Positions 1 to 64,000 of a stretch of 64,000 nt of DNA are shown piece after piece (within the stretch, counting starts at the first letter, position 1; each line of letters opens with the position of its first letter). The DNA comes from Gracilimonas sp. (GTDB taxonomy: Bacteria > Bacteroidota > Rhodothermia > Balneolales > Balneolaceae), in contig NZ_JAVJQO010000008.1 in NCBI RefSeq assembly GCF_040218225.1, positions 496,001 through 560,000 of the forward strand, read 5' to 3'. A model generated the notes under the pieces. The model was given only the letters and a program-made list of their open reading frames with translations. It made no database searches and had not been told where the DNA came from. Made by a program: the position numbers and the translations under genes.

Positions 1-1
1 G

Positions 2-1102
2 TCCATAATGGATGGTATGCCTCATGTAAACGAGGAACACGAACTATCAATTACCGTTTCTGATGATAAAGTAAACAGTTTTGATAATTACTGGATCATC
101 GTTGATGGTTCTATCATTGATGCTGATACTTACCCAGCCGATGGACTCCAAAATGGATGGAAAATAATCGCTGACAATGACATAAAAAACCTTAACCTTA
201 ATGAAGGTCTTCATACAGTCCGGTTTGTAATAACAAACAACAATGGCAACCGCCTGGATGTCACGTATGAATTCATTGTTGATAAGAAGAAGCCTGTTAT
301 TTCGCAGGGAATTCAGTTTGTAGATATGATCCAGTCCGGTCATAAAAACACTCTTTCCTTTATCGTAAAAGATGCAATGGCGGGTGATCAAGCAGGATCG
401 GGGGTTTCATTAGATGAAATCTTCGTCGATGTATATCTGATTGAACCAGACAAGCGATATGGAGCTTATGATACAGCTTCAGGAACATGGCATTACCGTC
501 AGGATGTATTCAAGCGATACTTTAAACAGTATAGTGAAGGAGATTTCACTCAGGCAGAAGGAAGCCGCAGTGACTCCCTTGGTTTATACTTTGAAGTTGT
601 GTTTAACCAGGAATTGGAAGTTTCAGGATACGAGTTCGTTGTTCACAACGGTGACTTTGTATTCGATGAAGATTCCCTGAAAACATGCGAAACCGTATGT
701 CGTGAAGATGATTTCGAAATTGAGAACTATTATGAAAGTGGTATTTCCGATAAAGCTCTCAATCAGGCAAATGCAGTCTCATTCACCGTTGGAATCGATC
801 CTACCGTGACTTCGAATGAACAGGAAAATATTATTCCGGATGAATTCCATCTGGATCAAAACTATCCGAATCCATTCAACCCAACTACTACTATTCAGTA
901 CGGCATCCCGGAAGCGAGTGATGTTGTTATGAAAGTTTACAATACGCTGGGGCAGGAAGTAATGACACTGGTTAACGAACGCAAAAGCGCTGGAACATTC
1001 AGAGTACAGTTCGATGCTGCAACATTAGCTAGTGGTATGTATATATACCGTATCGTAGCTGGTGATTTCGTACAAACCAAAAAACTGATGCTTATTAAGT
1101 AA
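2..1102 (+). CDS. C-terminal part of a large exported protein with a type A (T9SS-like) sorting domain
   Basis: The reading frame is open at the left edge, so the true start lies outside the window; the ATG at 8 is only the first in-frame one. The visible ~366 residues contain beta-rich, probably Ig-like segments without a recognised catalytic motif. The last ~80 residues hold the classical sorting-domain signature: QNYPNPFNP, then a TxIQYGIPE strand, a VYNTLGQEV strand, ASGMYIYR and a basic KKLMLIK end. In this family that tail directs secretion and cell-surface attachment. The protein is therefore probably an extracellular or surface protein; the missing N-terminal part would decide what it does. 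A strong terminator follows 34 nt after the stop. Confidence 0.8.
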
Positions 1103-1135
1103 ATCAGTATTTACTTAAGCTAAGTAGTAACATTT

Positions 1136-1163
1136 AAAAGGCTGCCTTCGGGCAGCCTTTTTT
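1136..1163 (+). terminator. Rho-independent terminator of the sorting-domain protein
   Basis: Arms 1136-1146 and 1151-1161 (AAAAGGCTGCC / GGCAGCCTTTT) pair perfectly around a TTCG tetraloop and run into T's to 1163. It lies 34 nt after the stop codon at 1102. Confidence 0.9.
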
Positions 1164-1267
1164 ATTATCCACATTGCTGTTATCATCAAAGCTAGATAAC
1201 AGAGAGAGCGGTTTTAAATTATCCGGTTCAATTAGATTGGTTTGTAAGCACGGCATAGCTAAACAAA

Positions 1268-1299
1268 AAAAGGCCTGACTTTTCACAGACAGGCCTTTT
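1268..1299 (-). terminator. Probable terminator for the response-regulator transcript
   Basis: Arms AAAAGGCCTG (1268-1277) and CAGGCCTTTT (1290-1299) enclose a 12-nt loop. The A-run left of the stem gives a long U-run on the minus strand, so it best serves the leftward genes ending at 1482. The 1164-1481 gap holds no gene I can support. Confidence 0.65.
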
Positions 1300-1418
1300 G
1301 CAGTTCTTTAGGTTAGTAAATCATCAGAAAACTTGATTTGGTAATGTGTACCCCGAAAAACCCAAACCAGTTTTAACTCTGATACATCACTATAATCGTT
1401 ATTTTTTATTCTCTAAAC

Positions 1419-1436
1419 ACTGCATATTTATGCAGT
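1419..1436 (-). terminator. Weak hairpin 3' of the response regulator
   Basis: ACTGCAT (1419-1425) and ATGCAGT (1430-1436) form a perfect 7-bp hairpin with an ATTT loop, about 46 nt after the response-regulator stop. The following U-run is poor. It may be a weak terminator or a 3'-end stabiliser. Confidence 0.35.
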
Positions 1437-1481
1437 ATTTCTATAGTTCAGATTAAATAATTAATTGAGCTGAAATTTGAA

Positions 1482-2105
1482 TCAGATAAGTTTATCACGT
1501 AAAGCTTTGGCAACAGCCTCACTTTTATTACTTACCTCAAGCTTGTTATAAATATTGCGAATGTGATAACGCACACCATCAACAGAAAGGAAAACCTCTT
1601 TAGAAATTCCTTTATAAGAACATCCTTCAGCCAGTAATTTTAAAATTGTGATCTCAGAATCCGACAGTTCAATGTCTATATCTTTGGATGCCTGAAAAGA
1701 GTTAATCACTTTCCGGGCGATATTAGGACTCATCGGAGATCCTCCATTGTGAGCAATGTGAACAGCCTCAATTAATTCATCGGGTGATATTTTTTTTGAC
1801 AGGTAACCAATAGCCCCATTTTTAAGGGCCTTAAAAATGCGTTCATCATCATCATGAATGGTCACCATAAGAACAGACAGATCCGGATACTCATCCCGGA
1901 TAATCTTCACCCCTTCGGTTCCATGTATCCCCGGTAATTGTATATCGAGCAAAAGAACATCTGCATTAGCTAATTGTGACTCACCCAGAGCATCTTCACA
2001 ACATTCATACTCAGCAATTACGCACAAGTCTTGCTCAAAGTCGAGAATGGTTTTCCAACCCTCCCTCATGTATTTGTTGTCTTCTATGATTACAATATTA
2101 ATCAT
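1482..2105 (-). CDS. NarL/FixJ-family response regulator
   Basis: This 207-residue protein has a receiver domain (about residues 1-120) with the acidic pocket near E8/D9, phosphoacceptor D54 in LLLDIQLPG, and the conserved T/K positions in MVTIHDD and LSKK. A LuxR-type helix-turn-helix follows (about 143-207: LLAEGCSYKGISKEVFLS...VRYHIRNIYNKL). It should bind DNA when phosphorylated by the histidine kinase encoded 73 nt upstream on the same strand. Target genes cannot be read from the sequence. Length and domain order are normal for the family. Confidence 0.93.
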   Translation of the reverse strand: MINIVIIEDNKYMREGWKTILDFEQDLCVIAEYECCEDALGESQLANADVLLLDIQLPGIHGTEGVKIIRDEYPDLSVLMVTIHDDDERIFKALKNGAIGYLSKKISPDELIEAVHIAHNGGSPMSPNIARKVINSFQASKDIDIELSDSEITILKLLAEGCSYKGISKEVFLSVDGVRYHIRNIYNKLEVSNKSEAVAKALRDKLI

Positions 2106-2178
2106 CTGATCTATTTTTGAAGATATATAGCCATTAAATGAACCAAAGTAACCACCTGAATAGGTAGTTCTTAACCTT

Positions 2179-4170
2179 TTATGATGTGCTGAATGTAAAA
2201 GTCCATTTTGTACCCTCTCCTGGGGCTGTATCCAATTTCGCTATACCTGCTAACTGCCCGACCCTATATCTAATGTTCTCAATACCATTTCCGGAACCAT
2301 CACTATCGGGATTAAAGCCAATTCCATCATCAGAGATATGCATGTAGACATGTTTTGATTTCTCTTTAAGGACTATCTCAACATGACCTGCCTTAGCATG
2401 ATTGCTTAAGTTCGTGATACATTCCTTGTAGATAAGCCAAAGATTCTGCCTGAACTGAAGTTCAACCGGGAAACTAAAATTGTCATCGATATCAAAGGTA
2501 TATTCTATATCGTTGCTGTCTAACACATCGGCCGCAAAGCGTTTGCATTTTTTCAAAAATACTGACCAGTCATCTTTAGATGGATCTATTGCCCAAATAA
2601 TATCATTAATCTTTTCTTTGGCTTCTATCGCACTTTTGGAGATAATACCAAGAAATCGTTCCGATTCATCCCTATCAGATTTAACCCTGTTTGCTGCTTC
2701 ACTGAAAAAACTGATACTACTTAACGTGCCGCTCAAGTCATCGTGTAAATCCCGTGCAATCTGATTTCTCGTCTTTTCTTCCTTCAGTAAATAGTAAAGC
2801 CGGTACCTATAGAATCCATAGCCCGCAATTAAAATTAAGCTAATGACTATCAGCATATTTCGAAGCCTTATACTCTCAATTTCCATGTTAGCATCTAATA
2901 ACTGTGCTTCTTTATTCTGTAGCTGATACCGAACACTAAGCATAGCATTATCTTTTCTTTCTGTCCTATCAAGCATTTCCTGTTCATGCTTTCTCTGCAG
3001 GCGTTCATTAACGAGGGCATTGTCAAGATCTCCCAGCTTTTCATAAGCATCTGCCTTTAGCGAATAAATATTCCTCACCATTTGGAGCAGGTTATGAGTT
3101 TCAGCAGTTTGCAAAGCCTGATCGGCATATTCCAGGCTCTGTTTATACTCTCCTTTAGCCAGGAATAGCTTTGAGAGAAACTCCAGCTGCACAATATCTT
3201 CATTTGGTCTCGAATATGGTGTTGGTAGAGCTGAAGTGATAATTCTACCTATTGAATCTGCTTTCTGCAACATACTTTGCTCCAGGTAAAGTTCTCCCAG
3301 TCTGGATAGTTGTGCATTACCAATATTTGGTATTTGATACCTTGAACTAATGGCGCTCGCTTCTTCAAGCAATTGCATAGCCTCTTCTACCTCATTGTTC
3401 CTTTTATACATTGTACTGAGATTTGACCTAACTATGGACTGAATAGGCGGAGGTAAATTTTCATACTCAAGACATGGCCGCAAAGTCGAAATACCACGAT
3501 CAATATCTTCCAGCTCCATAAAGCTTATTGCCAGTTTCGACAAAATATTGCACCTGTTTGGCGGGTTGTCTTCGTATTCTAAAAACTTCTCAAACATTTG
3601 TATTGCAAGATCATGAGCTCCAATATTTACATACAAATTCCCCAGGTTTCCATAGAAAAACTGAATTGGATAATCAATTTGATCTTCAAGTTCATTACGA
3701 TAAGATATAGCATCCAGATATAAAGACTCTGCCTCTAAATACTGATCTTTACGCGCATATTGCATTGCCTGAAGGTTTTCCATCATCAGGTATGAATCAT
3801 GTTCCTCCAATTCTTTCAATCTGTCTGATGCTTTAATTGCATAAAAAATAGCCGAATCAGCATTCATCAATCGGTATGCATTCGCATTAAGAAAAGAGAT
3901 GAAGGCTTCTTTCTTTTTTTTATCCAGCCCGTTTATTTTTTTTATTTCATCAGCAACTACCAACAGAGAATCAGGATTATCCCGGTAATAGCGATTGCTC
4001 ATTTGAATATAGGTTCTGAGTTTTTCATCCTCAGTTTCAAGCTGTTCAATCTGCTTTCTTATCTCATCAAGGCTTATGGAGGGCGCTCTCTGCTGAGAAA
4101 ATAAAATAGCCGGCATCAGAAAAAGTATAACTACAAAAAAACCGCTCAACTTCAATTTCATACTGCTCAT
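2179..4170 (-). CDS. TPR-containing sensor histidine kinase (HisKA_3 / NarX-DegS type)
   Basis: The 663-residue protein has a signal peptide (about 1-25, ending near FSQQ), a long periplasmic region of tetratricopeptide-like helices (about 30-430; AIQMFEKFLEYE and KADAYEKLGDLDNAL are typical units), one transmembrane helix (about 439-455), then a HisKA_3 dimerisation helix with phospho-acceptor H476 (IARDLHDDLSG) and a C-terminal HATPase domain (DDGIGFNPDSDGSGNGIENI). It is the likely partner of the NarL-type regulator just downstream. The TPR sensor suggests detection of a peptide or envelope protein rather than a small molecule, which is inference. Confidence 0.92.
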   Translation of the reverse strand: MSSMKLKLSGFFVVILFLMPAILFSQQRAPSISLDEIRKQIEQLETEDEKLRTYIQMSNRYYRDNPDSLLVVADEIKKINGLDKKKKEAFISFLNANAYRLMNADSAIFYAIKASDRLKELEEHDSYLMMENLQAMQYARKDQYLEAESLYLDAISYRNELEDQIDYPIQFFYGNLGNLYVNIGAHDLAIQMFEKFLEYEDNPPNRCNILSKLAISFMELEDIDRGISTLRPCLEYENLPPPIQSIVRSNLSTMYKRNNEVEEAMQLLEEASAISSRYQIPNIGNAQLSRLGELYLEQSMLQKADSIGRIITSALPTPYSRPNEDIVQLEFLSKLFLAKGEYKQSLEYADQALQTAETHNLLQMVRNIYSLKADAYEKLGDLDNALVNERLQRKHEQEMLDRTERKDNAMLSVRYQLQNKEAQLLDANMEIESIRLRNMLIVISLILIAGYGFYRYRLYYLLKEEKTRNQIARDLHDDLSGTLSSISFFSEAANRVKSDRDESERFLGIISKSAIEAKEKINDIIWAIDPSKDDWSVFLKKCKRFAADVLDSNDIEYTFDIDDNFSFPVELQFRQNLWLIYKECITNLSNHAKAGHVEIVLKEKSKHVYMHISDDGIGFNPDSDGSGNGIENIRYRVGQLAGIAKLDTAPGEGTKWTFTFSTS

Positions 4171-4350
4171 TGCCTACTGCCCGTTGTTGAGAATCTGCTT
4201 CATCAGCGAAAAATAATTTATCAAATCGTGATTGTCGCTGTTTAAAGTAAAAGTTTAAGCAAACTCCCCTTTATTTTTTGACAGCAGAAAATAAAAAAAT
4301 ACGGGTTATAAAAAAGTGTTTTTGATTTGGCAAGGTATAATTCCATAAAA

Positions 4351-4375
4351 AAACCCGCCTGAATCAGGCGGGTTT
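4351..4375 (-). terminator. Terminator of the amidohydrolase operon
   Basis: Arms AAACCCGCCTGA and TCAGGCGGGTTT are near-perfect inverted repeats with a tiny loop. An A-run on the left gives a U-run on the minus strand, 26 nt after the stop at 4401. Confidence 0.85.
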
Positions 4376-4400
4376 GGAATAGCAATCGGTACAGTAAGAA

Positions 4401-5717
4401 TTATTTATTTACAGCATCCCGATCTAAGAATTCATCATACAGTTGAGTATGACGGCTGGTCATCGGAATCTTATAGCCTTTAATAAAAACATGTTCTATA
4501 TCGGTCATAGGTTCCAATGGATCTCCGTTTGAGATAAACAAATTAGCTTGTTTACCAGCTTCCAGAGAACCAAGAACATCATCCACACCAAATATTTCGG
4601 CAGGATTAATAGTTAAAGCCTTAATCGCTTCTTCTGTGCCTAAACCATAGGCTGCAGCATATCCGGCTTCAAATGGAGCATTTCGGGAGTTTTCGGTATC
4701 GTCGGAAACAATAGCCACCTTCACCCCTGCCTGAGCCATTAACCCCGGATTTTGATACGGCCGCTGATAGTTATCATAATCACGGGATGGAGTATAAAGG
4801 GTGGTTGTAAGAACAGGTATTCCAGCCTCTGCAATTTCATCAGCTACACGCCAGCCCTCTTCAACACCTGCAAATACAAAGTTCATACCTTCATGAGATT
4901 TGGTCCATTCGATGGCATCCAGTATTTCCTGTTCCCGGCTAACCGGTATAACAACAGGAACATCACCTGAAAGTACTTCCCGCATGGCATCCATACGTGG
5001 ATCAAAATCAGGCTTTGTTTTCCCAGAAGGATTTGCATTGTACGCAGCTGTCATTTCATCATAGAATTTAGCTTTGGCAATGAAATCATTGATCTCTTTG
5101 ATATCCTGCTCGTATTCTTTTTTGATCTCTTCTTCCGATCGGTTATCCCACCAGCCACCACCTTGTGATGACGGTAGTTCCAGAATCAAAGCTCCGCTTT
5201 TCTTAACAGCCATCGAATCCGGAGAATATCCCCACAGATCCATTACTGCTCCTTTACCTGCTATGCTTCCCGAGCTGGGATGTGTGAATACCGTCGTAAC
5301 ACCACTTACTCTGGTTACCGGTACGGCTGCACTATGCGGATTGAAAGCCGTGAAAGCATACATGTGGGGGTTAAACTGGCCTAGTTCGCGATTATCTACC
5401 GTTACAGCAACCGCAGAGACTTCAACCAATCCTAATGATGACCATCCGTCTATGAACCCAGGGTAAACATGTTTACCTGAAGCATCAATCTGAGTGTAAT
5501 CATTGGTAATTTTCACATTTTGACCAACCTGAACAATTTTCTGTCCGTCAATCAAAATAACTCCACCTTCAATGGTTCCATTAGTTACAGTGTGAATAGT
5601 GGCTCCCGTAATGGCAAACTTACCAAATTCAGGCTTCTCTGTAATTTGTGCTTCTACTGAGGCATTCAATCCAAACAGCAGAGCAGCTGCAAAAACAAAA
5701 ATATTGAGTTTCTTCAT
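4401..5717 (-). CDS. Exported amidohydrolase-fold protein lacking the HxH metal motif
   Basis: This 438-residue protein has a signal peptide (MKKLNIFVF...VEAQ) and the amidohydrolase/imidazolonepropionase-like layout: N-terminal small beta domain (ITGATIHTVTNG), the strand leading to the metal site, and a C-terminal NPAEIFGVDDVLGSLEAGKQANL segment. The metal-binding HxH of the family (FIDxHxH) is replaced by FIDGWSS, so hydrolysis by the usual binuclear mechanism is doubtful. It is the last gene of a three-gene operon, 15 nt behind the HxH-containing paralog. I infer a binding or partner role for that enzyme. Confidence 0.85.
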   Translation of the reverse strand: MKKLNIFVFAAALLFGLNASVEAQITEKPEFGKFAITGATIHTVTNGTIEGGVILIDGQKIVQVGQNVKITNDYTQIDASGKHVYPGFIDGWSSLGLVEVSAVAVTVDNRELGQFNPHMYAFTAFNPHSAAVPVTRVSGVTTVFTHPSSGSIAGKGAVMDLWGYSPDSMAVKKSGALILELPSSQGGGWWDNRSEEEIKKEYEQDIKEINDFIAKAKFYDEMTAAYNANPSGKTKPDFDPRMDAMREVLSGDVPVVIPVSREQEILDAIEWTKSHEGMNFVFAGVEEGWRVADEIAEAGIPVLTTTLYTPSRDYDNYQRPYQNPGLMAQAGVKVAIVSDDTENSRNAPFEAGYAAAYGLGTEEAIKALTINPAEIFGVDDVLGSLEAGKQANLFISNGDPLEPMTDIEHVFIKGYKIPMTSRHTQLYDEFLDRDAVNK

Positions 5718-5732
5718 GAGTCTGTCTCCTGT

Positions 5733-7136
5733 TTAATTGTGGGCATGATTATGGGTAGATTGATCTCCCATTAGAATAAAGACGTCCTGGATACAGGCAT
5801 CTTCTTCTCGGTTATCAACAATACGGCGAAAATTAGAACCGTCTTCAAATTCCGTTCCGGGATTGATTTGAATACGCATATCATCAGGGTCATTTTCTAG
5901 ATCGAAGTATTTTTTACCATCCACGAAAGTCATTTCTGCTTTACTGTAAATACTAAAAGGATGTCCGCTCCATATAACCACATCGCCGTGCTTACCTTCT
6001 TCTATACTGCCAACCCGGTCATCAATTCCAAGTTGAATAGCCGGATGAAGCGTGATCATTTTTAGCGCATCGTTAACAGAAGTATTTCCATATCGAACCA
6101 CCTTAGCCGCTTCGTGATTCAGCGTTCTAAGTAGCTGGTCGTTATCACTGTTAATAGAGTTAATAACTCCATTGGCATTCAAGATAGATGCGTTATAAGC
6201 TGTTGAGTAATAGACCTCAAACTTATATGCCCACCAATCGGAAAATACTGAAGTATGGGCTCCGTTTTTGGCTAATTCCGGGGCTACTTTAAATGCTTCA
6301 TTGGCATGCTGAAATGTGTAATTTTTCACGCCATAATCGTTAAAAACACGCATCAGCATCAGGATTTCATCAGCGCGATACGAGTGGCAATGAACTAATA
6401 TTTCTCCCTCAATAATATCGTTCAGCACTTCATACCTGAGGTTTTCTGCAACAGGAACCGGAGGTGTTCCCCGCCCTCTTCTGTCATATTGTTCTTTTGC
6501 TTTCAAATACGCTTCACGCTTGCGTTTATAATCGATGGCCTCATCAAAATGGCCTCGAATAACTTGCTCAACACCCATACGGGTACGAGGCTGAATCCCA
6601 TTGCCTTGTCCATGAACACGAGTTGGATTTTCACCCAGCGCAAATTTGATGGTTCTGGGGGCATCTTCAAACTTCATGCCTTCCTGGGAAACACCGTATC
6701 GAAGTTTAAGGGTTTCGCCCTGTCCTCCAATCACATTAGCGGAACCGTGCATCAGGTGGATACTTGTAGCTCCGCCTGCCAATGCGTGATAAATTCCAAC
6801 CTCATTAGGATCTACGGACTCTTCCATTGTTACCTCTGCCGTAACCGGGTTTCGACCCTCGTTGATATCCACTCCATTCAGGTGAGAGTGAGCATCAATA
6901 ATGCCTGGCATCAGGTATTTTCCTGTAGCGTCAATAGTTTCTACACCACGTGGTGCACTAAGATCTTTTCCTATTTCGCGAATAATACCGTCACGAATAA
7001 GAACATCTGTATCCTCGAGATCACCATCTGTAATCGTAATAACCGTTGCATTTTTTATCAGTACAGAGCCTTTTTCCTGGGCTTCAACTGAGACTCCAAA
7101 AGCAACGAGAACAAAAAACGTAATTAGTTTCTTCAT
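5733..7136 (-). CDS. Exported amidohydrolase with intact metal site
   Basis: The start chosen is the ATG at 7136, one base after the upstream stop; it gives a 467-residue protein with signal peptide MKKLITFFVLVAFGVSVEAQ. An upstream extension to 7238 would destroy the signal peptide. It has GIIDAHSHL (metal HxH), VHCHSYRADE and TFQHANEAF histidine motifs, a late D in SINSDND, and the C-terminal HPAIQLGIDDRVGSIEEGKHGDVVIW segment. This is the amidohydrolase superfamily of dipeptidase/imidazolonepropionase-like periplasmic enzymes; substrate unknown. It is the middle gene of three paralogs and the only one with a complete HxH. Confidence 0.88.
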   Translation of the reverse strand: MKKLITFFVLVAFGVSVEAQEKGSVLIKNATVITITDGDLEDTDVLIRDGIIREIGKDLSAPRGVETIDATGKYLMPGIIDAHSHLNGVDINEGRNPVTAEVTMEESVDPNEVGIYHALAGGATSIHLMHGSANVIGGQGETLKLRYGVSQEGMKFEDAPRTIKFALGENPTRVHGQGNGIQPRTRMGVEQVIRGHFDEAIDYKRKREAYLKAKEQYDRRGRGTPPVPVAENLRYEVLNDIIEGEILVHCHSYRADEILMLMRVFNDYGVKNYTFQHANEAFKVAPELAKNGAHTSVFSDWWAYKFEVYYSTAYNASILNANGVINSINSDNDQLLRTLNHEAAKVVRYGNTSVNDALKMITLHPAIQLGIDDRVGSIEEGKHGDVVIWSGHPFSIYSKAEMTFVDGKKYFDLENDPDDMRIQINPGTEFEDGSNFRRIVDNREEDACIQDVFILMGDQSTHNHAHN

Positions 7137-7137
7137 T

Positions 7138-8496
7138 TTACTCTCCGTTAAATTCGTGAATAGTACCGTTTGAAATGCTGTGAAGCACTTTAGCTTTGTC
7201 TTCCGACATAGCTTTATCAAAAACGGTGAAACTGGCATTCTTACCTTTGGTTATACTGCCAATCGCATTGTTTAAGCCAAGAATGGAAGCAGTATTTGAA
7301 GTCATCAGCTTAACAACATCTGCCTCTGTTAATCCACCTTCATCCAGCAGTATCTCCAGATTCTTAGATAAATCTTTAAGCTCAAGGCCCGCAGATGCAT
7401 AACCAACAGCTACGCCAGCGTCTATCAACTTCTTAATATTGGTCACTTCAGCCTTCCATGCTTCCAATCGCTTATCACGATACTGTTGCTCCTCTTCTGA
7501 GATGTCTTCTTCTTTCTCTTCGGAAGCTTCTTCTTTGTCATCATCCGATTTCTCTTCGGCTTTCTTCATCTTAGTGTACCAATCCGGAGCTTCGGTAAAA
7601 TCGATGCTCGCTAATACCGGGATGTTTCTTCGTTTCAATTCTGCTGACTTGGCATAAGCCTCTTTACCAGAAACAATAACCGCTTTAAAGCCAAATTCAT
7701 CCTGCAGTTTAAGCAATCTTTCAATATGCTCTTTGGTGTCAACTTTGAAATAAAGCGGTGCTGATTTGTTCACCAGTGGAAATAATGCTTCCAGCACTTC
7801 ATTCCTTTTTGGAGCAGGCATCTCCGGGTTTTGATTGTAATATTTTATATGCTGCTGAAGTGCCGTTGCATCAAACATAAGCTGACGGAATTGAGCCATC
7901 ACGCCCATCATCGTAGATGGATATGCACCATTCGTCCATCCTCCCGGTGCCTCTTCGAAAGAGCCCGCCAATGCCAGATTCTCTTTCATCAAAGCTACAC
8001 CATCAGATTCAGGTGCAAGGTAAAAAACCTCTACGCGTCCTGGCAGCATGTATCCGTTTGGATAAAGAGCCGCTGTTGTGAAACCGGCTTTCATTCCCGC
8101 AGCAAAAGCTTTGTCTTTATTTAAAATAAGACTTGGCCTTCTTTCGGGTTGAATTCCTGCCCGGTCATAGGGTGGATTGCCTGGATTATCCAATGCTTCC
8201 AGATTTCGGGGAAGGTCCGGACTTCCCCAAGTGGAATACCCGTCAATAAATCCGGGATAAACATGAAGGCTATCTCCTCCGTCTATCTCAAAAGCATCAA
8301 AAGGTATATTGACATTGGTGCCAACAGCTTCAATAACCCCATCTCGCCAAACTATAGTGGCGGATTCGGTCACTGATCCATCGGCATTATGAATCGTAAT
8401 ATTTTTTAGCGCGTGTGCGGGTGTGGTCTGAGCGAAAAGGCCCTGAATATTTATTCCCGAAAACAGCAACGCTAACAAAAGAATGTATTTTCTCAT
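7138..8496 (-). CDS. Exported amidohydrolase-fold paralog, HxH missing
   Basis: First gene of the three-paralog operon, 452 residues, signal peptide MRKYILLLALLFSGINIQG...AQ. The metal motif region reads PGFIDGYSTWG, so both histidines of FIDxHxH are gone. A Lys/Glu-rich, highly charged insertion (around KKAEEKSDDDKEEASEEKEED, about residues 315-337) is absent from the two neighbours. The C-terminal NTASILGLNNAIGSITKGKNASF segment is family-typical. Together with the 4401-5717 gene it is probably a pseudoenzyme. Stop at 7138 sits 1 nt before the next start, so translation is likely coupled. Confidence 0.85.
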   Translation of the reverse strand: MRKYILLLALLFSGINIQGLFAQTTPAHALKNITIHNADGSVTESATIVWRDGVIEAVGTNVNIPFDAFEIDGGDSLHVYPGFIDGYSTWGSPDLPRNLEALDNPGNPPYDRAGIQPERRPSLILNKDKAFAAGMKAGFTTAALYPNGYMLPGRVEVFYLAPESDGVALMKENLALAGSFEEAPGGWTNGAYPSTMMGVMAQFRQLMFDATALQQHIKYYNQNPEMPAPKRNEVLEALFPLVNKSAPLYFKVDTKEHIERLLKLQDEFGFKAVIVSGKEAYAKSAELKRRNIPVLASIDFTEAPDWYTKMKKAEEKSDDDKEEASEEKEEDISEEEQQYRDKRLEAWKAEVTNIKKLIDAGVAVGYASAGLELKDLSKNLEILLDEGGLTEADVVKLMTSNTASILGLNNAIGSITKGKNASFTVFDKAMSEDKAKVLHSISNGTIHEFNGE

Positions 8497-8599
8497 AGCA
8501 CCTGTACTGATTATGGTTTTAGGTGCCGAAATAACTGAATTAATTAGGTATTAAAAAAGGCGGGCCAATCTAAATTTTGTAAATAATAGAGAATGAGTA

Positions 8600-9136
8600 T
8601 TAATTCATTTCTTGAATAAAAGAAGAAGAGGTGCTGAAGGTTTCCCAATAGTTAGTTTTCCCTCTAAAACCTGATTTCATCAGTTCTCTGAATTCAGCTT
8701 TGGATATGGTTACTCTTGCAAACCCCTTGAAGTGTTGATCGTTAGCACGAGCTTCTCCGGATGTTTTTTCTGCAGCTTCCTGAACTGCTTGGTGAGCATT
8801 TCTCATAGTTAGTATAAAATCAGAATTTGTAACCATTGAGCTTCCGCCCTCTTCCAAAGAACTTCTGACTTCCTCCATTTTATAAGCGATAGCATTCTCA
8901 AGATTTGCTCGTGCCTGTAGTTCTGCGTTAGCTATTGCGACAACAGAGTCAGATGATATTGCGGTAGCAAAACCATGAAATGCTGTTGAATCTGATGCGA
9001 ACTCAGCCGTGCTATACCATTCGGGATACATAGATGAAGAACTTTTATCTAACGCTGCCTTCTCGGATGTAGAACAAGAGCTTAGAATAATAGTAAGTGT
9101 GGTTGTAAAAAAAGCTACTTTAAAAAATTTGAGCAT
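8600..9136 (-). CDS. LPP20-like lipoprotein
   Basis: The 178-residue protein has a lipoprotein signal with lipobox Cys21 (LSSC). The mature part (FHGFATAISSDSVVAIANAELQARANL...KGFARVTISKAEF) matches the LPP20 pattern, in which an Ala-rich helix follows a conserved G-A segment. The family is membrane-anchored and of unclear function. It begins immediately after the HtrA stop codon (0-nt gap) in the operon recO-htrA-this gene, so an envelope-maintenance link is plausible but inferred. Confidence 0.75.
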   Translation of the reverse strand: MLKFFKVAFFTTTLTIILSSCSTSEKAALDKSSSSMYPEWYSTAEFASDSTAFHGFATAISSDSVVAIANAELQARANLENAIAYKMEEVRSSLEEGGSSMVTNSDFILTMRNAHQAVQEAAEKTSGEARANDQHFKGFARVTISKAEFRELMKSGFRGKTNYWETFSTSSSFIQEMN

Positions 9137-10681
9137 TTAATTTCTTTTTAACTCGATGAATCCGCGGGCATTCTCTTCATTAATAATCTCCAGCGTCACC
9201 GATCCTTTTTCATTTAAATTTTGGCGCATAAGTTCTTCTAAACTTGAGAGATCTTCAACCTTTTCTTCTTCTATTTTATGAATTTGCTGATCTGCACGTA
9301 ATCCTCGGTTCCAGGCTTCAGAATATTTGTAAACCTGATCAATAATCAGATCAAATTTTTGAGCATCCTCTGCTTTGGCTACAGCCATCACCCTGAAACC
9401 TAAATCAAATTCCTGATACATTACCCCCTCATTATTTCCTTCCGGAATCTCTCTGGGTTCAATCGGGGTTTCGTTAGCAGAGATTTCAGGAATAGGATCT
9501 GGTTCAAGTAGTTTTAGGGTTACGTTTTTTTCGATCTCTCTTCCATCTCTGAGGATATTAAGTTTTACAACCTCTCCTGGCCTCATTATAGCAACCTGTT
9601 GCTGAAGCTGATTCGCTTCATATACTTCTTTACCATTCACACTCAGAACGACATCACCCGGAATAATACCAGCCTTCGAAGCAGCACCTTCATCTGAAAT
9701 ACTTAAAATTTCAACACCACGAACGGTTTCCATACCCTTTTCAATGGCCCGGTCATAATCAACTCCGGCAATGGAAACTCCAAGCAATGCTCTGCGTACC
9801 TGACCATATTCGATCAAATCTTTAGCTACCTTAATAGCCAGATTGCTTGGAACAGCGAATCCGTACCCCTGATAAGCACCGGTTTGAGAAGCAATTGCTG
9901 TATTTATACCAATCAGCTGTCCACTGGTATTTACCAAAGCCCCTCCACTATTCCCTTTATTTATGGCTGCATCAGTCTGAATGAAACTTTCGATGCGCAT
10001 ACGGTCATCTATAATCTGTACATCCCTGCTGAGAGCACTTACAATCCCGGCCGTTACCGTAGATCTGAGCCTGAATGGATTTCCAATTGCTAAAACCCAT
10101 TCCCCTACATCCAGCGTTTCGGAGTCACCAATAGTTACCTTTGGCAAGTTATTCCCGTTAATTTTGATGACCGCTAAATCTGTACTTGAATCAATGCCTA
10201 CTACTTTTGCAGGATACTCGCGTTTATCATTCAGTACTACCCGCAATCCTTTTTCAACCGCTCCTTCAATCACATGATAGTTTGTGAGGATATATCCATC
10301 GGTAGTAATCAAAACGCCCGAACCAACAGTTCTTGCCCTGCGCGGCATCAGTCTATCCCAAATACTTTCTCCATCTTCTTCCTCATCAAATTCATGAGTT
10401 TCGTCCTGAGGCATGGCATCATCTATAGGTACTATTGCTTCTATATATACAACTGTTGGTGTGACCTCTTCAGCTATTTTTTTAAATAGGAAGCGAGCAT
10501 CGGCACCTTCGAGCTCTTCATCGGTTATAAAAGGTTCATTACTTTGGGTGATTTCAGTGGTTCGAACTTCAGCTAGTGGTGCAAGTTCTTCGTTGATCGT
10601 GTAAAGTGCGATAAGCGTTCCAGCCGTGATTCCGATCATAATCAGCAATATGGCTGTGAGAATTAAATCTTTGCGTTTCAT
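9137..10681 (-). CDS. HtrA/Deg-family serine protease
   Basis: The 514-residue protein has an N-terminal signal anchor (about 7-28), an acidic linker, and a trypsin-like domain with triad H136 (TNYHVIEG), D168 (STDLAVIK) and S245 (NKGNSGGALVN). Two PDZ domains follow (about 295-385, including RALLGVSIAGVD, and about 415-510). This is the Deg protease/chaperone layout of periplasmic quality control. It sits between recO, 8 nt upstream, and an LPP20-like lipoprotein. The signal region may stay as a membrane anchor, as in DegS. Confidence 0.93.
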   Translation of the reverse strand: MKRKDLILTAILLIMIGITAGTLIALYTINEELAPLAEVRTTEITQSNEPFITDEELEGADARFLFKKIAEEVTPTVVYIEAIVPIDDAMPQDETHEFDEEEDGESIWDRLMPRRARTVGSGVLITTDGYILTNYHVIEGAVEKGLRVVLNDKREYPAKVVGIDSSTDLAVIKINGNNLPKVTIGDSETLDVGEWVLAIGNPFRLRSTVTAGIVSALSRDVQIIDDRMRIESFIQTDAAINKGNSGGALVNTSGQLIGINTAIASQTGAYQGYGFAVPSNLAIKVAKDLIEYGQVRRALLGVSIAGVDYDRAIEKGMETVRGVEILSISDEGAASKAGIIPGDVVLSVNGKEVYEANQLQQQVAIMRPGEVVKLNILRDGREIEKNVTLKLLEPDPIPEISANETPIEPREIPEGNNEGVMYQEFDLGFRVMAVAKAEDAQKFDLIIDQVYKYSEAWNRGLRADQQIHKIEEEKVEDLSSLEELMRQNLNEKGSVTLEIINEENARGFIELKRN

Positions 10682-10689
10682 AAAATCAC

Positions 10690-11418
10690 CTATAACATCT
10701 GTTCAAAAATAGAATCCGACCTTCGTTCCTGGTATCCTTCAATATGATATTTAAAATAAACATCTAAATGGTGAACAAGTTGTCTTAGTTCTCCATTCTC
10801 TAATCCTGCTTTAAAAATATTCTTACTTTTTGTGGACATTCCTAAAATTAAAAAACGTGTTTGAGCCGGTGTTAGTTTATAAGACAATTCATCTTCAGAC
10901 TGTTCCGAAATTTTTCCACTCGATACATTCAAATATGCTGTTTCCGGAATCTCGGTTAATCCACTGACTAATCCAATACCAGAAATTTCTGCCAGCCTAA
11001 GCTGGACGTACGCGAAAACCGAAGGATAAGTTTCTCCGGAATCACCCAACCACTCGATAAAGTTTTTGGCAAACTCAAAAATGGGGTTATTGACTTCGTT
11101 CTCATGAACCAATTGAGAAATCATTTCCAGTGTAGAGTACAGAATAGCAGCTTTATCAAAATCTTTTCTAAAGGTATTTGTAGAATAATAAAGTGACGCT
11201 TCGGTAAGTGTTTGAACGCCTCTGTTTGGTTTATGGTAATAAACAACATCCAATACAGCACCAATCTCCAGAATTCCAGCTAATTTATTTTTGGGCTTTT
11301 TAGCTCCTTTGGCAATCAAAGCAATCTTACCATGCTCTGCCGAAAGAACTGTCAGTATCTTACTCGATTCCTGATAATCAATAACCCGTAAAATTATAGC
11401 CTGAGTGTGTGCAATCAT
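10690..11418 (-). CDS. recO: DNA repair protein RecO
   Basis: The 242-residue protein begins with the RecO OB-fold signature (TQAIILRVIDYQESSKILTVLSAEHGKIALIAKGAKKPKNKLAG split over about residues 5-50) and continues with the helical C-terminal domain. RecO loads RecA onto gapped DNA together with RecR and anneals SSB-coated strands. Length is typical. The zinc-binding cysteines of some RecO proteins are not evident here. It is transcribed leftward with htrA, 8 nt downstream. Confidence 0.93.
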   Translation of the reverse strand: MIAHTQAIILRVIDYQESSKILTVLSAEHGKIALIAKGAKKPKNKLAGILEIGAVLDVVYYHKPNRGVQTLTEASLYYSTNTFRKDFDKAAILYSTLEMISQLVHENEVNNPIFEFAKNFIEWLGDSGETYPSVFAYVQLRLAEISGIGLVSGLTEIPETAYLNVSSGKISEQSEDELSYKLTPAQTRFLILGMSTKSKNIFKAGLENGELRQLVHHLDVYFKYHIEGYQERRSDSIFEQML

Positions 11419-11463
11419 GAAATTAACTTATTTCTGTAGGCCATGGGTAGAAAATGTCAGACA

Positions 11464-11958
11464 TCATTGCGGCTCCAGAAATTCTACTTTAAATTTAAAA
11501 TAGGTATCTAATTTTTCTTTTAACTCCTGAAATACCTCATAGAGTTCATCCAATTCTTCCCTGTCTGATTTAACCAATCTCATATATCCATTGCTGGTCA
11601 TAATATCCAGAGTAAACCATTCTTTAGTCTTCATACCCTGACTGAATAATGCGTTTCCCGTTTCGTGATTTGAAAGCAGAAACTCATCGACTTCTCCAAA
11701 ACCAATGGTCCGTAACCTGAACCTGAAATAACTAAAAAATTTATAGTATTTCGTGACTGTATATTCATCGGTATTAAATTCAAACTCATATCGGGAAAAA
11801 ATTTTTTGCAATACTGCTACAGCGAAAATCAAAAAGAAAAGGGCAAACACAAATCCCAACAAAAAGCTTGAGAAAAACAGTAAAAAGTCAATTAACGTGA
11901 AGCTTGCTTCTACTCCCAGGAAAATCAGATTATACTCTTTATGCAGTTCGTAGTTCAA
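11464..11958 (-). CDS. Small membrane protein of unknown function
   Basis: The 164-residue protein has one long or two closely spaced hydrophobic helices (about residues 17-52, Phe/Leu-rich) followed by a soluble beta-rich domain (about 60-160) that may adopt a PH-like fold. I do not recognise a family. It is 45 nt upstream of recO on the same strand and may head that operon. Confidence 0.6.
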   Translation of the reverse strand: MNYELHKEYNLIFLGVEASFTLIDFLLFFSSFLLGFVFALFFLIFAVAVLQKIFSRYEFEFNTDEYTVTKYYKFFSYFRFRLRTIGFGEVDEFLLSNHETGNALFSQGMKTKEWFTLDIMTSNGYMRLVKSDREELDELYEVFQELKEKLDTYFKFKVEFLEPQ

Positions 11959-12095
11959 AAAAGGAGGCTTGGATTCAATTCTTTATATGCCTGATAATAT
12001 CATCTGCACTTACTGATTGCAACAGACCTTTTTGAATAATAAATACGCTAGATTTGTTTAACCTTTAAAGATTATATTTGATGTTTATTACTTAA

Positions 12096-12114
12096 TTGAG
12101 TAATATTTACTCAA
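12096..12114. promoter_or_regulatory. Perfect palindrome in front of satD
   Basis: TTGAGTAA-TAT-TTACTCAA is a 19-bp perfect inverted repeat (8-bp arms, 3-bp spacer) ending 23 nt before the satD ATG. It has the size of a dimeric HTH repressor site. SatD has a C-terminal HTH, so autoregulation is possible (inference). Confidence 0.5.
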
Positions 12115-12137
12115 GCCTCTTAATTAATCCCCAAATC

Positions 12138-12770
12138 ATGATTGCTGTCCTAACAGGTGATATAGTGTATTCATCTTCCGCAAAAAACCTGGAAGCCTGG
12201 CTTCCTGTTCTTAAAAGTATTTTTAACGATGTTGAAAACCAATTCGAAATACTGGGAAATGGAGTTGAAATGCATCGCGGAGATGGTTTTCAGCTTGGAC
12301 TGACCGACATTTCGAAAGCTCTTCAGGTTGCATTCATCATAAGAGCAGGACTTATAAAGTCAAAAAGTATGGGCATAAAAATGGATACCCGGGTTGCCAT
12401 TGGAATTGGTGAATATGAATATCTCGAAAATAGCGTGAATGAGTCTTATGGGGATGTTTTCACGCGTTCAGGTCATGCTTTGGATGAGTTAAAAAACACA
12501 GATGACCGTCTTGCTTTATCTTCCCACATTTCTGACTTTGACAGCGAAATGAAAGTGAGCCTGAAATTTGCCGATACCTTAATAAAAGAGTGGTCACAAG
12601 CTGATGCCGAGATTGCCTGGTATTTTTGGATGAAAGATTTAACTCAAGCCGAAATTGCTGATGCACTTCAGATTTCACAACCTGCAGTTTCAAAAAGGAA
12701 AAAACGTGCTCATCTTGATGAACTGGAACTTATGTTGAACCGGTATTCAACCAAAACTAAAACATTTTGA
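12138..12770 (+). CDS. SatD-family protein with C-terminal helix-turn-helix
   Basis: The start chosen is the ATG at 12138 (MIAVLTGDIVYSS), because the family begins at this point and the upstream in-frame TTG lies inside the 12096 palindrome. The 210-residue protein has the SatD signature (TGDIV...EMHRGDGFQ) and a C-terminal HTH (LTQAEIADALQISQPAVSKRKKRA). SatD-like proteins are small, poorly understood proteins with a nucleotide-cyclase-like core. The DUF3307 membrane protein starts 2 nt after its stop, a pairing I also associate with SatD in Bacteroidota-like genomes. Confidence 0.8.
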   Translation: MIAVLTGDIVYSSSAKNLEAWLPVLKSIFNDVENQFEILGNGVEMHRGDGFQLGLTDISKALQVAFIIRAGLIKSKSMGIKMDTRVAIGIGEYEYLENSVNESYGDVFTRSGHALDELKNTDDRLALSSHISDFDSEMKVSLKFADTLIKEWSQADAEIAWYFWMKDLTQAEIADALQISQPAVSKRKKRAHLDELELMLNRYSTKTKTF

Positions 12771-12772
12771 AT

Positions 12773-13492
12773 ATGTATGATTTGTTTCTGATGCTGGTTC
12801 TGGCACATTTGCTTGGCGATTTCATGCTTCAACCCTCCACTTGGATAGAAAGGCGCCGGCAAAAGAAATGGAAGGCTTACCCTCTTTATCTGCATGGTTT
12901 ACTACATGTCGCCCTGGGCTTCTTTGCACTCTGGCTGACTGGATTATCGGTTTTTTGGTACCTGGCTTTTCTGATTGGCGGTACCCATATCCTTATCGAT
13001 CCTATTAAAGCCTTTTCAAAGAAAAAACGTCTTTCCTTTTTTCTGGACCAAACAATTCACCTGTTGGTCATTTGTCTTTCTGTGCTTATTGTTAATGACT
13101 TCAACTTTCCTGAATTATCGTTGGAGTTTATAGAATGGAAAATAATTGTCGCTTTTGTATTTGTCACAAAACCAGCTTCCATTCTTATCACCCAGCTATT
13201 ACCCGAAGACTGGGGACCTCAAAAAACCTCGAAAAAACTCAAATCCGGGCAATCTGATAACGGACTTGAAAATGCCGGCGAATATATTGGTATCCTGGAA
13301 AGACTTCTGATTCTGGGATTCATACTCACCAATAACTGGAGTGGAATCGGGTTTTTGCTCGCAGCTAAATCGGTATTCAGGTTTAGTGACCTTCAGAAAG
13401 CGGAGCAGAGAAAACAAACGGAATACATCATGATTGGTACCCTGCTCAGCTTTAGTATTGCTATTGTCAGTGGCTGGTGGGCTTCTTTCTAG
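12773..13492 (+). CDS. DUF3307 membrane protein
   Basis: The ATG at 12773 gives a 239-residue protein with about six transmembrane segments. The N-terminus (HLLGDFMLQPSTWIERRRQKKW) is the DUF3307 signature, followed by LYLHGLLHVALG. It is translationally adjacent to satD, suggesting a SatD-controlled membrane partner. Its 3' end overlaps the convergent carboxyltransferase gene by 4 nt. Function unknown. Confidence 0.85.
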   Translation: MYDLFLMLVLAHLLGDFMLQPSTWIERRRQKKWKAYPLYLHGLLHVALGFFALWLTGLSVFWYLAFLIGGTHILIDPIKAFSKKKRLSFFLDQTIHLLVICLSVLIVNDFNFPELSLEFIEWKIIVAFVFVTKPASILITQLLPEDWGPQKTSKKLKSGQSDNGLENAGEYIGILERLLILGFILTNNWSGIGFLLAAKSVFRFSDLQKAEQRKQTEYIMIGTLLSFSIAIVSGWWASF

Positions 13493-15120
13493 GTTTGGAG
13501 CACACCTGTCTTAAAATCTTTTATTTCAGGATTGAGATTTGCGCATTCAATAGCTTTTGAAATCCGATCGCGCGTTTCAAGCGGGTTAATAATTCCATCT
13601 ACCCATAGTCTTGAAGCAGCATAACGAACATCTGTTTGCTTGTCATAACGATCACTGATCTTCTTCATGATTTTTTCCTGCTCCTCTTCACTCACTTCCT
13701 TGCCCTTTTTCTTCATAGCAGCTACCTGAATTTGCATTAAGGTTTTCGAAGCCGAGGCTCCACTCATTACGGCAATCTTAGCCGTTGGCCAGGCATACAT
13801 AAAACGGGGATCGTATGCTCGTCCACACATAGCATAATTCCCGGCTCCGTAACTGTTCCCAACTACAATAGTAACCTTCGGAACTGTGCTGTTACTCATA
13901 GCATTCACCATTTTAGCACCATCTTTGATAATGCCACCATGTTCGCTTCTTTTGCCAATCATAAATCCGGTTACATCCTGCAAAAAGATCAATGGGATCT
14001 TCTTCTGATTACAGTTCATTATAAACCGGGCGGCCTTGTCTGCACTGTCTGAATATATTACCCCTCCAATCTGCATCTCACCTTTCTTGGTTCTTTTAAC
14101 CGTCCGCTGGTTGGCTACAATTCCCACACTCCAGCCATCGATTCGTGCAAATCCTGTGATAAGCGTTTGTCCATATCCTTTTTTGAATTCCGTGAAGCTG
14201 TCTTCATCCACGATGCAATCCAGCACCTCATTCATATCATATGGACTGGTTCTTGATTCCGGGATGATATCAAAAACATCGCTGGCAGGACGCTTGGGCT
14301 CCTTGCTTTTTTTACGATTAAAGCCTGCAGTTTCAAAAGGCCCAAACTTGTCTACCAAGTCTCGAATTGTGGAAAGGCATTCTTCATCATCTTCCATTTT
14401 ATAATCAGTAACACCAGAAATTTCGGTGTGAGTGGTAGCTCCTCCTAAAGTCTCGTTGTCTACGTCTTCACCAATGGCGGCTTTAACAAGATAGCTTCCG
14501 GCAAGAAACACACTCCCAGTTCCATCTACAATCAAGGCTTCATCACTCATAATGGGTAAATAAGCTCCGCCTGCCACACAACTGCCCATGATGGCTGCAA
14601 TTTGAGGGATTCCTTTTGCTGAGATGATTGCGTTATTTCTAAACATTCGCCCGAAGTGATCTTTATCCGGGAATATTTCATCCTGCATGGGCAGAAAAAC
14701 TCCTGCAGAATCAACTAAGTAAATAAGCGGAATATGGTTTTCGATAGCAATTTCCTGAGCCCTGAGATTCTTTTTTGCCGTAATTGGAAACCATGCGCCG
14801 GCTTTTACAGTCGCATCATTCGCCACAATCATACACTTACGACCGCTTACTTCCCCAATTCCGGTTATCACACCACCAGATGGACAGCCGCCTTGTTCTT
14901 CATACATTTCATAGCCAGCCCAAAGTCCTAACTCATAGAAGCGGGAATCTTTATCGGTCAGTTTTTCGATTCTTTCGCGCGCAGTCAGCTTTCCTTTACC
15001 ATGCTCCTTATCGATACGCTTTTGTCCGCCGCCAAGCTTTATTTGACCTTCAATTTCTCCAAATTCTTCGATAATATTATGTAACCAATGTTTGGTAGCG
15101 CTTCCAGATTCACTGCTCAT
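13489..15120 (-). CDS. Acyl-CoA carboxylase carboxyltransferase (beta) subunit, methylcrotonyl/propionyl-CoA type
   Basis: The 543-residue protein covers both carboxyltransferase halves: LTARERIEKL start, GSCVAGGAYLPIMSDEALIV oxyanion region, then RKKSKEPKRPASDV linker and the second half with QDVTGFMIGK and GNSYGAGNYAMCGRAYDPRF. It moves CO2 from biotin to an acyl-CoA. The MQDEIFPDKDHFGRMF segment and overall order resemble methylcrotonyl-CoA carboxylase beta; propionyl-CoA is possible. No biotin carboxylase subunit lies nearby. It is transcribed alone, convergent with DUF3307. Confidence 0.9.
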   Translation of the reverse strand: MSSESGSATKHWLHNIIEEFGEIEGQIKLGGGQKRIDKEHGKGKLTARERIEKLTDKDSRFYELGLWAGYEMYEEQGGCPSGGVITGIGEVSGRKCMIVANDATVKAGAWFPITAKKNLRAQEIAIENHIPLIYLVDSAGVFLPMQDEIFPDKDHFGRMFRNNAIISAKGIPQIAAIMGSCVAGGAYLPIMSDEALIVDGTGSVFLAGSYLVKAAIGEDVDNETLGGATTHTEISGVTDYKMEDDEECLSTIRDLVDKFGPFETAGFNRKKSKEPKRPASDVFDIIPESRTSPYDMNEVLDCIVDEDSFTEFKKGYGQTLITGFARIDGWSVGIVANQRTVKRTKKGEMQIGGVIYSDSADKAARFIMNCNQKKIPLIFLQDVTGFMIGKRSEHGGIIKDGAKMVNAMSNSTVPKVTIVVGNSYGAGNYAMCGRAYDPRFMYAWPTAKIAVMSGASASKTLMQIQVAAMKKKGKEVSEEEQEKIMKKISDRYDKQTDVRYAASRLWVDGIINPLETRDRISKAIECANLNPEIKDFKTGVLQT

Positions 15121-15235
15121 ATTCTGTGATTTTTTTGTTTATATAATGTTGGTTCGAATGCTGCGTTGAAAATAGGGATTATATTTAATGTGTAAACCCC
15201 GATATTGATTTAAATCATTCAAAAAATTGACTTCC

Positions 15236-16600
15236 ATGAGTAAGCGACTTTTAACCATACTTTTGCTTTTAGGATTTTCAACATCTTTACTCGCACAACG
15301 TGTTAATTACCGCCAGTTGGTTATGCAATCGCAAACCCCAACTATTTTTATTGAAGATATCATCCTTCCCGGGGAAGATGGTAAAACAACTTTAGCCTTC
15401 ATTTTCAGGTTCAATAACGACTTTATACCGTTCAAAAAAATTCCATTGAACAACAATTTAAATGCTCCCACCGATGCTGAATTCTATTCTACCATCAGAC
15501 TCAATACAGAAGTTTTTGAAGGCAAATTAAATAGACGAAACGACCCTTCATCCAATTCTGCTTCCCGTGATGTTTGGAAAGACACTCTTTTCACTAATAA
15601 TTTTGAGCAAACACAGTCCCCCACAAATTACGCTTCGGGAACTCTTTCTGCCCCACTTAGTCCCGGACACTATAACTTTATTCTGCAACTTGCTATGATG
15701 CAGGAAATTAATGAACGAAATACACGCCGCAGAGAAGTTTATGTTCCGGATTTAGCTACTAAGAAAACCGGAGAGATTATCCTGATAAAGGATAGACAGG
15801 ATGACAATTTGGAACTCATGAATATGGAGCGGAATGTGCTTTTTGGAAAAGATTTCTATGCCTTAATCCGCATTCCTGAGTATGATAATTCAGCTTCATA
15901 CTCTGTTAAGGTAGATAAAGCCAAGACTTCCAGAAAGGACACGACTTCCATCAACAATATTCATTCTGCAAAACTTGCATCAGGTGATATTTTTCAGAAT
16001 TCTACAGTCCGAATTAACAAATCTGGTACTCCATCACTGAACATTATACAAGGAGATCAGCCGTACACCTACGCTCTGGTTTCAATACCAGGCAGCACAT
16101 TTGAGAATGCACCCTACATTCTGAAACTTACAAAAGATGGGCAGAATGAACCTGTAGCTGAATCATTTTTCAGGTCGTACTGGCCCGAAATGCCTGCTAG
16201 CCTCTATAATCTGGATGTAGCCATCAATAACCTGAAGTATATTGTATCTGAGAAAGAGCTAAAGCAAATCGATAGTGGAAACAATCGAGAGCGCGAAAAG
16301 AAATTCAGGGAATTCTGGGAAAGCAAAGATCCCACCCCAAAAACTGTTTACAACGAGTTAATGGCCGAATATTACCGTCGCATCGATTTCGCTTACAAAG
16401 AATTTGGAAGCCAGGAAAATCCAATGGGGCATGAAAGTGATCAGGGTGAAGTGTATATAAAATTTGGCCCGCCCAATGAGAAAGAACGCCGATTCCCTGA
16501 AAGTGGAAAAACAATAGAAGTTTGGAAATACCCAAATCGAACGTTTGTATTTGAGGCCACATCAGGCTTTGGCGATTTTATGTTGGTTGGCACACGATAA
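15236..16600 (+). CDS. GWxTD-domain protein
   Basis: The ATG at 15236 gives a 454-residue protein with signal peptide MSKRLLTILLLLGFSTSLLAQ; the in-frame TTG at 15227 adds only three residues. The C-terminal ~130 residues carry the GWxTD-domain pattern: REFWESKDPTP, NELMAEYYRRIDFAYKEFG, then DQGEVYIKFGPPNEKERRF and VWKYPNRTFVFE. The domain is common in Acidobacteria, Rhodothermota and relatives; its job is unknown. The N-terminal part is beta-rich. The gene stands alone, 41 nt ahead of pdxA. Confidence 0.82.
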   Translation: MSKRLLTILLLLGFSTSLLAQRVNYRQLVMQSQTPTIFIEDIILPGEDGKTTLAFIFRFNNDFIPFKKIPLNNNLNAPTDAEFYSTIRLNTEVFEGKLNRRNDPSSNSASRDVWKDTLFTNNFEQTQSPTNYASGTLSAPLSPGHYNFILQLAMMQEINERNTRRREVYVPDLATKKTGEIILIKDRQDDNLELMNMERNVLFGKDFYALIRIPEYDNSASYSVKVDKAKTSRKDTTSINNIHSAKLASGDIFQNSTVRINKSGTPSLNIIQGDQPYTYALVSIPGSTFENAPYILKLTKDGQNEPVAESFFRSYWPEMPASLYNLDVAINNLKYIVSEKELKQIDSGNNREREKKFREFWESKDPTPKTVYNELMAEYYRRIDFAYKEFGSQENPMGHESDQGEVYIKFGPPNEKERRFPESGKTIEVWKYPNRTFVFEATSGFGDFMLVGTR

Positions 16601-16641
16601 ATCTGTGTATTGCTCTTTAATCGCCTTATTTTAGGCGTATC

Positions 16642-17652
16642 ATGTTGACGAAAAAAATTCCCCGAATAGCTATTTCTATTGGTGATTTCAACGGAATCGG
16701 ACCCGAAATCATCCTTAAGTCTTTATCAGACATTGATCTAAGTACGTCTACTCCCATCATCATCTCCCCTGAAAAAATTATTGAGGCTGTTCGTTCTTAT
16801 CTTCCTGAGGATCTTAAAATCAACAGCACTAATGACATCAATGAAATTGTCCCAAAAGCTATAAATCTGCTCTTAATTTCTGCAGAAGATTTAAAGATTA
16901 CTCCCGGGGTACAATCTGCCCAAAGCGGGCGAATAGCAATGCAATCCATAGAGAAGTGTATTCAGCTTTGCCTGGATAATGATTCAGATGCTATGGTAAC
17001 GGCCCCAATCTCTAAAGAGGCAGTAAATCTTGCCGGATATAATATTCCCGGGCATACTGAATTTCTGGCCTCTAAAACTGCTACTGATTCGGTATTGATG
17101 ATGTTGGTAAGCGGAGATCTAAGGGTGGCCTTGGTCACGACCCACACACCTGTTAAGGATGTAGCACCTGCAATAACGGAAGAAGTGATTCGAAAGAAAG
17201 TTGAACTTCTATCCTCCAGTCTTATTCATGATTTTGGCATCAAGAACCCAAAGATTGCGGTTTTTGGGTTAAATCCGCATGCCGGAGATGGCGGGGTTAT
17301 TGGTATGGAAGAAATTGAAATAATCCGCCCTGCTCTGAACAAGATAGGCGAGGAGCGGAAGGATATTACCCTTCATGGCCCCTTTCCTGCCGATGGTTTT
17401 TTTGGGCAACAGCTGCATAAACATCACGATGGAATTTTAGCGATGTATCATGATCAGGGATTGGCTCCATTCAAACTCCTTTCTTTTGGCAAAGGTGTGA
17501 ATTTTACGGCTGGACTTCCTATCATCCGCACTTCTCCGGATCATGGCACTGCGTTTGACATAGCAGGTAAAGGTGTCGCGAATCCATCCTCCTTCAAAGA
17601 AGCTTATAAACTGGCGGTTGAACTTGCAAACAAACGAATTAGTGAAGACTGA
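16642..17652 (+). CDS. pdxA: 4-hydroxythreonine-4-phosphate dehydrogenase PdxA
   Basis: The 336-residue protein oxidises 4-phosphohydroxy-L-threonine in the DXP-dependent vitamin B6 pathway. Visible signatures are GDFNGIGPEII near the start, GHTEFLASKT (metal His), GLNPHAGDGG, and AMYHDQGLAPFK with FTAGLPIIRTSPDHGTAFDIAGKG. Length is typical. The following methyltransferase overlaps its end by 11 nt, so the two are probably co-translated in the pdxA-methyltransferase-ftsE-queG operon. Confidence 0.95.
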   Translation: MLTKKIPRIAISIGDFNGIGPEIILKSLSDIDLSTSTPIIISPEKIIEAVRSYLPEDLKINSTNDINEIVPKAINLLLISAEDLKITPGVQSAQSGRIAMQSIEKCIQLCLDNDSDAMVTAPISKEAVNLAGYNIPGHTEFLASKTATDSVLMMLVSGDLRVALVTTHTPVKDVAPAITEEVIRKKVELLSSSLIHDFGIKNPKIAVFGLNPHAGDGGVIGMEEIEIIRPALNKIGEERKDITLHGPFPADGFFGQQLHKHHDGILAMYHDQGLAPFKLLSFGKGVNFTAGLPIIRTSPDHGTAFDIAGKGVANPSSFKEAYKLAVELANKRISED

Positions 17653-18424
17653 AAAAGCCGAAATTTATTCTGTATTGGCCGAACTCTACGATACCCTTAT
17701 GAAGGATGTAGATTATGAAATGTGGGCTGATTTTATTGATGAGGTAATTCAAACCCACCATCCTGACCCTATTGATGTGCTGGAACTGGCCTGTGGCACA
17801 GGTGCCATCTCTTTGAACCTTTCACGTCTTGATGAATATGAGCTAACCGCTACCGATCAATCGGCTGCTATGGTTGAAAAAGCACGTCAAAAAGCCGCTG
17901 AGCAAGAAGCAGACATTCAATTCCACACCATGGATTTCACTGATATCAATAGTAAAGAAAGCTTTGATATTATCTTTTCCGTTTTTGATAGTGTGAATTA
18001 CCTGCACTCTAAAACAGAAATTCAACAAATGCTTGATGGATGTTGGAATATACTAAACCCTGGTGGCTTACTGATTTTTGATTTTTCCACCCCTCAAAAT
18101 TCCCTGGAAGCTGTAGACTATCTTAACAACGAAGAAGGCAGCTTTGGCAATTATCGTTACTTTCGGGAGAGCCGGTATGAACCCGGAGAAAACTTTCACT
18201 TTAATGAGTTTGAAATAGACAGAATGGCAGATGACGGTAAAACCGTTCTGGAAAGCTATCACGAAATCCATAAGCAGCGAATTTATTCGCTAAAGGAAAT
18301 GCTATCAATTTTGGAACAAACCTCCTATCATCAGGTAGCCAAGTATGAGGGTTTTGACCTGGTGGATGCAGACGAAAAAAGCACACGCGTAACGATGGTA
18401 CTTCGATGTCAGAAACAGCAGTAA
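17642..18424 (+). CDS. Class I SAM-dependent methyltransferase
   Basis: I place the start at GTG 17642 (KTEKAEIYSVLAELYD follows), because the longer frame from 17573 lies wholly inside pdxA. The 260-residue protein has methyltransferase motif I (VLELACGTGAISLNLS), motif II (LTATDQSAAMVEKA) and a FDIIFSVFDSVNYL motif. It resembles small-molecule methyltransferases; the substrate cannot be read. It overlaps pdxA by 11 nt and ftsE by 19 nt. Confidence 0.82.
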   Translation: MKTEKAEIYSVLAELYDTLMKDVDYEMWADFIDEVIQTHHPDPIDVLELACGTGAISLNLSRLDEYELTATDQSAAMVEKARQKAAEQEADIQFHTMDFTDINSKESFDIIFSVFDSVNYLHSKTEIQQMLDGCWNILNPGGLLIFDFSTPQNSLEAVDYLNNEEGSFGNYRYFRESRYEPGENFHFNEFEIDRMADDGKTVLESYHEIHKQRIYSLKEMLSILEQTSYHQVAKYEGFDLVDADEKSTRVTMVLRCQKQQ

Positions 18425-19110
18425 TTGAACTTAAAAATGTAACACTGAGATATGATCATACCAGGGTTCTGGATGATGTTAACTTCAAACTCCATAACGG
18501 TGAATTTGCCTACCTGATAGGCCCTACCGGTATTGGAAAAAGCTCGTTCCTGAAGCTTTTATACCGTGATGTTGTACCTGATACCGGAACCGTTCGTGTA
18601 ACCGAATACCCGGTTAATAAAATATCGGAACGGGAAGTCCCCATGCTCCGCCGACGCCTTGGAATTGTGTTTCAGGACTTTCAGCTGCTTCAGGATCGTA
18701 ACGTGCACGATAACGTGGCTTTTGCCCTTCAGGTAACCGGAGAAAAACCCAAGTTTATTAAGCAGCGTGTACTTGAAGTACTCACCATGGTTGGGCTAAG
18801 TCACCGCAGAAAACATATGCCGAAGGACCTTTCCGGCGGAGAGCAACAACGGGTTGTAATTGCCCGGGCATTAGCTAACGAGCCCCGTATTTTACTTGCC
18901 GATGAGCCTACCGGTAACCTTGATCCTAAAGCAACCAAAGATATTATGGAACTGCTTAGAAGTATCAACAATCGTGGAATGGCTGTTTTAATGGTTACCC
19001 ACGACTATGCCGTAGTCAAGAAGTATCGTGCACGAACAGTACGCATGGTAAATGGTAAAACTCAGAATTTAATCTGGAAAGGCGAAAAACTGGTTCCGGA
19101 AAAATCCTGA
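18406..19110 (+). CDS. ftsE: FtsE-like ABC ATPase
   Basis: The 234-residue ATPase has Walker A with K45 (GPTGIGKSS), a Q-loop ([12 protein letters not shown]), signature LSGGEQQR and Walker [13 protein letters not shown] followed by a THD switch. The N-terminal [14 protein letters not shown] and [13 protein letters not shown] are typical of FtsE, the partner of FtsX in activating cell-wall hydrolases at the septum. No ftsX lies beside it here; the next gene is queG. A different MacB/LolD-type role cannot be excluded. Confidence 0.82.
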
Positions 19111-19116
19111 TTCGGA

Positions 19117-20064
19117 ATGCTTCAACAGAAGAAATTCACAGAACAGATTCGATCGCATGCTCTTAAATTAGGATTTGATGCCTGTGGATTTGCCAAAGCT
19201 CAACACCTTCCAAATGAAGCCCGCCGTTTAGAAGAGTGGCTTAATCAGAATCGAAATGGTTCTATGGACTGGATGGGTAACTACTTTGAAAAACGGGTTG
19301 ATCCTACCCTTTTGGTTCCGGGCTCAAAAACTGTTGTTTCCGTTTTAGCCAGCTATTATCACCCTTCTCATAAAAAGCAGGTTGGTATTAAGAATGAGCC
19401 GCTGATAGCAAAGTATGCCCACGGGCGTGATTATCACAAAGTGCTCAAGAAGAAACTTAAAAAACTGTTCAACTTCAGTAAGGAGCTTTTGGGTGGACTG
19501 GAAGGTCGTATTTTTGTTGACTCTGCCCCGGTACTTGATAAAGTATGGGCTCAACGTGCCGGACTCGGCTGGATCGGAAAAAACTCAAACCTGCTAAATA
19601 AAGACATAGGTTCATTTGTGTTTATCGGGGAGATGATCATTGATGCAGAATTAAGCTATGATACTCCTGTAACCGACCATTGTGGCTCTTGCACCCGTTG
19701 CCTCGATGCTTGCCCTACCGATGCTATTTATGAGCCCTATCGCGTAGATGCAACAAAGTGTATTTCTTACCTCACCATCGAGCTAAAAGAAGAAATTGAC
19801 AAGCAATATCAAACCAAGATCGAGAATTGGGTTTATGGCTGTGACATATGCCAGGATGTATGTCCATGGAACAGTAAGTCGATTACCGCTCAATTCGAAG
19901 ATTTACACCCAAGAGAGTATGTCACAGATCGGGATATGGATTTCTGGTTGAATTTAACCCCTCAGGAATATGATGAAACATTCGAGGGAAGTGCGATACG
20001 CCGTGCCAAGTTTGATAAGTTTAAGTCGAATGCAGAAATCGTATCAAAAAATATTTCAACATAA
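19117..20064 (+). CDS. queG: Epoxyqueuosine reductase QueG
   Basis: The 315-residue protein catalyses the last step of queuosine biosynthesis, reducing epoxyqueuosine in tRNA using cobalamin and two 4Fe-4S clusters. The clusters are visible as CGSCTRCLDACP and CDICQDVCPWN. The N-terminal GFDACGFAKAQHLP and WMGNYFEKRVDP are family-typical. It is shorter than E. coli QueG because it lacks a C-terminal HEAT extension. It starts 6 nt after ftsE and ends the operon. Confidence 0.93.
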   Translation: MLQQKKFTEQIRSHALKLGFDACGFAKAQHLPNEARRLEEWLNQNRNGSMDWMGNYFEKRVDPTLLVPGSKTVVSVLASYYHPSHKKQVGIKNEPLIAKYAHGRDYHKVLKKKLKKLFNFSKELLGGLEGRIFVDSAPVLDKVWAQRAGLGWIGKNSNLLNKDIGSFVFIGEMIIDAELSYDTPVTDHCGSCTRCLDACPTDAIYEPYRVDATKCISYLTIELKEEIDKQYQTKIENWVYGCDICQDVCPWNSKSITAQFEDLHPREYVTDRDMDFWLNLTPQEYDETFEGSAIRRAKFDKFKSNAEIVSKNIST

Positions 20065-20094
20065 AAAAAGCCGGCTGATATAAAACCAGCCGGC
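20064..20094 (-). terminator. Bidirectional terminator between queG and a lipoprotein gene
   Basis: GCCGGCTG (20070-20077) pairs with CAGCCGGC (20087-20094). The A-run 20063-20069 gives a U-run on the minus strand, so it best ends the leftward lipoprotein mRNA; it may also slow queG transcripts. Confidence 0.8.
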
Positions 20095-20117
20095 CCGATA
20101 GCTACTATACAAGTATA

Positions 20118-20918
20118 TTAATATCCAACGCTTGAACAGGTTACATCCTGATAGGTATCATCCCAGCATAAACGATTCGCTGAATCTGACCCACTTTGGT
20201 AATAACCAGTTCCAGCTTCATTATCCCAAAATACAGTAATATCACTTTCTGAATCTACGTCAGAATACGTAACTGTAAATTCATTGCTGTTCTGAGTAAA
20301 CGTATACGAAGTTACAACACTTCCATCCTGGTAGTAATCCGTTTCAGATTCAAAGTTATTTTCGCCTGATACAGACCATTCGGTAACCAGAAATGGCTCT
20401 TCTGTATTTGTTTCTGAATTGAGATTGTTGAATGTCCAGTTTCCGGAACTTCCGTCGGTAGCTACCCTTCCCTCAAGTATGGTATAGTTTTCCAAAGAAA
20501 ATTCCTGAGAATCGATAGTCCAGGTCATTTCCCAATTGATGAATCCATCACTTTCTTCAGCAATTAAGCTAACACTCGCTGATTCTCCCTGATAGCTATA
20601 AGTATATTCCCAAACCCATTGCCCGTCTTCAAAACTGGCGTCTTCAGAGGTGGCTGTAGTGAAAGAGGAAGTATAGATTTGAGCAAAAGAGGTTATCCCG
20701 CCAATGGCTACTCCATATCCATAAGCTTGAGAATAATTGGAATTGGAATTCTGAGGAGGATTATCGGTAAAATAGGATAAGTCTGGCTCCACATTCTCAA
20801 ATTCAGGTAACACAGGAGGATCTTCATTTGAAGAAACCGGGTCTTCACCACAAGATATTATGGTAAATGAGAAAAGAAGTAGTGCAGATAGCAGTTTTAT
20901 TACTCTTGAATTACGCAT
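20118..20918 (-). CDS. Hypothetical lipoprotein
   Basis: The 266-residue protein has a lipoprotein signal with Cys23 (IISC). The mature part is acidic and beta-rich, full of aromatic WxW and Ser/Thr/Asn residues, with two Cys near the C-terminus (RLCWDDTYQDVTCSSVGY). No family is recognised. It lies 71 nt downstream of the ECF sigma gene on the same strand, so it may share that promoter or be a target of it (inference). Confidence 0.7.
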   Translation of the reverse strand: MRNSRVIKLLSALLLFSFTIISCGEDPVSSNEDPPVLPEFENVEPDLSYFTDNPPQNSNSNYSQAYGYGVAIGGITSFAQIYTSSFTTATSEDASFEDGQWVWEYTYSYQGESASVSLIAEESDGFINWEMTWTIDSQEFSLENYTILEGRVATDGSSGNWTFNNLNSETNTEEPFLVTEWSVSGENNFESETDYYQDGSVVTSYTFTQNSNEFTVTYSDVDSESDITVFWDNEAGTGYYQSGSDSANRLCWDDTYQDVTCSSVGY

Positions 20919-20988
20919 AGTACTGAAATTATGTTTAGGTGTTCACTAACCTATGCGTAAAAACAGCCGGGAAGGGCTCAAAAAAAAA

Positions 20989-21621
20989 TTAAAACTTATC
21001 TCTTTTGTCTTTCAGGGCTTTATATAACAATTCCCTTGCACGGAAGATGTGAGCTTTTACCGTTCCAAGAGGCAAATCGAGTACATCTGCAATTTCCTGA
21101 TAAGATTTCTCTTCCATGTGCCGCATCTCAATCACGGCTTTATATTTCTCCGGAAGATTTTCAATTGCATGCTGAACAATCGCTTTTCTTTCTTTCTTAA
21201 TTACCGGACTATCGGTAGAGAAGCTTTCGTCCGGCAACTGTATCTCCATCTCACCATCCTTGGTTTTGTAAGGCTCGTTGATGGAAAGCGTCTGGAGCTT
21301 TTTCTTCCTCAAATAATCGATGGTGTGATTAGTTGCAATACGATATAGCCAGGTAGAAAAAGCATATTCGTTGCTGTAAGAAGAGAGATTGTGGAATGCT
21401 TTCATGAAAACTTCCTGAACCAAATCTTCCACTAGTTCCACTTCCCTGATCATTTTTCGAATATGGAAGTAGAGCGGCTTTTGGTATTTATCTACTAATT
21501 TTTTGTAGGAATCTTCTCTACCAGCTAATGCCTCCGCCACAAATTTGTCATCTTCGAGACTACTTGCAGACGCATTTTCGCGCGGTGAGTTATTTTTGAT
21601 TTCGGAATTTTCTTCAGACAT
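20989..21621 (-). CDS. ECF RNA polymerase sigma factor
   Basis: The 210-residue protein has sigma region 2 (LVDKYQKPLYFHIRKMI, then VEDLVQEVFMKAFHNL and FSTWLYRIATNHTIDYLRKKK) and region 4 (LPEKYKAVIEMRHMEEKSYQEIADVLDLPLGTVKAHIFRARELL split). A ~30-residue acidic N-terminal leader precedes region 2. It directs RNA polymerase to a subset of promoters. No anti-sigma factor is visible beside it. It is one candidate for recognising the TGTAAGG-type elements at 40.5, 58.6 and 63.7 kb, which is inference. Confidence 0.93.
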   Translation of the reverse strand: MSEENSEIKNNSPRENASASSLEDDKFVAEALAGREDSYKKLVDKYQKPLYFHIRKMIREVELVEDLVQEVFMKAFHNLSSYSNEYAFSTWLYRIATNHTIDYLRKKKLQTLSINEPYKTKDGEMEIQLPDESFSTDSPVIKKERKAIVQHAIENLPEKYKAVIEMRHMEEKSYQEIADVLDLPLGTVKAHIFRARELLYKALKDKRDKF

Positions 21622-21775
21622 ATCAACAATTATTCAGCCCTTAAAATACAAAGCCTGACGCAAATGAAAATATCTTTTTTGAGCCTTTTTTTCTTTCTTT
21701 TACGCATTTAAAAATAACCTTATTTATTATGGAAGTTTTAAGCTTTCTTAAGAACCTTAACTAAAAACAATCAAA

Positions 21776-22300
21776 ATGAAGAAAATAACTTTATTGACTT
21801 TTACGGCGCTATTATCATTAGCTACTTTTCAAACTTCTTTGGCCCAAATATCTGTTGGTGGTGCACTTATGTACGGAAGTGAGGTCGAACAAATTGGTTT
21901 GAGAGTAGACGGATCTTATGCTATAAATGAAGATATTGATTTAAATGCTAATCTTGGTTTTTACCTGCCTGATAAAACAGATTTAGGAAATGGCAATGAG
22001 ATCACCGTTACTTATTATGAATTCAACCTGAATGGTCACTACAGTTTATATTCTGATGATGAAACAGGTTTTTCTGCCTTTGCACTTGCCGGTATTAATG
22101 TACTTGGATTTAATTCAAATGCCAGTGGGCCAAATGTTAGCGGAAGCGATTCTGACAGTGAACTCGGCTTAAATATTGGTGGAGGTGTTTCATACCCTTT
22201 AAGTTTTGGAAACTTGTTTGGGGAACTAAAATACGTGATAGGCGATGCTGATCAACTTAATATTGCAGCAGGCGTGCGTATACCTCTTGGCGAAAATTAA
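21776..22300 (+). CDS. Small outer-membrane beta-barrel protein
   Basis: The 174-residue protein has signal peptide MKKITLLTFTALLSLATFQTSLAQ and alternating beta strands (GLRVDGSYAINEDIDLNANLG, FSAFALAGINVL, LGLNIGGGVSYPL, NIAAGVRIPLG). It fits an eight-stranded OmpX/OmpW-like porin family barrel. It is divergent from the ECF sigma gene and is followed by a strong terminator. Function unknown. Confidence 0.75.
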   Translation: MKKITLLTFTALLSLATFQTSLAQISVGGALMYGSEVEQIGLRVDGSYAINEDIDLNANLGFYLPDKTDLGNGNEITVTYYEFNLNGHYSLYSDDETGFSAFALAGINVLGFNSNASGPNVSGSDSDSELGLNIGGGVSYPLSFGNLFGELKYVIGDADQLNIAAGVRIPLGEN

Positions 22301-22322
22301 TCGAAAAACTAAGACACCAATT

Positions 22323-22354
22323 AAGCGCCTTCTTAAACCGGAGGCGCTTTTTTT
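22323..22354 (+). terminator. Terminator of the beta-barrel gene
   Basis: AAGCGCCT (22323-22330) pairs with AGGCGCTT (22342-22349), followed by T's to 22354. It touches the stop codon of the convergent ppx gene. Confidence 0.88.
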
Positions 22355-23264
22355 ATAGCGTGATTATTGCCCCATGACGGATTCCGCCCGTAGATACCAA
22401 TATTGAATCCAGGTCGTATTGCTTCATGAATCCTTCCAGAATCAGCATCCCTCCCATAAAAATATCTTCTCTTCCTTTCAAATATACCGGGTGCCGGGTA
22501 AGCATATCTTCATAGTCGTTCTCTGAAAATTCCTGTATGTATTTCTGTACTTCTTCAAAGCGGAGTGAATATCCATTTAACTTTCCAGGTTCATAATTGG
22601 TAAGCTCCAGAGCCATAGCCGCCAATGTGGTTACCGTTCCGGCTACTCCTATTGCTTTCACTTCCCTGCCTGATTTAAAAGGTCTGCCTGTATATAGCTT
22701 TTCGATTTCTTTTCTGCATGTTTCAATTTCCTCGCCTGAGGGAGGATTGCCTTTCAGAAAACGCTCGGTAAATCGTACAGAACCCATATCAAAAGAATGT
22801 CCATCAACAAGCTTGCCCTCTTTTATCTGAGCAACTTCTGTACTTCCACCACCTATATCCAAAATGAGTGTTTCTTCGCCTTCAATTTTTTCCAAAACCG
22901 ACAATGCTCCGGCTGCCGTACACTCCGCTTCTTCTTTTCCTGAAAGCAAGCGAATATCAAAACCAGTTTCATCTTTTACCCTGGAAATGAATACATCACG
23001 GTTATTGGCATCACGAACCGCGCTGGTGGCTGTTACGATAACTTTATCCACTTTGGGAAAATCTGTATCCAGAATTGTGCGATAGGCACTAAGTGCATCA
23101 ATTACTCTTTCTGTAGCTGCATCATTGATGTTCTTGTCTGCATCTACACCCTTTCCCAACCTGGGCACGCGGTGCTCTTCATGTATATTCTTAATGACGC
23201 CATTTTCATATTCAGCTACCAATAATAAAACTGTATTTGTACCTATATCTATCGCTGCTTTCAT
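22353..23264 (-). CDS. Ppx/GppA-family phosphatase
   Basis: The 303-residue protein has the ASKHA fold of exopolyphosphatase/pppGpp phosphatase: AAIDIGTNTVLLLVAE phosphate-1 motif, VTATSAVRDANN, and LILDIGGGSTEVAQ phosphate-2 motif. It hydrolyses polyphosphate and/or pppGpp. It lacks the long C-terminal HD-like domain of E. coli Ppx, typical of short versions. It overlaps prmA by 4 nt and is the last gene of the tatA-gatA-SDR-M28-prmA-ppx operon. Confidence 0.92.
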   Translation of the reverse strand: MKAAIDIGTNTVLLLVAEYENGVIKNIHEEHRVPRLGKGVDADKNINDAATERVIDALSAYRTILDTDFPKVDKVIVTATSAVRDANNRDVFISRVKDETGFDIRLLSGKEEAECTAAGALSVLEKIEGEETLILDIGGGSTEVAQIKEGKLVDGHSFDMGSVRFTERFLKGNPPSGEEIETCRKEIEKLYTGRPFKSGREVKAIGVAGTVTTLAAMALELTNYEPGKLNGYSLRFEEVQKYIQEFSENDYEDMLTRHPVYLKGREDIFMGGMLILEGFMKQYDLDSILVSTGGIRHGAIITL

Positions 23265-24097
23265 ACTTCAAACAATATGGCTATCCATTCTTGATGCTTC
23301 CGGGTGTCAACATGTGTTAATGATTGGAGTGATTCCTGTTCCAGCATAGTCTGCTCATCCTCTACAAGCAGCCCGGATAGCAATAACTTGCCGTCTTCTT
23401 TCAAAAACTTTAGAAACTCGGGGATTAACTCAGTCAAGGCGTTCCTGTTAATATTGGCCAGAATCACATCGTATTTTTCGCCGTCAGGAATTACTTCTGT
23501 TGAGCCAAGCTTAACTTCAAACCCTTCAACTTCATTTAGCAAAATATTCTCGTGAGCATTGGTTTCGCTCCACTCATCAATATCAAAACCAAAAGCTGAT
23601 TCCGCTCCAAGCTTTAGTGCGGCAATAGCTAAAATTCCGGTTCCCGTCCCGGCATCGAGTACTTTATCACCCTCTTTAATAACCTCTGGCAGCCATTCAA
23701 GCATTACCCTTGTTGTGGCGTGATATCCGGTTCCAAACGCCATTTTGGGATCAATCATCAGTTCTATTTTATCACCGATGTCAGTCCCGGATACCGACCA
23801 TGTTGGATGCACATAAAATTGGCCAATGGTTTGGGGTTGAATAGTCCGTTCCCAGGTCTCGTTCCAGTTTTGATCGGGGATGATCTTTTCGCTTAGAATG
23901 GATGACTCGCCCCCGAATTTCATCAGCAGCTTCTCAATTTCTTCCCGTTTGGAATCGTCAAAACGCTGTGTGGGAATGGTAGCAATGAGTAAATCATCGT
24001 CCTGCTCGAAGCCTTCAAAATCAAGGTCAAAAAGTTCGGCGATTAGCAGTTCGTGAAAATCATCTTTAAGTGAAATCCTGAGCTCAACGTATTCCAT
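23261..24097 (-). CDS. prmA: Ribosomal protein L11 methyltransferase PrmA
   Basis: The 278-residue protein has an N-terminal L11-recognition domain (LRISLKDDFHELLIAELFDLDFEGFEQ split) and a C-terminal SAM domain with IDPKMAFGTGYHATT, VLDAGTGTGILAIAALKLGA and DVILANINRNALTELIP. It trimethylates lysines and the N-terminus of ribosomal protein L11. It overlaps the M28 peptidase stop by one base and ppx by four. Confidence 0.93.
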   Translation of the reverse strand: MEYVELRISLKDDFHELLIAELFDLDFEGFEQDDDLLIATIPTQRFDDSKREEIEKLLMKFGGESSILSEKIIPDQNWNETWERTIQPQTIGQFYVHPTWSVSGTDIGDKIELMIDPKMAFGTGYHATTRVMLEWLPEVIKEGDKVLDAGTGTGILAIAALKLGAESAFGFDIDEWSETNAHENILLNEVEGFEVKLGSTEVIPDGEKYDVILANINRNALTELIPEFLKFLKEDGKLLLSGLLVEDEQTMLEQESLQSLTHVDTRKHQEWIAILFEV

Positions 24098-25059
24098 TAT
24101 AATCGGTTATAAATGAGTTCGGCCATCACATCACCCACAGCCTGAAGAGTTTCCCTGCTGATAATGTCCATATTATCCTTATGCGTATGCCAGTAAGGGG
24201 CGAATTCAGCATTACCCCGAGGAGTCCGGCTATGATTGATGATATTGATAATAGGAATTCGGGCTTGTTCATTCACAATCACATGATCATCGGATACAGC
24301 GGCGCCTTCTTCATTCAAAAAATAATGATCATACCCTTTTTCGCTCGCGATATTCCACACTTCTTCCACCAGATTAGGAGCATAACTGAGCGAATAAACC
24401 TCTTTAGGAAACTGAGCACCCTTGGCTCCAACCATATCCAGCAAAATACCAAAACGCGGGCGATATCCCGGAACGGGTGGATTATTAGACCAATATCTTG
24501 ATCCAAGAAAATATTTCTCCAGACTGCCGGATTCCCCATAGTCCTCACCATCAAAAAGCACTATATCTACTCCTATTGGAGGTGGATTTTCACTAAACAA
24601 ACGAGCGAGCTCCAAAAGAACAGCCACACCGCTTCCACCATCATCGGCTCCTAAAATACCTTCATCTTTCCGGGTTGAATCCATATCAGCACGAGGCCGA
24701 CTGTCCCAATGCGCACTTAGCATAATTCGGTCTGCTGCATTTAAATTGAACGCCGCGATTACATTTCCAAGCTCCAGCTGCTCATCATATCCTTCTGCAG
24801 TAAATTCCTGGACAAAAACTGAATTAGGACCAGCATATTCCTTTAGCTTTTCTACAAAATAGGCTTCTGCTTGCCGGTGAGCTTCTGTGTTGGGAACGCG
24901 TGGTCCAAAGTCGACCTGCTGCTGTACAAAATGATAGGCTGAATCTGCATTGAATTCGGGAACTTCCCTGCCCTTTTCAGAAAACTGAAGATCGGGTTTT
25001 CCGGAATCAGAACAACTCACAAAAAAAATGAACAGAGCAACTGGAAGCCATTTAAGCAT
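24097..25059 (-). CDS. M28-family zinc peptidase / glutaminyl-cyclase-like lipoprotein
   Basis: The 320-residue protein has a lipoprotein signal with Cys16 (FVSC). The zinc-site motifs are SAHWDSRP, GADDGGSGVAVLLELAR, LFDGEDYGE and, near the C-terminus, HTHKDNMDIIS. It is either an aminopeptidase or a glutaminyl cyclase (the FGPRVPNTEAH and DMVG segments resemble the cyclase branch). It should act outside the cytoplasm. It overlaps the SDR gene by 8 nt. Confidence 0.88.
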   Translation of the reverse strand: MLKWLPVALFIFFVSCSDSGKPDLQFSEKGREVPEFNADSAYHFVQQQVDFGPRVPNTEAHRQAEAYFVEKLKEYAGPNSVFVQEFTAEGYDEQLELGNVIAAFNLNAADRIMLSAHWDSRPRADMDSTRKDEGILGADDGGSGVAVLLELARLFSENPPPIGVDIVLFDGEDYGESGSLEKYFLGSRYWSNNPPVPGYRPRFGILLDMVGAKGAQFPKEVYSLSYAPNLVEEVWNIASEKGYDHYFLNEEGAAVSDDHVIVNEQARIPIINIINHSRTPRGNAEFAPYWHTHKDNMDIISRETLQAVGDVMAELIYNRL

Positions 25060-25816
25060 TTCGGTGTACCATAGTAGCTGAAGATTGAGCGGTAGGATAA
25101 ATTACTGTATCCATGATATTAACATGAGCCGGACGGTTAGCAACAAAAACGATGATTTCAGCAATATCCTGAGCAACCAGGGGTTTCATTCCTTTATAAA
25201 CATCTGCCGCCTTTTCCTTATCTCCATCAAAACGGACTTCACTAAACTCTGTTTCCACCAGTCCGGGTGATACCATACTAACCCTGACGTCAGTGCCGTG
25301 CAGATCCTTTTTGGTTGATTCGGTGATTGCCTTCACAGCATGCTTGGTAGCCGTATAAACTACTCCACCGGCATAAGATTCATGCCCTGCCGTAGAACCT
25401 AAATTAATGATATGTCCTGAATTCCGTTCTTTCATTCCGGGAATAATCAGCCGGGAGAGGTATAACAGGCCTTTCACATTTGTGTCAATCATGGTATTCC
25501 AATCATCAAAGTCGGCATCGAAAACGGGATCTGTTCCTTTAGCAAGACCTGCATTGTTGACCAGAATATCTATTGTAACCGATAGCGAATCTACAAAAGA
25601 GTGGCAAGCATCGGCATCACGAACGTCAAAGGCAGCAGTTTGGACTTCAACACCAAAAGCTGATTCCAGCTCCTTCTTGATTTCCTGAAGTCGATCTGAT
25701 CTGCGACCTGTTATTACCAGATGTACTCCCTGTTCAGCTAAAAGCTCTGCCGTCTTATAACCAATACCAGCAGTAGCTCCGGTTACGATTGCTGTTTTAC
25801 CTTTCAGCCTGTTCAT
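25052..25816 (-). CDS. SDR-family oxidoreductase (NADP-type)
   Basis: The 254-residue short-chain dehydrogenase has TGATAGIGYKTAELL (cofactor), LVNNAGLAKG, catalytic S in NLGSTAGHESYAGG and YTATKHAVKA (YxxxK). An Arg at TGRRSDR favours NADP(H). Sequence order resembles the YdfG-like serine/3-hydroxy acid dehydrogenases; substrate unproven. It is 15 nt behind gatA. Confidence 0.9.
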   Translation of the reverse strand: MNRLKGKTAIVTGATAGIGYKTAELLAEQGVHLVITGRRSDRLQEIKKELESAFGVEVQTAAFDVRDADACHSFVDSLSVTIDILVNNAGLAKGTDPVFDADFDDWNTMIDTNVKGLLYLSRLIIPGMKERNSGHIINLGSTAGHESYAGGVVYTATKHAVKAITESTKKDLHGTDVRVSMVSPGLVETEFSEVRFDGDKEKAADVYKGMKPLVAQDIAEIIVFVANRPAHVNIMDTVIYPTAQSSATMVHRNA

Positions 25817-25831
25817 AGCTCTGGTATATTT

Positions 25832-27355
25832 TTAAGATTGGAGTTCTACAAGTCGGGCAGCATTCAGGATTTTTGCTTCCTGGAAGCTATCTCCCATAAA
25901 CTGAATACCAAAAGGAAGTCCGTTACTATGTATACCAGCCGGTACGCTGATGCCACAGATTCCAGCCAAATTAGCAGTGATGGTGTATACATCATTCAGG
26001 TACATTTGCACAGGATCATCCAGCTTTGCACCAAGGTCAAAAGCAGTAGTTGGTGCGGTTGGGCTCACAATCACATCCACTTTTTTGAATGCTTCTTTGT
26101 AATCGTTCTGGATGAGCCGGCGTACTTTCTGGGCCTTACCATAATAAGCGTCATAATATCCGGCACTCAATACATAAGTCCCGAGCATAATCCGGCGTTT
26201 TACCTCTGTGCCAAATCCTTCGGTTCTTGATTTCTTATAAAGTCGGATGAGAGGGGAATCCAGTTTAGCTAATTTCTGCTGCAGTTCGATCTTTTCTTCA
26301 CCCTCTGCAATTTCAAAAGCTTCCTTTAATGCTTTCTCTTCTTTTTTCAGTTCATCCAGCATCTCTTCTTTGTCGGCCCGGTGTCCATACCGGATTCCAT
26401 CAAATCGAGCCAGGTTGCTGGATGCTTCAGCGGTAGCTAAAATATAGTAAGTAGCAATCCCGTATTTGGTGTGCGGCAAGTGAATAGGAACCAATTCAGC
26501 CCCATCGGCTTCCAGATCAGCTAATACTTTTTCTATGCCTTCTTTGATCTCGGCATCCAGTCCTTCACCAAAAAACTCTTCCGGGACACCAATTTTAATT
26601 TTTTTATCGGGATTTTGAACAGCTCCCACATAGTCATCTTTCTCTCGGTGTGAAGAAGTATTATCCCGCTCATCAAAACCTGCTATTACATCTAAAACAC
26701 GTGCGGTATCTTCTACTGAATTTGCTAAAGGTCCGATGCAGTCAAATGAAGAAGCATATGCAACCAGTCCGTATCGAGAAACACGGCCATACGTAGGCTT
26801 CAACCCAACTACCCCACAATAGGAAGCAGGCTGACGAATAGAACCTCCGGTATCCGAACCAAGTGTGGTCATTGCCATTCCCGAAGCAACGGCAGCTGCA
26901 CTCCCACCTGAGGATCCACCCGGTACTTTATCGGTATTCCGTGGATTTTTTACCGGACCGAAATTACTGTACTCATTGGTCGAACCCATGGCAAATTCAT
27001 CCATATTAAGCCGGCCAATAAACACCGCATCTTCATCCCGAAGACGTTCAATTACGGTGGCGTCATACACACTTTCGAAGTTCTCAAGTATCTTTGACGC
27101 ACAAGTTACCTTCTTTCCTCGCTCAGAAATCACATCTTTGATACCCATAACGACCCCGGCAAGCTTTCCTGCGGTTCCGTTATCGATCTTTTTTTGAACC
27201 TCATCAGCATGTGAAAGAGCCGCCTCAAAGTCGGTGGCTACAAAGGCATTTATTTCCGGGTTACGGTCTTCAATTTCTTTTCTGTACTGCTCTACAAGGT
27301 CTCGAAGTTTTAGTTCTCCTGATAAGACTTTTTCTCGAGTCTCTGTAATAGTCAT
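25832..27355 (-). CDS. gatA: Asp-tRNA(Asn)/Glu-tRNA(Gln) amidotransferase subunit A
   Basis: The start is the ATG at 27355 (the in-frame TTG at 27364 is less likely), giving 507 residues. GatA supplies ammonia from glutamine to mischarged tRNA in the GatCAB complex. The Ser-cisSer-Lys amidase signature is visible: GIKDVISERG (Lys), GGSSGGSAAAVASGM and GSDTGGSIRQPASYCG (cis-Ser and nucleophile). It lies 18 nt behind tatA; gatB and gatC are not in this window. Confidence 0.96.
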   Translation of the reverse strand: MTITETREKVLSGELKLRDLVEQYRKEIEDRNPEINAFVATDFEAALSHADEVQKKIDNGTAGKLAGVVMGIKDVISERGKKVTCASKILENFESVYDATVIERLRDEDAVFIGRLNMDEFAMGSTNEYSNFGPVKNPRNTDKVPGGSSGGSAAAVASGMAMTTLGSDTGGSIRQPASYCGVVGLKPTYGRVSRYGLVAYASSFDCIGPLANSVEDTARVLDVIAGFDERDNTSSHREKDDYVGAVQNPDKKIKIGVPEEFFGEGLDAEIKEGIEKVLADLEADGAELVPIHLPHTKYGIATYYILATAEASSNLARFDGIRYGHRADKEEMLDELKKEEKALKEAFEIAEGEEKIELQQKLAKLDSPLIRLYKKSRTEGFGTEVKRRIMLGTYVLSAGYYDAYYGKAQKVRRLIQNDYKEAFKKVDVIVSPTAPTTAFDLGAKLDDPVQMYLNDVYTITANLAGICGISVPAGIHSNGLPFGIQFMGDSFQEAKILNAARLVELQS

Positions 27356-27373
27356 GTAGTTCAATTTCTGGGT

Positions 27374-27592
27374 TTATTTGCTTTTAGATGAGGTTTCTTC
27401 GTGATTGGCGGCATCATTAATATCACGGGAGCTGTCTTCAATTTCCTTTTTAATATCTTTTGAAGCCTGGCGGAATTCTTTAATTCCCTGCCCTAAACCG
27501 CGAGCCAATTCCGGGATGCGTTTTGCTCCGAAAAGCACTAAAACCATGATGGCAATAATGAGAATTTCAGGGGCACCTAAACTGTTAAACAT
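27374..27592 (-). CDS. tatA: Twin-arginine translocase subunit TatA/E
   Basis: The 72-residue protein has the TatA layout: one N-terminal transmembrane helix (PEILIIAIMVLVLFGAKRIPELARGLG) with the FGxxxxPE hinge, then an amphipathic helix and a charged, disordered tail. It forms the Tat protein-conducting unit with TatC, which is not in this window. It is the first gene of the operon running to ppx. Confidence 0.93.
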   Translation of the reverse strand: MFNSLGAPEILIIAIMVLVLFGAKRIPELARGLGQGIKEFRQASKDIKKEIEDSSRDINDAANHEETSSKSK

Positions 27593-27743
27593 AAAATAAT
27601 CCTCTCAGGATTTAGTTGATGTATTTGTGCGAAGATAACAATATTTTCGGCACGAATTTGGAACAAAAATTTTATTTATTCACTTGTGTTTTATCAACAC
27701 ATGTGTTTATTACACTCATTCATTCTAAAATAATTACTTAACT

Positions 27744-27998
27744 ATGATTTGGACCGTTGAATTAGCCGCAGCTTTAGATGATGCCCCTTTCCCGGCCACC
27801 CGGGAAGAACTTATAGAATGGGCAGAACGCAATGGCTTGCCTAACCAGGTTATTGTGAATCTCGAAGAGCTTGAAGAAATCGAACAAGGTGAAGAGCCGG
27901 TATACGAAGGTATTGAAGATATCTGGCCAGACTACATCCGTAAAGAAGACTTCTTTCATAACGAAGAAGACGAAGGTTTTGATTACGACGACGTTTAA
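27744..27998 (+). CDS. DUF2795 small acidic protein
   Basis: The 84-residue protein begins with the DUF2795 pattern (WTVELAAALDDAPFPATREELIEWAERNGLP split), a short helical domain, and ends with an extremely acidic tail (EEDEGFDYDDV). Family function is unknown. It is divergent from tatA and followed 22 nt later by a terminator. Confidence 0.85.
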   Translation: MIWTVELAAALDDAPFPATREELIEWAERNGLPNQVIVNLEELEEIEQGEEPVYEGIEDIWPDYIRKEDFFHNEEDEGFDYDDV

Positions 27999-28020
27999 TA
28001 AATAACCCTCAACAGAGGTT

Positions 28021-28058
28021 ACGGTTGTTCTAGGTGTATTAAGGAACAGCCGTTTTTT
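28021..28058 (+). terminator. Terminator after DUF2795, 10 nt before the next gene
   Basis: ACGGTTGTTC (28021-28030) pairs with GAACAGCCGT (28044-28053), one G-U pair, then T's to 28058. It separates DUF2795 from the BamA-like gene but leaves no room for a promoter between them. Confidence 0.8.
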
Positions 28059-28068
28059 CTGTATTACC

Positions 28069-30477
28069 TTGCTTGCAAATATCTACAGCCTACTTAGAAT
28101 CACGTTTGTGCTATGCATTTTTGCATGGGTGGATATCATTCATCCAACAGCGATTTATGCTCAGCAAAACACTCAAAATACCAATACTGAAGATGTAGTC
28201 CGGCGTATCCGGTTTTCCGGAAACGACAATATCAAAGACCGGACCTTAGAAACACTGGTCAGAACCCGGACTAACCGTGAATTTTTGGGTATTCCCCGCT
28301 TCACCCCGTGGTATTTTATCTGGAATATGTCGGGCGGAAGGTTTGGAGAAGAACCCGCTTACCTTAACCTGCAAACCGTAGACAACGACATGGAACGGAT
28401 TGCTTTGTACTATGAATCACTGGGTTTTCTTGATGTACAGGTTGATACTACCATCGTAGAGTATCGCTCTGACAAGACCGAGGTCTCCTTCATTATCGAC
28501 GAAGGTAATGCTTATTACATCAATACCATTTCTTACCGGGGCATGCCTGATTTTACCGATCCGGAGAAAAAGCTCAACTTTTTGGAGGAGAGTGTTCTTA
28601 CCCGCGGGCGAATAGCGGAGAATACCTTCGAAGTAAACAGGCAATATAGCTCTCAGGAGTTAAGTAATGAGCAGCAGAGGATCATTACCTTCTTAAAGAA
28701 TAATGGATATGCATCCGTTCAAAGAGATTCAGTTATCGCCTTGGTTAAACCTGATACCACAGCTCCTAACAGGCTGGATGTGCGTTATCAAATTAATCCC
28801 GGGGGTATTTACAGGTTCGGGGATATCAGGGTTCAATTAAGTGATGAAGACCCACCGGTCAATTATACCCAGAAAGATACGCTAATCGGACCTCCTCACA
28901 CTGTCGATTCTTCTAATGTGATTTACCTTCATAAAGAACCAGGCACACAATCTCATTTTAGCTTACTGTCGAGCCAGCTGCTGTTTAAGCCCGGCTCCAT
29001 CTACAATCATTCACTGTATCTTGAAACGGTGAATGAGTTTCAGAATCTTGGAATGCTTTACATTCAGCGATTCGGACAAAATGAAAACCAGGCGCTACCC
29101 GATTTCAGTCAGGAAGAAATTCCGGTATTCTTCGATCTACAAACGCTCACCAAGCACAGTATTTCAACTGAATTGTTTGGGATGAAGCGATACGGTTATG
29201 GAACAGGTTTCGGAGTTGATTACAACAACAACAATGTATTTGGAAACGCAGAAAATCTGACTATTGGAGCCAATGCCAGCTTCGAGTTTGTGAGCCCTGC
29301 TGTTTTGGAAGAAATTGATACCACTGCCACCCAATCGTCTGTATTCCGGAGCTATGAACTTCGGGCAGAGTACTCTGTACCCCGGTTGAACTTCCCATTC
29401 AGAACGCTGGATAACCGCCCCGGATTTACCAGTGGTGTCACTAGATACCTGCTGTCATACAGTCGTTCGGATCAGTTGTTATTCGACATTAATTCTGATG
29501 TTGGTTTCAATATGAGATATGAAGTCAATCACACCCAAAACTTCTCCAGCTTTCTGGACCTGATTGAATTAGACCTGGTTGACACCAACCCGTCGGATGC
29601 ATACATCCGAAATCTAAGGAATGAATTTGGTACTGATACACTGCAGGATGGCACTATTGTGGACGCTTTTGAGCTGCAGCGCATTCTGGAAGACTTTGAA
29701 CCACAAGTTTCTTCCATCATCCGATACACTTTCCGTAGCCAGAATACCGATCTTATAAAAAGAAACCGGGGATATTTCAGTGAGTATTCTGTTTCTGTGG
29801 GCGGAAACATCCCTTATTTAATAGACAACCATGTCACTACGCCTGATACTCTTGAGGGGAATCTCCCCTCTCTTTTTGGGTTGAGTGATAACAATCTAAG
29901 TTATAGTCGATTTGTGAAACTCTCGGCCGATTACCGGCGATATATACCTATTTCAAATTCAGGTGTTTTTGCATGGCGTTTGTTTGGAGGATTTGCGCAG
30001 CCCTATGGAGGGTCAAATTCCATACCACTAAACCGGAGGTTCTTTGCAGGCGGCAGTAACGATATCCGGGGCTGGGCTCCATTCCAATTGGGTCCCGGGG
30101 ATATTTCGACCGATAATGTGAATATTCCGGGTGGGGAAATTAAGCTGGCGGCATTCAGCGAAGTACGGCAGACTTTTATTCGGGATTTTTTGGGCGCCAA
30201 CTGGATGGCAGCTTTGTTTGTTGATGCCGGTAATGTTTGGTACGGACCTGAAAACGACTTCCGTGATGAAAATAATCAGGACAGGCTGGAACAAGGACGT
30301 TTTCGTTTTGATAATTTTTATAACCAAATTGCTGTAGGCAGTGGGCCCGGTCTTCGTCTGGACTGGGAATATGTTGTGGTTCGGTTTGATTTTGCCTTCC
30401 GCCTGCACGACCTTCAGGCTGGTTGGTTAAACAATAAGCAATTATATTTTAGCTTTGGTATTGGTCACTCCTTTTAA
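28069..30477 (+). CDS. BamA/TamA-like outer-membrane assembly protein
   Basis: The 802-residue protein has a signal peptide (start uncertain: TTG 28069, or a GTG ~36 nt later), POTRA-like repeats (about 40-260: RRIRFSGNDNIKDRTLETLVRTR; TEVSFIIDEGNAYYINTISYRG) and a C-terminal bacterial surface antigen barrel (about 360-802) with the diagnostic FAGGSNDIRGW motif and aromatic C-terminus. It probably inserts proteins, or translocates material, at the outer membrane. Whether it is BamA or a TamA-like paralog cannot be told without other loci. Confidence 0.9.
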   Translation: MLANIYSLLRITFVLCIFAWVDIIHPTAIYAQQNTQNTNTEDVVRRIRFSGNDNIKDRTLETLVRTRTNREFLGIPRFTPWYFIWNMSGGRFGEEPAYLNLQTVDNDMERIALYYESLGFLDVQVDTTIVEYRSDKTEVSFIIDEGNAYYINTISYRGMPDFTDPEKKLNFLEESVLTRGRIAENTFEVNRQYSSQELSNEQQRIITFLKNNGYASVQRDSVIALVKPDTTAPNRLDVRYQINPGGIYRFGDIRVQLSDEDPPVNYTQKDTLIGPPHTVDSSNVIYLHKEPGTQSHFSLLSSQLLFKPGSIYNHSLYLETVNEFQNLGMLYIQRFGQNENQALPDFSQEEIPVFFDLQTLTKHSISTELFGMKRYGYGTGFGVDYNNNNVFGNAENLTIGANASFEFVSPAVLEEIDTTATQSSVFRSYELRAEYSVPRLNFPFRTLDNRPGFTSGVTRYLLSYSRSDQLLFDINSDVGFNMRYEVNHTQNFSSFLDLIELDLVDTNPSDAYIRNLRNEFGTDTLQDGTIVDAFELQRILEDFEPQVSSIIRYTFRSQNTDLIKRNRGYFSEYSVSVGGNIPYLIDNHVTTPDTLEGNLPSLFGLSDNNLSYSRFVKLSADYRRYIPISNSGVFAWRLFGGFAQPYGGSNSIPLNRRFFAGGSNDIRGWAPFQLGPGDISTDNVNIPGGEIKLAAFSEVRQTFIRDFLGANWMAALFVDAGNVWYGPENDFRDENNQDRLEQGRFRFDNFYNQIAVGSGPGLRLDWEYVVVRFDFAFRLHDLQAGWLNNKQLYFSFGIGHSF

Positions 30478-30494
30478 CCTCAATTTCAGGTGCT

Positions 30495-31043
30495 ATGTTT
30501 GATAAATTAAAACGCTTAAAAGATCAGTCGAATATCGTCTTCAAATCGAAGTTCCTGGCAAACCTCAACCCTGCCGAACGCTATGAGTTTCTGCAGCTTT
30601 GCCATCGCCGAAGCTATAAGGAAGGCGAATATGTATTCTACAAGAATGATCCCGGAACGGGCATGTACTTCATCGAGAAAGGAAAAATACAACTTACTAT
30701 TGGAACTCCTGATGATGAAGCACCTGATGAAATAATATCTGAGCTGGAACTTGAATCCCCGGATAGCTTTGGGGCTCTTTCCATTGGTTATAACCTGAGA
30801 CGGAAATCCTCCGCGAAGTGCACTACAGATTGTGATTTACTCGGTTTTTTTAAACCTGATTTTGAAGTATTGCGGGACAGGCATCCACAAATTGCGGTTA
30901 AATTCCTGCAGACTCTTACCAACATCGCATTAAGGCAGTTAGAGACTACGGCCAAGAAACTTGCTGAGGTTTCAAGTGAACAACTGGCACTTAACATTCA
31001 ATTTCAAACGTATTACGAAGCAAACAGAGAAGAGAAAGTATAA
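30495..31043 (+). CDS. Cyclic-nucleotide-binding-domain protein without HTH
   Basis: The 182-residue protein holds one Crp-like beta-roll (YKEGEYVFYKNDPGTGMYFIEKGKIQL ... SFGALSIGYNLRRKSSAKCTTDC) and a C-terminal helix, but no helix-turn-helix. The canonical phosphate cassette (GELAxxxxxxRxA) is present only loosely, as FGALSIGYNLRRKSSA. It may be a small-molecule sensor that signals by protein contact. It lies 17 nt after the BamA-like gene and 2 nt before rlmD. Confidence 0.8.
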   Translation: MFDKLKRLKDQSNIVFKSKFLANLNPAERYEFLQLCHRRSYKEGEYVFYKNDPGTGMYFIEKGKIQLTIGTPDDEAPDEIISELELESPDSFGALSIGYNLRRKSSAKCTTDCDLLGFFKPDFEVLRDRHPQIAVKFLQTLTNIALRQLETTAKKLAEVSSEQLALNIQFQTYYEANREEKV

Positions 31044-31045
31044 AT

Positions 31046-32455
31046 ATGTCGCTTAAGAAAGGTCAGGAAGTAGAACTCGAAATTATTGATGCGGCGTTTA
31101 AAGGCAAGGGCTTAGCAAAAGTTGACGGGTTAGCCGTTTTTGTGCCAAACACAACTCCGGGTGACAAGGTAAAAGCCCGGATCATCAAAAAGAAAAAGAA
31201 ACACAGGGAAGCCAAGCTGCTGGAAGTGCTGGAACCCAGTCCGCACCGCATTGAGCCTAAGTGCCGGCACGCGAAAGTATGTGGCGGTTGCAGCTGGCAG
31301 CATATTCCCTACAAAAAACAAATTGAGTTTAAGAGCCAGCAGGTTCGTGATCATATTGAGCGTATTGGTCATTTGGACGGTTCCATCGTTAAAGAAGGCC
31401 TGGGAGCAGACGAAGAGTTTTATTACCGGAATAAGATGGAATACAGCATCAGCTCAAGGCGCTGGCTAACCGAAGAAGAAATCCGCAGGGATGAATATGT
31501 GGATGATTCCGCTTTTGCAGCCGGCCTCCACGCTCCCGGACGCTTTGATAAAATCCTGAATTTGAAAGAATGTCACCTGCAGGTGAAAGAGTCGTTTGAG
31601 ATTCTCGACTTCGTGAGAAGCTATTGTATTGAACATGGCATACAACCGTATGATACTTTTGAAAACACAGGCTTCATGCGGCATGTGATGATCCGGAATT
31701 CCCATCACACCGATGACTTTATGGTAAACCTGGTGACCTATCAGGATGATCAGGAGGTAATGAAAAAGATGACAAAAGCCTTGCTCGATGAGTTTCCTTT
31801 CATTACCACTATTGTCAACAATGTGAATGATACCAAAAGCCCGACGGCGGTGGGCCGCTTCGAAAAAGTGCTCCACGGACCCGGGTTTATCGTGGATAAA
31901 ATTGGTGAGTTTACCTTCAAGATTCACCCCAATGCATTCTTTCAGACCAATACTGCACAGGCTGAAAAACTGTATGAAATCGCCCGAGATTACGCCGAAC
32001 TGAAAGACGGTGACATTGTTTACGACCTTTACTGCGGAGTAGGAACGCTGAGTCTATTCATGAGCAAACCTGCAAAGCATGTACTGGGTATTGAACTGGT
32101 AGATGTAGCCGTTGAAAACGCCCGGTTCAACGCAAAAGAAAACGAAGTGGAGAATGTTTCTTTCATCAAAGGTGATATGAAAGACGTGTTTACCCAGGAT
32201 ATCGTGGACGAGTATGGTGCCCCTGATGTACTGATCACCGACCCTCCCCGTGCAGGCATGCACCCCGATGTAGTAGAACGATTATGCGAATTGAAGGTGC
32301 CACGAATTGTGTATGTAAGCTGTAACAGCTCCACCATGGCACGCGATCTCAAAGAGCTGAAGGAAGTGTATGAAATTGAAGAAGTACAGCCGGTGGATAT
32401 GTTCCCTCAAACCTATCACATTGAAGCAGTAGCCAAACTGAAGCTTCGGGATTAA
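31046..32455 (+). CDS. rlmD: RlmD/RumA-type 23S rRNA uracil-5-methyltransferase
   Basis: The 469-residue protein has an N-terminal TRAM domain (about 1-62), cysteines C73, C79, C82 and C176 arranged as in RlmD Fe-S cluster ligands, SAM motif DLYCGVGTLSLFM, DPPRAGMHP and catalytic C426 (YVSCNSSTMARD). It makes m5U in rRNA (RlmD site U1939 in E. coli) or possibly tRNA as in TrmA-like relatives; exact target unproven. It starts 2 nt after the cNMP-binding gene. Confidence 0.9.
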   Translation: MSLKKGQEVELEIIDAAFKGKGLAKVDGLAVFVPNTTPGDKVKARIIKKKKKHREAKLLEVLEPSPHRIEPKCRHAKVCGGCSWQHIPYKKQIEFKSQQVRDHIERIGHLDGSIVKEGLGADEEFYYRNKMEYSISSRRWLTEEEIRRDEYVDDSAFAAGLHAPGRFDKILNLKECHLQVKESFEILDFVRSYCIEHGIQPYDTFENTGFMRHVMIRNSHHTDDFMVNLVTYQDDQEVMKKMTKALLDEFPFITTIVNNVNDTKSPTAVGRFEKVLHGPGFIVDKIGEFTFKIHPNAFFQTNTAQAEKLYEIARDYAELKDGDIVYDLYCGVGTLSLFMSKPAKHVLGIELVDVAVENARFNAKENEVENVSFIKGDMKDVFTQDIVDEYGAPDVLITDPPRAGMHPDVVERLCELKVPRIVYVSCNSSTMARDLKELKEVYEIEEVQPVDMFPQTYHIEAVAKLKLRD

Positions 32456-32558
32456 TACAAGTTGCTTCAGCCCTGGAGGACTTTGCTTGTTTATTGCAAT
32501 GAATTTGGATCTTGTTAAAGATTTGAGTCGGGTTTTTGACCTGTTCAAGTACACAAGC

Positions 32559-32576
32559 GAAGGGGTTCACCCCTTC
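32559..32576. terminator. Hairpin between convergent genes
   Basis: GAAGGGG-TTCA-CCCCTTC is a perfect 7-bp hairpin in the gap between rlmD and the convergent UbiA-like gene. There is no clear U-run on either strand, so its role as a terminator is uncertain. Confidence 0.35.
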
Positions 32577-32594
32577 ACAAACTGAGAATACATT

Positions 32595-33407
32595 TCAAAT
32601 AAACAAATACCCCACCAGCCAAACGATTGGAATACTTTCCACCCAAAAAGAAGCGTAATACCTGCCCTGATTTTCACGGCTGAACCAGACCGACATCAGA
32701 AGTAACCCTAATACGCCGAAGTTCACCGGCAGATAAGAAGCGTACACATATTTCTGTAGGTAAATGAGGATTGCAATTACACCCACTAAAACCGTTCCAA
32801 GCCACTTCGTTTTCTGGACTCCCATCCATTGTGGAATGGTTAAAAGATGAGGCATATCATATTTCAAATCCCGAATCTCAAACGGCAACATGAGGACCAT
32901 CACAAATAAGAATATCTCTGCACTTTGCAGAAGAACCCGCTCACTCAAAAAGCTCATGTAATGGTATTGAAGGGGCAGAACAACGGTAAACCCAACCCAG
33001 ACTGCGGCTATCACAAATACCTTAATCCCCTTGAAACTCCTCAGGTTCTTTTGCCTGAAGAATGGAATAGTGTACAAAACGGTAAGCACTCCCACCACTC
33101 CCGTTGTGTACCAAATATAAGCCGGAAGTAACCGCCCAAAGTACAAGAAACCGGCGAAGCAGCCAACGGTAAAAATCCGAATGAGTAATACGTTCTTAGT
33201 AATCTCAAGGTGGTGCCGGTTAGAAATTCCGGAATACTTCACAAAGTTATACCCGCAGATGGTTCCCAGCCAAATGAAAAGTAATAACGTCGGCTCCGGC
33301 ACAAAACCAAATTGCATGACCGAAAGCGCAGCAAGAGCCATTACGGCAAGCCCTACATGAATACTGCTCTGCAGATAAAAATCGAAGATAGATTGTAGAA
33401 ATTTCAT
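32595..33407 (-). CDS. UbiA-like polytopic membrane protein, catalytic motifs altered
   Basis: The 270-residue protein has about eight or nine transmembrane helices and UbiA-like spacing (GYNFVKYSGI near residue 52; FEIRDLKYDMPH near 176). In real prenyltransferases these positions hold NDxxDxxxD and DxxxD Mg-binding motifs. Here the first is missing and the second reads DLKYD. I infer either a non-catalytic UbiA relative or another function. It is divergent from the peptidase gene at 33607. Confidence 0.6.
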   Translation of the reverse strand: MKFLQSIFDFYLQSSIHVGLAVMALAALSVMQFGFVPEPTLLLFIWLGTICGYNFVKYSGISNRHHLEITKNVLLIRIFTVGCFAGFLYFGRLLPAYIWYTTGVVGVLTVLYTIPFFRQKNLRSFKGIKVFVIAAVWVGFTVVLPLQYHYMSFLSERVLLQSAEIFLFVMVLMLPFEIRDLKYDMPHLLTIPQWMGVQKTKWLGTVLVGVIAILIYLQKYVYASYLPVNFGVLGLLLMSVWFSRENQGRYYASFWVESIPIVWLVGYLFI

Positions 33408-33606
33408 GGGTTGAACTTATGCATTTTCAGGAAGACTAAAACACCGGCAACCTATTTTGTCACAAATAACCATTTCAACGGTCTTTCATTTGATAGCTTA
33501 GCACTCTAATTCTTTACTACAAACAAAATGTTACCACAACCTTTTACTTGAAGAAGTCTCACTATTCTCTATATTCGCAACACTAAATAAAATAACCTGA
33601 TTTCTT

Positions 33607-35949
33607 ATGCGATTCTCTACCAAAAGCTCTGCATCCCTTTTTGTGATCCTTTTCTCGTTAATTCTGATGACATCCGGCTGCAAGATTTACTCCGAAAAAG
33701 TTTCTGAAGAAGACTACCAAAGAGCCGAAAAAATGCTTTCGGGTCATACCAATGACTTGGTTCACGGAACCATTGCCGGTGAGGAATGGCTGGATGATGA
33801 CCGCCTTATTTATCGGCATTCTTTGGCTGATGGAACCGAGTTCATGGTTGCAAATCCAAGTGCTGCAACCGTGGAAAGAGCTTTTGATCACGACCGTCTC
33901 GCCGATATTCTATCCGGCATGATGAACAAGGAGGTGGAATCACTTGACCTCCCTTTCAGGAGTTTTGACTTTACCGACAATGGCGAGGCCATCACCTTTT
34001 CTGCGGATGGCAAAGAGTATCGATGTGAACTCACAGGCTACGATTGCGAAGTCACCCGCGATGAAGTACGAAACTATTGGAATGAATCGGTTTCTCCCGA
34101 TAGAAAGAAATCGGTGTTTATCAGGGGGCATAACCTCTTTATGCGGAATCTTGAAACCGGTCGGGTTACTCAGCTTACCTATGATGGCCGTGAGAACTTT
34201 GGCTACGCCACCAACAATGCCGGATGGGTGAAAAGAGACGGGCCCGTAGTGTTATGGTCACCCGACTCGAAACGGATTTCCACCTTCCAGCAGGATGCCC
34301 GTGGTGTTGGAGAAATGTATTTGGCCTCCACAAAAGTAGGTCATCCCGAGCTGGAACAATGGAAATATCCCCTTCCAGGCGACAGCGTCATCTTTCGCAT
34401 TCACCGTGTGGTTATAAATCTGGAACCTACCCCAAAAGTAGTCAGGCTTCAGAAAGATCCTGACCCTCAACGATCTACCATCACGGATCATATTGCAGAC
34501 TGGGGAGGAAACTTTCTGGACAATGAATGGAGCAACGACAGTAACACGCTGGCTTTTGTATCGGTGTCCCGTGATCACCAGGATGTACATTTACAAACGG
34601 CCAACCCTAATACCGGCCGGGTTCAATCAGTCCTAAAAGAAGAAACAGACACCTTCTTTGAATCCGGCAATGACATGATAAACTGGCACGTGCTGCATGA
34701 AAGCAATGAGGTGATTTGGTATTCGCAGCGGGATAACTGGGGCCATTTATACCTCTATGACCTTCAAACCGGAAAACTCAAAAACCAGATTACCTCCGGC
34801 GACTGGAATGTGAATCAGGTTCGTCACGTGGATGAAGACTCCCGAACTATCTATTTCACGGGTGCGGTACGTGAGGAAGGCGATCCGTATTTTGAATATT
34901 TCTATAAAGTGAATTTTGATGGAACCGATCTCCGTCTCTTATCTCCTGAAGAAGCACACCATGAAATCGAAGTCTCTGAATCCGGAAACTACTTTGTGGA
35001 TACCCGGTCCACCCCAAGCACTCCTCCGACCTCTGTTATCCGAAACATGGATGGTGAGGTGCTGGTTGAACTTGCATCGGCTGACATTTCTGAACTTCAG
35101 GCGCATGGCTGGGTACCTCCTGTTCCCTTTTCCGTAAAAGCCCGGGATGGAGAAACCGATTTATACGGATTGATGTATAAGCCTTCCAATTTCAGCTCTT
35201 CGGAGTCCTATCCCGTGCTGAACTATCTTTATCCCGGACCACAAACCGGAAGTGTTGGCAGTCGCTCTTTCCGTGCCGCCCGTTCTGACAAGCAAGCCCT
35301 GGCAGAACTCGGCTTTATTGTGGTTGAAGTGGATGCCATGGGCACGCCGGGTCGCTCTAAAGAATTTCATGACTTTTATTATGGCAACATGGGTGATAAT
35401 GGTCTGCCCGATCAAATCACCATGATTGAACAGCTTGGAGAGCGTCATTCCTGGATGGATATCAGCCGTGTGGGGATTTTCGGACATTCCGGAGGTGGGT
35501 TTGCCTCTACCCGTGCCCTTTTCGCTTATCCCGGTTTCTATGATGTCGCCGTTTCAGGCGCCGGTAACCATGACAACCGAAACTATGCCGATCCATGGGG
35601 AGAGAAATGGCAGGGACTGCTCAAAGCCACCAATATTGATGGAGCTACTGACGATCAGTCCACCAACTACGACAATCAGGCTAACCAATTACTGACGGAC
35701 AGCCTGGAAGGTAAGCTGCTGATCACCCATGGTACGCTCGACAGCAACGTCCCTCCTTACAACACACTGCTGGTCGTAAACGCCCTGATTGAAGCTAACA
35801 AAGACTTTGATATGATCATGTTTCCGAACCGCGGACACGGCTATTACAGCGAGGATTATATGATGAGACGGCGATGGGATTATTTTGTGGAGCATCTGAA
35901 AGGTGTGGATCCGCCGAAGGAGTATGAGTTTGGGAAGATTGACCAGTAA
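33607..35949 (+). CDS. DPP-IV-like S9 peptidase lipoprotein
   Basis: The 780-residue protein has a lipoprotein signal (Cys25, TSGC), a DPP-IV beta-propeller (about 60-500) and a C-terminal alpha/beta-hydrolase with S628 (FGHSGGGF), D712 (HGTLDSNVPP) and H744 (NRGHGYY). It should cleave N-terminal X-Pro/X-Ala dipeptides outside the cytoplasm. The end (DQ stop) runs directly into a heptamer tandem array. The gene is otherwise of normal length. Confidence 0.92.
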   Translation: MRFSTKSSASLFVILFSLILMTSGCKIYSEKVSEEDYQRAEKMLSGHTNDLVHGTIAGEEWLDDDRLIYRHSLADGTEFMVANPSAATVERAFDHDRLADILSGMMNKEVESLDLPFRSFDFTDNGEAITFSADGKEYRCELTGYDCEVTRDEVRNYWNESVSPDRKKSVFIRGHNLFMRNLETGRVTQLTYDGRENFGYATNNAGWVKRDGPVVLWSPDSKRISTFQQDARGVGEMYLASTKVGHPELEQWKYPLPGDSVIFRIHRVVINLEPTPKVVRLQKDPDPQRSTITDHIADWGGNFLDNEWSNDSNTLAFVSVSRDHQDVHLQTANPNTGRVQSVLKEETDTFFESGNDMINWHVLHESNEVIWYSQRDNWGHLYLYDLQTGKLKNQITSGDWNVNQVRHVDEDSRTIYFTGAVREEGDPYFEYFYKVNFDGTDLRLLSPEEAHHEIEVSESGNYFVDTRSTPSTPPTSVIRNMDGEVLVELASADISELQAHGWVPPVPFSVKARDGETDLYGLMYKPSNFSSSESYPVLNYLYPGPQTGSVGSRSFRAARSDKQALAELGFIVVEVDAMGTPGRSKEFHDFYYGNMGDNGLPDQITMIEQLGERHSWMDISRVGIFGHSGGGFASTRALFAYPGFYDVAVSGAGNHDNRNYADPWGEKWQGLLKATNIDGATDDQSTNYDNQANQLLTDSLEGKLLITHGTLDSNVPPYNTLLVVNALIEANKDFDMIMFPNRGHGYYSEDYMMRRRWDYFVEHLKGVDPPKEYEFGKIDQ

Positions 35950-35998
35950 CCAGTAACCAGTAACCAGTAACCAGTAACCAGTAAACAGTAAACAAGTT
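35943..35998. repeat. Heptamer tandem array CCAGTAA starting inside the stop codon
   Basis: Six perfect CCAGTAA units run from 35943 to 35984, followed by two degraded copies (ACAGTAA, ACAAGTT). The first unit contains the last sense codon and the TAA stop of the S9 peptidase (947-949). Because the period is 7 and every unit carries TAA, stop codons occur in all three forward frames. Confidence 0.95.
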
Positions 35999-36009
35999 AT
36001 GGCTTAGTT

Positions 36010-36405
36010 ATGGATGCAAAGGTTAGGAGTAAATTTGAGGCGTACCCGGAGCACATCAGGTCGAAGATGGAGCGGTTGCGGGGGCTGATTTATGAGGTGG
36101 CCGGTAGCACGGAGGGCGTGGGTGAAGTGGAGGAAACGCTGAAATGGAGTGAGCCGGCTTACCTTACCAAGCGACCCAAGAGCGGAACCACCGTGCGCAT
36201 AGACTGGAAGGAGAAAAGCCCGGATCAGATTGGGATGTATGTAAGCTGTAATACCTCTTTAATTGAAACCTACCGAAGCATGTTTGGTGATGAGCTGAAG
36301 TTTGAGGGAAACCGCGCCATTCTTTTACCAGTCGATACCGAACTCCCTGAAAAAGAACTTCGAATTTGCATCCAAATGGCGCTGCGGTATCATTTGGATA
36401 AATAG
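36010..36405 (+). CDS. DUF1801 domain protein
   Basis: The 131-residue protein matches the DUF1801 (YdhG-like) family: HIRSKMERLRGLI, EEALKWSEPAY-like ETLKWSEPAYLTKR, TTVRIDWKEKSPDQIGMYVSC and LRICIQMALRYH. Small cytosolic domain related to iron-chaperone frataxin-like folds; role unknown. It follows the 35943 heptamer array by 11 nt. Confidence 0.85.
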   Translation: MDAKVRSKFEAYPEHIRSKMERLRGLIYEVAGSTEGVGEVEETLKWSEPAYLTKRPKSGTTVRIDWKEKSPDQIGMYVSCNTSLIETYRSMFGDELKFEGNRAILLPVDTELPEKELRICIQMALRYHLDK

Positions 36406-36411
36406 TCCGTC

Positions 36412-36495
36412 ATTCCTGCGAAGGCAGGAATCCGGTAGTATGTATATGCTTCTACCCTTGTAATACAACCAGATCCCGGGCATTCGTCGCGGGAT
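36412..36495. repeat. REP-like hairpins in a 455-nt gap
   Basis: ATTCCTGC-GAAG-GCAGGAAT (36412-36431) is a perfect hairpin with a GAAG loop, and ATCCCG/CGGGAT (36473-36478, 36490-36495) is another. Both resemble dispersed GTCATTCCTGCG / GGGATGAC intergenic repeats. The rest of 36496-36660 shows no gene. Confidence 0.6.
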
Positions 36496-36663
36496 GACTT
36501 CAGATTAGCTTTCTCTTACGGCTTCACCATCGTCATTCTGGGCGAAAGCGCCTACCTATAAAGGCATGCTCATTACCCTACTCCTTTACCGTTCAGCCAC
36601 TTGTAAATAATGGGTTTGTACTTTTAGAAAGAATTTTCGCACCTTAGCTTATTATAAAACCGG

Positions 36664-36798
36664 ATATTAGGCGAACGACGGTTCGGATAACATCCCAAAA
36701 TCACATTATACGAACAAGAAGGAGCAGGAAAGCGCGTAATGGCGGTTTCGGCTCATTCGCCCTAACAATACCCTCGTTCGGATAATAATATGTTAGCC
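36664..36798. other. ~128-nt imperfect foldback ending in GTTAGCC, possible attC-like site
   Basis: The left arm ATATTAG..CGAACGA (36664-36678) is mirrored by TCGTTCG..TAATAT on the right (36774-36791), with CGGTTCGGATA-like words repeated. Immediately after comes GTTAGCC (36792-36798), similar to an integron GTTRRRY core. It precedes the propeller gene by 62 nt. Folding quality needs computation. Confidence 0.35.
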
Positions 36799-36860
36799 AA
36801 CTTTTCTTTCATTAACTTAGTTGGCACAAGCCAAAGTCTTCTAAATTAGTTTAGGCTGAT

Positions 36861-39026
36861 ATGAAAATATGGATCACAATTTTTTTTCTAATAGGCTTCC
36901 ACTGTACCGGGTTTGCACAAAGCAATGATTGGATAAATTATACCAATGGTAACGAAATAAGAGATATAGTCGAGACTGAAAATAGTTATTGGATTGGTAC
37001 GAATGGTGGGTTGGTCGAAATCAATAAATCAGATGATGAAACAATTTTCTACAATGTCTCAAATTCTGATCTGCCCGGTAACACAATATGGGCTTTAACA
37101 TACAATGAAAATGGTGATTTATGGGTTGGCACTGAACGGGGATTGGTGTTAATCAATAATGGAGAATGGCAGGTGTTTGATACATCAAATTCAGGGCTGC
37201 CGCATAACCACGTTAGAGAAATTGCGATTGAAACGAATGGGGATAAATGGATAGCTACAAGGAATGGTTTGGCTCATTACAATGATTCAGAGTGGATTAT
37301 TTATAATAGTGAGAATTCAGCTTTACCTGGAAATGATATCGCTGAAATAGCTATTAATCAAAGCAATGAAAAATGGATAGGTGCCAGTGGACTGGTTATG
37401 TTTGATGATGTACAGTGGCAGGTCTACAATTCAGAGAACAGTGAATTGCCAAATAATTTAATTTTATCGATTGATTTCGATAGTGAACAACAAGTGTGGG
37501 TTGGCACGGGCAGTGGCTTAGCCAAATATAATGGGGAAAGCTGGGAGATCTTTAAAACAGATAATTCAGGACTACCCCATAATACCGTAAGAAAAATTCT
37601 TATAAAAGATAACATAAAATGGTTTGGCACTTGGGGTGGCGGAGTAGCCAAATTTGAAGAAAATGGGTGGCAGGTTTTTGATCCTTCAAATTCCGGGTTG
37701 TCTGGAGATCTTATCTATTCACTATTAATAGACAGTAATGGAGATCTATGGTCCGGAACAATTCGCAATGGGCTAAACCGATTTGATGGATCAAATTGGA
37801 TATCTCCGGTAACCTCTAACTCCGGTCTGCCTTCTAATGAAATAAGAAATATGGTAATAGATCAAAGTGGAGATAAATGGATTAGCACAGGCGCGGTTGG
37901 TATTGTAAATGGGTTGATACATTTCGATAATTCTACCTGGCACCAATATACAACCACAAATTCCGGTTTGGCCGACGATTATGTACAAGCGATAGCTACA
38001 GATCAGCAAGATGATCTGTGGATTGGTACAGAAAACGGTCTGAATCATTTTGATGGAGAAAACTGGCAGACATACAATTCTGACAACTCCGGTTTCCTTT
38101 ATAATTTTGTCTCCTCAATTGCGGTTGATGACAAGGATACGAAATGGATAGCAACACACGGTAGTATAGCACGACTGAAGGATGGAGAGTGGACATATTA
38201 TAATGAAGAGAATACAAACATTTCGATGGGTGATATAAATATTATAGCAACAGGTGTAGATGATATAATCTGGGCAGGTACCACTTATGGACTGGCTCAT
38301 TTTGATGGGTTAGATTGGCATGAAGGGAATTACGGGGAATCAGCCACGCAAGGTCTTATCAGCTCTATCACATCGGATAGTATTGGTAATATTTGGGTAG
38401 GCCTTACTCAGGGCATGCCTGGCCACGGATTTGGTGGGGATGGGTTAGGTTTTTATAATGGTACCGATTGGCAGATTTACAGGTCTTCAAATTCGGAATT
38501 ACCCAATGACTGGATAAATACAACCACCATTGATGTTAACAATAGCTTATGGGTTGGCACCGGAAATGGGTTGGTTCGGATAACGGAGGACAATCAATGG
38601 CAGGTTTTCAATCATTCCAATTCTGGCTTACCGGACAACAATATTAAATCAATTGCAATTGATGATAACGGGGATGTTTGGGTGGGTACTGACGGAGGTA
38701 TTGCTGTTTATAAAAATGGTATCACCGTATCTGTAGCTGATCAGAAAGCAATTGAAATTCCTGGCTCAGTAGTTCTCCATCAAAACTATCCCAATCCATT
38801 CAATCCCTCTACAAATATACAGTTTACACTTCCGCAAAGCAGTCACGTGAAATTAGAAGTTTTCAATTCTACCGGACAATTGGTTTCTACGCTGCTCGAT
38901 CAGACAAAGACAGGCGGTAAACACTCAGTACAATTTGATGCGAGCAATTTATCAAGTGGATTATACATTTATAGATTAACTACGTCAGGTAAACAATTGA
39001 CTCGAAAATTTATCTTTGTAAAATAA
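36861..39026 (+). CDS. Exported beta-propeller (two-component-regulator-propeller-like) protein with sorting domain
   Basis: The 721-residue protein has signal peptide MKIWITIFFLIGFHCTGFAQ and about 12 repeats of ~45 residues with the pattern NSGLP.N.I..I..D..G..W.GT..GL..., the propeller unit found in extracellular sensor domains of Bacteroidota hybrid regulators. No kinase part is present. The end is a type A sorting domain: [29 protein letters not shown] and SSGLYIYRL. It is probably surface-exposed. AT-richer sequence and flanking foldback elements suggest acquisition. Confidence 0.88.
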   Translation: MKIWITIFFLIGFHCTGFAQSNDWINYTNGNEIRDIVETENSYWIGTNGGLVEINKSDDETIFYNVSNSDLPGNTIWALTYNENGDLWVGTERGLVLINNGEWQVFDTSNSGLPHNHVREIAIETNGDKWIATRNGLAHYNDSEWIIYNSENSALPGNDIAEIAINQSNEKWIGASGLVMFDDVQWQVYNSENSELPNNLILSIDFDSEQQVWVGTGSGLAKYNGESWEIFKTDNSGLPHNTVRKILIKDNIKWFGTWGGGVAKFEENGWQVFDPSNSGLSGDLIYSLLIDSNGDLWSGTIRNGLNRFDGSNWISPVTSNSGLPSNEIRNMVIDQSGDKWISTGAVGIVNGLIHFDNSTWHQYTTTNSGLADDYVQAIATDQQDDLWIGTENGLNHFDGENWQTYNSDNSGFLYNFVSSIAVDDKDTKWIATHGSIARLKDGEWTYYNEENTNISMGDINIIATGVDDIIWAGTTYGLAHFDGLDWHEGNYGESATQGLISSITSDSIGNIWVGLTQGMPGHGFGGDGLGFYNGTDWQIYRSSNSELPNDWINTTTIDVNNSLWVGTGNGLVRITEDNQWQVFNHSNSGLPDNNIKSIAIDDNGDVWVGTDGGIAVYKNGITVSVADQKAIEIPGSVVLHQNYPNPFNPSTNIQFTLPQSSHVKLEVFNSTGQLVSTLLDQTKTGGKHSVQFDASNLSSGLYIYRLTTSGKQLTRKFIFVK

Positions 39027-39033
39027 AATTGGT

Positions 39034-39157
39034 GGCTAACAATGTGTTTTAAATCGGACACGGACGGGATTCGATGAAACTTGATTGCCAGGAATTAATT
39101 TTGCTACTTCAATAAAATTATAATCCCCGCGCCGCTTATTTGCCAAACCGTTATGCC
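39034..39157 (+). repeat. attC-like foldback element (124 nt)
   Basis: GGCTAAC (39034-39040) near-complements GTTATGCC (39150-39157) with one bulge, and inner arms AAATCGG...CGGGATT and AATCCCCGCGCCG..ATTT also pair imperfectly. This is the R''-L''-loop-L'-R' layout and length of long integron attC sites (VCR-like). It begins 8 nt after the propeller stop, as expected for a cassette. Core bases deviate from consensus. Confidence 0.4.
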
Positions 39158-39188
39158 TCCCTCCCCACAATAAATAGTGCTTGATTAA

Positions 39189-39206
39189 GTTAACATAATT
39201 GTTAAC
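39189..39206. promoter_or_regulatory. Inverted/direct GTTAAC operator-like site
   Basis: GTTAAC-ATAATT-GTTAAC (two palindromic hexamers, 6-nt spacer) ends 9 nt before the toxin GTG start. Antitoxins of this family bind such sites to repress their own operon; identity here is inferred. Confidence 0.4.
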
Positions 39207-39215
39207 ATTTCTTCA

Positions 39216-39569
39216 GTGAAAGAAATCAAATTTTATAAAACTCAGTATGGCAAAGTTCCGGTTAAAGAGTTTTTGGATTCATTGCCATCCAAACACGCTC
39301 AAAAGGTTACTTGGGTTCTTGAGTTAGTAGAAAAATTAGACCAGGTTCCCGTTCAATATTTTAAAAAGCTCAAAAGTACCGATGATATTTGGGAAGTTCG
39401 GGCACGAATTGGATCACATAGTTTTCGTTTGCTTGGTTTTATAGATGATGATGCGTTTGTCATACTAACGAATGGATTTTCTAAAAAATCACAAAAAACA
39501 CCTAAACAGGAAATCGAGGTAGCTGAACAGCGAAAAGCCGATTATCTATCTCGTAAAGGAGGAACATAA
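39216..39569 (+). CDS. higB: RelE/HigB-type (Gp49-like, PF05973) toxin
   Basis: The GTG at 39216 gives a 117-residue protein with the HigB/Gp49 pattern: [23 protein letters not shown], then [19 protein letters not shown]-like [19 protein letters not shown] and [22 protein letters not shown]. The family consists of ribosome-dependent mRNA interferases. The toxin gene precedes its antitoxin, the reverse-order HigBA layout. It follows the attC-like element by 58 nt. Confidence 0.88.
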
Positions 39570-39570
39570 G

Positions 39571-39849
39571 ATGAGTGATCTTCAAGCATATATCAGTGAA
39601 AGAAAAAAATCAGATCCCGATTTTGCCGAAGGATATGAAGAAGGATTCCGAAATTTTAAAATTGGTGTGCTTCTGAAACAAGCCCGGGAAAAAGCGGGGC
39701 TTACTCAGGATGAAGTAGCTCAGCAGTTAAATACCAAAAAGACCGCCGTATCCCGAATTGAAAATCATGCGGAGGATATTCGCCTGTCCACTCTTGAGAA
39801 GTATGCCAAAGCATTTGGAAAGAAACTTAGAGTCGAACTCGTAGATTGA
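39571..39849 (+). CDS. higA: XRE-family HigA-like antitoxin
   Basis: The 92-residue protein has a classical XRE helix-turn-helix in its C-terminal two thirds (LLKQAREKAGLTQDEVAQQLNTKKTAVSRIENHAEDIRLSTLEKYAKAFGKKL split). It starts 1 nt after the toxin stop, so it is translationally coupled. It should neutralise HigB and repress the operon, probably at 39189-39206. Confidence 0.88.
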   Translation: MSDLQAYISERKKSDPDFAEGYEEGFRNFKIGVLLKQAREKAGLTQDEVAQQLNTKKTAVSRIENHAEDIRLSTLEKYAKAFGKKLRVELVD

Positions 39850-39874
39850 GGGAGATATAACCAGCCTTTCCCCT

Positions 39875-39923
39875 CATTCCCAACAACCCTGTTGGGAATG
39901 CTATAGTGGACCACCCGGTCCAC
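39875..39923. repeat. REP doublet left of RAYT-1
   Basis: Hairpin A: CATTCCCAACA (39875-39885), loop ACCC, TGTTGGGAATG (39890-39900). Hairpin B: GTGGACC (39906-39912), loop ACCC, GGTCCAC (39917-39923). Both palindromes recur in reverse order and opposite orientation on the other side of the transposase. Confidence 0.9.
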
Positions 39924-39953
39924 CCCGCAAAAGCATGTAAGCTAAACACACCA

Positions 39954-40489
39954 TCAACCAGCAAATATGGTAACCGGAATCAAGCCCTCCCGGCCCAGGT
40001 AATTTCCTGCAGATGAATACCTCCAGTCATCCGGAGCATTCACCCAACCCGCCTTTACAGGATTCTGATGAATGTATTCAATCTTCTGGGCCATCATCTC
40101 TGTCGTACTGAGTTGCTTTGGATGTAGCCCCTCTTCCCACACTTGATAGGTGCGGTGTCTTTTATAAGACCGTTTGCATTCTTTCAACTTCTGCAACCAC
40201 CGGGAATGTCCATTCCGCTTTAACGCCTCCAGTATCTGCCGCGCAGCATAGGATTTTGTAAGCCTGAGCTTTTTTGATAATTGCTCCCCTGTACCACCGC
40301 ATGAAAGTGATCAGGCATGATTACATACGCATATACCTTCACTGACCTCATATTTTGCAGCACCATAAACTGTTCAAGTAATACCTGAGCAACTTGAGGT
40401 TTTGAAAATAGCGGAAGCTCTTCCAATAAGGTACTGCTGACAAAGTACGGGTAGTGTGATTCATAAAATTTGTATCGGCTTCGTCCCAT
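39954..40489 (-). pseudogene. REP-associated tyrosine transposase (RAYT), frameshifted
   Basis: Two frames together match one Y1-transposase: N-terminal MGRSRYKFYESHYPYF with HUH motif DHFHAVV (start at 40489), and C-terminal QVWEEGLHPKQLSTTEMM ... VKAGWVN ending at 39954. The break lies at a G-run: the minus strand has four G's (plus-strand C's 40286-40289) where five would keep frame, after which EQLSKKLRLTKSYAARQ continues. Compare the intact RAYT at 58019. A true mutation, a sequencing error or recoding are all possible. Confidence 0.85.
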
Positions 40490-40505
40490 TGTTTCTTTTT
40501 TACCA

Positions 40506-40535
40506 GTTAGAAGGCAAAGAATGGAACTCCTTACA
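40506..40535 (-). promoter_or_regulatory. Bipartite ECF-like promoter of RAYT-1
   Basis: On the minus strand TGTAAGGAGTTC (40524-40535) is followed after exactly 11 nt by TTCTAAC (40506-40512), 16 nt before the transposase ATG. The same bipartite element, same spacing, precedes the genes starting at 58555 and 63716. Confidence 0.6.
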
Positions 40536-40551
40536 AAATAATTCTAAATCA

Positions 40552-40598
40552 GGACCGGGAGGTCCGGGCGGGCGTTCCCAACAGGGATGTTGGGAACG
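40552..40598. repeat. REP doublet right of RAYT-1
   Basis: Hairpin B: GGACC-GGGA-GGTCC (40552-40565). Hairpin A: CGTTCCCAACA (40573-40583), loop GGGA, TGTTGGGAACG (40588-40598). It is the inverted counterpart of 39875-39923; the tetraloops are GGGT/GGGA when read in the same orientation. Confidence 0.9.
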
Positions 40599-40638
40599 AG
40601 AGCTAACTGTTTTCCGGTTAAGATCCTTCGGAAGTATC

Positions 40639-40677
40639 CTCAGGATGACTCTTTCCCCTTTAAGTTGTCATCCTGAG
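40639..40677. repeat. Inverted repeat CTCAGGATGAC / GTCATCCTGAG
   Basis: Perfect 11-bp arms (40639-40649 and 40667-40677) flank a 17-nt pyrimidine-rich loop. It resembles dispersed TCATCCTGAG intergenic repeats. It sits just before the stop of the methyltransferase at 40686. Confidence 0.6.
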
Positions 40678-40685
40678 CAGCTGGC

Positions 40686-41354
40686 CTACATTCTGTAAAG
40701 CGTAGTCACCACAACTCCTCTCCATTCCTTTGCGGGAACAACCAACCATTGTTCTTCTTTCTTAACCCGAAGGTTAAACGGTGGTGCCAGTAAATTAACC
40801 CCGCTCCTCTTTTTGAGCCGGGTTCCCTGACCTGAAATAATATTTTTATTGGGTTCAAAATCGCCTTCGGGCAGGTGCTCGGTTAAAATGATATACTCAT
40901 AGTTACACAGCTTACTCACAATACGCTGAATCTCCGCATTCGACAGATGCTGCAAAACCTGTCTCAGGATCACACAATCTCCAGGCGGCCAATCATCTTC
41001 GGCAATATCCAGGCAACGGAATTCCAGATGGTCGGCATTGAACTTCTTTCTGTTTCGTTCAATGAGATCAGCTACGATATCTACCGCCACATACTTCTTT
41101 GTATGCTTTACCAGCTCCTTCCCTACGTTGAAGTCGCCACATCCCAGATCACAAACCACCAGGGGTTCTTCAAAAGAACGCAAAAAAGAAGCCACAGCCT
41201 CTACGTAAGGTTCAACCAACTCCGGATGATGCGAACCGGTTCCGGAATAAAAATCCATATTCTCTCCACCCCACAGATTCTTTTGATACACCTGCTCCAT
41301 GGCATCTTTGGTGGGCCAGGGCTTTTTAGATCGATTTGGGTTTTGTTTACTCAT
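40686..41354 (-). CDS. Class I SAM-dependent methyltransferase
   Basis: The start is the ATG at 41354 (MSKQNPNRSKKPWPTKDAM), since the upstream extension to 41459 is unlike the family. The 222-residue protein has the SAM motif VVCDLGCGDFNVGKELV, then YVAVDIVADLIERNRKKF and a DCVILRQVLQHLSNAEI motif. It resembles small-molecule methyltransferases. It is divergent from the acetyltransferase at 41479 and follows the RAYT island. Confidence 0.82.
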   Translation of the reverse strand: MSKQNPNRSKKPWPTKDAMEQVYQKNLWGGENMDFYSGTGSHHPELVEPYVEAVASFLRSFEEPLVVCDLGCGDFNVGKELVKHTKKYVAVDIVADLIERNRKKFNADHLEFRCLDIAEDDWPPGDCVILRQVLQHLSNAEIQRIVSKLCNYEYIILTEHLPEGDFEPNKNIISGQGTRLKKRSGVNLLAPPFNLRVKKEEQWLVVPAKEWRGVVVTTLYRM

Positions 41355-41478
41355 GGAAGTAATGGTAATCATTATACCTTTGGGATGCATCTGGCTGAGA
41401 CCTTCGCCTCTTGTATGTATAGAATTAATTTTGCTAATTCTATGGAATAATTTTCTCATACCGTTTTACCTGTACGTA

Positions 41479-41964
41479 ATGATCCGCCCCGTTCAACCCA
41501 AAGACATCCCTGAAATCACGAACATCTACAACTACTACATCAGGGAAACGACCGTCACTTTTGAAGAAGATGAAGTCAAAGCAGAGGATATTGCTTCCAG
41601 GATTAACAAAGTAGAATCAGCCGGACTCCCCTGGCTGGTGGCTGAAGTTCAAAAAGAGATTGTGGGTTATGCTTATGCCACCAAATGGAAAGAGCGCTCA
41701 GCATACCGGCATTCGGTGGAAATATCTGTTTATGTTGATCACAATAAACAGGGAAACGGCTGGGGAACCAAACTCTATCAGGCATTATTCACTGAACTTC
41801 AAAAGAAGAACATTCATCTTGCCATTGGCGGCATCACCTTACCGAATGATGCCAGCATCGCCCTCCACGAAAAGTTTGGGATGGAGAAAGTGGCTCATTT
41901 CAAAGAAATAGGCTTCAAATTCGGGCAATGGCTGGATGTGGGGTATTGGCAGAAAAGGTTGTAA
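41479..41964 (+). CDS. GNAT acetyltransferase, phosphinothricin-acetyltransferase-like
   Basis: The ATG at 41479 gives a 161-residue protein that begins as the family does (MIRPVQPKDIPEITNIYNYYIRE). It has VGYAYATKWKERSAYRHSVEISVYVD, the acetyl-CoA loop KQGNGWGTKLYQAL, and GGITLPNDASIALHEKFGM. This branch (Pat/YncA) acetylates phosphinothricin, methionine sulfoximine or other amino acids. Substrate here is unproven. The longer upstream frame overlaps the methyltransferase and is discarded. Confidence 0.9.
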   Translation: MIRPVQPKDIPEITNIYNYYIRETTVTFEEDEVKAEDIASRINKVESAGLPWLVAEVQKEIVGYAYATKWKERSAYRHSVEISVYVDHNKQGNGWGTKLYQALFTELQKKNIHLAIGGITLPNDASIALHEKFGMEKVAHFKEIGFKFGQWLDVGYWQKRL

Positions 41965-42027
41965 GCAGCTGTTACCGTTATGCGAAGCGGGACTTCCCTA
42001 AATGAGGTATAATTCAAATGATACCAG

Positions 42028-42303
42028 CTAATCCTCTTCGTTTGTGGGATCGATCATGGTTTTAACCTCAGTAATTTCAACCACCGATGCTCCGCTTCGT
42101 TCTGCATGTTCATGAATGATTTCTTCATTCTTGGCAATATAGACGCAGTGTGTTCCATTCTCTCTAACATAGCTATGAAGCCATTGTATATCCGGGCCGA
42201 GCTCATTCAACACCTTATTTGAATGTATGGCTACCTCTTGCAATTCTTCTTTTGTCATGCTTCCTATTCCGGGTATATCGCGCTTAATTACATATTTTGG
42301 CAT
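42028..42303 (-). CDS. DUF4242 / SCO4226-like small protein
   Basis: The 91-residue protein fits DUF4242: MPKYVIKRDIPGIGSM, then IQWLHSYVRENGTHCVYIAKNEEIIHEHAERSG split. A related Streptomyces protein binds nickel, but nothing here proves metal binding (His residues HAE and the single Cys could serve). It is a stand-alone gene in a ~460-nt stretch between the acetyltransferase and GlxA. Confidence 0.82.
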   Translation of the reverse strand: MPKYVIKRDIPGIGSMTKEELQEVAIHSNKVLNELGPDIQWLHSYVRENGTHCVYIAKNEEIIHEHAERSGASVVEITEVKTMIDPTNEED

Positions 42304-42424
42304 AGTCTTATTCGTCTTTATGTTTGATGATTCATGTTCGTATGGCTAATATGTGTGTTCATCAGAACTTAGAAAAGAGGCAGAGTTGACTTATTAGCAG
42401 GGTGATTTTGCCAAAACTAACTAT

Positions 42425-43444
42425 ATGCTTGATGTCGCAGTTATTTTTTTGGAAGGCGGAACCCCTTCAACAGCCGTCACACCGGTAGAAATATTGAGTA
42501 GTGCAGGTTATCTGTATGAAACCTTACAGGGCAAAGAGGGAAAACGAAAATTTAATGTCAGAACAGCTTCACTGACGGGTAAAAGTGTTCAAACGTTATC
42601 GACCCTGAAGTTAGATCCCGATTATTCTATCAATGAAATAGATTCCCCGGACTTGATAGTTGTTTCCGCAGGGGGAGGTGACCTCGATACAGAATGCCGG
42701 AGAAATGCCAAACTCCCTTCCCTCCTTCAAAAAGCCTATGAGAATGGTACCGCTATAGCCGGTGTTTGCTCCGGCGTCGTTCAGCTTGCCGAAGCAAAGC
42801 TTTTAGATGGACGACCGGCTACAACACATTGGGCTTTGGTGGAAGAATGCAGAAATCGTTATCCAAAAGTGAATTGGCAACCTGAACGTTATATCACAGA
42901 AAATGACCGGGTTTTCTGCAGTGGCGGAGTTTACAGCGGAGTAGATTTATGTCTGTATTTAGTGGAGAAATATTGTGGCCATCAGATTGCAATGCAAACA
43001 GCAAGAGCCCTTTTAGTTAGGACCCCCCGTGTTTGGCAAGCTGGTTATACAGCAGAAACCCCTCAAATTAATCATGAGGATGAAAAAATTCGAGACCTGC
43101 AGGAATGGCTGTTCAAGAGTTACAGTGAAGATATCAAAGTAGCCGACCTGGCAGAACGAACCAATATGAGTCAGCGTAATTTCATGCGCCGTTTTAAAGC
43201 AGCAACCGGTGAAACTCCGATCAGCTATATACAGCAATTGCGTATTAATGCAGCCAGGCATTTGCTTGAAAATGACCTCAAAAGAGTCCGGGAGGTGAGC
43301 CGGAAAGTTGGTTATGAGGACGTGAACTTCTTTCGTAAACTATTCAAGCGTTATACAGGATTGACGCCTACAAACTACCGGGACCGCTTTTCCGTAAACA
43401 CTCTTAATGGTATTACCTATAGTAACAAGACTCAACATCATTGA
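42425..43444 (+). CDS. GlxA-family AraC regulator with DJ-1/PfpI domain
   Basis: The 339-residue protein has an N-terminal DJ-1/PfpI-like sensor (about 1-190; PDLIVVSAGGGD and AGVCSGVVQLAEAKLLDGRPATTHWA) and a C-terminal AraC DNA-binding domain (about 222-325; VADLAERTNMSQRNFMRRFKAATGETP, EVSRKVGYEDVNFFRKLFKRYTGLTP). GlxA-type regulators sense small molecules and control adjacent genes. The guanidinium exporter lies 138 nt downstream, but that gene has its own riboswitch. Confidence 0.9.
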   Translation: MLDVAVIFLEGGTPSTAVTPVEILSSAGYLYETLQGKEGKRKFNVRTASLTGKSVQTLSTLKLDPDYSINEIDSPDLIVVSAGGGDLDTECRRNAKLPSLLQKAYENGTAIAGVCSGVVQLAEAKLLDGRPATTHWALVEECRNRYPKVNWQPERYITENDRVFCSGGVYSGVDLCLYLVEKYCGHQIAMQTARALLVRTPRVWQAGYTAETPQINHEDEKIRDLQEWLFKSYSEDIKVADLAERTNMSQRNFMRRFKAATGETPISYIQQLRINAARHLLENDLKRVREVSRKVGYEDVNFFRKLFKRYTGLTPTNYRDRFSVNTLNGITYSNKTQHH

Positions 43445-43521
43445 ATCCTTCCTTTTGCAATATTCTCTTTCTTCAATTGTACATCCATCACGAACCGGGT
43501 ATCTTTTATTCTACACCTGAA

Positions 43522-43566
43522 GTAAGGACGACCTTACCGCTCTTTCCCACAATGAGGACGGCCTCA
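43522..43566 (+). promoter_or_regulatory. Guanidine-II (mini-ykkC) riboswitch
   Basis: Two stem-loops with ACGR tetraloops follow each other: GTAAGG-ACGA-CCTTAC (43522-43537) and TGAGG-ACGG-CCTCA (43553-43566), 15 nt apart. Two ACGR hairpins are the defining feature of guanidine-II aptamers, where the loops kiss in the presence of guanidinium. The second hairpin ends 16 nt before the start codon of an SMR exporter, so control of translation is likely. Confidence 0.88.
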
Positions 43567-43582
43567 GCAAATATATAATATC

Positions 43583-43900
43583 ATGTCCTGGATTTATTTA
43601 TTGGTTGCCGGTTTATTTGAAATAGGCTGGGCAATTGGACTTAAGTATACCGAAGGCTTTACCAAATTCTGGCCTTCTGTTTTTACCGGAGTCTCCATGA
43701 TTGTAAGCATTACCTTATTGGGCGTTGCTTTGAAAAATTTACCCATTGGAACTGCTTACACCATATGGACCGGCATCGGAGCAATCGGAACTGTCATTCT
43801 CGGCATTTATTTATTTGATGAACCCGCCACTGCTGCCAGGTTTTTCTTTATCAGCCTGATTCTCATAGGTATTGTCGGATTGAAACTCATACATGAATAG
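43583..43900 (+). CDS. gdx: SMR-family guanidinium exporter Gdx (SugE-like)
   Basis: The 105-residue protein has four transmembrane helices and the essential Glu13 (GLFEIGWAIGLKY). The WTGIGAIGTVILGIYLFDE segment is the Gdx/SugE hallmark rather than that of EmrE. It exports guanidinium in exchange for protons. The upstream guanidine-II riboswitch supports this assignment strongly: loss of repression by guanidinium would turn it on. Confidence 0.93.
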   Translation: MSWIYLLVAGLFEIGWAIGLKYTEGFTKFWPSVFTGVSMIVSITLLGVALKNLPIGTAYTIWTGIGAIGTVILGIYLFDEPATAARFFFISLILIGIVGLKLIHE

Positions 43901-43999
43901 GACTGGCTTCGAAACGCAACATGGTGCCTGCTTTTACCTCTTGTTTATAACCTATTAATTCCGCTAATTCCATTCAGGTTAGTAATTTAATAAGCAGAC

Positions 44000-44332
44000 A
44001 TGGCTTTTGATGAGGGTTTGGCAGAACGGGTGCGGAACTTGCTGCATGATCAAAACAATGTTGTAGAGAAGAAAATGTTTGGAGGGCTCTGCTTCATGGT
44101 TTCAGGTCATATGCTGGTTGGCGTTTTGAAGAATGAACTGATGGCAAGAGTTGGCCCCGTTCAATATGATGAATACCTGACGAAACCACATGCCCGGAAA
44201 ATGGATTTTACCGGACGTGCCATGACGGGTATGATTTATGTTTCACCTGAAGGTCTGCAAAAAGACCCCGATTTAAAGTTTTGGATAGATACCTGTCTGT
44301 CGTTTACCTCTACACTCACTCCAAAATCATAG
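44000..44332 (+). CDS. TfoX N-terminal-domain protein
   Basis: The 110-residue protein matches the TfoX_N family: VEKKMFGGLCFMVSGHMLVGVLKNELMARVG and DFTGRAMTGMIYVSPEGL. In gamma-proteobacteria TfoX controls competence, but stand-alone TfoX_N proteins elsewhere have no proven role. It ends 5 nt before the GyrI-like gene. Confidence 0.85.
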   Translation: MAFDEGLAERVRNLLHDQNNVVEKKMFGGLCFMVSGHMLVGVLKNELMARVGPVQYDEYLTKPHARKMDFTGRAMTGMIYVSPEGLQKDPDLKFWIDTCLSFTSTLTPKS

Positions 44333-44337
44333 ACATT

Positions 44338-44844
44338 ATGCAGGAACCTCGCATCGTCACTATTTCAGATATAAAACTCATTGGCAAGCACATTCAAACC
44401 AGCCTTGAAGAAAACAAAACAGCTGAGCTTTGGAAATCTTTTCATCCGGAAGTAAAAAACATCCGGAACAATACAGGATCAGGTTTATATTCTGTCCAGA
44501 TTTTTAGTGAAGATCTCAAGTTCGAAGATTTCAATCCCAAGACCCGATTCGAAAAATGGGCTGCGGTTGAGGTAGATGGCTTTGGTGACGAATTGCCTGA
44601 AGGTTTGGAGTCATATACACTGATTGGAGGTAAATATGCGGTTTTTATTCATAAAGGACTCCCCTCCGATTTCCCTAAAACCAGCCGGTATATTCATACC
44701 GAATGGTTGCCAAATTCATTCTACGAACTGGATAACCGGCCTCATTTTGAAATTATGGATGAGGATTACGATCCCACCGACCCGGATGCTGAGGAAGAAG
44801 TGTGGATTCCCATCAGGCAATCAAACATTGGCTATGACCTGTAA
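44338..44844 (+). CDS. GyrI-like small-molecule-binding-domain protein
   Basis: The ATG at 44338 (MQEPRIVTISDIKLIGKH) gives a 168-residue protein; the longer frame overlaps TfoX. It matches the effector-binding fold of GyrI/AraC-E: EKWAAVEVDGFGDELPEGLESYTLIGGKYAVFIHKG split, then IHTEWLPNSFYELDNRPHFEIM. Such domains bind drugs or other lipophilic ligands. There is no DNA-binding part. It may be co-transcribed with TfoX. Confidence 0.75.
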   Translation: MQEPRIVTISDIKLIGKHIQTSLEENKTAELWKSFHPEVKNIRNNTGSGLYSVQIFSEDLKFEDFNPKTRFEKWAAVEVDGFGDELPEGLESYTLIGGKYAVFIHKGLPSDFPKTSRYIHTEWLPNSFYELDNRPHFEIMDEDYDPTDPDAEEEVWIPIRQSNIGYDL

Positions 44845-44907
44845 CTTTTTTGTCTTCCCCATTTTCTTTTGACGCTTTTGATCGACCAGTTTCGTATTTT
44901 TAGTTCT

Positions 44908-45282
44908 ATGAAAACAAGACGTTTCTTGCTTATCCACTTACTTCTGCTACTGCTTGGCGGAAGCGTACAGCTCTCCGCTGAATCACTGCAGAAGTCATCC
45001 GAAGCTGAAATACAGCAGACACAGGATTTTGATTTTGAGTCTACATGGCCATCCGGTCAGGCTGTTTTGTTTTCATCTCCTGCTTCAGGTGAAAGCGGGT
45101 TTAACTTCAGGGACAGATTACCCGAGTCTAACACCGAAGAAGATCGCAAATCACTTGATTCCTCCTCCTGGCTGAATACTTTCAGGAGTACACCCGATTC
45201 CATCTATTTTGAGTTCTCTGAACTGATCGATGGAAGTCAGACCATCAAAAAGCTGCTTTTCCCCTTCCACTCTTTTCTATAA
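44908..45282 (+). CDS. Hypothetical exported protein
   Basis: The ATG at 44908 gives a 124-residue protein with a strong signal peptide (MKTRRFLLIHLLLLLLGGSVQLSA). The mature part is Ser- and acid-rich, with no family recognised, and ends LLFPFHSFL. A possible terminator follows within 13 nt. Confidence 0.55.
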   Translation: MKTRRFLLIHLLLLLLGGSVQLSAESLQKSSEAEIQQTQDFDFESTWPSGQAVLFSSPASGESGFNFRDRLPESNTEEDRKSLDSSSWLNTFRSTPDSIYFEFSELIDGSQTIKKLLFPFHSFL

Positions 45283-45294
45283 ATCATCTTGATT

Positions 45295-45325
45295 TACAGC
45301 CAGGTCTATGGCTGTATCGCTTTTT
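45295..45325 (+). terminator. Terminator-like hairpin after 45282
   Basis: TACAGCCA (45295-45302) pairs with TGGCTGTA (45309-45316) around a 6-nt loop; five T's follow at 45321-45325. Confidence 0.65.
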
Positions 45326-45392
45326 CAAAATCATGAGCTATCAGAGCTAAGCTTTGCTCATGACAATCGATTTCACACAAAATTATATCAAG

Positions 45393-45512
45393 ATGGAAAT
45401 AGATTTATTTTCAATTATCGTTGTAGTAATAGCCTTCTCACTTTTTGCAATTCCAATTGCTATCGACAAGATGAGAAATAAAAAGCAAGACGAATCACAA
45501 GAAACGAACTAA
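45393..45512 (+). CDS. 39-residue single-span membrane peptide
   Basis: ATG at 45393 opens a short frame ending at TAA 45510-45512. The product is one hydrophobic helix (LFSIIVVVIAFSLFAIPIAI) followed by a charged tail (DKMRNKKQDESQETN), the shape of a small membrane protein. A clean terminator follows 10 nt later and another precedes it, so it may be its own transcript. No family recognised; coding status is inferred. Confidence 0.45.
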   Translation: MEIDLFSIIVVVIAFSLFAIPIAIDKMRNKKQDESQETN

Positions 45513-45521
45513 GCTGATCTA

Positions 45522-45552
45522 AAACCCCGGCCAAGCGTCGGGGTTTAATTTT
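45522..45552 (+). terminator. Rho-independent terminator of the short membrane peptide
   Basis: AAACCCCG (45522-45529) pairs with CGGGGTTT (45539-45546), followed by AATTTTTT. Confidence 0.8.
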
Positions 45553-45631
45553 TTAACTGAATCAATCCGGTTTCAGAAAGTCAGCGTATTGATTGATGAA
45601 TGAAATAACAATTAACTGAATATTCATCATC

Positions 45632-46180
45632 ATGAAGAAATCAATTCTTACCCTGTTATCATTTTTATTCATCAGCGCTTCAGTATTTGCTCAAAACACC
45701 GTTATGGTTGGTGGAGAAGCCATGTATCCCTCGAGGACTATAGTGGAAAATGCTGTTAATTCTGAGGCACATACCACATTAGTAGCAGCCGTAAAAGCGG
45801 CTGACTTAGTGGAAACACTTTCATCTGATGGACCCTTTACAGTTTTCGCTCCTACCAATGATGCGTTTGAAAATCTCCCGGAAGGAACCGTTCAAACATT
45901 ACTTAAACCTGAAAATAAAGACCAACTAACGGGTGTGCTTACCTATCATGTGGTAGCCGGAAAACTGGATGCAAAAGCTATTCAAAAGGCTATCAAAAAA
46001 GGAAAAGGTACGGCCACTTTCACTACGGTAAATGGCGCCAGGCTTATGGCAACCATGAATGGAATGTCTAATGTGGTATTGAAGGATGAGAATGGAAATA
46101 CTGCAAACATCACCACCTACGATGTCTATCAATCAAATGGTGTGATTCATGTTATTGACGCGGTTGTATTACCTAAATAA
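45632..46180 (+). CDS. Fasciclin-domain exported protein
   Basis: The 182-residue protein has signal peptide MKKSILTLLSFLFISASVFAQ and one fasciclin (FAS1) domain: TLVAAVKAADLVETLSSDGPFTVFAPTNDAFENLP, then LTGVLTYHVVAGKL and NGVIHVIDAVVLPK. FAS1 domains mediate surface adhesion. It is preceded by a terminator and followed by one, so it is monocistronic. Confidence 0.93.
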   Translation: MKKSILTLLSFLFISASVFAQNTVMVGGEAMYPSRTIVENAVNSEAHTTLVAAVKAADLVETLSSDGPFTVFAPTNDAFENLPEGTVQTLLKPENKDQLTGVLTYHVVAGKLDAKAIQKAIKKGKGTATFTTVNGARLMATMNGMSNVVLKDENGNTANITTYDVYQSNGVIHVIDAVVLPK

Positions 46181-46212
46181 AATTCAGATTACTTACTGTC
46201 TTTTATAATCCG

Positions 46213-46241
46213 GCTCCGGTGCTCTGCATCGGAGCTTTTTT
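46213..46241 (+). terminator. Terminator between fasciclin and NSS genes
   Basis: GCTCCG (46213-46218) pairs with CGGAGC (46230-46235) and T's follow to 46241, overlapping the stop codon of the convergent transporter gene at 46240. Confidence 0.75.
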
Positions 46242-47730
46242 ATGCCTCTTTTTTTCTGCCCATCAATCGCTTGCGGAAGAACCACACCAATAAAAGTGCA
46301 AGTCCCCATTGCAGCACAACCGTCATCACGGAAAATGGACTTAGCGGATTATACCAGGTATCAGGTGCGTAAGAGGTAGCAGAAAGATACATCCACCATC
46401 CCAGTAGCGTTACTACTTCAATAGGCACTACATACTTGATAATAATTTCCCACCATGGGCCTAAAGTAGCAGAGCGTTCTTCTGTATTGATAAGCTCATT
46501 ACGGAATTTTTGGGTTCCATATTTAATAACGGCATAGGAAATCAGAGCTCCTGAAACCATCAATCCCACTCCCCATACAAAATCCTGATTGGCAAAGAAG
46601 GTCAGGTTTAGGGCAGATGGTATCCCGAAGCCAAATCCTGCAGCACAAATGATCAGCGTGGCTCTTTTTCGTTCAGCTCCCATATCCACAAATACTTTTA
46701 CGGCGAGCTCGATCATGGAGATCAATGAGCTGAAGGCTGCAAAAGTTAATCCGAGGAAAAATAGAATCGCAAATATTCCGCCGCCTCCCATAGTCGCAAA
46801 AAGCTGAGGCATCCATATAAAAGTTAGACCGGTTGAAGCAGGGCCGGAGGTCTTCATCACTTCCAGAATTTCACCGCTGCCCATTTGTGGGCTCAGGGTT
46901 CCAAATACGGTAGAAAAGATAATAATGGCAGCTAACAACGATACCATGTTATTTCCTATTCCGGTCTGGAAGGCACTTATAGTGACATCATCCGTTTTAC
47001 GCATATAAGCCGCATAAGTAAGGATCAAACCCCAGGCAGCGCCGGTATCCCAGGCATTCTGAGTGAGAGCTTCCAGCCATATTTCCGGCTTCTTCAACGT
47101 TGACCAGTCCGGCGTGAACAGATATTCGATTCCAAGTCCGCTGCCTTCCAGAGATAAAGCCTTAAACAGTGAAACAATTAACACTAATAATAAAGATGGT
47201 ATCAGCACCTTATTTACTTTCTCGATAGACGAAATTCCCTTAATAACGATAAATCCTCCCACACTCATCACAAAGGCATGAGCGATAAGTGGCCAGCTGG
47301 AACCCTGAAATCCCTCCCAAATCGCATTAGCCTGCTGAAGGTTTGCCGGTAAGGCTTCGGTGACGCTGGTAATCAAATAGTATAGGCACCATCCTGCAAC
47401 CACACTGTAATAAAACATAATAGCGGTAGCTACAAAACCTACAAAACCACCCAGCCAGCCTTTTTTCTCTCCAATCAATTCCACGAAAGAACCAACAACA
47501 CCTTTTCTTCCATTGCGTCCCATTCCATATTCAGCGATGATGAGGGGGATAGACCAGAGGATCAGAAAGCAAATCCAGGCAAACAAAAATGCTCCGGCTC
47601 CTTCTTCTCCACCATTCTGAGCAGCTATGCGGGGAAACCGCCAGATATTACCCGTTCCAATGGCGATACCGAGCACACTCAAGATCAACCCTAGCTTAGA
47701 AGAAAACCGTTCTTTTGTATTCGCTGACAT
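46240..47730 (-). CDS. Sodium-dependent transporter (NSS/SNF family)
   Basis: The 496-residue protein has about 12 transmembrane helices and the NSS N-terminus (SSKLGLILSVLGIAIGTGNIWRFPRIAAQNGG split) containing the GNIWRFP sodium/substrate motif. Prokaryotic members such as LeuT and MhsT carry amino acids with Na+. Substrate here is unknown. It is monocistronic, convergent with fasciclin and divergent from the DUF2723 gene. Confidence 0.93.
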   Translation of the reverse strand: MSANTKERFSSKLGLILSVLGIAIGTGNIWRFPRIAAQNGGEEGAGAFLFAWICFLILWSIPLIIAEYGMGRNGRKGVVGSFVELIGEKKGWLGGFVGFVATAIMFYYSVVAGWCLYYLITSVTEALPANLQQANAIWEGFQGSSWPLIAHAFVMSVGGFIVIKGISSIEKVNKVLIPSLLLVLIVSLFKALSLEGSGLGIEYLFTPDWSTLKKPEIWLEALTQNAWDTGAAWGLILTYAAYMRKTDDVTISAFQTGIGNNMVSLLAAIIIFSTVFGTLSPQMGSGEILEVMKTSGPASTGLTFIWMPQLFATMGGGGIFAILFFLGLTFAAFSSLISMIELAVKVFVDMGAERKRATLIICAAGFGFGIPSALNLTFFANQDFVWGVGLMVSGALISYAVIKYGTQKFRNELINTEERSATLGPWWEIIIKYVVPIEVVTLLGWWMYLSATSYAPDTWYNPLSPFSVMTVVLQWGLALLLVWFFRKRLMGRKKEA

Positions 47731-47909
47731 GCAAAAATATTTAAAGTTGAAAATACGATTCGAACTTTCCCGTTTTAGCTGCGAGAAGTTTAAATTCTTA
47801 TGTATCTTACATTTTGATTAGTATAAGGCTGTGCTTATAATTGCGAGCCTATCATAAAATGTTATCAACGAATATCCAAAAACTTTTTTGAGCAGCTAAC
47901 CAATTTTAC

Positions 47910-50888
47910 ATGCTTTCAGATCATAAAACGACCAACAGATATCTCGCTCTTTTTACCTTTATTGTTTCACTTGTTATTTATACGCTGACGCTTGCACCCA
48001 CTGCCAGTTTCTGGGATGCCGGTGAATTCATAGCCGTAGCCCACGGTCTTCAGGTAAATCACCCACCGGGTGCTCCCTTCTATTCTATTGTGGGACGAAT
48101 TTTTTCTATGTTTATGCCTACGGAATACATTGCCGTTAGCATCAACTTTATAAGTGCTCTTACCTCCGCTCTTACCGTGATGTTTTTGTACCTGATTGTA
48201 GTTCGCCTGGTCCGCGAATGGAAAGGAAATCCGGATTCCATGGAAATGATGGACAAGATTGGAATGTACGGCGGAGCTTTGGTCGGAGCACTGACGTTTG
48301 CTGTTACCGATACGTTTTGGTTCAGCGCCGTTGAAGCCGAAGTTTATGCCATGTCCATGTTCTTCACTTCTATTGTAGTTTGGATGGCATTGAAATGGGC
48401 CGAAAACTTCGATCAGCAATACAATGAACGATGGCTGGTACTCATTGCCTATATGTTTGGTATCGCCATCGGGGTTCACTTGTTGAACCTGCTCGCCTTG
48501 TTCTTTGTGGCTCTGATTGTATACTTCAAGCTGAAAGAGTTTGAATGGAAATCTTTCTTGCTGATGGGTGTTGGAGCCATAATTGCCTTTTTCTCAGTTT
48601 ATCCATTTACCATTCAGATGCTTCCCACCCTTGCTAATGGAGTAGATGAAGCAACTTATGGATTGATTGGGCCTATGTTGTTCATCTTTCTCTTTATGGC
48701 TGCTGTAGCTTATGCCATTTATTACACGCACAAACATAAAATGCGTATAGCCAATATTATTGCTATCAGTTATGCGATGATTTTGATCGGATTTTCTTCA
48801 TACTCAGTTATCATGATCAGGTCAATTGCAGACCCTCCGATTGATGAGAACGATCCTGAAACGGTGGAAGCTTTTATCAGTTACCTGAAGCGTGAACAGT
48901 ACGGTGCCACTCCTATTTTAAAAGGAAATAATTACGACGACCAAACCGGTCAAATTGATCGTTCTGAAGAAGAGTTTTTCCCTCGTCGTTATTCCCCTGC
49001 CCCGAACCACCTTGACTATTACGGCCGCTACAATTCTGACTGGGCATTCTTTTGGGATTACCAGGTTAACCATATGTACATCCGTTATTTCAACTGGAAC
49101 TTCATAGGGCGGGAAGCAGATATACAAGATACCGGTTGGCGGTCTGGCTTCAATGAACCTGCTTACCCGGATAATCCTGCCAGTAACGCTTATTTCTTTA
49201 TTCCTTTTCTGTTAGGGTTATTTGGAATGATCTTCCACTTCAGTTCAGACTGGAGAAGAGCACTTGCCATACTCGCACTCTTTATTGTCACGGGGTTGGC
49301 GATTATTGTGTTCCTGAATCAACCCCCATATCAGCCGCGTGAGCGGGATTATGCCTATGTAGGCTCCTTCTTTGCCTTTTCGATTTGGCTTGGGCTGGGT
49401 GTAACCGGCATCATTGAACTCATAAAACAATATGCCAACAATCGAATATTGGGATATGCTGCCGTTGTCTTATGTCTGCTGGCCTCGCCTGTCTGGATGG
49501 GTTATCAAAACTGGGACGACCATGACCGCAGCAACCGATATGTAGCCCCAGATTATGCCCGCAACCTGCTGGAGTCTGTGGCACCTAATGCGATCATATT
49601 TACGAACGGAGATAATGATACCTTCCCTCTTTGGTATGCACAAGAAGTGGAAGGAATTCGTACCGATGTGCGTATTGTTTGTCTAAGCCTTTTGAATACG
49701 GACTGGTATATAAGACAGCTGAGGGATCAGTGGTCACATGAATCAGCTCCGCTCCCGATTTCTCTTTCTGATGAAGAAGTGGAACGCGTAACAGCAGGTA
49801 TCAGCCAATGGCAACCTCAGGACGTTACAATTCCAGTTGATAAAGAGATGCTTAGAAATGCATTCTCCGAAGACATGAAATACAAGGAAGCTATAGGCGT
49901 CAAGCCAGATACTTCACTCCCTATCCTCCAAAAAGGCGTTGATTTTGAAATGCCTGTAGATTCACTTGATGATGTTGTTAGCTGGAGAATGAACGGGCGT
50001 TTCTATGGCCAAAACCAACAGGGTGATCGCATCTATTACCTTCAGGTACAAGACCGGTTAATTCTGGATATTCTGCAAAACAATAACTGGCTCCGACCTG
50101 TTTATTTTGCAAATACTGTTTCCAGCGAAAGTCAGCTCAACCTTCAGGATTATTTCCGAACCGAAGGCAAAGCTTACCGCGTAGTACCTAAAAATTTCGG
50201 TGCAGGACGTGACGGACATATCAATCCGAAGATTTTTACTGATCGTATCGAGAATTTCAAATTCCGTGAATGGAATAACCCGGATGTTTATTTTGATGAA
50301 AATATCCGCAGAATGCTCAGCAACTACCGCTTCAACTTTATGTCGCTGGCAATGACTTATCGTGAAGAAGGTAAACTGGATAGTGCGCAGTATTGGATGA
50401 AATGGGGTGAAGAGAAAATACCTTTCCGCCCTTCTGAAACCAATGAGTCGCTTAAACTGCTTTATGCCGTAAGGTACTCGCAGGTAGATCTACATGATGA
50501 TGCCATGCGCCTGTCCGGAACTGCAATTGAAGGCATTAAAGAAGATTTAGAGAAAAATCTGAATCGCTTTTCAAACATCGAAGCCGAATTTAATGAGTTA
50601 AATCAGCAGCTGCAGAGTGCACAGTCGCGCGGAGATATTCGCACACAGCGAGAAATCCGGCCACAGTTGCAGCAGTTAAATTCTGATGCACAACAATATT
50701 TAACAGCTGTACGTACAGCTCGTCAATCCCTGGTATTAGTACAATACACTTTCTTCCAGGGTGGCAATACAGAAGAAGCTAATGTACTGGCAGAGGAAGT
50801 CAATATGCTTATGGGCAGCAACTTCCCTCCAATGCCAGCGTCTAAACAAGCCAGCGAACAGGAAATTCAACGCTATGGAATCGATTAA
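47910..50888 (+). CDS. DUF2723 glycosyltransferase-like membrane protein
   Basis: The 992-residue protein starts with the DUF2723 signature (YTLTLAPTASFWDAGEFIAVAHGLQVNHPPGAPFY split), which contains the DAGEF and HPPGAP motifs, and has about ten transmembrane helices (to about residue 540) followed by a soluble C-terminal part with coiled-coil-like and TPR-like helices. The family resembles protein O-mannosyltransferases (GT-C fold), here using lipid-linked sugar to modify exported proteins. It opens a co-directional block running to 57920. Confidence 0.85.
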   Translation: MLSDHKTTNRYLALFTFIVSLVIYTLTLAPTASFWDAGEFIAVAHGLQVNHPPGAPFYSIVGRIFSMFMPTEYIAVSINFISALTSALTVMFLYLIVVRLVREWKGNPDSMEMMDKIGMYGGALVGALTFAVTDTFWFSAVEAEVYAMSMFFTSIVVWMALKWAENFDQQYNERWLVLIAYMFGIAIGVHLLNLLALFFVALIVYFKLKEFEWKSFLLMGVGAIIAFFSVYPFTIQMLPTLANGVDEATYGLIGPMLFIFLFMAAVAYAIYYTHKHKMRIANIIAISYAMILIGFSSYSVIMIRSIADPPIDENDPETVEAFISYLKREQYGATPILKGNNYDDQTGQIDRSEEEFFPRRYSPAPNHLDYYGRYNSDWAFFWDYQVNHMYIRYFNWNFIGREADIQDTGWRSGFNEPAYPDNPASNAYFFIPFLLGLFGMIFHFSSDWRRALAILALFIVTGLAIIVFLNQPPYQPRERDYAYVGSFFAFSIWLGLGVTGIIELIKQYANNRILGYAAVVLCLLASPVWMGYQNWDDHDRSNRYVAPDYARNLLESVAPNAIIFTNGDNDTFPLWYAQEVEGIRTDVRIVCLSLLNTDWYIRQLRDQWSHESAPLPISLSDEEVERVTAGISQWQPQDVTIPVDKEMLRNAFSEDMKYKEAIGVKPDTSLPILQKGVDFEMPVDSLDDVVSWRMNGRFYGQNQQGDRIYYLQVQDRLILDILQNNNWLRPVYFANTVSSESQLNLQDYFRTEGKAYRVVPKNFGAGRDGHINPKIFTDRIENFKFREWNNPDVYFDENIRRMLSNYRFNFMSLAMTYREEGKLDSAQYWMKWGEEKIPFRPSETNESLKLLYAVRYSQVDLHDDAMRLSGTAIEGIKEDLEKNLNRFSNIEAEFNELNQQLQSAQSRGDIRTQREIRPQLQQLNSDAQQYLTAVRTARQSLVLVQYTFFQGGNTEEANVLAEEVNMLMGSNFPPMPASKQASEQEIQRYGID

Positions 50889-50948
50889 CTCTTTCATTTA
50901 ATATTATGAGAAGGTGCCGTATATTTCGGGACAATTAAATAGCCAGCT

Positions 50949-51395
50949 ATGATTCACCAGTTTACAAAAGAAAATATTGATGCCATCGGTAAGGTCTTGG
51001 GAACCAAGCCAAAACCATTAGGCAATGATGTGTTCAGGTTTGAAGTTAAAAATGAAGAAGAACCACGGAAACTAGCCCTCGAAATTCATCTTGGGCTGGA
51101 CGTTAGTGATGAGCAGATGAACATGGTTTCTGTTTATGCTTACAATACCTTCCTGCAACTTCACAACTGTACCGCTTTTGTAGCAAGTGAAATGCTTCAG
51201 CAGGTTACCTTTTTCGGGAAATCAGGTAATAAAACATCCGGACTCATTGTTGAGAAAACAGCCGGCTGTAGTTTATATGCCAACGTAGATAACTCTATTC
51301 TAAGTGGCGACTTTACCCAGCTTCCTGAGGACATGATGATGTGCGGTATTGCCCTCTCCCTCACCGAGTCTATGGACGACGATTTCACCTTCTAA
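50949..51395 (+). CDS. Hypothetical protein
   Basis: The 148-residue protein is soluble, acidic and of unknown family. Its first 50 residues are charged and the rest mixes strands and helices (LALEIHLGLD; CTAFVASEMLQQVTFFGK). It sits between DUF2723 and ybeY in one transcription unit and its end overlaps nothing; the ybeY start follows 10 nt on. Confidence 0.6.
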   Translation: MIHQFTKENIDAIGKVLGTKPKPLGNDVFRFEVKNEEEPRKLALEIHLGLDVSDEQMNMVSVYAYNTFLQLHNCTAFVASEMLQQVTFFGKSGNKTSGLIVEKTAGCSLYANVDNSILSGDFTQLPEDMMMCGIALSLTESMDDDFTF

Positions 51396-51405
51396 ATCAT
51401 CCATC

Positions 51406-51864
51406 TTGAAAACTGAATCGTCCATCCTTCAACTTTTTAATGAAAGCGATGAGAAGATTCCGCTCAGCCAATCCAAAGCTGAGTCTATCCTGAATATTAT
51501 ATCGAAGCATGAAGAAGCTGATTTCGCATTGATCGAACTTGTTTATGTAGATGAACAGGAAATTGTGCGAATCAATAAAGAGCATTTGAATCGCTATTAT
51601 GTAACCGATATAATTTCATTTCGTTATGATGACGGTTCAGAAGAAAAAAATAACAAGGCTATTGAAGGCACCCTTTTTTGTTGTGCTCCGCGGATAATAG
51701 AACAATCAGCGGAATTCAAAGAGCCCGTTGAACGAGAATTTCAGCGAATTTTCATTCACGGTCTGCTTCACTTAATCGGATATGAGGATTCTTCAGAAAA
51801 AGAAAAATCGACAATGACTGAGCTTGAAAATAAATATTTGGCACTTGCCGAAGCCAACAAATAG
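51406..51864 (+). CDS. ybeY: Endoribonuclease YbeY
   Basis: The start is placed at TTG 51406 (KTESSILQLF follows), 10 nt after the upstream stop; the longer frame from 51349 lies inside the previous gene. The 152-residue protein matures 16S rRNA. It has YVTDIISFRYDDG and the metal motif HGLLHLIGYEDSSEKEK. The third histidine of the enterobacterial HGxLHLxGYDH motif is missing (YEDS instead), as is usual in Bacteroidota-type YbeY. Confidence 0.88.
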   Translation: MKTESSILQLFNESDEKIPLSQSKAESILNIISKHEEADFALIELVYVDEQEIVRINKEHLNRYYVTDIISFRYDDGSEEKNNKAIEGTLFCCAPRIIEQSAEFKEPVEREFQRIFIHGLLHLIGYEDSSEKEKSTMTELENKYLALAEANK

Positions 51865-51897
51865 GCAATTTCTGCGTACATCAGTCCAAAACTTCGG

Positions 51898-53037
51898 ATG
51901 AATAAACAGGACAATACAGATATCATAAAAGAGCGGAGCAAACAATACGGTTCCCAGCTTTGGGAGCTCATCCGCACCCAGGTAGACAAACACTCAACCC
52001 TGCCCGAAAAAAAGGGCGAACTTGCTATTCCGCCAAAAAAAGTTACAGAGCACCGTTGGCTGATGAACCTGCTCTTTGCCGTTCCATATCTGTTGTTAGC
52101 GGTCTTCATTACTTCTTTTTTCTGGGATTTCAACGGAATGTCTGCAGAGCTATTTGGCCTCTCTTTTTCTTTTGAAGGGCTTCTGAGGATCATCAGTATT
52201 AGCGGCCTGATTGGTTTCCTTACAAACTGGCTGGCTATCACCATGTTATTCCGGCCTACACATAAACGGCCTATTCTCGGCCAGGGACTTATACCCGCAC
52301 AAAAAGACCGTATTGCCTACCGGCTGGCCCGTGCTGTTTCGGAAGACCTCATCAACCCGGAAATCATTAAGCGAAAAATTCACGAATCCCAGGCCATTAC
52401 CAAATACAGGGAAAAAGCCACTGTCTACGTAAGAAATATCATTGATGATCCCGAATTCCGGGATAATCTGAAGGCGCTGGTTGTAAGTTATGTAGATGAA
52501 ATGATTGCGGACCCTGAAGTACGTTCCTCTATTGCAAAAAAACTCATTCAACAGATTGACGACGCCATCGACGAAAACTCTTTCGAGAAAGTGGCTATCA
52601 AAGCCTATAGCTTTTTAAAAGGACGTGAGATGCAGGACTTAGTGGAAAGTGCGCTGGTTAAACTTCCTACAGGTATCGAAAACGGGCTTAATAAAATGGA
52701 TATATTTCTGGATGACCTTCCCGACAAACTGGATGAACATGGTACCGTTATTGAAGAGATGGTAACAAACCTTTTATACAAGCTCATCAATCAGCTTGAC
52801 GTGCACGCTTTGGTAGAAGATAACTTGCGTCAGTATGATGAAAAGAAACTTGAAAACCTCATCAAAAACGCCAGTAACGACCAGCTCCAGTACATTCAGT
52901 ATTTAGGGGCTGTATTAGGTACATTCGGAGGGTTCATCATCTGGGAACCTGTTGCGAGTATCATTGTATTAACGTTTATTATCGGGTCAACGGTTGTTGC
53001 AGATACTCTGATCTTAAGAATGAAAAAGACTTCCTGA
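51898..53037 (+). CDS. DUF445 membrane protein
   Basis: The 379-residue protein has a central transmembrane region (about 60-110), the DUF445 block GLIGFLTNWLAITMLFRPTHKRPILGQGLIPAQKDRIAYRLARAV split, and two hydrophobic helices at the C-terminus. The middle contains amphipathic helices. The family function is unknown. It starts 33 nt after ybeY and belongs to the same block. Confidence 0.88.
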   Translation: MNKQDNTDIIKERSKQYGSQLWELIRTQVDKHSTLPEKKGELAIPPKKVTEHRWLMNLLFAVPYLLLAVFITSFFWDFNGMSAELFGLSFSFEGLLRIISISGLIGFLTNWLAITMLFRPTHKRPILGQGLIPAQKDRIAYRLARAVSEDLINPEIIKRKIHESQAITKYREKATVYVRNIIDDPEFRDNLKALVVSYVDEMIADPEVRSSIAKKLIQQIDDAIDENSFEKVAIKAYSFLKGREMQDLVESALVKLPTGIENGLNKMDIFLDDLPDKLDEHGTVIEEMVTNLLYKLINQLDVHALVEDNLRQYDEKKLENLIKNASNDQLQYIQYLGAVLGTFGGFIIWEPVASIIVLTFIIGSTVVADTLILRMKKTS

Positions 53038-53080
53038 TCATTATAACTTCAAAATTTAATTACTAGCGCTAAACTATTAT

Positions 53081-54751
53081 ATGAATCTCACATCCAAGCT
53101 CTTCACCCTTCTGCTTGTCACACTTTTTTCCATTAGCTGTGCCAGCACCAAATCAACTTCCGAAACCAAGTCTTCAGCTGATTCAGAAACAGAAACGGAA
53201 ATGACTTCCGAAACCGAAGTGGAAGAAATCACAGCTACTGAAACCTGGCATCTTACCCCTGCCAATGCTGCTCCTTATTATGGAACCGGTGTTGAAACCG
53301 CCTATTCAGAACTATTGGCTGGTAAATCGCCCAAACAAAAAGTAATTGTAGCAATCATCGATTCAGGTACCGATATCTATCATGAAGACCTGCAGGAAAA
53401 TGTGTGGGTTAATGAAGATGAAATCCGGGGCAACAGTGCCGATGATGACGGAAATGGATATATAGATGATATTTACGGCTGGAATTTCATTGGTGGTCCG
53501 GATAGCACCCACATAGATAAGGATACGTATGAAGTGACCCGCCTTTACGCAAAGCTTAGCGACAAATATGCGGGAATGAGTGAAGACTCAGTTGCTGAAG
53601 AAAACCAGGATGAGTTTGAATATTATCAGGAAATAAAAGCTGCTTTCGAACGCCGTAAAGAACAAAATGATCGTGAGCTTGCGCAGGTTGGTCAGTCACG
53701 GCAGGCTATAATGTTTGCCAAGCAGGCTTTAGGGGTTACCAATATTGATTCGCTAACCGCAGAAGATCTGGAGATTAAATCAAGCGACACCCAACAGATT
53801 CAGCAAGCCAAACAAATCATGAACTACCTGAAAAGCAATGGCGCTGCGGAATCAGATATACAGGATCTGGAAGAGTATTACGAGCATGTACAGGGCTTGG
53901 CTAACTATGGGTTGAATCCGGATTTTAATCCCCGTGATATCGTCGGTGATGATTATGACGACCTCAGCAACCGCTTTTATGGGAACAATGATGTGATTGG
54001 CCCAAGCAGTGAGCATGGTACTCATGTAGCCGGAATTGTAGGAGCCATCCGGGATAATAACCTGGGCGCAACGGGAATTGCTGATATCGAATTGATGATT
54101 TTACGAACCGTGCCCGACGGTGATGAAAGGGATAAGGATGTAGCTAACGCCATTCGCTATGCTGCCGAAAATGGAGCTAAAGTCATAAATATGAGTTTTG
54201 GTAAAGGATACTCCCCTCAAAAGTTTTATGTGGATAGTGCCATTCAATACGCTGACAGTGTTGGAGTTCTGATGGTATCAGGATCTGGAAACGGCAGTGA
54301 CAATGTGGATAGCACCGACTCCTACCCTACCCGATTCTATGAAAATGGAGGTTTCGCTAAAAACTACCTGAGTGTAGGGGCTACCTCATGGGAATCAGAT
54401 TCTACACTGGTTGCGAGCTTTAGTAACTACGGAAAGGAAACCGTCGACCTTTTTGCTCCCGGTGTGGATGTGTATTCCACCTACCCAAACAATGAGTATA
54501 AAATGGAAAGCGGAACCAGCATGGCCTCTCCTGTTGTAGCTGGTGTGGCAGCTTTAATTATGTCGTACTACCCTGAACTTTCTGCTACAGACGTAAAGGA
54601 AATTATTCTGCAAACGGTCACTAAAGTAGACCAGGTAGTTTATAAGCCCGGAACCGATGAACCCATTCACTTTTCTGAACTTTCCGCTACCGGTGGTATT
54701 ATAAATGCCTACGATGCTTTAAAATTAGCTGAAGAAAGAGCAAACCCATAG
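53081..54751 (+). CDS. Subtilisin-like (S8) protease lipoprotein with a long insertion
   Basis: The 556-residue protein has a lipoprotein signal (Cys20, SISC) and an S/T/E-rich linker, then a subtilase domain with D94 (IIDSGTD), H312 (EHGTHVAG), N404 (GSGNGS) and S480 (GTSMASPVVAG). Between D94 and H312 lie about 215 residues, of which some 150 form a charged, coiled-coil-like insertion (about 150-285) not normal for S8 enzymes. No I9 propeptide is visible inside the protein; a stand-alone propeptide-like gene sits at 58839. Confidence 0.9.
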   Translation: MNLTSKLFTLLLVTLFSISCASTKSTSETKSSADSETETEMTSETEVEEITATETWHLTPANAAPYYGTGVETAYSELLAGKSPKQKVIVAIIDSGTDIYHEDLQENVWVNEDEIRGNSADDDGNGYIDDIYGWNFIGGPDSTHIDKDTYEVTRLYAKLSDKYAGMSEDSVAEENQDEFEYYQEIKAAFERRKEQNDRELAQVGQSRQAIMFAKQALGVTNIDSLTAEDLEIKSSDTQQIQQAKQIMNYLKSNGAAESDIQDLEEYYEHVQGLANYGLNPDFNPRDIVGDDYDDLSNRFYGNNDVIGPSSEHGTHVAGIVGAIRDNNLGATGIADIELMILRTVPDGDERDKDVANAIRYAAENGAKVINMSFGKGYSPQKFYVDSAIQYADSVGVLMVSGSGNGSDNVDSTDSYPTRFYENGGFAKNYLSVGATSWESDSTLVASFSNYGKETVDLFAPGVDVYSTYPNNEYKMESGTSMASPVVAGVAALIMSYYPELSATDVKEIILQTVTKVDQVVYKPGTDEPIHFSELSATGGIINAYDALKLAEERANP

Positions 54752-54754
54752 ACA

Positions 54755-56206
54755 TTGCCTGCACACAATCCTGAATATGATGCTGTTATTGTTGGATCGG
54801 GCCCCAATGGGCTAAGCGCAGCAGTTCGGCTTTCACAGGAAGGATTAAAAGTGCTGGTGCTGGAAGCCAAACCAACCATTGGCGGCGGTACCCGAACACA
54901 GGAAATCACCGAGCCTGGCTTTTTGCATGATATTTGCGCCGCTGTTCTCCCTACAACGGCCGGTTCCCCTTTCTTAAATTCACTTAACCTTAAAAAATAC
55001 GGGCTTGAATTTATTCAGCCCGATATTCCTTACGCTCATCCATTGGATGACGGAGATGCAGCTGTTTGTTATCGCTCTCTGGAAAAAACCGCGGAGTCTT
55101 TAGGTGTTGACCATAAGAACTACACCAAGCTTTTTGGTGAATTTGTGAATCACTGGAAGTACCTGTCTGAAGATATTTTTGGAACACTGAGGATTCCCAA
55201 GCATCCGCTTTTAATGGCCCGATTTGGCTGGTATGGGCAATTTTCGGCCAAACATTTAGGAAATTCACTATTTAAATCTGATAAAACAAAAGCTTTGTTT
55301 GCCGGATGTGCGGCTCACAGTATCATTCCTTTGGAAAAAGCTTTTAGCGCCTCCTTTGGTCTGGTTCTTGGAAGCTCTGCTCATTCTGTAGGATGGCCCA
55401 TTGCCAAAGGGGGTTCTGCTTCCGTAACCAATGCTCTTGCTGCATTATTAGAAGAGCAAGGAGGTAAAATTCAGACCAATGTAGAAGTAAAATCATTGGC
55501 TGATATCCCCTCTTCTAAAACTATCCTGTTTGACTTAACTCCACATCAGATCGTTGACATTGCCGGTGATCAGCTTCCCAAAAATTACCGGGATAAACTC
55601 CGAAGATATGAATACGGCCCCGGAGCTTTTAAAGTGGATTGGGCATTATCAGAACCGGTACCCTGGCAAAATGAGGAATGCAGAAAAGCAGGTACGCTTC
55701 ATCTTGGCGGGATTTTTTCCGAAATAGCCGAGGGAGAAAAAGCCGTTTGGGAAGGACGACATCACGACAAACCCTACGTGCTTTTATCACAGCCCAGCCT
55801 ATTTGATGATACCCGTGCTCCGGAAGGAAAACATACGCTCTGGGCCTATTGCCACGTCCCTAACGGTTCTACAAAAGACATGACGGACATCATAGAAAAT
55901 CAGATTGAGCGATTTGCACCCGGTTTTAAGGATATCATTATCAGTAAAAAAACCATCACTGCTGAGGGATTTGAACAATATAATCCCAATTATGTCGGTG
56001 GTGACATAAACGGCGGAGCACAGTTTTTCAAACAACTTTTTGGACGGCCGGTTTTGAAGTGGGATCCCTATAAAATTCCGGGAAATGGACTGTATATTTG
56101 CTCTTCGTCTACTCCACCCGGTGGCGGCGTTCACGGAATGTGCGGTTATAATGCAGCCCAGTCCGTCTTAAAAAATGAATTCGGAATCTCATCTGATAAA
56201 AGCTAA
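54755..56206 (+). CDS. Phytoene-desaturase/PYROXD2-like FAD oxidoreductase
   Basis: The TTG at 54755 gives a 483-residue protein with the FAD motif AVIVGSGPNGLSAAVRLSQEGLKVLVLEA and GGGTRTQEIT, and the C-terminal GLYICSSSTPPGGGVHGMCGYNAA typical of the NAD(P)/FAD carotenoid-type family. Function unknown; a carotenoid or other desaturation is possible. It starts 3 nt after the S8 protease stop. Confidence 0.85.
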   Translation: MPAHNPEYDAVIVGSGPNGLSAAVRLSQEGLKVLVLEAKPTIGGGTRTQEITEPGFLHDICAAVLPTTAGSPFLNSLNLKKYGLEFIQPDIPYAHPLDDGDAAVCYRSLEKTAESLGVDHKNYTKLFGEFVNHWKYLSEDIFGTLRIPKHPLLMARFGWYGQFSAKHLGNSLFKSDKTKALFAGCAAHSIIPLEKAFSASFGLVLGSSAHSVGWPIAKGGSASVTNALAALLEEQGGKIQTNVEVKSLADIPSSKTILFDLTPHQIVDIAGDQLPKNYRDKLRRYEYGPGAFKVDWALSEPVPWQNEECRKAGTLHLGGIFSEIAEGEKAVWEGRHHDKPYVLLSQPSLFDDTRAPEGKHTLWAYCHVPNGSTKDMTDIIENQIERFAPGFKDIIISKKTITAEGFEQYNPNYVGGDINGGAQFFKQLFGRPVLKWDPYKIPGNGLYICSSSTPPGGGVHGMCGYNAAQSVLKNEFGISSDKS

Positions 56207-56225
56207 GAGAAGCGTATCTTAAGGC

Positions 56226-57920
56226 ATGCTAAAAGCGCTACATACGACTATTCAAAACTTACGACCGGATTCTCCTAAAATCCGTCAAAAATCACCTAAG
56301 TGGACCCTTTTCAGTATGGTCATCGCTTTGTTGATCTCTGTCCCTATCCTAACTGTGGTATTTTCTGTTTTTACACCTTCGGGTGAGATCTGGAGCCATT
56401 TAGCTGAAACCGTCCTCAGCGATTATATACAGAACTCCCTTTTACTGATTGCGGGAGTTTCTTTTGGGGTGATTGTACTGGGCGTCTCATCTGCCTGGCT
56501 TATAACCATGTGTGAATTTCCCGGACGAAAAACCTTTGAATGGGCTTCTATTCTGCCCTTTGCCATTCCGGCTTACCTGATGGCCTATATCTATACCGAC
56601 TTTCTGGATATAGCCGGCCCGCTGCAAACCACCATTCGTAATCTTTTTGGGTTGGGAATTGATGCCTACTGGTTTCCAAATATCCGCTCCATTGAAGGGG
56701 CCATTTTAATTATGTCGCTGGCATTCTATCCTTACGTTTATATGCTGGCAAGATCTTCTTTTCTGGAACAATCAACCTCACTCCTCGAAGCCAGTCGTAT
56801 CATGGGATATTCTACCTGGCAAAGTTTCTTTAAAGTAGCACTCCCGGTAGCGCGTCCCGGTATTGCCGCCGGACTTGCGCTAGCACTGATGGAAACCCTG
56901 AACGACTTTGGAACCGTCCAGTATTTCGGTGTTCAGACGTTTACCACCGGTATTTATCGTACCTGGTTTGGGCTGGGCGAACGTCCCGCCGCTGCTCAGC
57001 TTGCCGCTTTCCTTATGGCATTTATTGTCGTGCTATTGATCCTTGAACGTTGGTCACGAAATAAGATCAGTAATGAAAAAGCCAATTCAAGTCGCTTTAA
57101 AAGACTCAATCGGTTCAAGTTAAAGGGCTTTAAATCATGGGCTGCTTTTACTGCTTGCTTCCTGCCCGTTCTTTTTGGCTTCATCCTGCCAGTGATACTT
57201 TTACTCGAGATGTTTTTCTCGAACCTGAATTACCTCGATTTTCAATTTCTGGAACTTGCCTTTAATTCTTTCTCCGTTTCTGCGATTACGGGATTCCTTG
57301 CCGTTGCCATTGCCCTGATTATGGCTTATTCGGCAAGACTAAATCCAACCAAATCCGTCAAATTATTCAACAGAATCAGTTCACTGGGATACGCTATTCC
57401 TGGTTCAGTGATTGCTGTTGGAGTCCTTATCCCCTTTGGGCTTTTTGATAATTCTGTGGATGCGTTCTTTAGAGAAAACCTCGGCTTTTCGACCGGGCTT
57501 CTTCTTAGCGGGACGATCTTTGCCATGGTGTTTGCTTACCTCGTTCGCTTTCTGTCGGTTTCGTTTGGAGGGGTTGAAGCCAGCATGGAGAAAATCACCC
57601 CAAACATGGATGAAGCTGCACGCGGAATGGGATATACCTTCACCAAAGTACTCAGGAAAATACATATCCCGATGATGTCGGGAGGATTACTGACAGCGGG
57701 ATTACTGGTATTCGTAGATGTGATGAAAGAACTCCCCGCCACGCTGATCGTCCGTCCTTTCAATTTCGACACCCTGGCTGTGCAGGTGTACCGATATGCT
57801 TCGGATGAACGATTGGCCGAATCAGCCGGGGCCGCTTTGATGATTGTACTGGTAGGCATTATTCCGGTGATTATCATCAGTCGTACGATTGCTAAATCCC
57901 GGAAATCGGAAACTCAGTAG
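56226..57920 (+). CDS. fbpB: Iron ABC-transporter permease (FbpB/AfuB type)
   Basis: The 564-residue protein contains two fused BPD_transp_1 permease domains and about 12 transmembrane helices: EASRIMGYSTWQSFFKVALPVARPG (first EAA loop) and MDEAARGMGYTFTKVLRKIHIPMMSG (second). It is the type that works with FbpA-like binding proteins. The matching binding protein lies 1.5 kb away in opposite orientation (59401-60423) and no ATPase is nearby. The TAG stop shares its G with a heptamer array. Confidence 0.9.
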   Translation: MLKALHTTIQNLRPDSPKIRQKSPKWTLFSMVIALLISVPILTVVFSVFTPSGEIWSHLAETVLSDYIQNSLLLIAGVSFGVIVLGVSSAWLITMCEFPGRKTFEWASILPFAIPAYLMAYIYTDFLDIAGPLQTTIRNLFGLGIDAYWFPNIRSIEGAILIMSLAFYPYVYMLARSSFLEQSTSLLEASRIMGYSTWQSFFKVALPVARPGIAAGLALALMETLNDFGTVQYFGVQTFTTGIYRTWFGLGERPAAAQLAAFLMAFIVVLLILERWSRNKISNEKANSSRFKRLNRFKLKGFKSWAAFTACFLPVLFGFILPVILLLEMFFSNLNYLDFQFLELAFNSFSVSAITGFLAVAIALIMAYSARLNPTKSVKLFNRISSLGYAIPGSVIAVGVLIPFGLFDNSVDAFFRENLGFSTGLLLSGTIFAMVFAYLVRFLSVSFGGVEASMEKITPNMDEAARGMGYTFTKVLRKIHIPMMSGGLLTAGLLVFVDVMKELPATLIVRPFNFDTLAVQVYRYASDERLAESAGAALMIVLVGIIPVIIISRTIAKSRKSETQ

Positions 57921-57954
57921 AACATCGAACAAGGAACATCGAATGGCGAACGTT
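57920..57954. repeat. GAACNNN heptamer array after fbpB
   Basis: Units GAACATC, GAACAAG, GAACATC, GAATGGC, GAACGTT follow one another with a 7-nt period, starting with the G of the fbpB TAG stop codon. The related array at 59352-59393 lies in inverted orientation at the end of the facing gene. Confidence 0.85.
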
Positions 57955-57961
57955 TAATACT

Positions 57962-58007
57962 GGTTCCGCCGCTCCGCAGCGGAACCCCAATACAGAGGCT
58001 CTGCCTC
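57962..58007. repeat. REP doublet left of RAYT-2
   Basis: GGTTCCGC (57962-57969) / GCGGAACC (57979-57986) and GAGGC-TCT-GCCTC (57995-58007) form two hairpins. They are repeated in the same orientation at 58622-58666 on the other side of the transposase gene. Confidence 0.9.
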
Positions 58008-58018
58008 ACCTAAGCAAT

Positions 58019-58555
58019 TCACCCATTGAACAAAGTAACCGGAATCACCCCATCATCACCCTCGTAATTTAATGCAGAGGAATACCGCCAATGAAGCGGA
58101 GACTCAACAAAGCCTGATTTAACAGGATTGTGGTGTATATAGTTTATCTTTTGCTCCATCATTTTTGACGTTGAAATCTGCTTGGGATGGAACCCTTCTT
58201 GCCACACCTGAAACTCACTGTCTTTATGATTGTCAAGTTTCCCAGACTTGAGATGAGACAGTGTTCTTGTCTTATTATTTGCTTTCAGATAGTTAATAAT
58301 ACTTCGAGCAGTATATGATTTGAACGCCCTGAGCCGGGCAGACAGTTGCTCTCCTTCTACTACTAAGTGAATGTGATTGGGCATTATTACATATCCATGT
58401 AGCACAACTTTATTTACATCCTGGGCATATGTAAGTGCATCAAGTATAATATTTGATATCCTTGCATCCATAAATAGAGGAAGTCCGTGAACTATGGTAC
58501 TTGTAATAAAATATGGATAATACTCTTCGTGAAATTTGTATCTGCTTCTTCCCAT
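58019..58555 (-). CDS. REP-associated tyrosine transposase (RAYT), intact
   Basis: The 178-residue protein has the Y1 transposase layout: MGRSRYKFHEEYYPYF start, HUH motif MPNHIHLVVEGEQL, catalytic-tyrosine helix FKSYTARSII, QVWQEGFHPKQISTSKMM and NPVKSGFVESPLHWRYSS end. RAYTs move or maintain REP hairpins. It has its own doublet of palindromes on each side (57962-58007, 58622-58666), different from those at the 40-kb RAYT. Its promoter is given at 58576-58605. Confidence 0.93.
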   Translation of the reverse strand: MGRSRYKFHEEYYPYFITSTIVHGLPLFMDARISNIILDALTYAQDVNKVVLHGYVIMPNHIHLVVEGEQLSARLRAFKSYTARSIINYLKANNKTRTLSHLKSGKLDNHKDSEFQVWQEGFHPKQISTSKMMEQKINYIHHNPVKSGFVESPLHWRYSSALNYEGDDGVIPVTLFNG

Positions 58556-58575
58556 TTTAAGCTCTTTTTACTTTA

Positions 58576-58605
58576 GTTAGAGCCGTTTCGAGGGAATTCC
58601 TTACA
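58576..58605 (-). promoter_or_regulatory. Bipartite ECF-like promoter of RAYT-2
   Basis: Minus strand TGTAAGGAATTC (58594-58605), 11 nt, then CTCTAAC (58576-58582), 20 nt before the ATG. See 40506-40535 and 63744-63773. Confidence 0.65.
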
Positions 58606-58621
58606 TTTTTTTTGAGGTACT

Positions 58622-58755
58622 GGTTCCGCCGCTACGCTGCGGAACCCCTATGCGAGGCTCTGCCTCAGGATAGAGTGGGATGTTAACGCGTTAGAGGAAC
58701 GACTGGTAATTTGAGGCAGAGCCTCGGGCAGGCATTACGGAGCTGAGCACCGTAA
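58622..58755. repeat. REP cluster right of RAYT-2
   Basis: Direct copy of the left doublet: GGTTCCGC/GCGGAACC (58622-58646) and GAGGC-TCT-GCCTC (58654-58666). Then an inverted second hairpin GAGGC-AGA-GCCTC (58713-58725) and a further stem TTACGG/CCGTAA (58735-58755). The whole makes a BIME-like cluster. The 58756-58838 gap has no gene. Confidence 0.88.
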
Positions 58756-58838
58756 CGAGGTTAACATCGAACCTAGTTTTGTACCACCGCTCTGCTGTGT
58801 AGCTCTAATCAAAATTTAGTTCATCTCTCCCATTTTAT

Positions 58839-59243
58839 TCATTCTCTATTAGTTTGAAAAGTTCTTTCTAATCGTACCTCTTTCACCAATTCGGTAGTAC
58901 ACAGAAAGGACAAAGATTTATTATTAACACCTATATTTATTCTAGGTGTTCCAGTTGATCTGCTTACACCTGAAATATTTTTTTCTTTCAAATTAGAAAG
59001 TAGTTTATCGTGCATTTCAGCAATAGCCTCGCGCTGGGCTTGTCTCTCTTGTTCGGTGAGCTGTTCTTCCGGAGTATATTCCATTTCATACGTAGCGATT
59101 ACACGTACAGAGCCATCTTTCTTAACTTGCTCAAATAATTCCTTTTCACAATGCCCAAAATTCGATTTATCATCATTGTCAAATAACCTACACCCGCTTA
59201 CCAATAATAGAATCAATAATATGACAGATATTAATTTCTCCAT
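58839..59243 (-). CDS. Stand-alone subtilisin-propeptide (I9)-like lipoprotein
   Basis: The 134-residue protein has a lipoprotein signal with Cys18 (LVSGC). The mature part resembles a subtilase propeptide/I9 inhibitor: VRVIATYEMEYTP, a long helix with AQREAIAEMHDKLLSNL, RSTGTPRINIGVNNKSL and VKEVRLERTF. There is no protease domain. Two extra Cys (HCEKELF; FLCTTEL) may form a disulfide. I infer an anchored inhibitor or chaperone, possibly for the S8 protease at 53081. Confidence 0.6.
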   Translation of the reverse strand: MEKLISVILLILLLVSGCRLFDNDDKSNFGHCEKELFEQVKKDGSVRVIATYEMEYTPEEQLTEQERQAQREAIAEMHDKLLSNLKEKNISGVSRSTGTPRINIGVNNKSLSFLCTTELVKEVRLERTFQTNRE

Positions 59244-59351
59244 AATTTCACACTTAGAATGAAAATCTTTCTACTAGTTAATGGTTTGACATCTAAAAAG
59301 ATTCGGAATTTTAAAATAAAATAAAAAAAGGAACACCAAACTCCGAAGTAG

Positions 59352-59393
59352 TCACTTCAAAGTTCAATGTTCCTTGTTCAATGTTCGGTGTTC
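59352..59393. repeat. GAACNNN heptamer array near the fbpA stop (inverted)
   Basis: On the minus strand, starting 7 nt after the fbpA stop, the units are GAACACC, GAACATT, GAACAAG, GAACATT, GAACTTT, GAAGTGA. It is the same family as 57920-57954 in opposite orientation, so the two flank the RAYT-2 island. Confidence 0.88.
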
Positions 59394-59400
59394 TGAAAGT

Positions 59401-60423
59401 CTATTTCCAGCCGGCCCGATCCATGATCTGAATGGCTTCCGGGTTATTTCTTCCCAAAGCAGATACATTAACCGCATCGCTTTTAAATTCTCCGAATTCA
59501 ACCAATACATCTGCTTTCTCAGCTTCATCATTAATTGGGTATTCGTTGTTTCCGCCGATGTAGTATTTCTGGGCTTCCGGTGTGGTCAGGTATTCCAGAA
59601 ATCGTACAGCATTTTCTTTATTGGGCGCGTTTTTCAGGATTCCAGCACCCGATATATTCACGTGAGCTCCTCTTCCATCTTCACCTTGATTAGGAAATAC
59701 AAATTCAACTTTTGAGGCCGCTTCGAGGTCTGCTTCATCATCTCCGGTAAGCATTACGGCAAGGTAGTAGTGATTGGCTACCGCCACATCACACACACCT
59801 GCAGCAACACCACGGATTTGATCACGGTCGCCGCCCTGTGGATCGCGGGCAAAATTATTGACCAGTCCTGTCGCCCATTCTTCGGTAGCTTCAGCACCAA
59901 TGGTTTCAATCATAGAAGCAACCAGCGACTGATTGTAGATATTATTGGAAGACCGGATGCATACCCGTCCTTCAAATCTTGGGTCGGCTAAGTCTTCATA
60001 GGTCAGCTCTTCGTAATTTTCTACGGTTTCGGGGTTTACCACCAAGCCGCGAACACGCTTGGAAAGCCCAACCCAAAGTCCATCCGGGTGCCGGAATGAA
60101 GATGGAACACGCTCTTCCAGCGTTTCCGATTCAAATGGCTGCAGGATATCTGCCTCTTCCGCTCTCCAGAGTCGGCCAGCATCAACAGTCACTAAAATAT
60201 CGGCCGGTGAATTAATGCCTTCACTTTTCACACGCTCAATAAGTTCGTCAGAGCCTCCTTCAATGAGATTAACTTCAATGCCGGTTTTTTCGGTGAATTC
60301 TGCATACAACGCCTGATCGGTATCATAGTGGCGGGCTGAATACACATTTACTTCTTCCTGTCCGGAACAGGAAATAAAAACCATCGCTGTTAGCGCAATG
60401 AGAGAATAGATGGTGGATTTCAT
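59401..60423 (-). CDS. fbpA: Iron(III)-binding lipoprotein of an ABC importer (FbpA/IdiA-like)
   Basis: The 340-residue protein has a lipoprotein signal with Cys19 (FISC) and the FbpA fold: VNVYSARHYDTDQALYAEF, then LWVGLSKRVRGLVVNPETV and tandem Tyr ligands in NHYYLAVML. It should bind ferric iron in the periplasm for the permease at 56226, which lies convergent to it. No ATPase gene is in the window. It is divergent from the Rieske oxygenase across the palindrome at 60481. Confidence 0.9.
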   Translation of the reverse strand: MKSTIYSLIALTAMVFISCSGQEEVNVYSARHYDTDQALYAEFTEKTGIEVNLIEGGSDELIERVKSEGINSPADILVTVDAGRLWRAEEADILQPFESETLEERVPSSFRHPDGLWVGLSKRVRGLVVNPETVENYEELTYEDLADPRFEGRVCIRSSNNIYNQSLVASMIETIGAEATEEWATGLVNNFARDPQGGDRDQIRGVAAGVCDVAVANHYYLAVMLTGDDEADLEAASKVEFVFPNQGEDGRGAHVNISGAGILKNAPNKENAVRFLEYLTTPEAQKYYIGGNNEYPINDEAEKADVLVEFGEFKSDAVNVSALGRNNPEAIQIMDRAGWK

Positions 60424-60480
60424 AAGATTGGTTTTATTCTTTGTAGTTATATATTTGACGATGCTTCAAAATAACCTTTA

Positions 60481-60497
60481 TTTAGATTTATTCTAAA
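60481..60497. promoter_or_regulatory. Palindrome TTTAGA-N5-TCTAAA in the fbpA/Rieske divergent region
   Basis: TTTAGATTTATTCTAAA is a 17-bp palindrome with 6-bp perfect arms. It lies 3 nt before the Rieske ATG and 58-74 nt upstream of fbpA, the size of a DtxR/Fur-type site. Iron control is inferred from the neighbouring iron-binding protein. Confidence 0.5.
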
Positions 60498-60500
60498 CAG

Positions 60501-61598
60501 ATGACGGCAAAAAACAGTAAAAATCTTTTTAAAAACGGTTCCCTAAAAATCGAACCGGTCGAAAGAGCTAAAACCATCTCTTCCAAATGGTATTTTCACC
60601 CAGAGTTCTTCGACTTTGAACAGGATCATCTGTTTAGAAATCATTGGCAGTATGTATGCCATGAAAATCAAATTCCGAATCCCGGAGATGCATATACTAC
60701 CGAAGTGGCAGGTAATCCGGTTATTGTTTTTCGCAGATCAAATCAGGAGATCAAGGCATTCTATAATGTCTGTAAGCACCGTGGCGGTCCGCTGGCAGTA
60801 AAGAAAGGAACCAAGACGGTACTACAGTGTCAGTATCACGGCTGGACGTACCTCGATGACGGTTCACTGCGCGGAATCCCGGATTGGAACCTGGTTGAGC
60901 TGTTCGATAAAAAAGATTTTGGACTGGAACCGATAGAGATTGAGATTTGGCAGGGACTTATCTTTGCAAGATTAAATGACACCACCCCGGAGCTTTCCTC
61001 CCTGTTAGCCGGAATGAAAGAGCGTATCTCTCCCATCAAACTGGAGGCATTACAGTTTCACTCAGAGGAAATCTATGATGTAGAGTGTAACTGGAAAGTA
61101 TATGTAGACAATTACCTGGAGGGCTATCATATCCCTATTGTACATCCGGAGCTTGCAAACCTGCTCGACTATCGCGCTTACGTCACGGAAACCAAAACCT
61201 GGCACTCACTTCAGCACAGTCCGTTCAAAAGTACTGAAAGTATTTACTCCAACGATGGCGGAGAGGCTTTCTATTATTTCATCTTTCCCAATATGATGCT
61301 GAATATTTTACCGGGAAGATTACAGATAAATCAGGTTATTCCGGTCTCGCCAAAAAAATGTAAGGTGGTCTTCAGTTATTTTTATGATGATGTAAAAGCG
61401 AAGCTAGCTTCCGGACTCATTGATGAGGACATCTCGTACAGCCATGATATACAGCTTGAAGATGTAGAAATTTGTGAAGCCGTCCAGCGGGGACTTCAAT
61501 CCAACGCTTATGATCAGGGAAGGTTTTCAGTTAAGCGGGAACTGGGCGTGTATCACTTTCAGAGCCTGCTTAAGAGTGAGTTCAAAAAAAGACTATAG
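60501..61598 (+). CDS. Rieske-type aromatic-ring-hydroxylating oxygenase, alpha subunit
   Basis: The 365-residue protein has the Rieske 2Fe-2S ligands C91, H93, C110, H113 (NVCKHRGG; CQYHGW) and the mononuclear-iron site with H210 and H215 (EGYHIPIVHPEL). The C-terminal SVKRELGVYHFQSLL is typical of the glycine-betaine/carnitine/choline-type branch. No reductase or ferredoxin subunit is adjacent. Substrate unknown. Divergent from fbpA, it may be iron-regulated, since it needs iron. Confidence 0.9.
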   Translation: MTAKNSKNLFKNGSLKIEPVERAKTISSKWYFHPEFFDFEQDHLFRNHWQYVCHENQIPNPGDAYTTEVAGNPVIVFRRSNQEIKAFYNVCKHRGGPLAVKKGTKTVLQCQYHGWTYLDDGSLRGIPDWNLVELFDKKDFGLEPIEIEIWQGLIFARLNDTTPELSSLLAGMKERISPIKLEALQFHSEEIYDVECNWKVYVDNYLEGYHIPIVHPELANLLDYRAYVTETKTWHSLQHSPFKSTESIYSNDGGEAFYYFIFPNMMLNILPGRLQINQVIPVSPKKCKVVFSYFYDDVKAKLASGLIDEDISYSHDIQLEDVEICEAVQRGLQSNAYDQGRFSVKRELGVYHFQSLLKSEFKKRL

Positions 61599-61943
61599 TT
61601 ACCCTTCTTCTGAATCTGGCAGGTGGTTTTCAGGATCCAGCCACCTTAGAGTCTTCCATTGATACATTCCGGAATTGTGACCATCTCCCCATGTAATCTG
61701 GATGGCATGATTCCCAACCTGCTCGATATTCCTGATTTCAATTCGGGAAGGATTTTCCTCAAAAAAAGCTTCCGGCTCAAAATCTCCCATGCTTCCATGA
61801 CCACCCCGACACATTACACAAGGACAGTTTTTTCGGAGTCCGTACAAAGGAAAAATAGTAGTATGCCCATCTTCCCATGAGATTTCCAGAACCTGATCTT
61901 TATTACTAACTTCAATGCCCGTTGGCGTTGTGGATGTGTCCAT
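61599..61943 (-). CDS. DUF971 domain protein
   Basis: The ATG at 61943 gives a 114-residue protein with the DUF971 pattern: LEISWEDGHTTIFPLYGLRKNCPCVMCRGG split, and ITWGDGHNSGMYQWKTLR. The C-P-C...C motif may bind zinc, as in the related N-terminal domain of gamma-butyrobetaine hydroxylase. It may pair with Fe-S or ApbC-like proteins. It ends exactly where the Rieske gene ends (convergent, 0 nt). Confidence 0.88.
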   Translation of the reverse strand: MDTSTTPTGIEVSNKDQVLEISWEDGHTTIFPLYGLRKNCPCVMCRGGHGSMGDFEPEAFFEENPSRIEIRNIEQVGNHAIQITWGDGHNSGMYQWKTLRWLDPENHLPDSEEG

Positions 61944-61988
61944 CAAACCTGTATTTTTGCAGTTTAAATATCTAACCAAAATTAACCA

Positions 61989-62693
61989 ATGATCTGGATA
62001 ATTGTATCAGCAATTGTAGTAGCCGCAGTAAGTTTCTGGCTTGGGTATAAACGGCTTTTGTATCTCGATCAACTCACTGCCCGGAATATATCCTACTCTT
62101 TGATTGGGGTGCTTTCCCTTTTCCTGATTCTGCAATGGATGCACCGAATCGGATATTTTCCGGAAGCCATAGCCGGTGCTGTAATGGCTAACGTCTATTC
62201 TTCATTATTTGGCGTTTTTATGGGGGCAGCCGTTCAGCAATTTCAGCAAAAAACCAACTGTGGTGAAATTATATATGTGAACCGGTCTTTTTGGACGGAT
62301 ATTTTTCCAAGCATAGTAACCATAGGTATCATTCTTTTTGGAATTCAAAGAACTTCGTTGTTTTCTGATCTGCCCTTTACGCCCATTCGCGTGACTTCCG
62401 GTCTTTCTATAATCGCTATTGGGGCCTATAGTTTTACCATCAGGTTGGTTCCTGAACTTCGTAAGAATGGTTTGATTCTTCTCGACCGAAAAATTAGCTG
62501 GGATGATTTCTTTACCTATTCCTGGTATTCGGAAGGAGTCATTGAAATTGAATATAAACGGGATGAGAAAATTAGAAGCTTCAAAACCATGATCCCGAAT
62601 GAGGACCATCAGTTGATTGAAAAAATTCTCTCTGAAAAGATTGCCGAAAAGCTGGAGAAAGACGAATTTGATGAATATGAAGAACTGGAGTGA
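61989..62693 (+). CDS. Membrane protein of unknown function
   Basis: The 234-residue protein has about four transmembrane helices (roughly residues 2-20, 35-52, 63-82, 106-125 and a weaker one near 138-155) and a soluble acidic C-terminal tail (LEKDEFDEYEELE). I do not recognise a family. Its TGA stop is the first unit of the heptamer array at 62691. Confidence 0.65.
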   Translation: MIWIIVSAIVVAAVSFWLGYKRLLYLDQLTARNISYSLIGVLSLFLILQWMHRIGYFPEAIAGAVMANVYSSLFGVFMGAAVQQFQQKTNCGEIIYVNRSFWTDIFPSIVTIGIILFGIQRTSLFSDLPFTPIRVTSGLSIIAIGAYSFTIRLVPELRKNGLILLDRKISWDDFFTYSWYSEGVIEIEYKRDEKIRSFKTMIPNEDHQLIEKILSEKIAEKLEKDEFDEYEELE

Positions 62694-62746
62694 CAGTTGA
62701 CAGTTGACAGTTGACAGTTGACGGTTGACGGTTGACGGTTGACGGT
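62691..62746. repeat. Heptamer array TGACAGT/TGACGGT beginning with the stop codon
   Basis: Four perfect TGACAGT units (62691-62718) are followed by four perfect TGACGGT units (62719-62746). The TGA of the first unit is the stop codon of the preceding gene. Since the period is 7, the TGA appears in every forward frame. Confidence 0.97.
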
Positions 62747-62805
62747 TGAATGTAATTTTATCCTGATCTAAACCTAATTTTAAATTCCTAATCCTTAATT
62801 CCCCA

Positions 62806-63294
62806 ATGGCCTCTTTTGATATTGTTAATAAAGTGAACGCACAGGAAGTTGATAATGCCATCAACAATACACTGAAAGAAATAAATACCCGCTACGATTT
62901 TCGCGGACTTCATACCGAAGTGGAATTCCATAAAAAAGAAAACCGCATTCATCTGGTAGCTGCAGAGAGCATGAAACTGGAAGCCGTAAAAGATATGCTG
63001 AGTAAGAATTTCATCAAGCGGGGAATCAGCTCAAAAGTGCTGGATTTCGGTGAACCGGAAGGAACCTCCCAGGGACATCTTAAGATGGATGTAACGTTAA
63101 AAGAAGGCATAGACCGGGAAACGGCTAAGAAAATCACCAAAGAGATAAAAGGGATGGGAATCAAAGTTCAACCCCAGATTCAGGAAGACCAGGTGCGGGT
63201 AGAAGGAAAGAAAATTGATGACTTACAGGCGGTGATCAAAAACCTGAAGGCTAAAGATTTTGGCATACCCCTTCAGTTTGTGAATATGAAGTAA
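62806..63294 (+). CDS. yajQ: YajQ-family nucleotide-binding protein
   Basis: The 162-residue protein begins with SFDIVNKVNAQEVDNAINNTLKEINTRYDFRG split, the YajQ signature, and ends VKAKDFGIPLQF-like (AKDFGIPLQFVNMK). YajQ proteins bind nucleotides, including cyclic di-GMP in some species, and may act with a transcription factor. Cytosolic. It follows the heptamer array by 59 nt and is followed by an octamer array. Confidence 0.95.
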   Translation: MASFDIVNKVNAQEVDNAINNTLKEINTRYDFRGLHTEVEFHKKENRIHLVAAESMKLEAVKDMLSKNFIKRGISSKVLDFGEPEGTSQGHLKMDVTLKEGIDRETAKKITKEIKGMGIKVQPQIQEDQVRVEGKKIDDLQAVIKNLKAKDFGIPLQFVNMK

Positions 63295-63296
63295 AG

Positions 63297-63320
63297 AGTG
63301 ATATGGTGATATAGTGATTA
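63297..63320. repeat. Octamer array between two convergent stop codons
   Basis: AGTGATAT, GGTGATAT and AGTGATTA, each 8 nt, fill the space between the yajQ stop (63292-63294) and the stop of the four-helix gene (63318-63320). The same octamer appears inverted at 63784-63823. Confidence 0.88.
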
Positions 63321-63716
63321 ATGTAGGGTTCTGTTATTACAGATCATGCTTTGTAGCAACTTTGCAATAGAGGTAAGCATATCAATTCGTGTTTGCGATA
63401 TTTCTTCTCCAACTATATGTCTGCTTTTGAAATACCAGTCTCTTGCCTCTCTTGTTGATCCCAAAGCTATTTCACAAAACCGAGCCTTTTCTTTATTCGA
63501 AAATCTTGAATAACCTTCCGTTATATTTGCACTTATTGACCCAACTGATCTATACAATTGATCAGCTAAAGCAAAGCGTTTTTCTGTGATAATTTTATTA
63601 GAATCTTCCCAGCATATATCCGAAAGAAAAAGACCTAACCGGTAAGCTTCAATTTTCCAGACTACATCACTCCTTATTTCATTTGGTACTTTTTGCTCCC
63701 ATTCTTTAAATCTCAT
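63318..63716 (-). CDS. Four-helix-bundle protein (IVP/S23-type)
   Basis: The 132-residue protein matches the four-helix-bundle family TIGR02436: KIEAYRLGLFLSDICWEDS, FALADQLYRSVGSISANITEGYSRFSNKEKARFCEIALGSTREARDWY split, and a last helix to IAKLLQSM. Such proteins are encoded inside rRNA intervening sequences and in diversity-generating retroelements (Avd-like); their role elsewhere is obscure. It is bracketed by inverted octamer arrays and shares the RAYT promoter type. Confidence 0.9.
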   Translation of the reverse strand: MRFKEWEQKVPNEIRSDVVWKIEAYRLGLFLSDICWEDSNKIITEKRFALADQLYRSVGSISANITEGYSRFSNKEKARFCEIALGSTREARDWYFKSRHIVGEEISQTRIDMLTSIAKLLQSMICNNRTLH

Positions 63717-63743
63717 CTCACAAATTTTGTTGCTATTCTAAGG

Positions 63744-63773
63744 GTAAGAGCAACTTCAACCGAATTCCTTACA
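63744..63773 (-). promoter_or_regulatory. Bipartite ECF-like promoter of the four-helix gene
   Basis: Minus strand TGTAAGGAATTC (63762-63773), 11 nt, then CTCTTAC (63744-63750), 27 nt before the ATG. Same element as at 40506-40535 and 58576-58605. Confidence 0.6.
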
Positions 63774-63783
63774 AAAAACTACC

Positions 63784-63823
63784 ATATCACCATATCACCA
63801 TATCACCATATCACTATATCACC
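63784..63823. repeat. Octamer array ATATCACC
   Basis: Five units of 8 nt (ATATCACC x3, ATATCACT, ATATCACC) end 10 nt before the stop codon of the CoA-binding gene (63834-63836) on the minus strand. Inverse of the array at 63297. Confidence 0.95.
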
Positions 63824-63833
63824 TAACCACCCC

Positions 63834-64000
63834 TCACTTAAAATACCGATCCCATTCTACCATAATGCATTTGTTGCGGACATAGGGCAGTTCATGTTCT
63901 TTAGCAATTTGCTCAGCTTCAGGAGATGAAACATCCAACTGAGTCCACACCACAGGATTTTGGCCGGTTTGTTCTTTCCAGTCTGCTACATCCTGAGTTG
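63834..64000 (-). CDS. CoA-binding-domain protein, C-terminal fragment
   Basis: The minus-strand frame is open to the window edge and ends at TGA 63834-63836; it is too short for a standard ORF list. The last 54 residues (VVWTQLDVSSPEAEQ, AKEHELPYVRNKCIMVEWDRYF) match the YccU-like CoA-binding family (Rossmann fold, PF13380). The N-terminal nucleotide-binding half lies outside the window. Confidence 0.85.
   Translation of the reverse strand, partial: TQDVADWKEQTGQNPVVWTQLDVSSPEAEQIAKEHELPYVRNKCIMVEWDRYFK

Follow-up and report, generated by a model that had tools for sequence, protein, structure and literature searches.

An attI-like site without a neighbouring integrase gene heads a cassette array in Gracilimonas sp., whose integron appears spread over several places on the chromosome

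The usual picture of an integron has one integrase and one adjacent attI site. The text accessible to us in the literature places attI next to intI, and also describes clusters of attC sites without an integrase (CALINs), attI sequences carried on cassettes, and insertion at attG sites (PMC12901181, PMC11023631, PMC9892861, PMC12444791, PMC9024848, PMC3607928, PMC9668308). According to the accessible part of PMC9024848, IntegronFinder 2.0 sets the default minimum for a CALIN at two attC sites, and attI sites other than those of class 1 are poorly described. Current tools would therefore miss attI entry points that have no intI beside them. Within the accessible literature, which left subscription journals mostly outside, our search found no description of several intI-less attI sites in one chromosome. 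The stretch analyzed here, called the window, comprises 64,000 nucleotides (bases 496001-560000 of contig C8) from the 3.54 Mb genome of a marine Gracilimonas sp. (G000; 11 contigs, 98.56% complete). Positions 36663-39861 of the window hold what we consider, on balance, to be an integron array without intI, in which the attI-like site, like other orphan sites of its kind, probably serves as a landing pad for an integrase acting in trans.

The first cassette of this array extends from 36793 to 39150 on the + strand, beginning with TTAGCC and ending at the crossover G in its own attC. Its cargo is a propeller gene (36861-39026, +) encoding a 721-aa Reg_prop protein (Pfam PF07494, 107.2 bits) with a C-terminal Por_Secre_tail sorting domain (PF18962, 52.6 bits) and an N-terminus that looks signal-like by eye, and the protein probably acts in surface-exposed or secreted binding. 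Among the best candidates from each of 56 other genomes (at most 19 per genome), no match to the gene was found at E<=1e-60, as would be expected for cassette cargo. A sequence-only reading of the window had proposed that this gene was possibly inserted as an integron-like cassette. The positions it gave were correct: GTTAGCC occupies 36792-36798 and precedes the start codon (ATG at 36861) by 62 nt, the gene ends at 39026, and GGCTAAC (39034-39040) and GTTATGCC (39150-39157) follow. The proposal itself is supported by an attC model, by complementary cassette ends and by comparison between species. The cassette starts at G36792|TTAGCCA, and the complement of this left end, TGGCTAA, is found in its own attC, which begins ...TGGCTAAC. 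Beyond the TAAC core, the cassette start is complementary to the R'' of this attC at 5 of 7 expected positions, the four nearest the core being unbroken; 12.7% of control pairs reach or pass this level. The core bases deviate from RYYYAAC/GTTRRRY, which had made the first assignment uncertain, and this is no problem because both cassette ends deviate complementarily.

The site behind the gene (39034-39157, +) is identified as the attC of this cassette by its model score. As a substitute for HattCI or IntegronFinder, we built an attC covariance model (R1) from 25 attCs of G000, G001, G002 (Gracilimonas amylolytica LA399), G003 (G. mengyeensis DSM 21985), G006 and G007, with the window copy excluded. 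The model found 39034-39156 at 96.0 bits (E 8.8e-22) and reported one other match in the rest of the 64 kb, at E 1.6. Its stems covary: both partners differ in 13 pairs, where shuffles give 7.2, and none of 500 shuffles reached 13. Long copies of the site, at 84-91% identity, occur beside the genome's IntI and elsewhere in the genome. The foldback proposed for this site did not stand up when the sequence was folded alone as DNA, with z-scores of +0.9 and +0.8 for the two strands, no better than shuffles. This poor single-strand folding is explained by weakly paired arms: on the bottom strand the R''/R' and L''/L' arms reach a dG of -11.6 kcal/mol (z -1.7), compared with -14.5 to -24.4 kcal/mol in 24 of the 25 reference attCs (the remaining one, at -10.5, belongs to the orphan array on C2), and the R1 alignment shows several L pairs and part of R broken. 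With such arms the site may be a poor substrate. From its sequence it looks chimeric, the 5' half belonging to the GTTTTAAATCGG family and the 3' half resembling the attC at C2:134968-135058, and a 30-nt stretch (query 100-129) matches C2 at 100% identity. A chimera of this sort likely arose by recombination between neighbouring attCs. The folding result would suit the idea that these are ordinary intergenic repeats with a chance likeness to integron sites and no integron biology. The attC score, the identity with attCs that adjoin the genome's IntI, and the synteny breaks at the cassette ends already refute that idea, and we give it practically no credence.

The element before the gene (36663-36792, +) had been read as a second attC-like end. 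We dropped this assignment, so that of the two proposed attC-like ends the 3' one stands and the 5' one does not: the element is a homologue of intI-adjacent attI sites. Homologous elements lie directly upstream of intI in G006, in G002 and on contig C74 of G026, a genome of the family. This homology, together with the G|TTA crossover, identifies the 5' element as an attI homologue. An attI sequence model (R2) of 25 copies, the window copy included, aligned to it with 108.3 bits at C8:532663-532795, and the crossover is expected after G36792; the alignment behind the model (A3) left out four of the 29 match loci besides the query (L064, L066, L068 and L079). Matches to 36660-36800 were present in 13 of 57 genomes, including all ten of the genus. 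The foldback seen here was real on the top strand of 36664-36791, which folds better than shuffles (z -2.8; bottom strand z -1.4), so the proposed covariance and folding check gave a significant attC score for the 3' site and a better-than-shuffled fold for the 5' element only. We also rejected the idea of a mobile element starting at 36667, since many copies reach further left; the window copy is without 13 nt found in many others, which shows a deletion there. Upstream, at 36601-36627 (+), lies a promoter-like stretch (TTG...TACTTTTAG) that G001 and G007 also have, in conserved form, at the syntenic locus. By its likeness to the promoter consensus, it is a candidate cassette promoter.

The second cassette (39151-39861, +) carries the toxin-antitoxin pair that had been noticed behind the propeller gene (39216-39849). 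It consists of a HigB/Gp49-family toxin (39216-39569, +; PF05973, 72.5 bits) and an HTH (HigA-type) antitoxin (39571-39849, +; PF01381, 49.4 bits). The attC of this cassette is truncated: what is left is an R''-like GAGGGAGATATAAC at 39848-39861, behind the antitoxin, which by eye is complementary to the left end of the cassette, TTATGCCTCCCTC, with two mismatches. Directly 3' of it, where the variable stretch ends, lies an element (39867-40600, unstranded) with inverted, REP-like ends and a transposase-like gene that occupies two frames (39954-40489, - strand). The REP-like ends are at about 39873 and 40560, with an inverted match at 40552-40600, and the element presumably belongs to a transposase family. 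In G001 (L113) and G003 (L247), too, similar REP-like ends seem by eye to interrupt attC sites, and this suggests that the REP/transposase element prefers attC hairpins. Part of the toxin-antitoxin cassette recurs elsewhere, as 39461-39870 is matched at 88.5% within an array that an orphan attI heads in G008. By eye an attC-like sequence stands behind the antitoxin there; it is not among the R1 matches at E<=0.01. At L238 (G008:C5), the match to the window's toxin gene, 596 nt behind the orphan attI of that locus, has its first base precisely at CATACTAAC, an R''-like core within the toxin gene that looks as if it had been used by recombination. Thus the array holds one full attC and a second reduced to its R''-like end, below the two attCs of a CALIN. 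With an attI homologue at its head and one full attC only, the array is not the CALIN that it had been said to resemble. Apart from the integron, the only Rfam match in the window at gathering thresholds was a guanidine-II riboswitch (43520-43566, +; 42.8 bits), directly 5' of a gene named by eye as SMR-type (43583-43900). A guanidine-II riboswitch before the gene of a small multidrug-resistance-type transporter is a known arrangement.

The earlier statement that no integrase is present holds for the window, where tblastn gave no IntI match, but not for the assembly. A single match above the cut-off for integron integrases was found in the assembly, at C8:608477-609421, with 445.7 bits for TIGR02249 where the cut-off is 265; it lies some 76 kb downstream of the window locus. 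Seven further TIGR02249 matches in the genome are all weaker and all below the cut-off. This IntI is adjoined by its own, resident attI and by an array of five attCs and one partial attC. By contrast with a complete integron, in which intI, attI and attC stand together, the window array has no intI adjacent. Since the assembly is in 11 contigs and somewhat short of complete, a further intI could be missing from it. Four contig ends (C2:1, C8:24, C4:669303 and C7:264087) lie in attC sites or within about 150 nt of one, so longer cassette arrays probably break the assembly. Upstream of intI we also observed a motif like AGAGCGAT....CAATTCCTTACA (L011:9465-9505) that recurs at four other places in the genome (C6:585094, C7:242781, C6:277723 and C4:614710), and this repeated motif is possibly an operator.

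How common are such sites in the genus? Globally, R2 found 36 attI-like sites in all ten Gracilimonas genomes, 21 of them in the model and 15 outside it; the weakest three (E 1e-5 to 3e-4) may be false. Across the family, R2 matched 14 of 92 genomes and 3 of 21 genera, and at E<=1e-8 with strict filters it matched four of the 82 family genomes outside the genus, in two further genera. When the fetched loci were searched by tblastn, IntI stood beside two of the 36 sites, while the other 34 gave no match at E<=0.01 with at least 2.2 kb upstream searched; a third site (G006:C4c) is about 6 kb along the array of the G006 integron. The junction TAATA..TG|TTA occurs at 28 of the 36 sites, and the next 12 nt differ in all 28; the remaining eight have no recognisable core. 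The cassette signature was present at six or more of its seven positions in 16 of the 28 junctions (14 of the 26 without intI, both intI-adjacent sites belonging to the 16), compared with 2.4% of 756 control pairs, in which junctions were paired with other loci. It fell below that level in 12 junctions, the window with its five positions being one of them. An attC in the correct orientation lies downstream of 24 of the 36 sites (22 of the 34 without intI), none was found behind the other 12, and none was found in the wrong orientation, in regions that were mostly longer downstream than upstream and with some of the attCs belonging to R1.

These counts bear on a reading in which the locus is a plain attC cluster, or a set of cassettes inserted at a non-classical attG site, with the 5' repeat as an unrelated dispersed element. 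Cassette insertion at attG is indeed documented (Loot 2024, as reported in the accessible text of citing papers). Nevertheless, the 5' element is homologous to the intI-adjacent attI in three genomes, and 28 of 36 copies share the position of the junction to the base, so this reading is largely contradicted and we regard it as very improbable. As an attI homologue, the 5' element gives the array an entry site of its own, and the array is more than a plain attC cluster.

Comparison of the same locus between species separates the cassettes from their surroundings. The window is collinear with G001 at 85-91% identity, the main exception being 36795-39867. At this place G001 has, by eye, another cassette and another toxin-antitoxin pair. 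G007 joins 36787 directly to 39887, so that the transposase element abuts attI and the locus there is no pristine empty site. At a second orphan locus, G001 and G007 share flanks that are 92.5-96.2% identical and carry different cassettes behind attI. The gene flanking the window array (33607-35949) is peptidase-like as named by eye. It is followed in G006 by a complete integron of intI, attI and cassettes, and in G004 by an orphan attI. No attI was found after it in G005, G002 and G009 within the 1.5 kb read, and G003 and G008 gave partial matches only. The complete integron beside the same flanking gene in G006 means that the window locus may have lost an intI, and the window site could accordingly be an old integron platform by origin. 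These differing states behind one gene speak against a common origin of all the orphan sites.

The same observation speaks for a possible but rather less likely reading, in which each orphan attI is merely the remnant of a complete integron after deletion of intI, the cassettes date from that age, the later differences are losses from longer arrays, and nothing acts in trans. This reading and the one with an integrase in trans are mutually exclusive. Loss of intI with attCs left behind has been described for Treponema phagedenis (accessible text of PMC3607928), and several orphan loci are common to two to four species, such as the one 3' of a TatD-like gene (named by eye) in G000, G002, G004 and G008. 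Against it stands the lack of any intI match by tblastn at 34 of the 36 sites. In addition, homology between unrelated orphan loci mostly begins at one left end of the element, though a further 40-60 nt of promoter-like sequence is common to some pairs. Two further points against remnants come from copies of the resident attI and from the serA site, described next.

The resident attI unit is about 181 bp long, from TTATATTG to TAATATGTTA, and has two further copies in the genome. One copy (99%), C2:2943-3123, follows immediately on an orphan attI of another type (type A); the other (89%) is at C7:263092-263274, behind a gene named by eye as serA. Both are without intI sequence and both stop at the GTT cores of the source, and the C2 junction is without the expected G. 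Overall, serA was matched in eight of the ten genomes and not found in G003 and G009. In G002, G004, G007 and G008 another gene follows it directly, with no attI; in G005 a type-A attI follows, and in G001 other sequence. Copies without intI sequence, and a serA site without attI in four species, both argue against deletion of intI from a complete integron. Judged from sequence, the two copies and the serA comparison fit cassette-like movement of an attI unit, and the strongest hint that such sites are used by the present integrase comes from the resident attI behind a type-A orphan attI on C2. Arrays can also be alike in content: a toxin-antitoxin cassette of the G007 intI array has a 90% match in a G003 array behind an orphan attI. 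The IntI of G000 shares about 74% identity with the integrases of G002 and G006, and the resident attI belongs to another type. With different types of integrase and of attI, the orphan sites of type A may be left over from an earlier integrase.

The array runs from the promoter-like sequence through the attI-like site and the propeller cassette with its attC to the toxin-antitoxin cassette. What the sequence itself shows are these sites with their junctions and cassette signature, their lack of intI, and syntenic loci with differing cassettes. Taking an integrase in trans as the preferred reading, an integron integrase would have joined the cassettes to the window attI at G|TTA (G36792), and the IntI 76 kb downstream is the only present candidate in the assembly for this role. 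The promoter-like stretch would transcribe the first cassette, and the REP/transposase element would later have cut the attC of the toxin-antitoxin cassette. Some orphan sites would have been born by movement of the attI unit, as the two resident copies suggest. Other loci of this genome, and the genus at large, have the same pattern of few integrase genes and several intI-less attI-like sites, each of which would take cassettes. In this marine bacterium, one integron appears spread over several places on the chromosome. A broader proposal, to which we give an even chance, is that the Gracilimonas integron is many-centred: units of attI plus promoter spread like gene-free cassettes and become inheritable pads, which one integrase fills in trans and whose cassettes are expressed from several promoters. 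If attI does move and does work without an adjoining intI, some "degraded integrons" and attC clusters would be active entry points.

Finally, the locus can be set beside the systems described so far. With sedentary chromosomal integrons it shares the attC type, the G|TT cassette boundaries, the cassette content and the one TIGR02249 IntI in the genome; it differs in that the window's attI homologue has no adjoining intI and that the genome has several such sites. Like a CALIN, it has attC-bearing cassettes with no integrase next to them, but an attI homologue heads the array and the locus is common to other species. With insertion at attG (Loot et al. 2024, as far as the citing papers report it) it shares cassettes away from the integron platform, whereas attG sites are neither attI nor attC and the sites here are attI homologues. 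The Delta-attI-type gene cassettes of mobile integrons (accessible text of PMC12901181) share with our data a moving attI with cassette-like boundaries. In those cassettes attI, or a part of it, ends a resistance cassette within one array, whereas in our genome the entire attI unit, gene-free and about 181 bp long, stands at new chromosomal sites.
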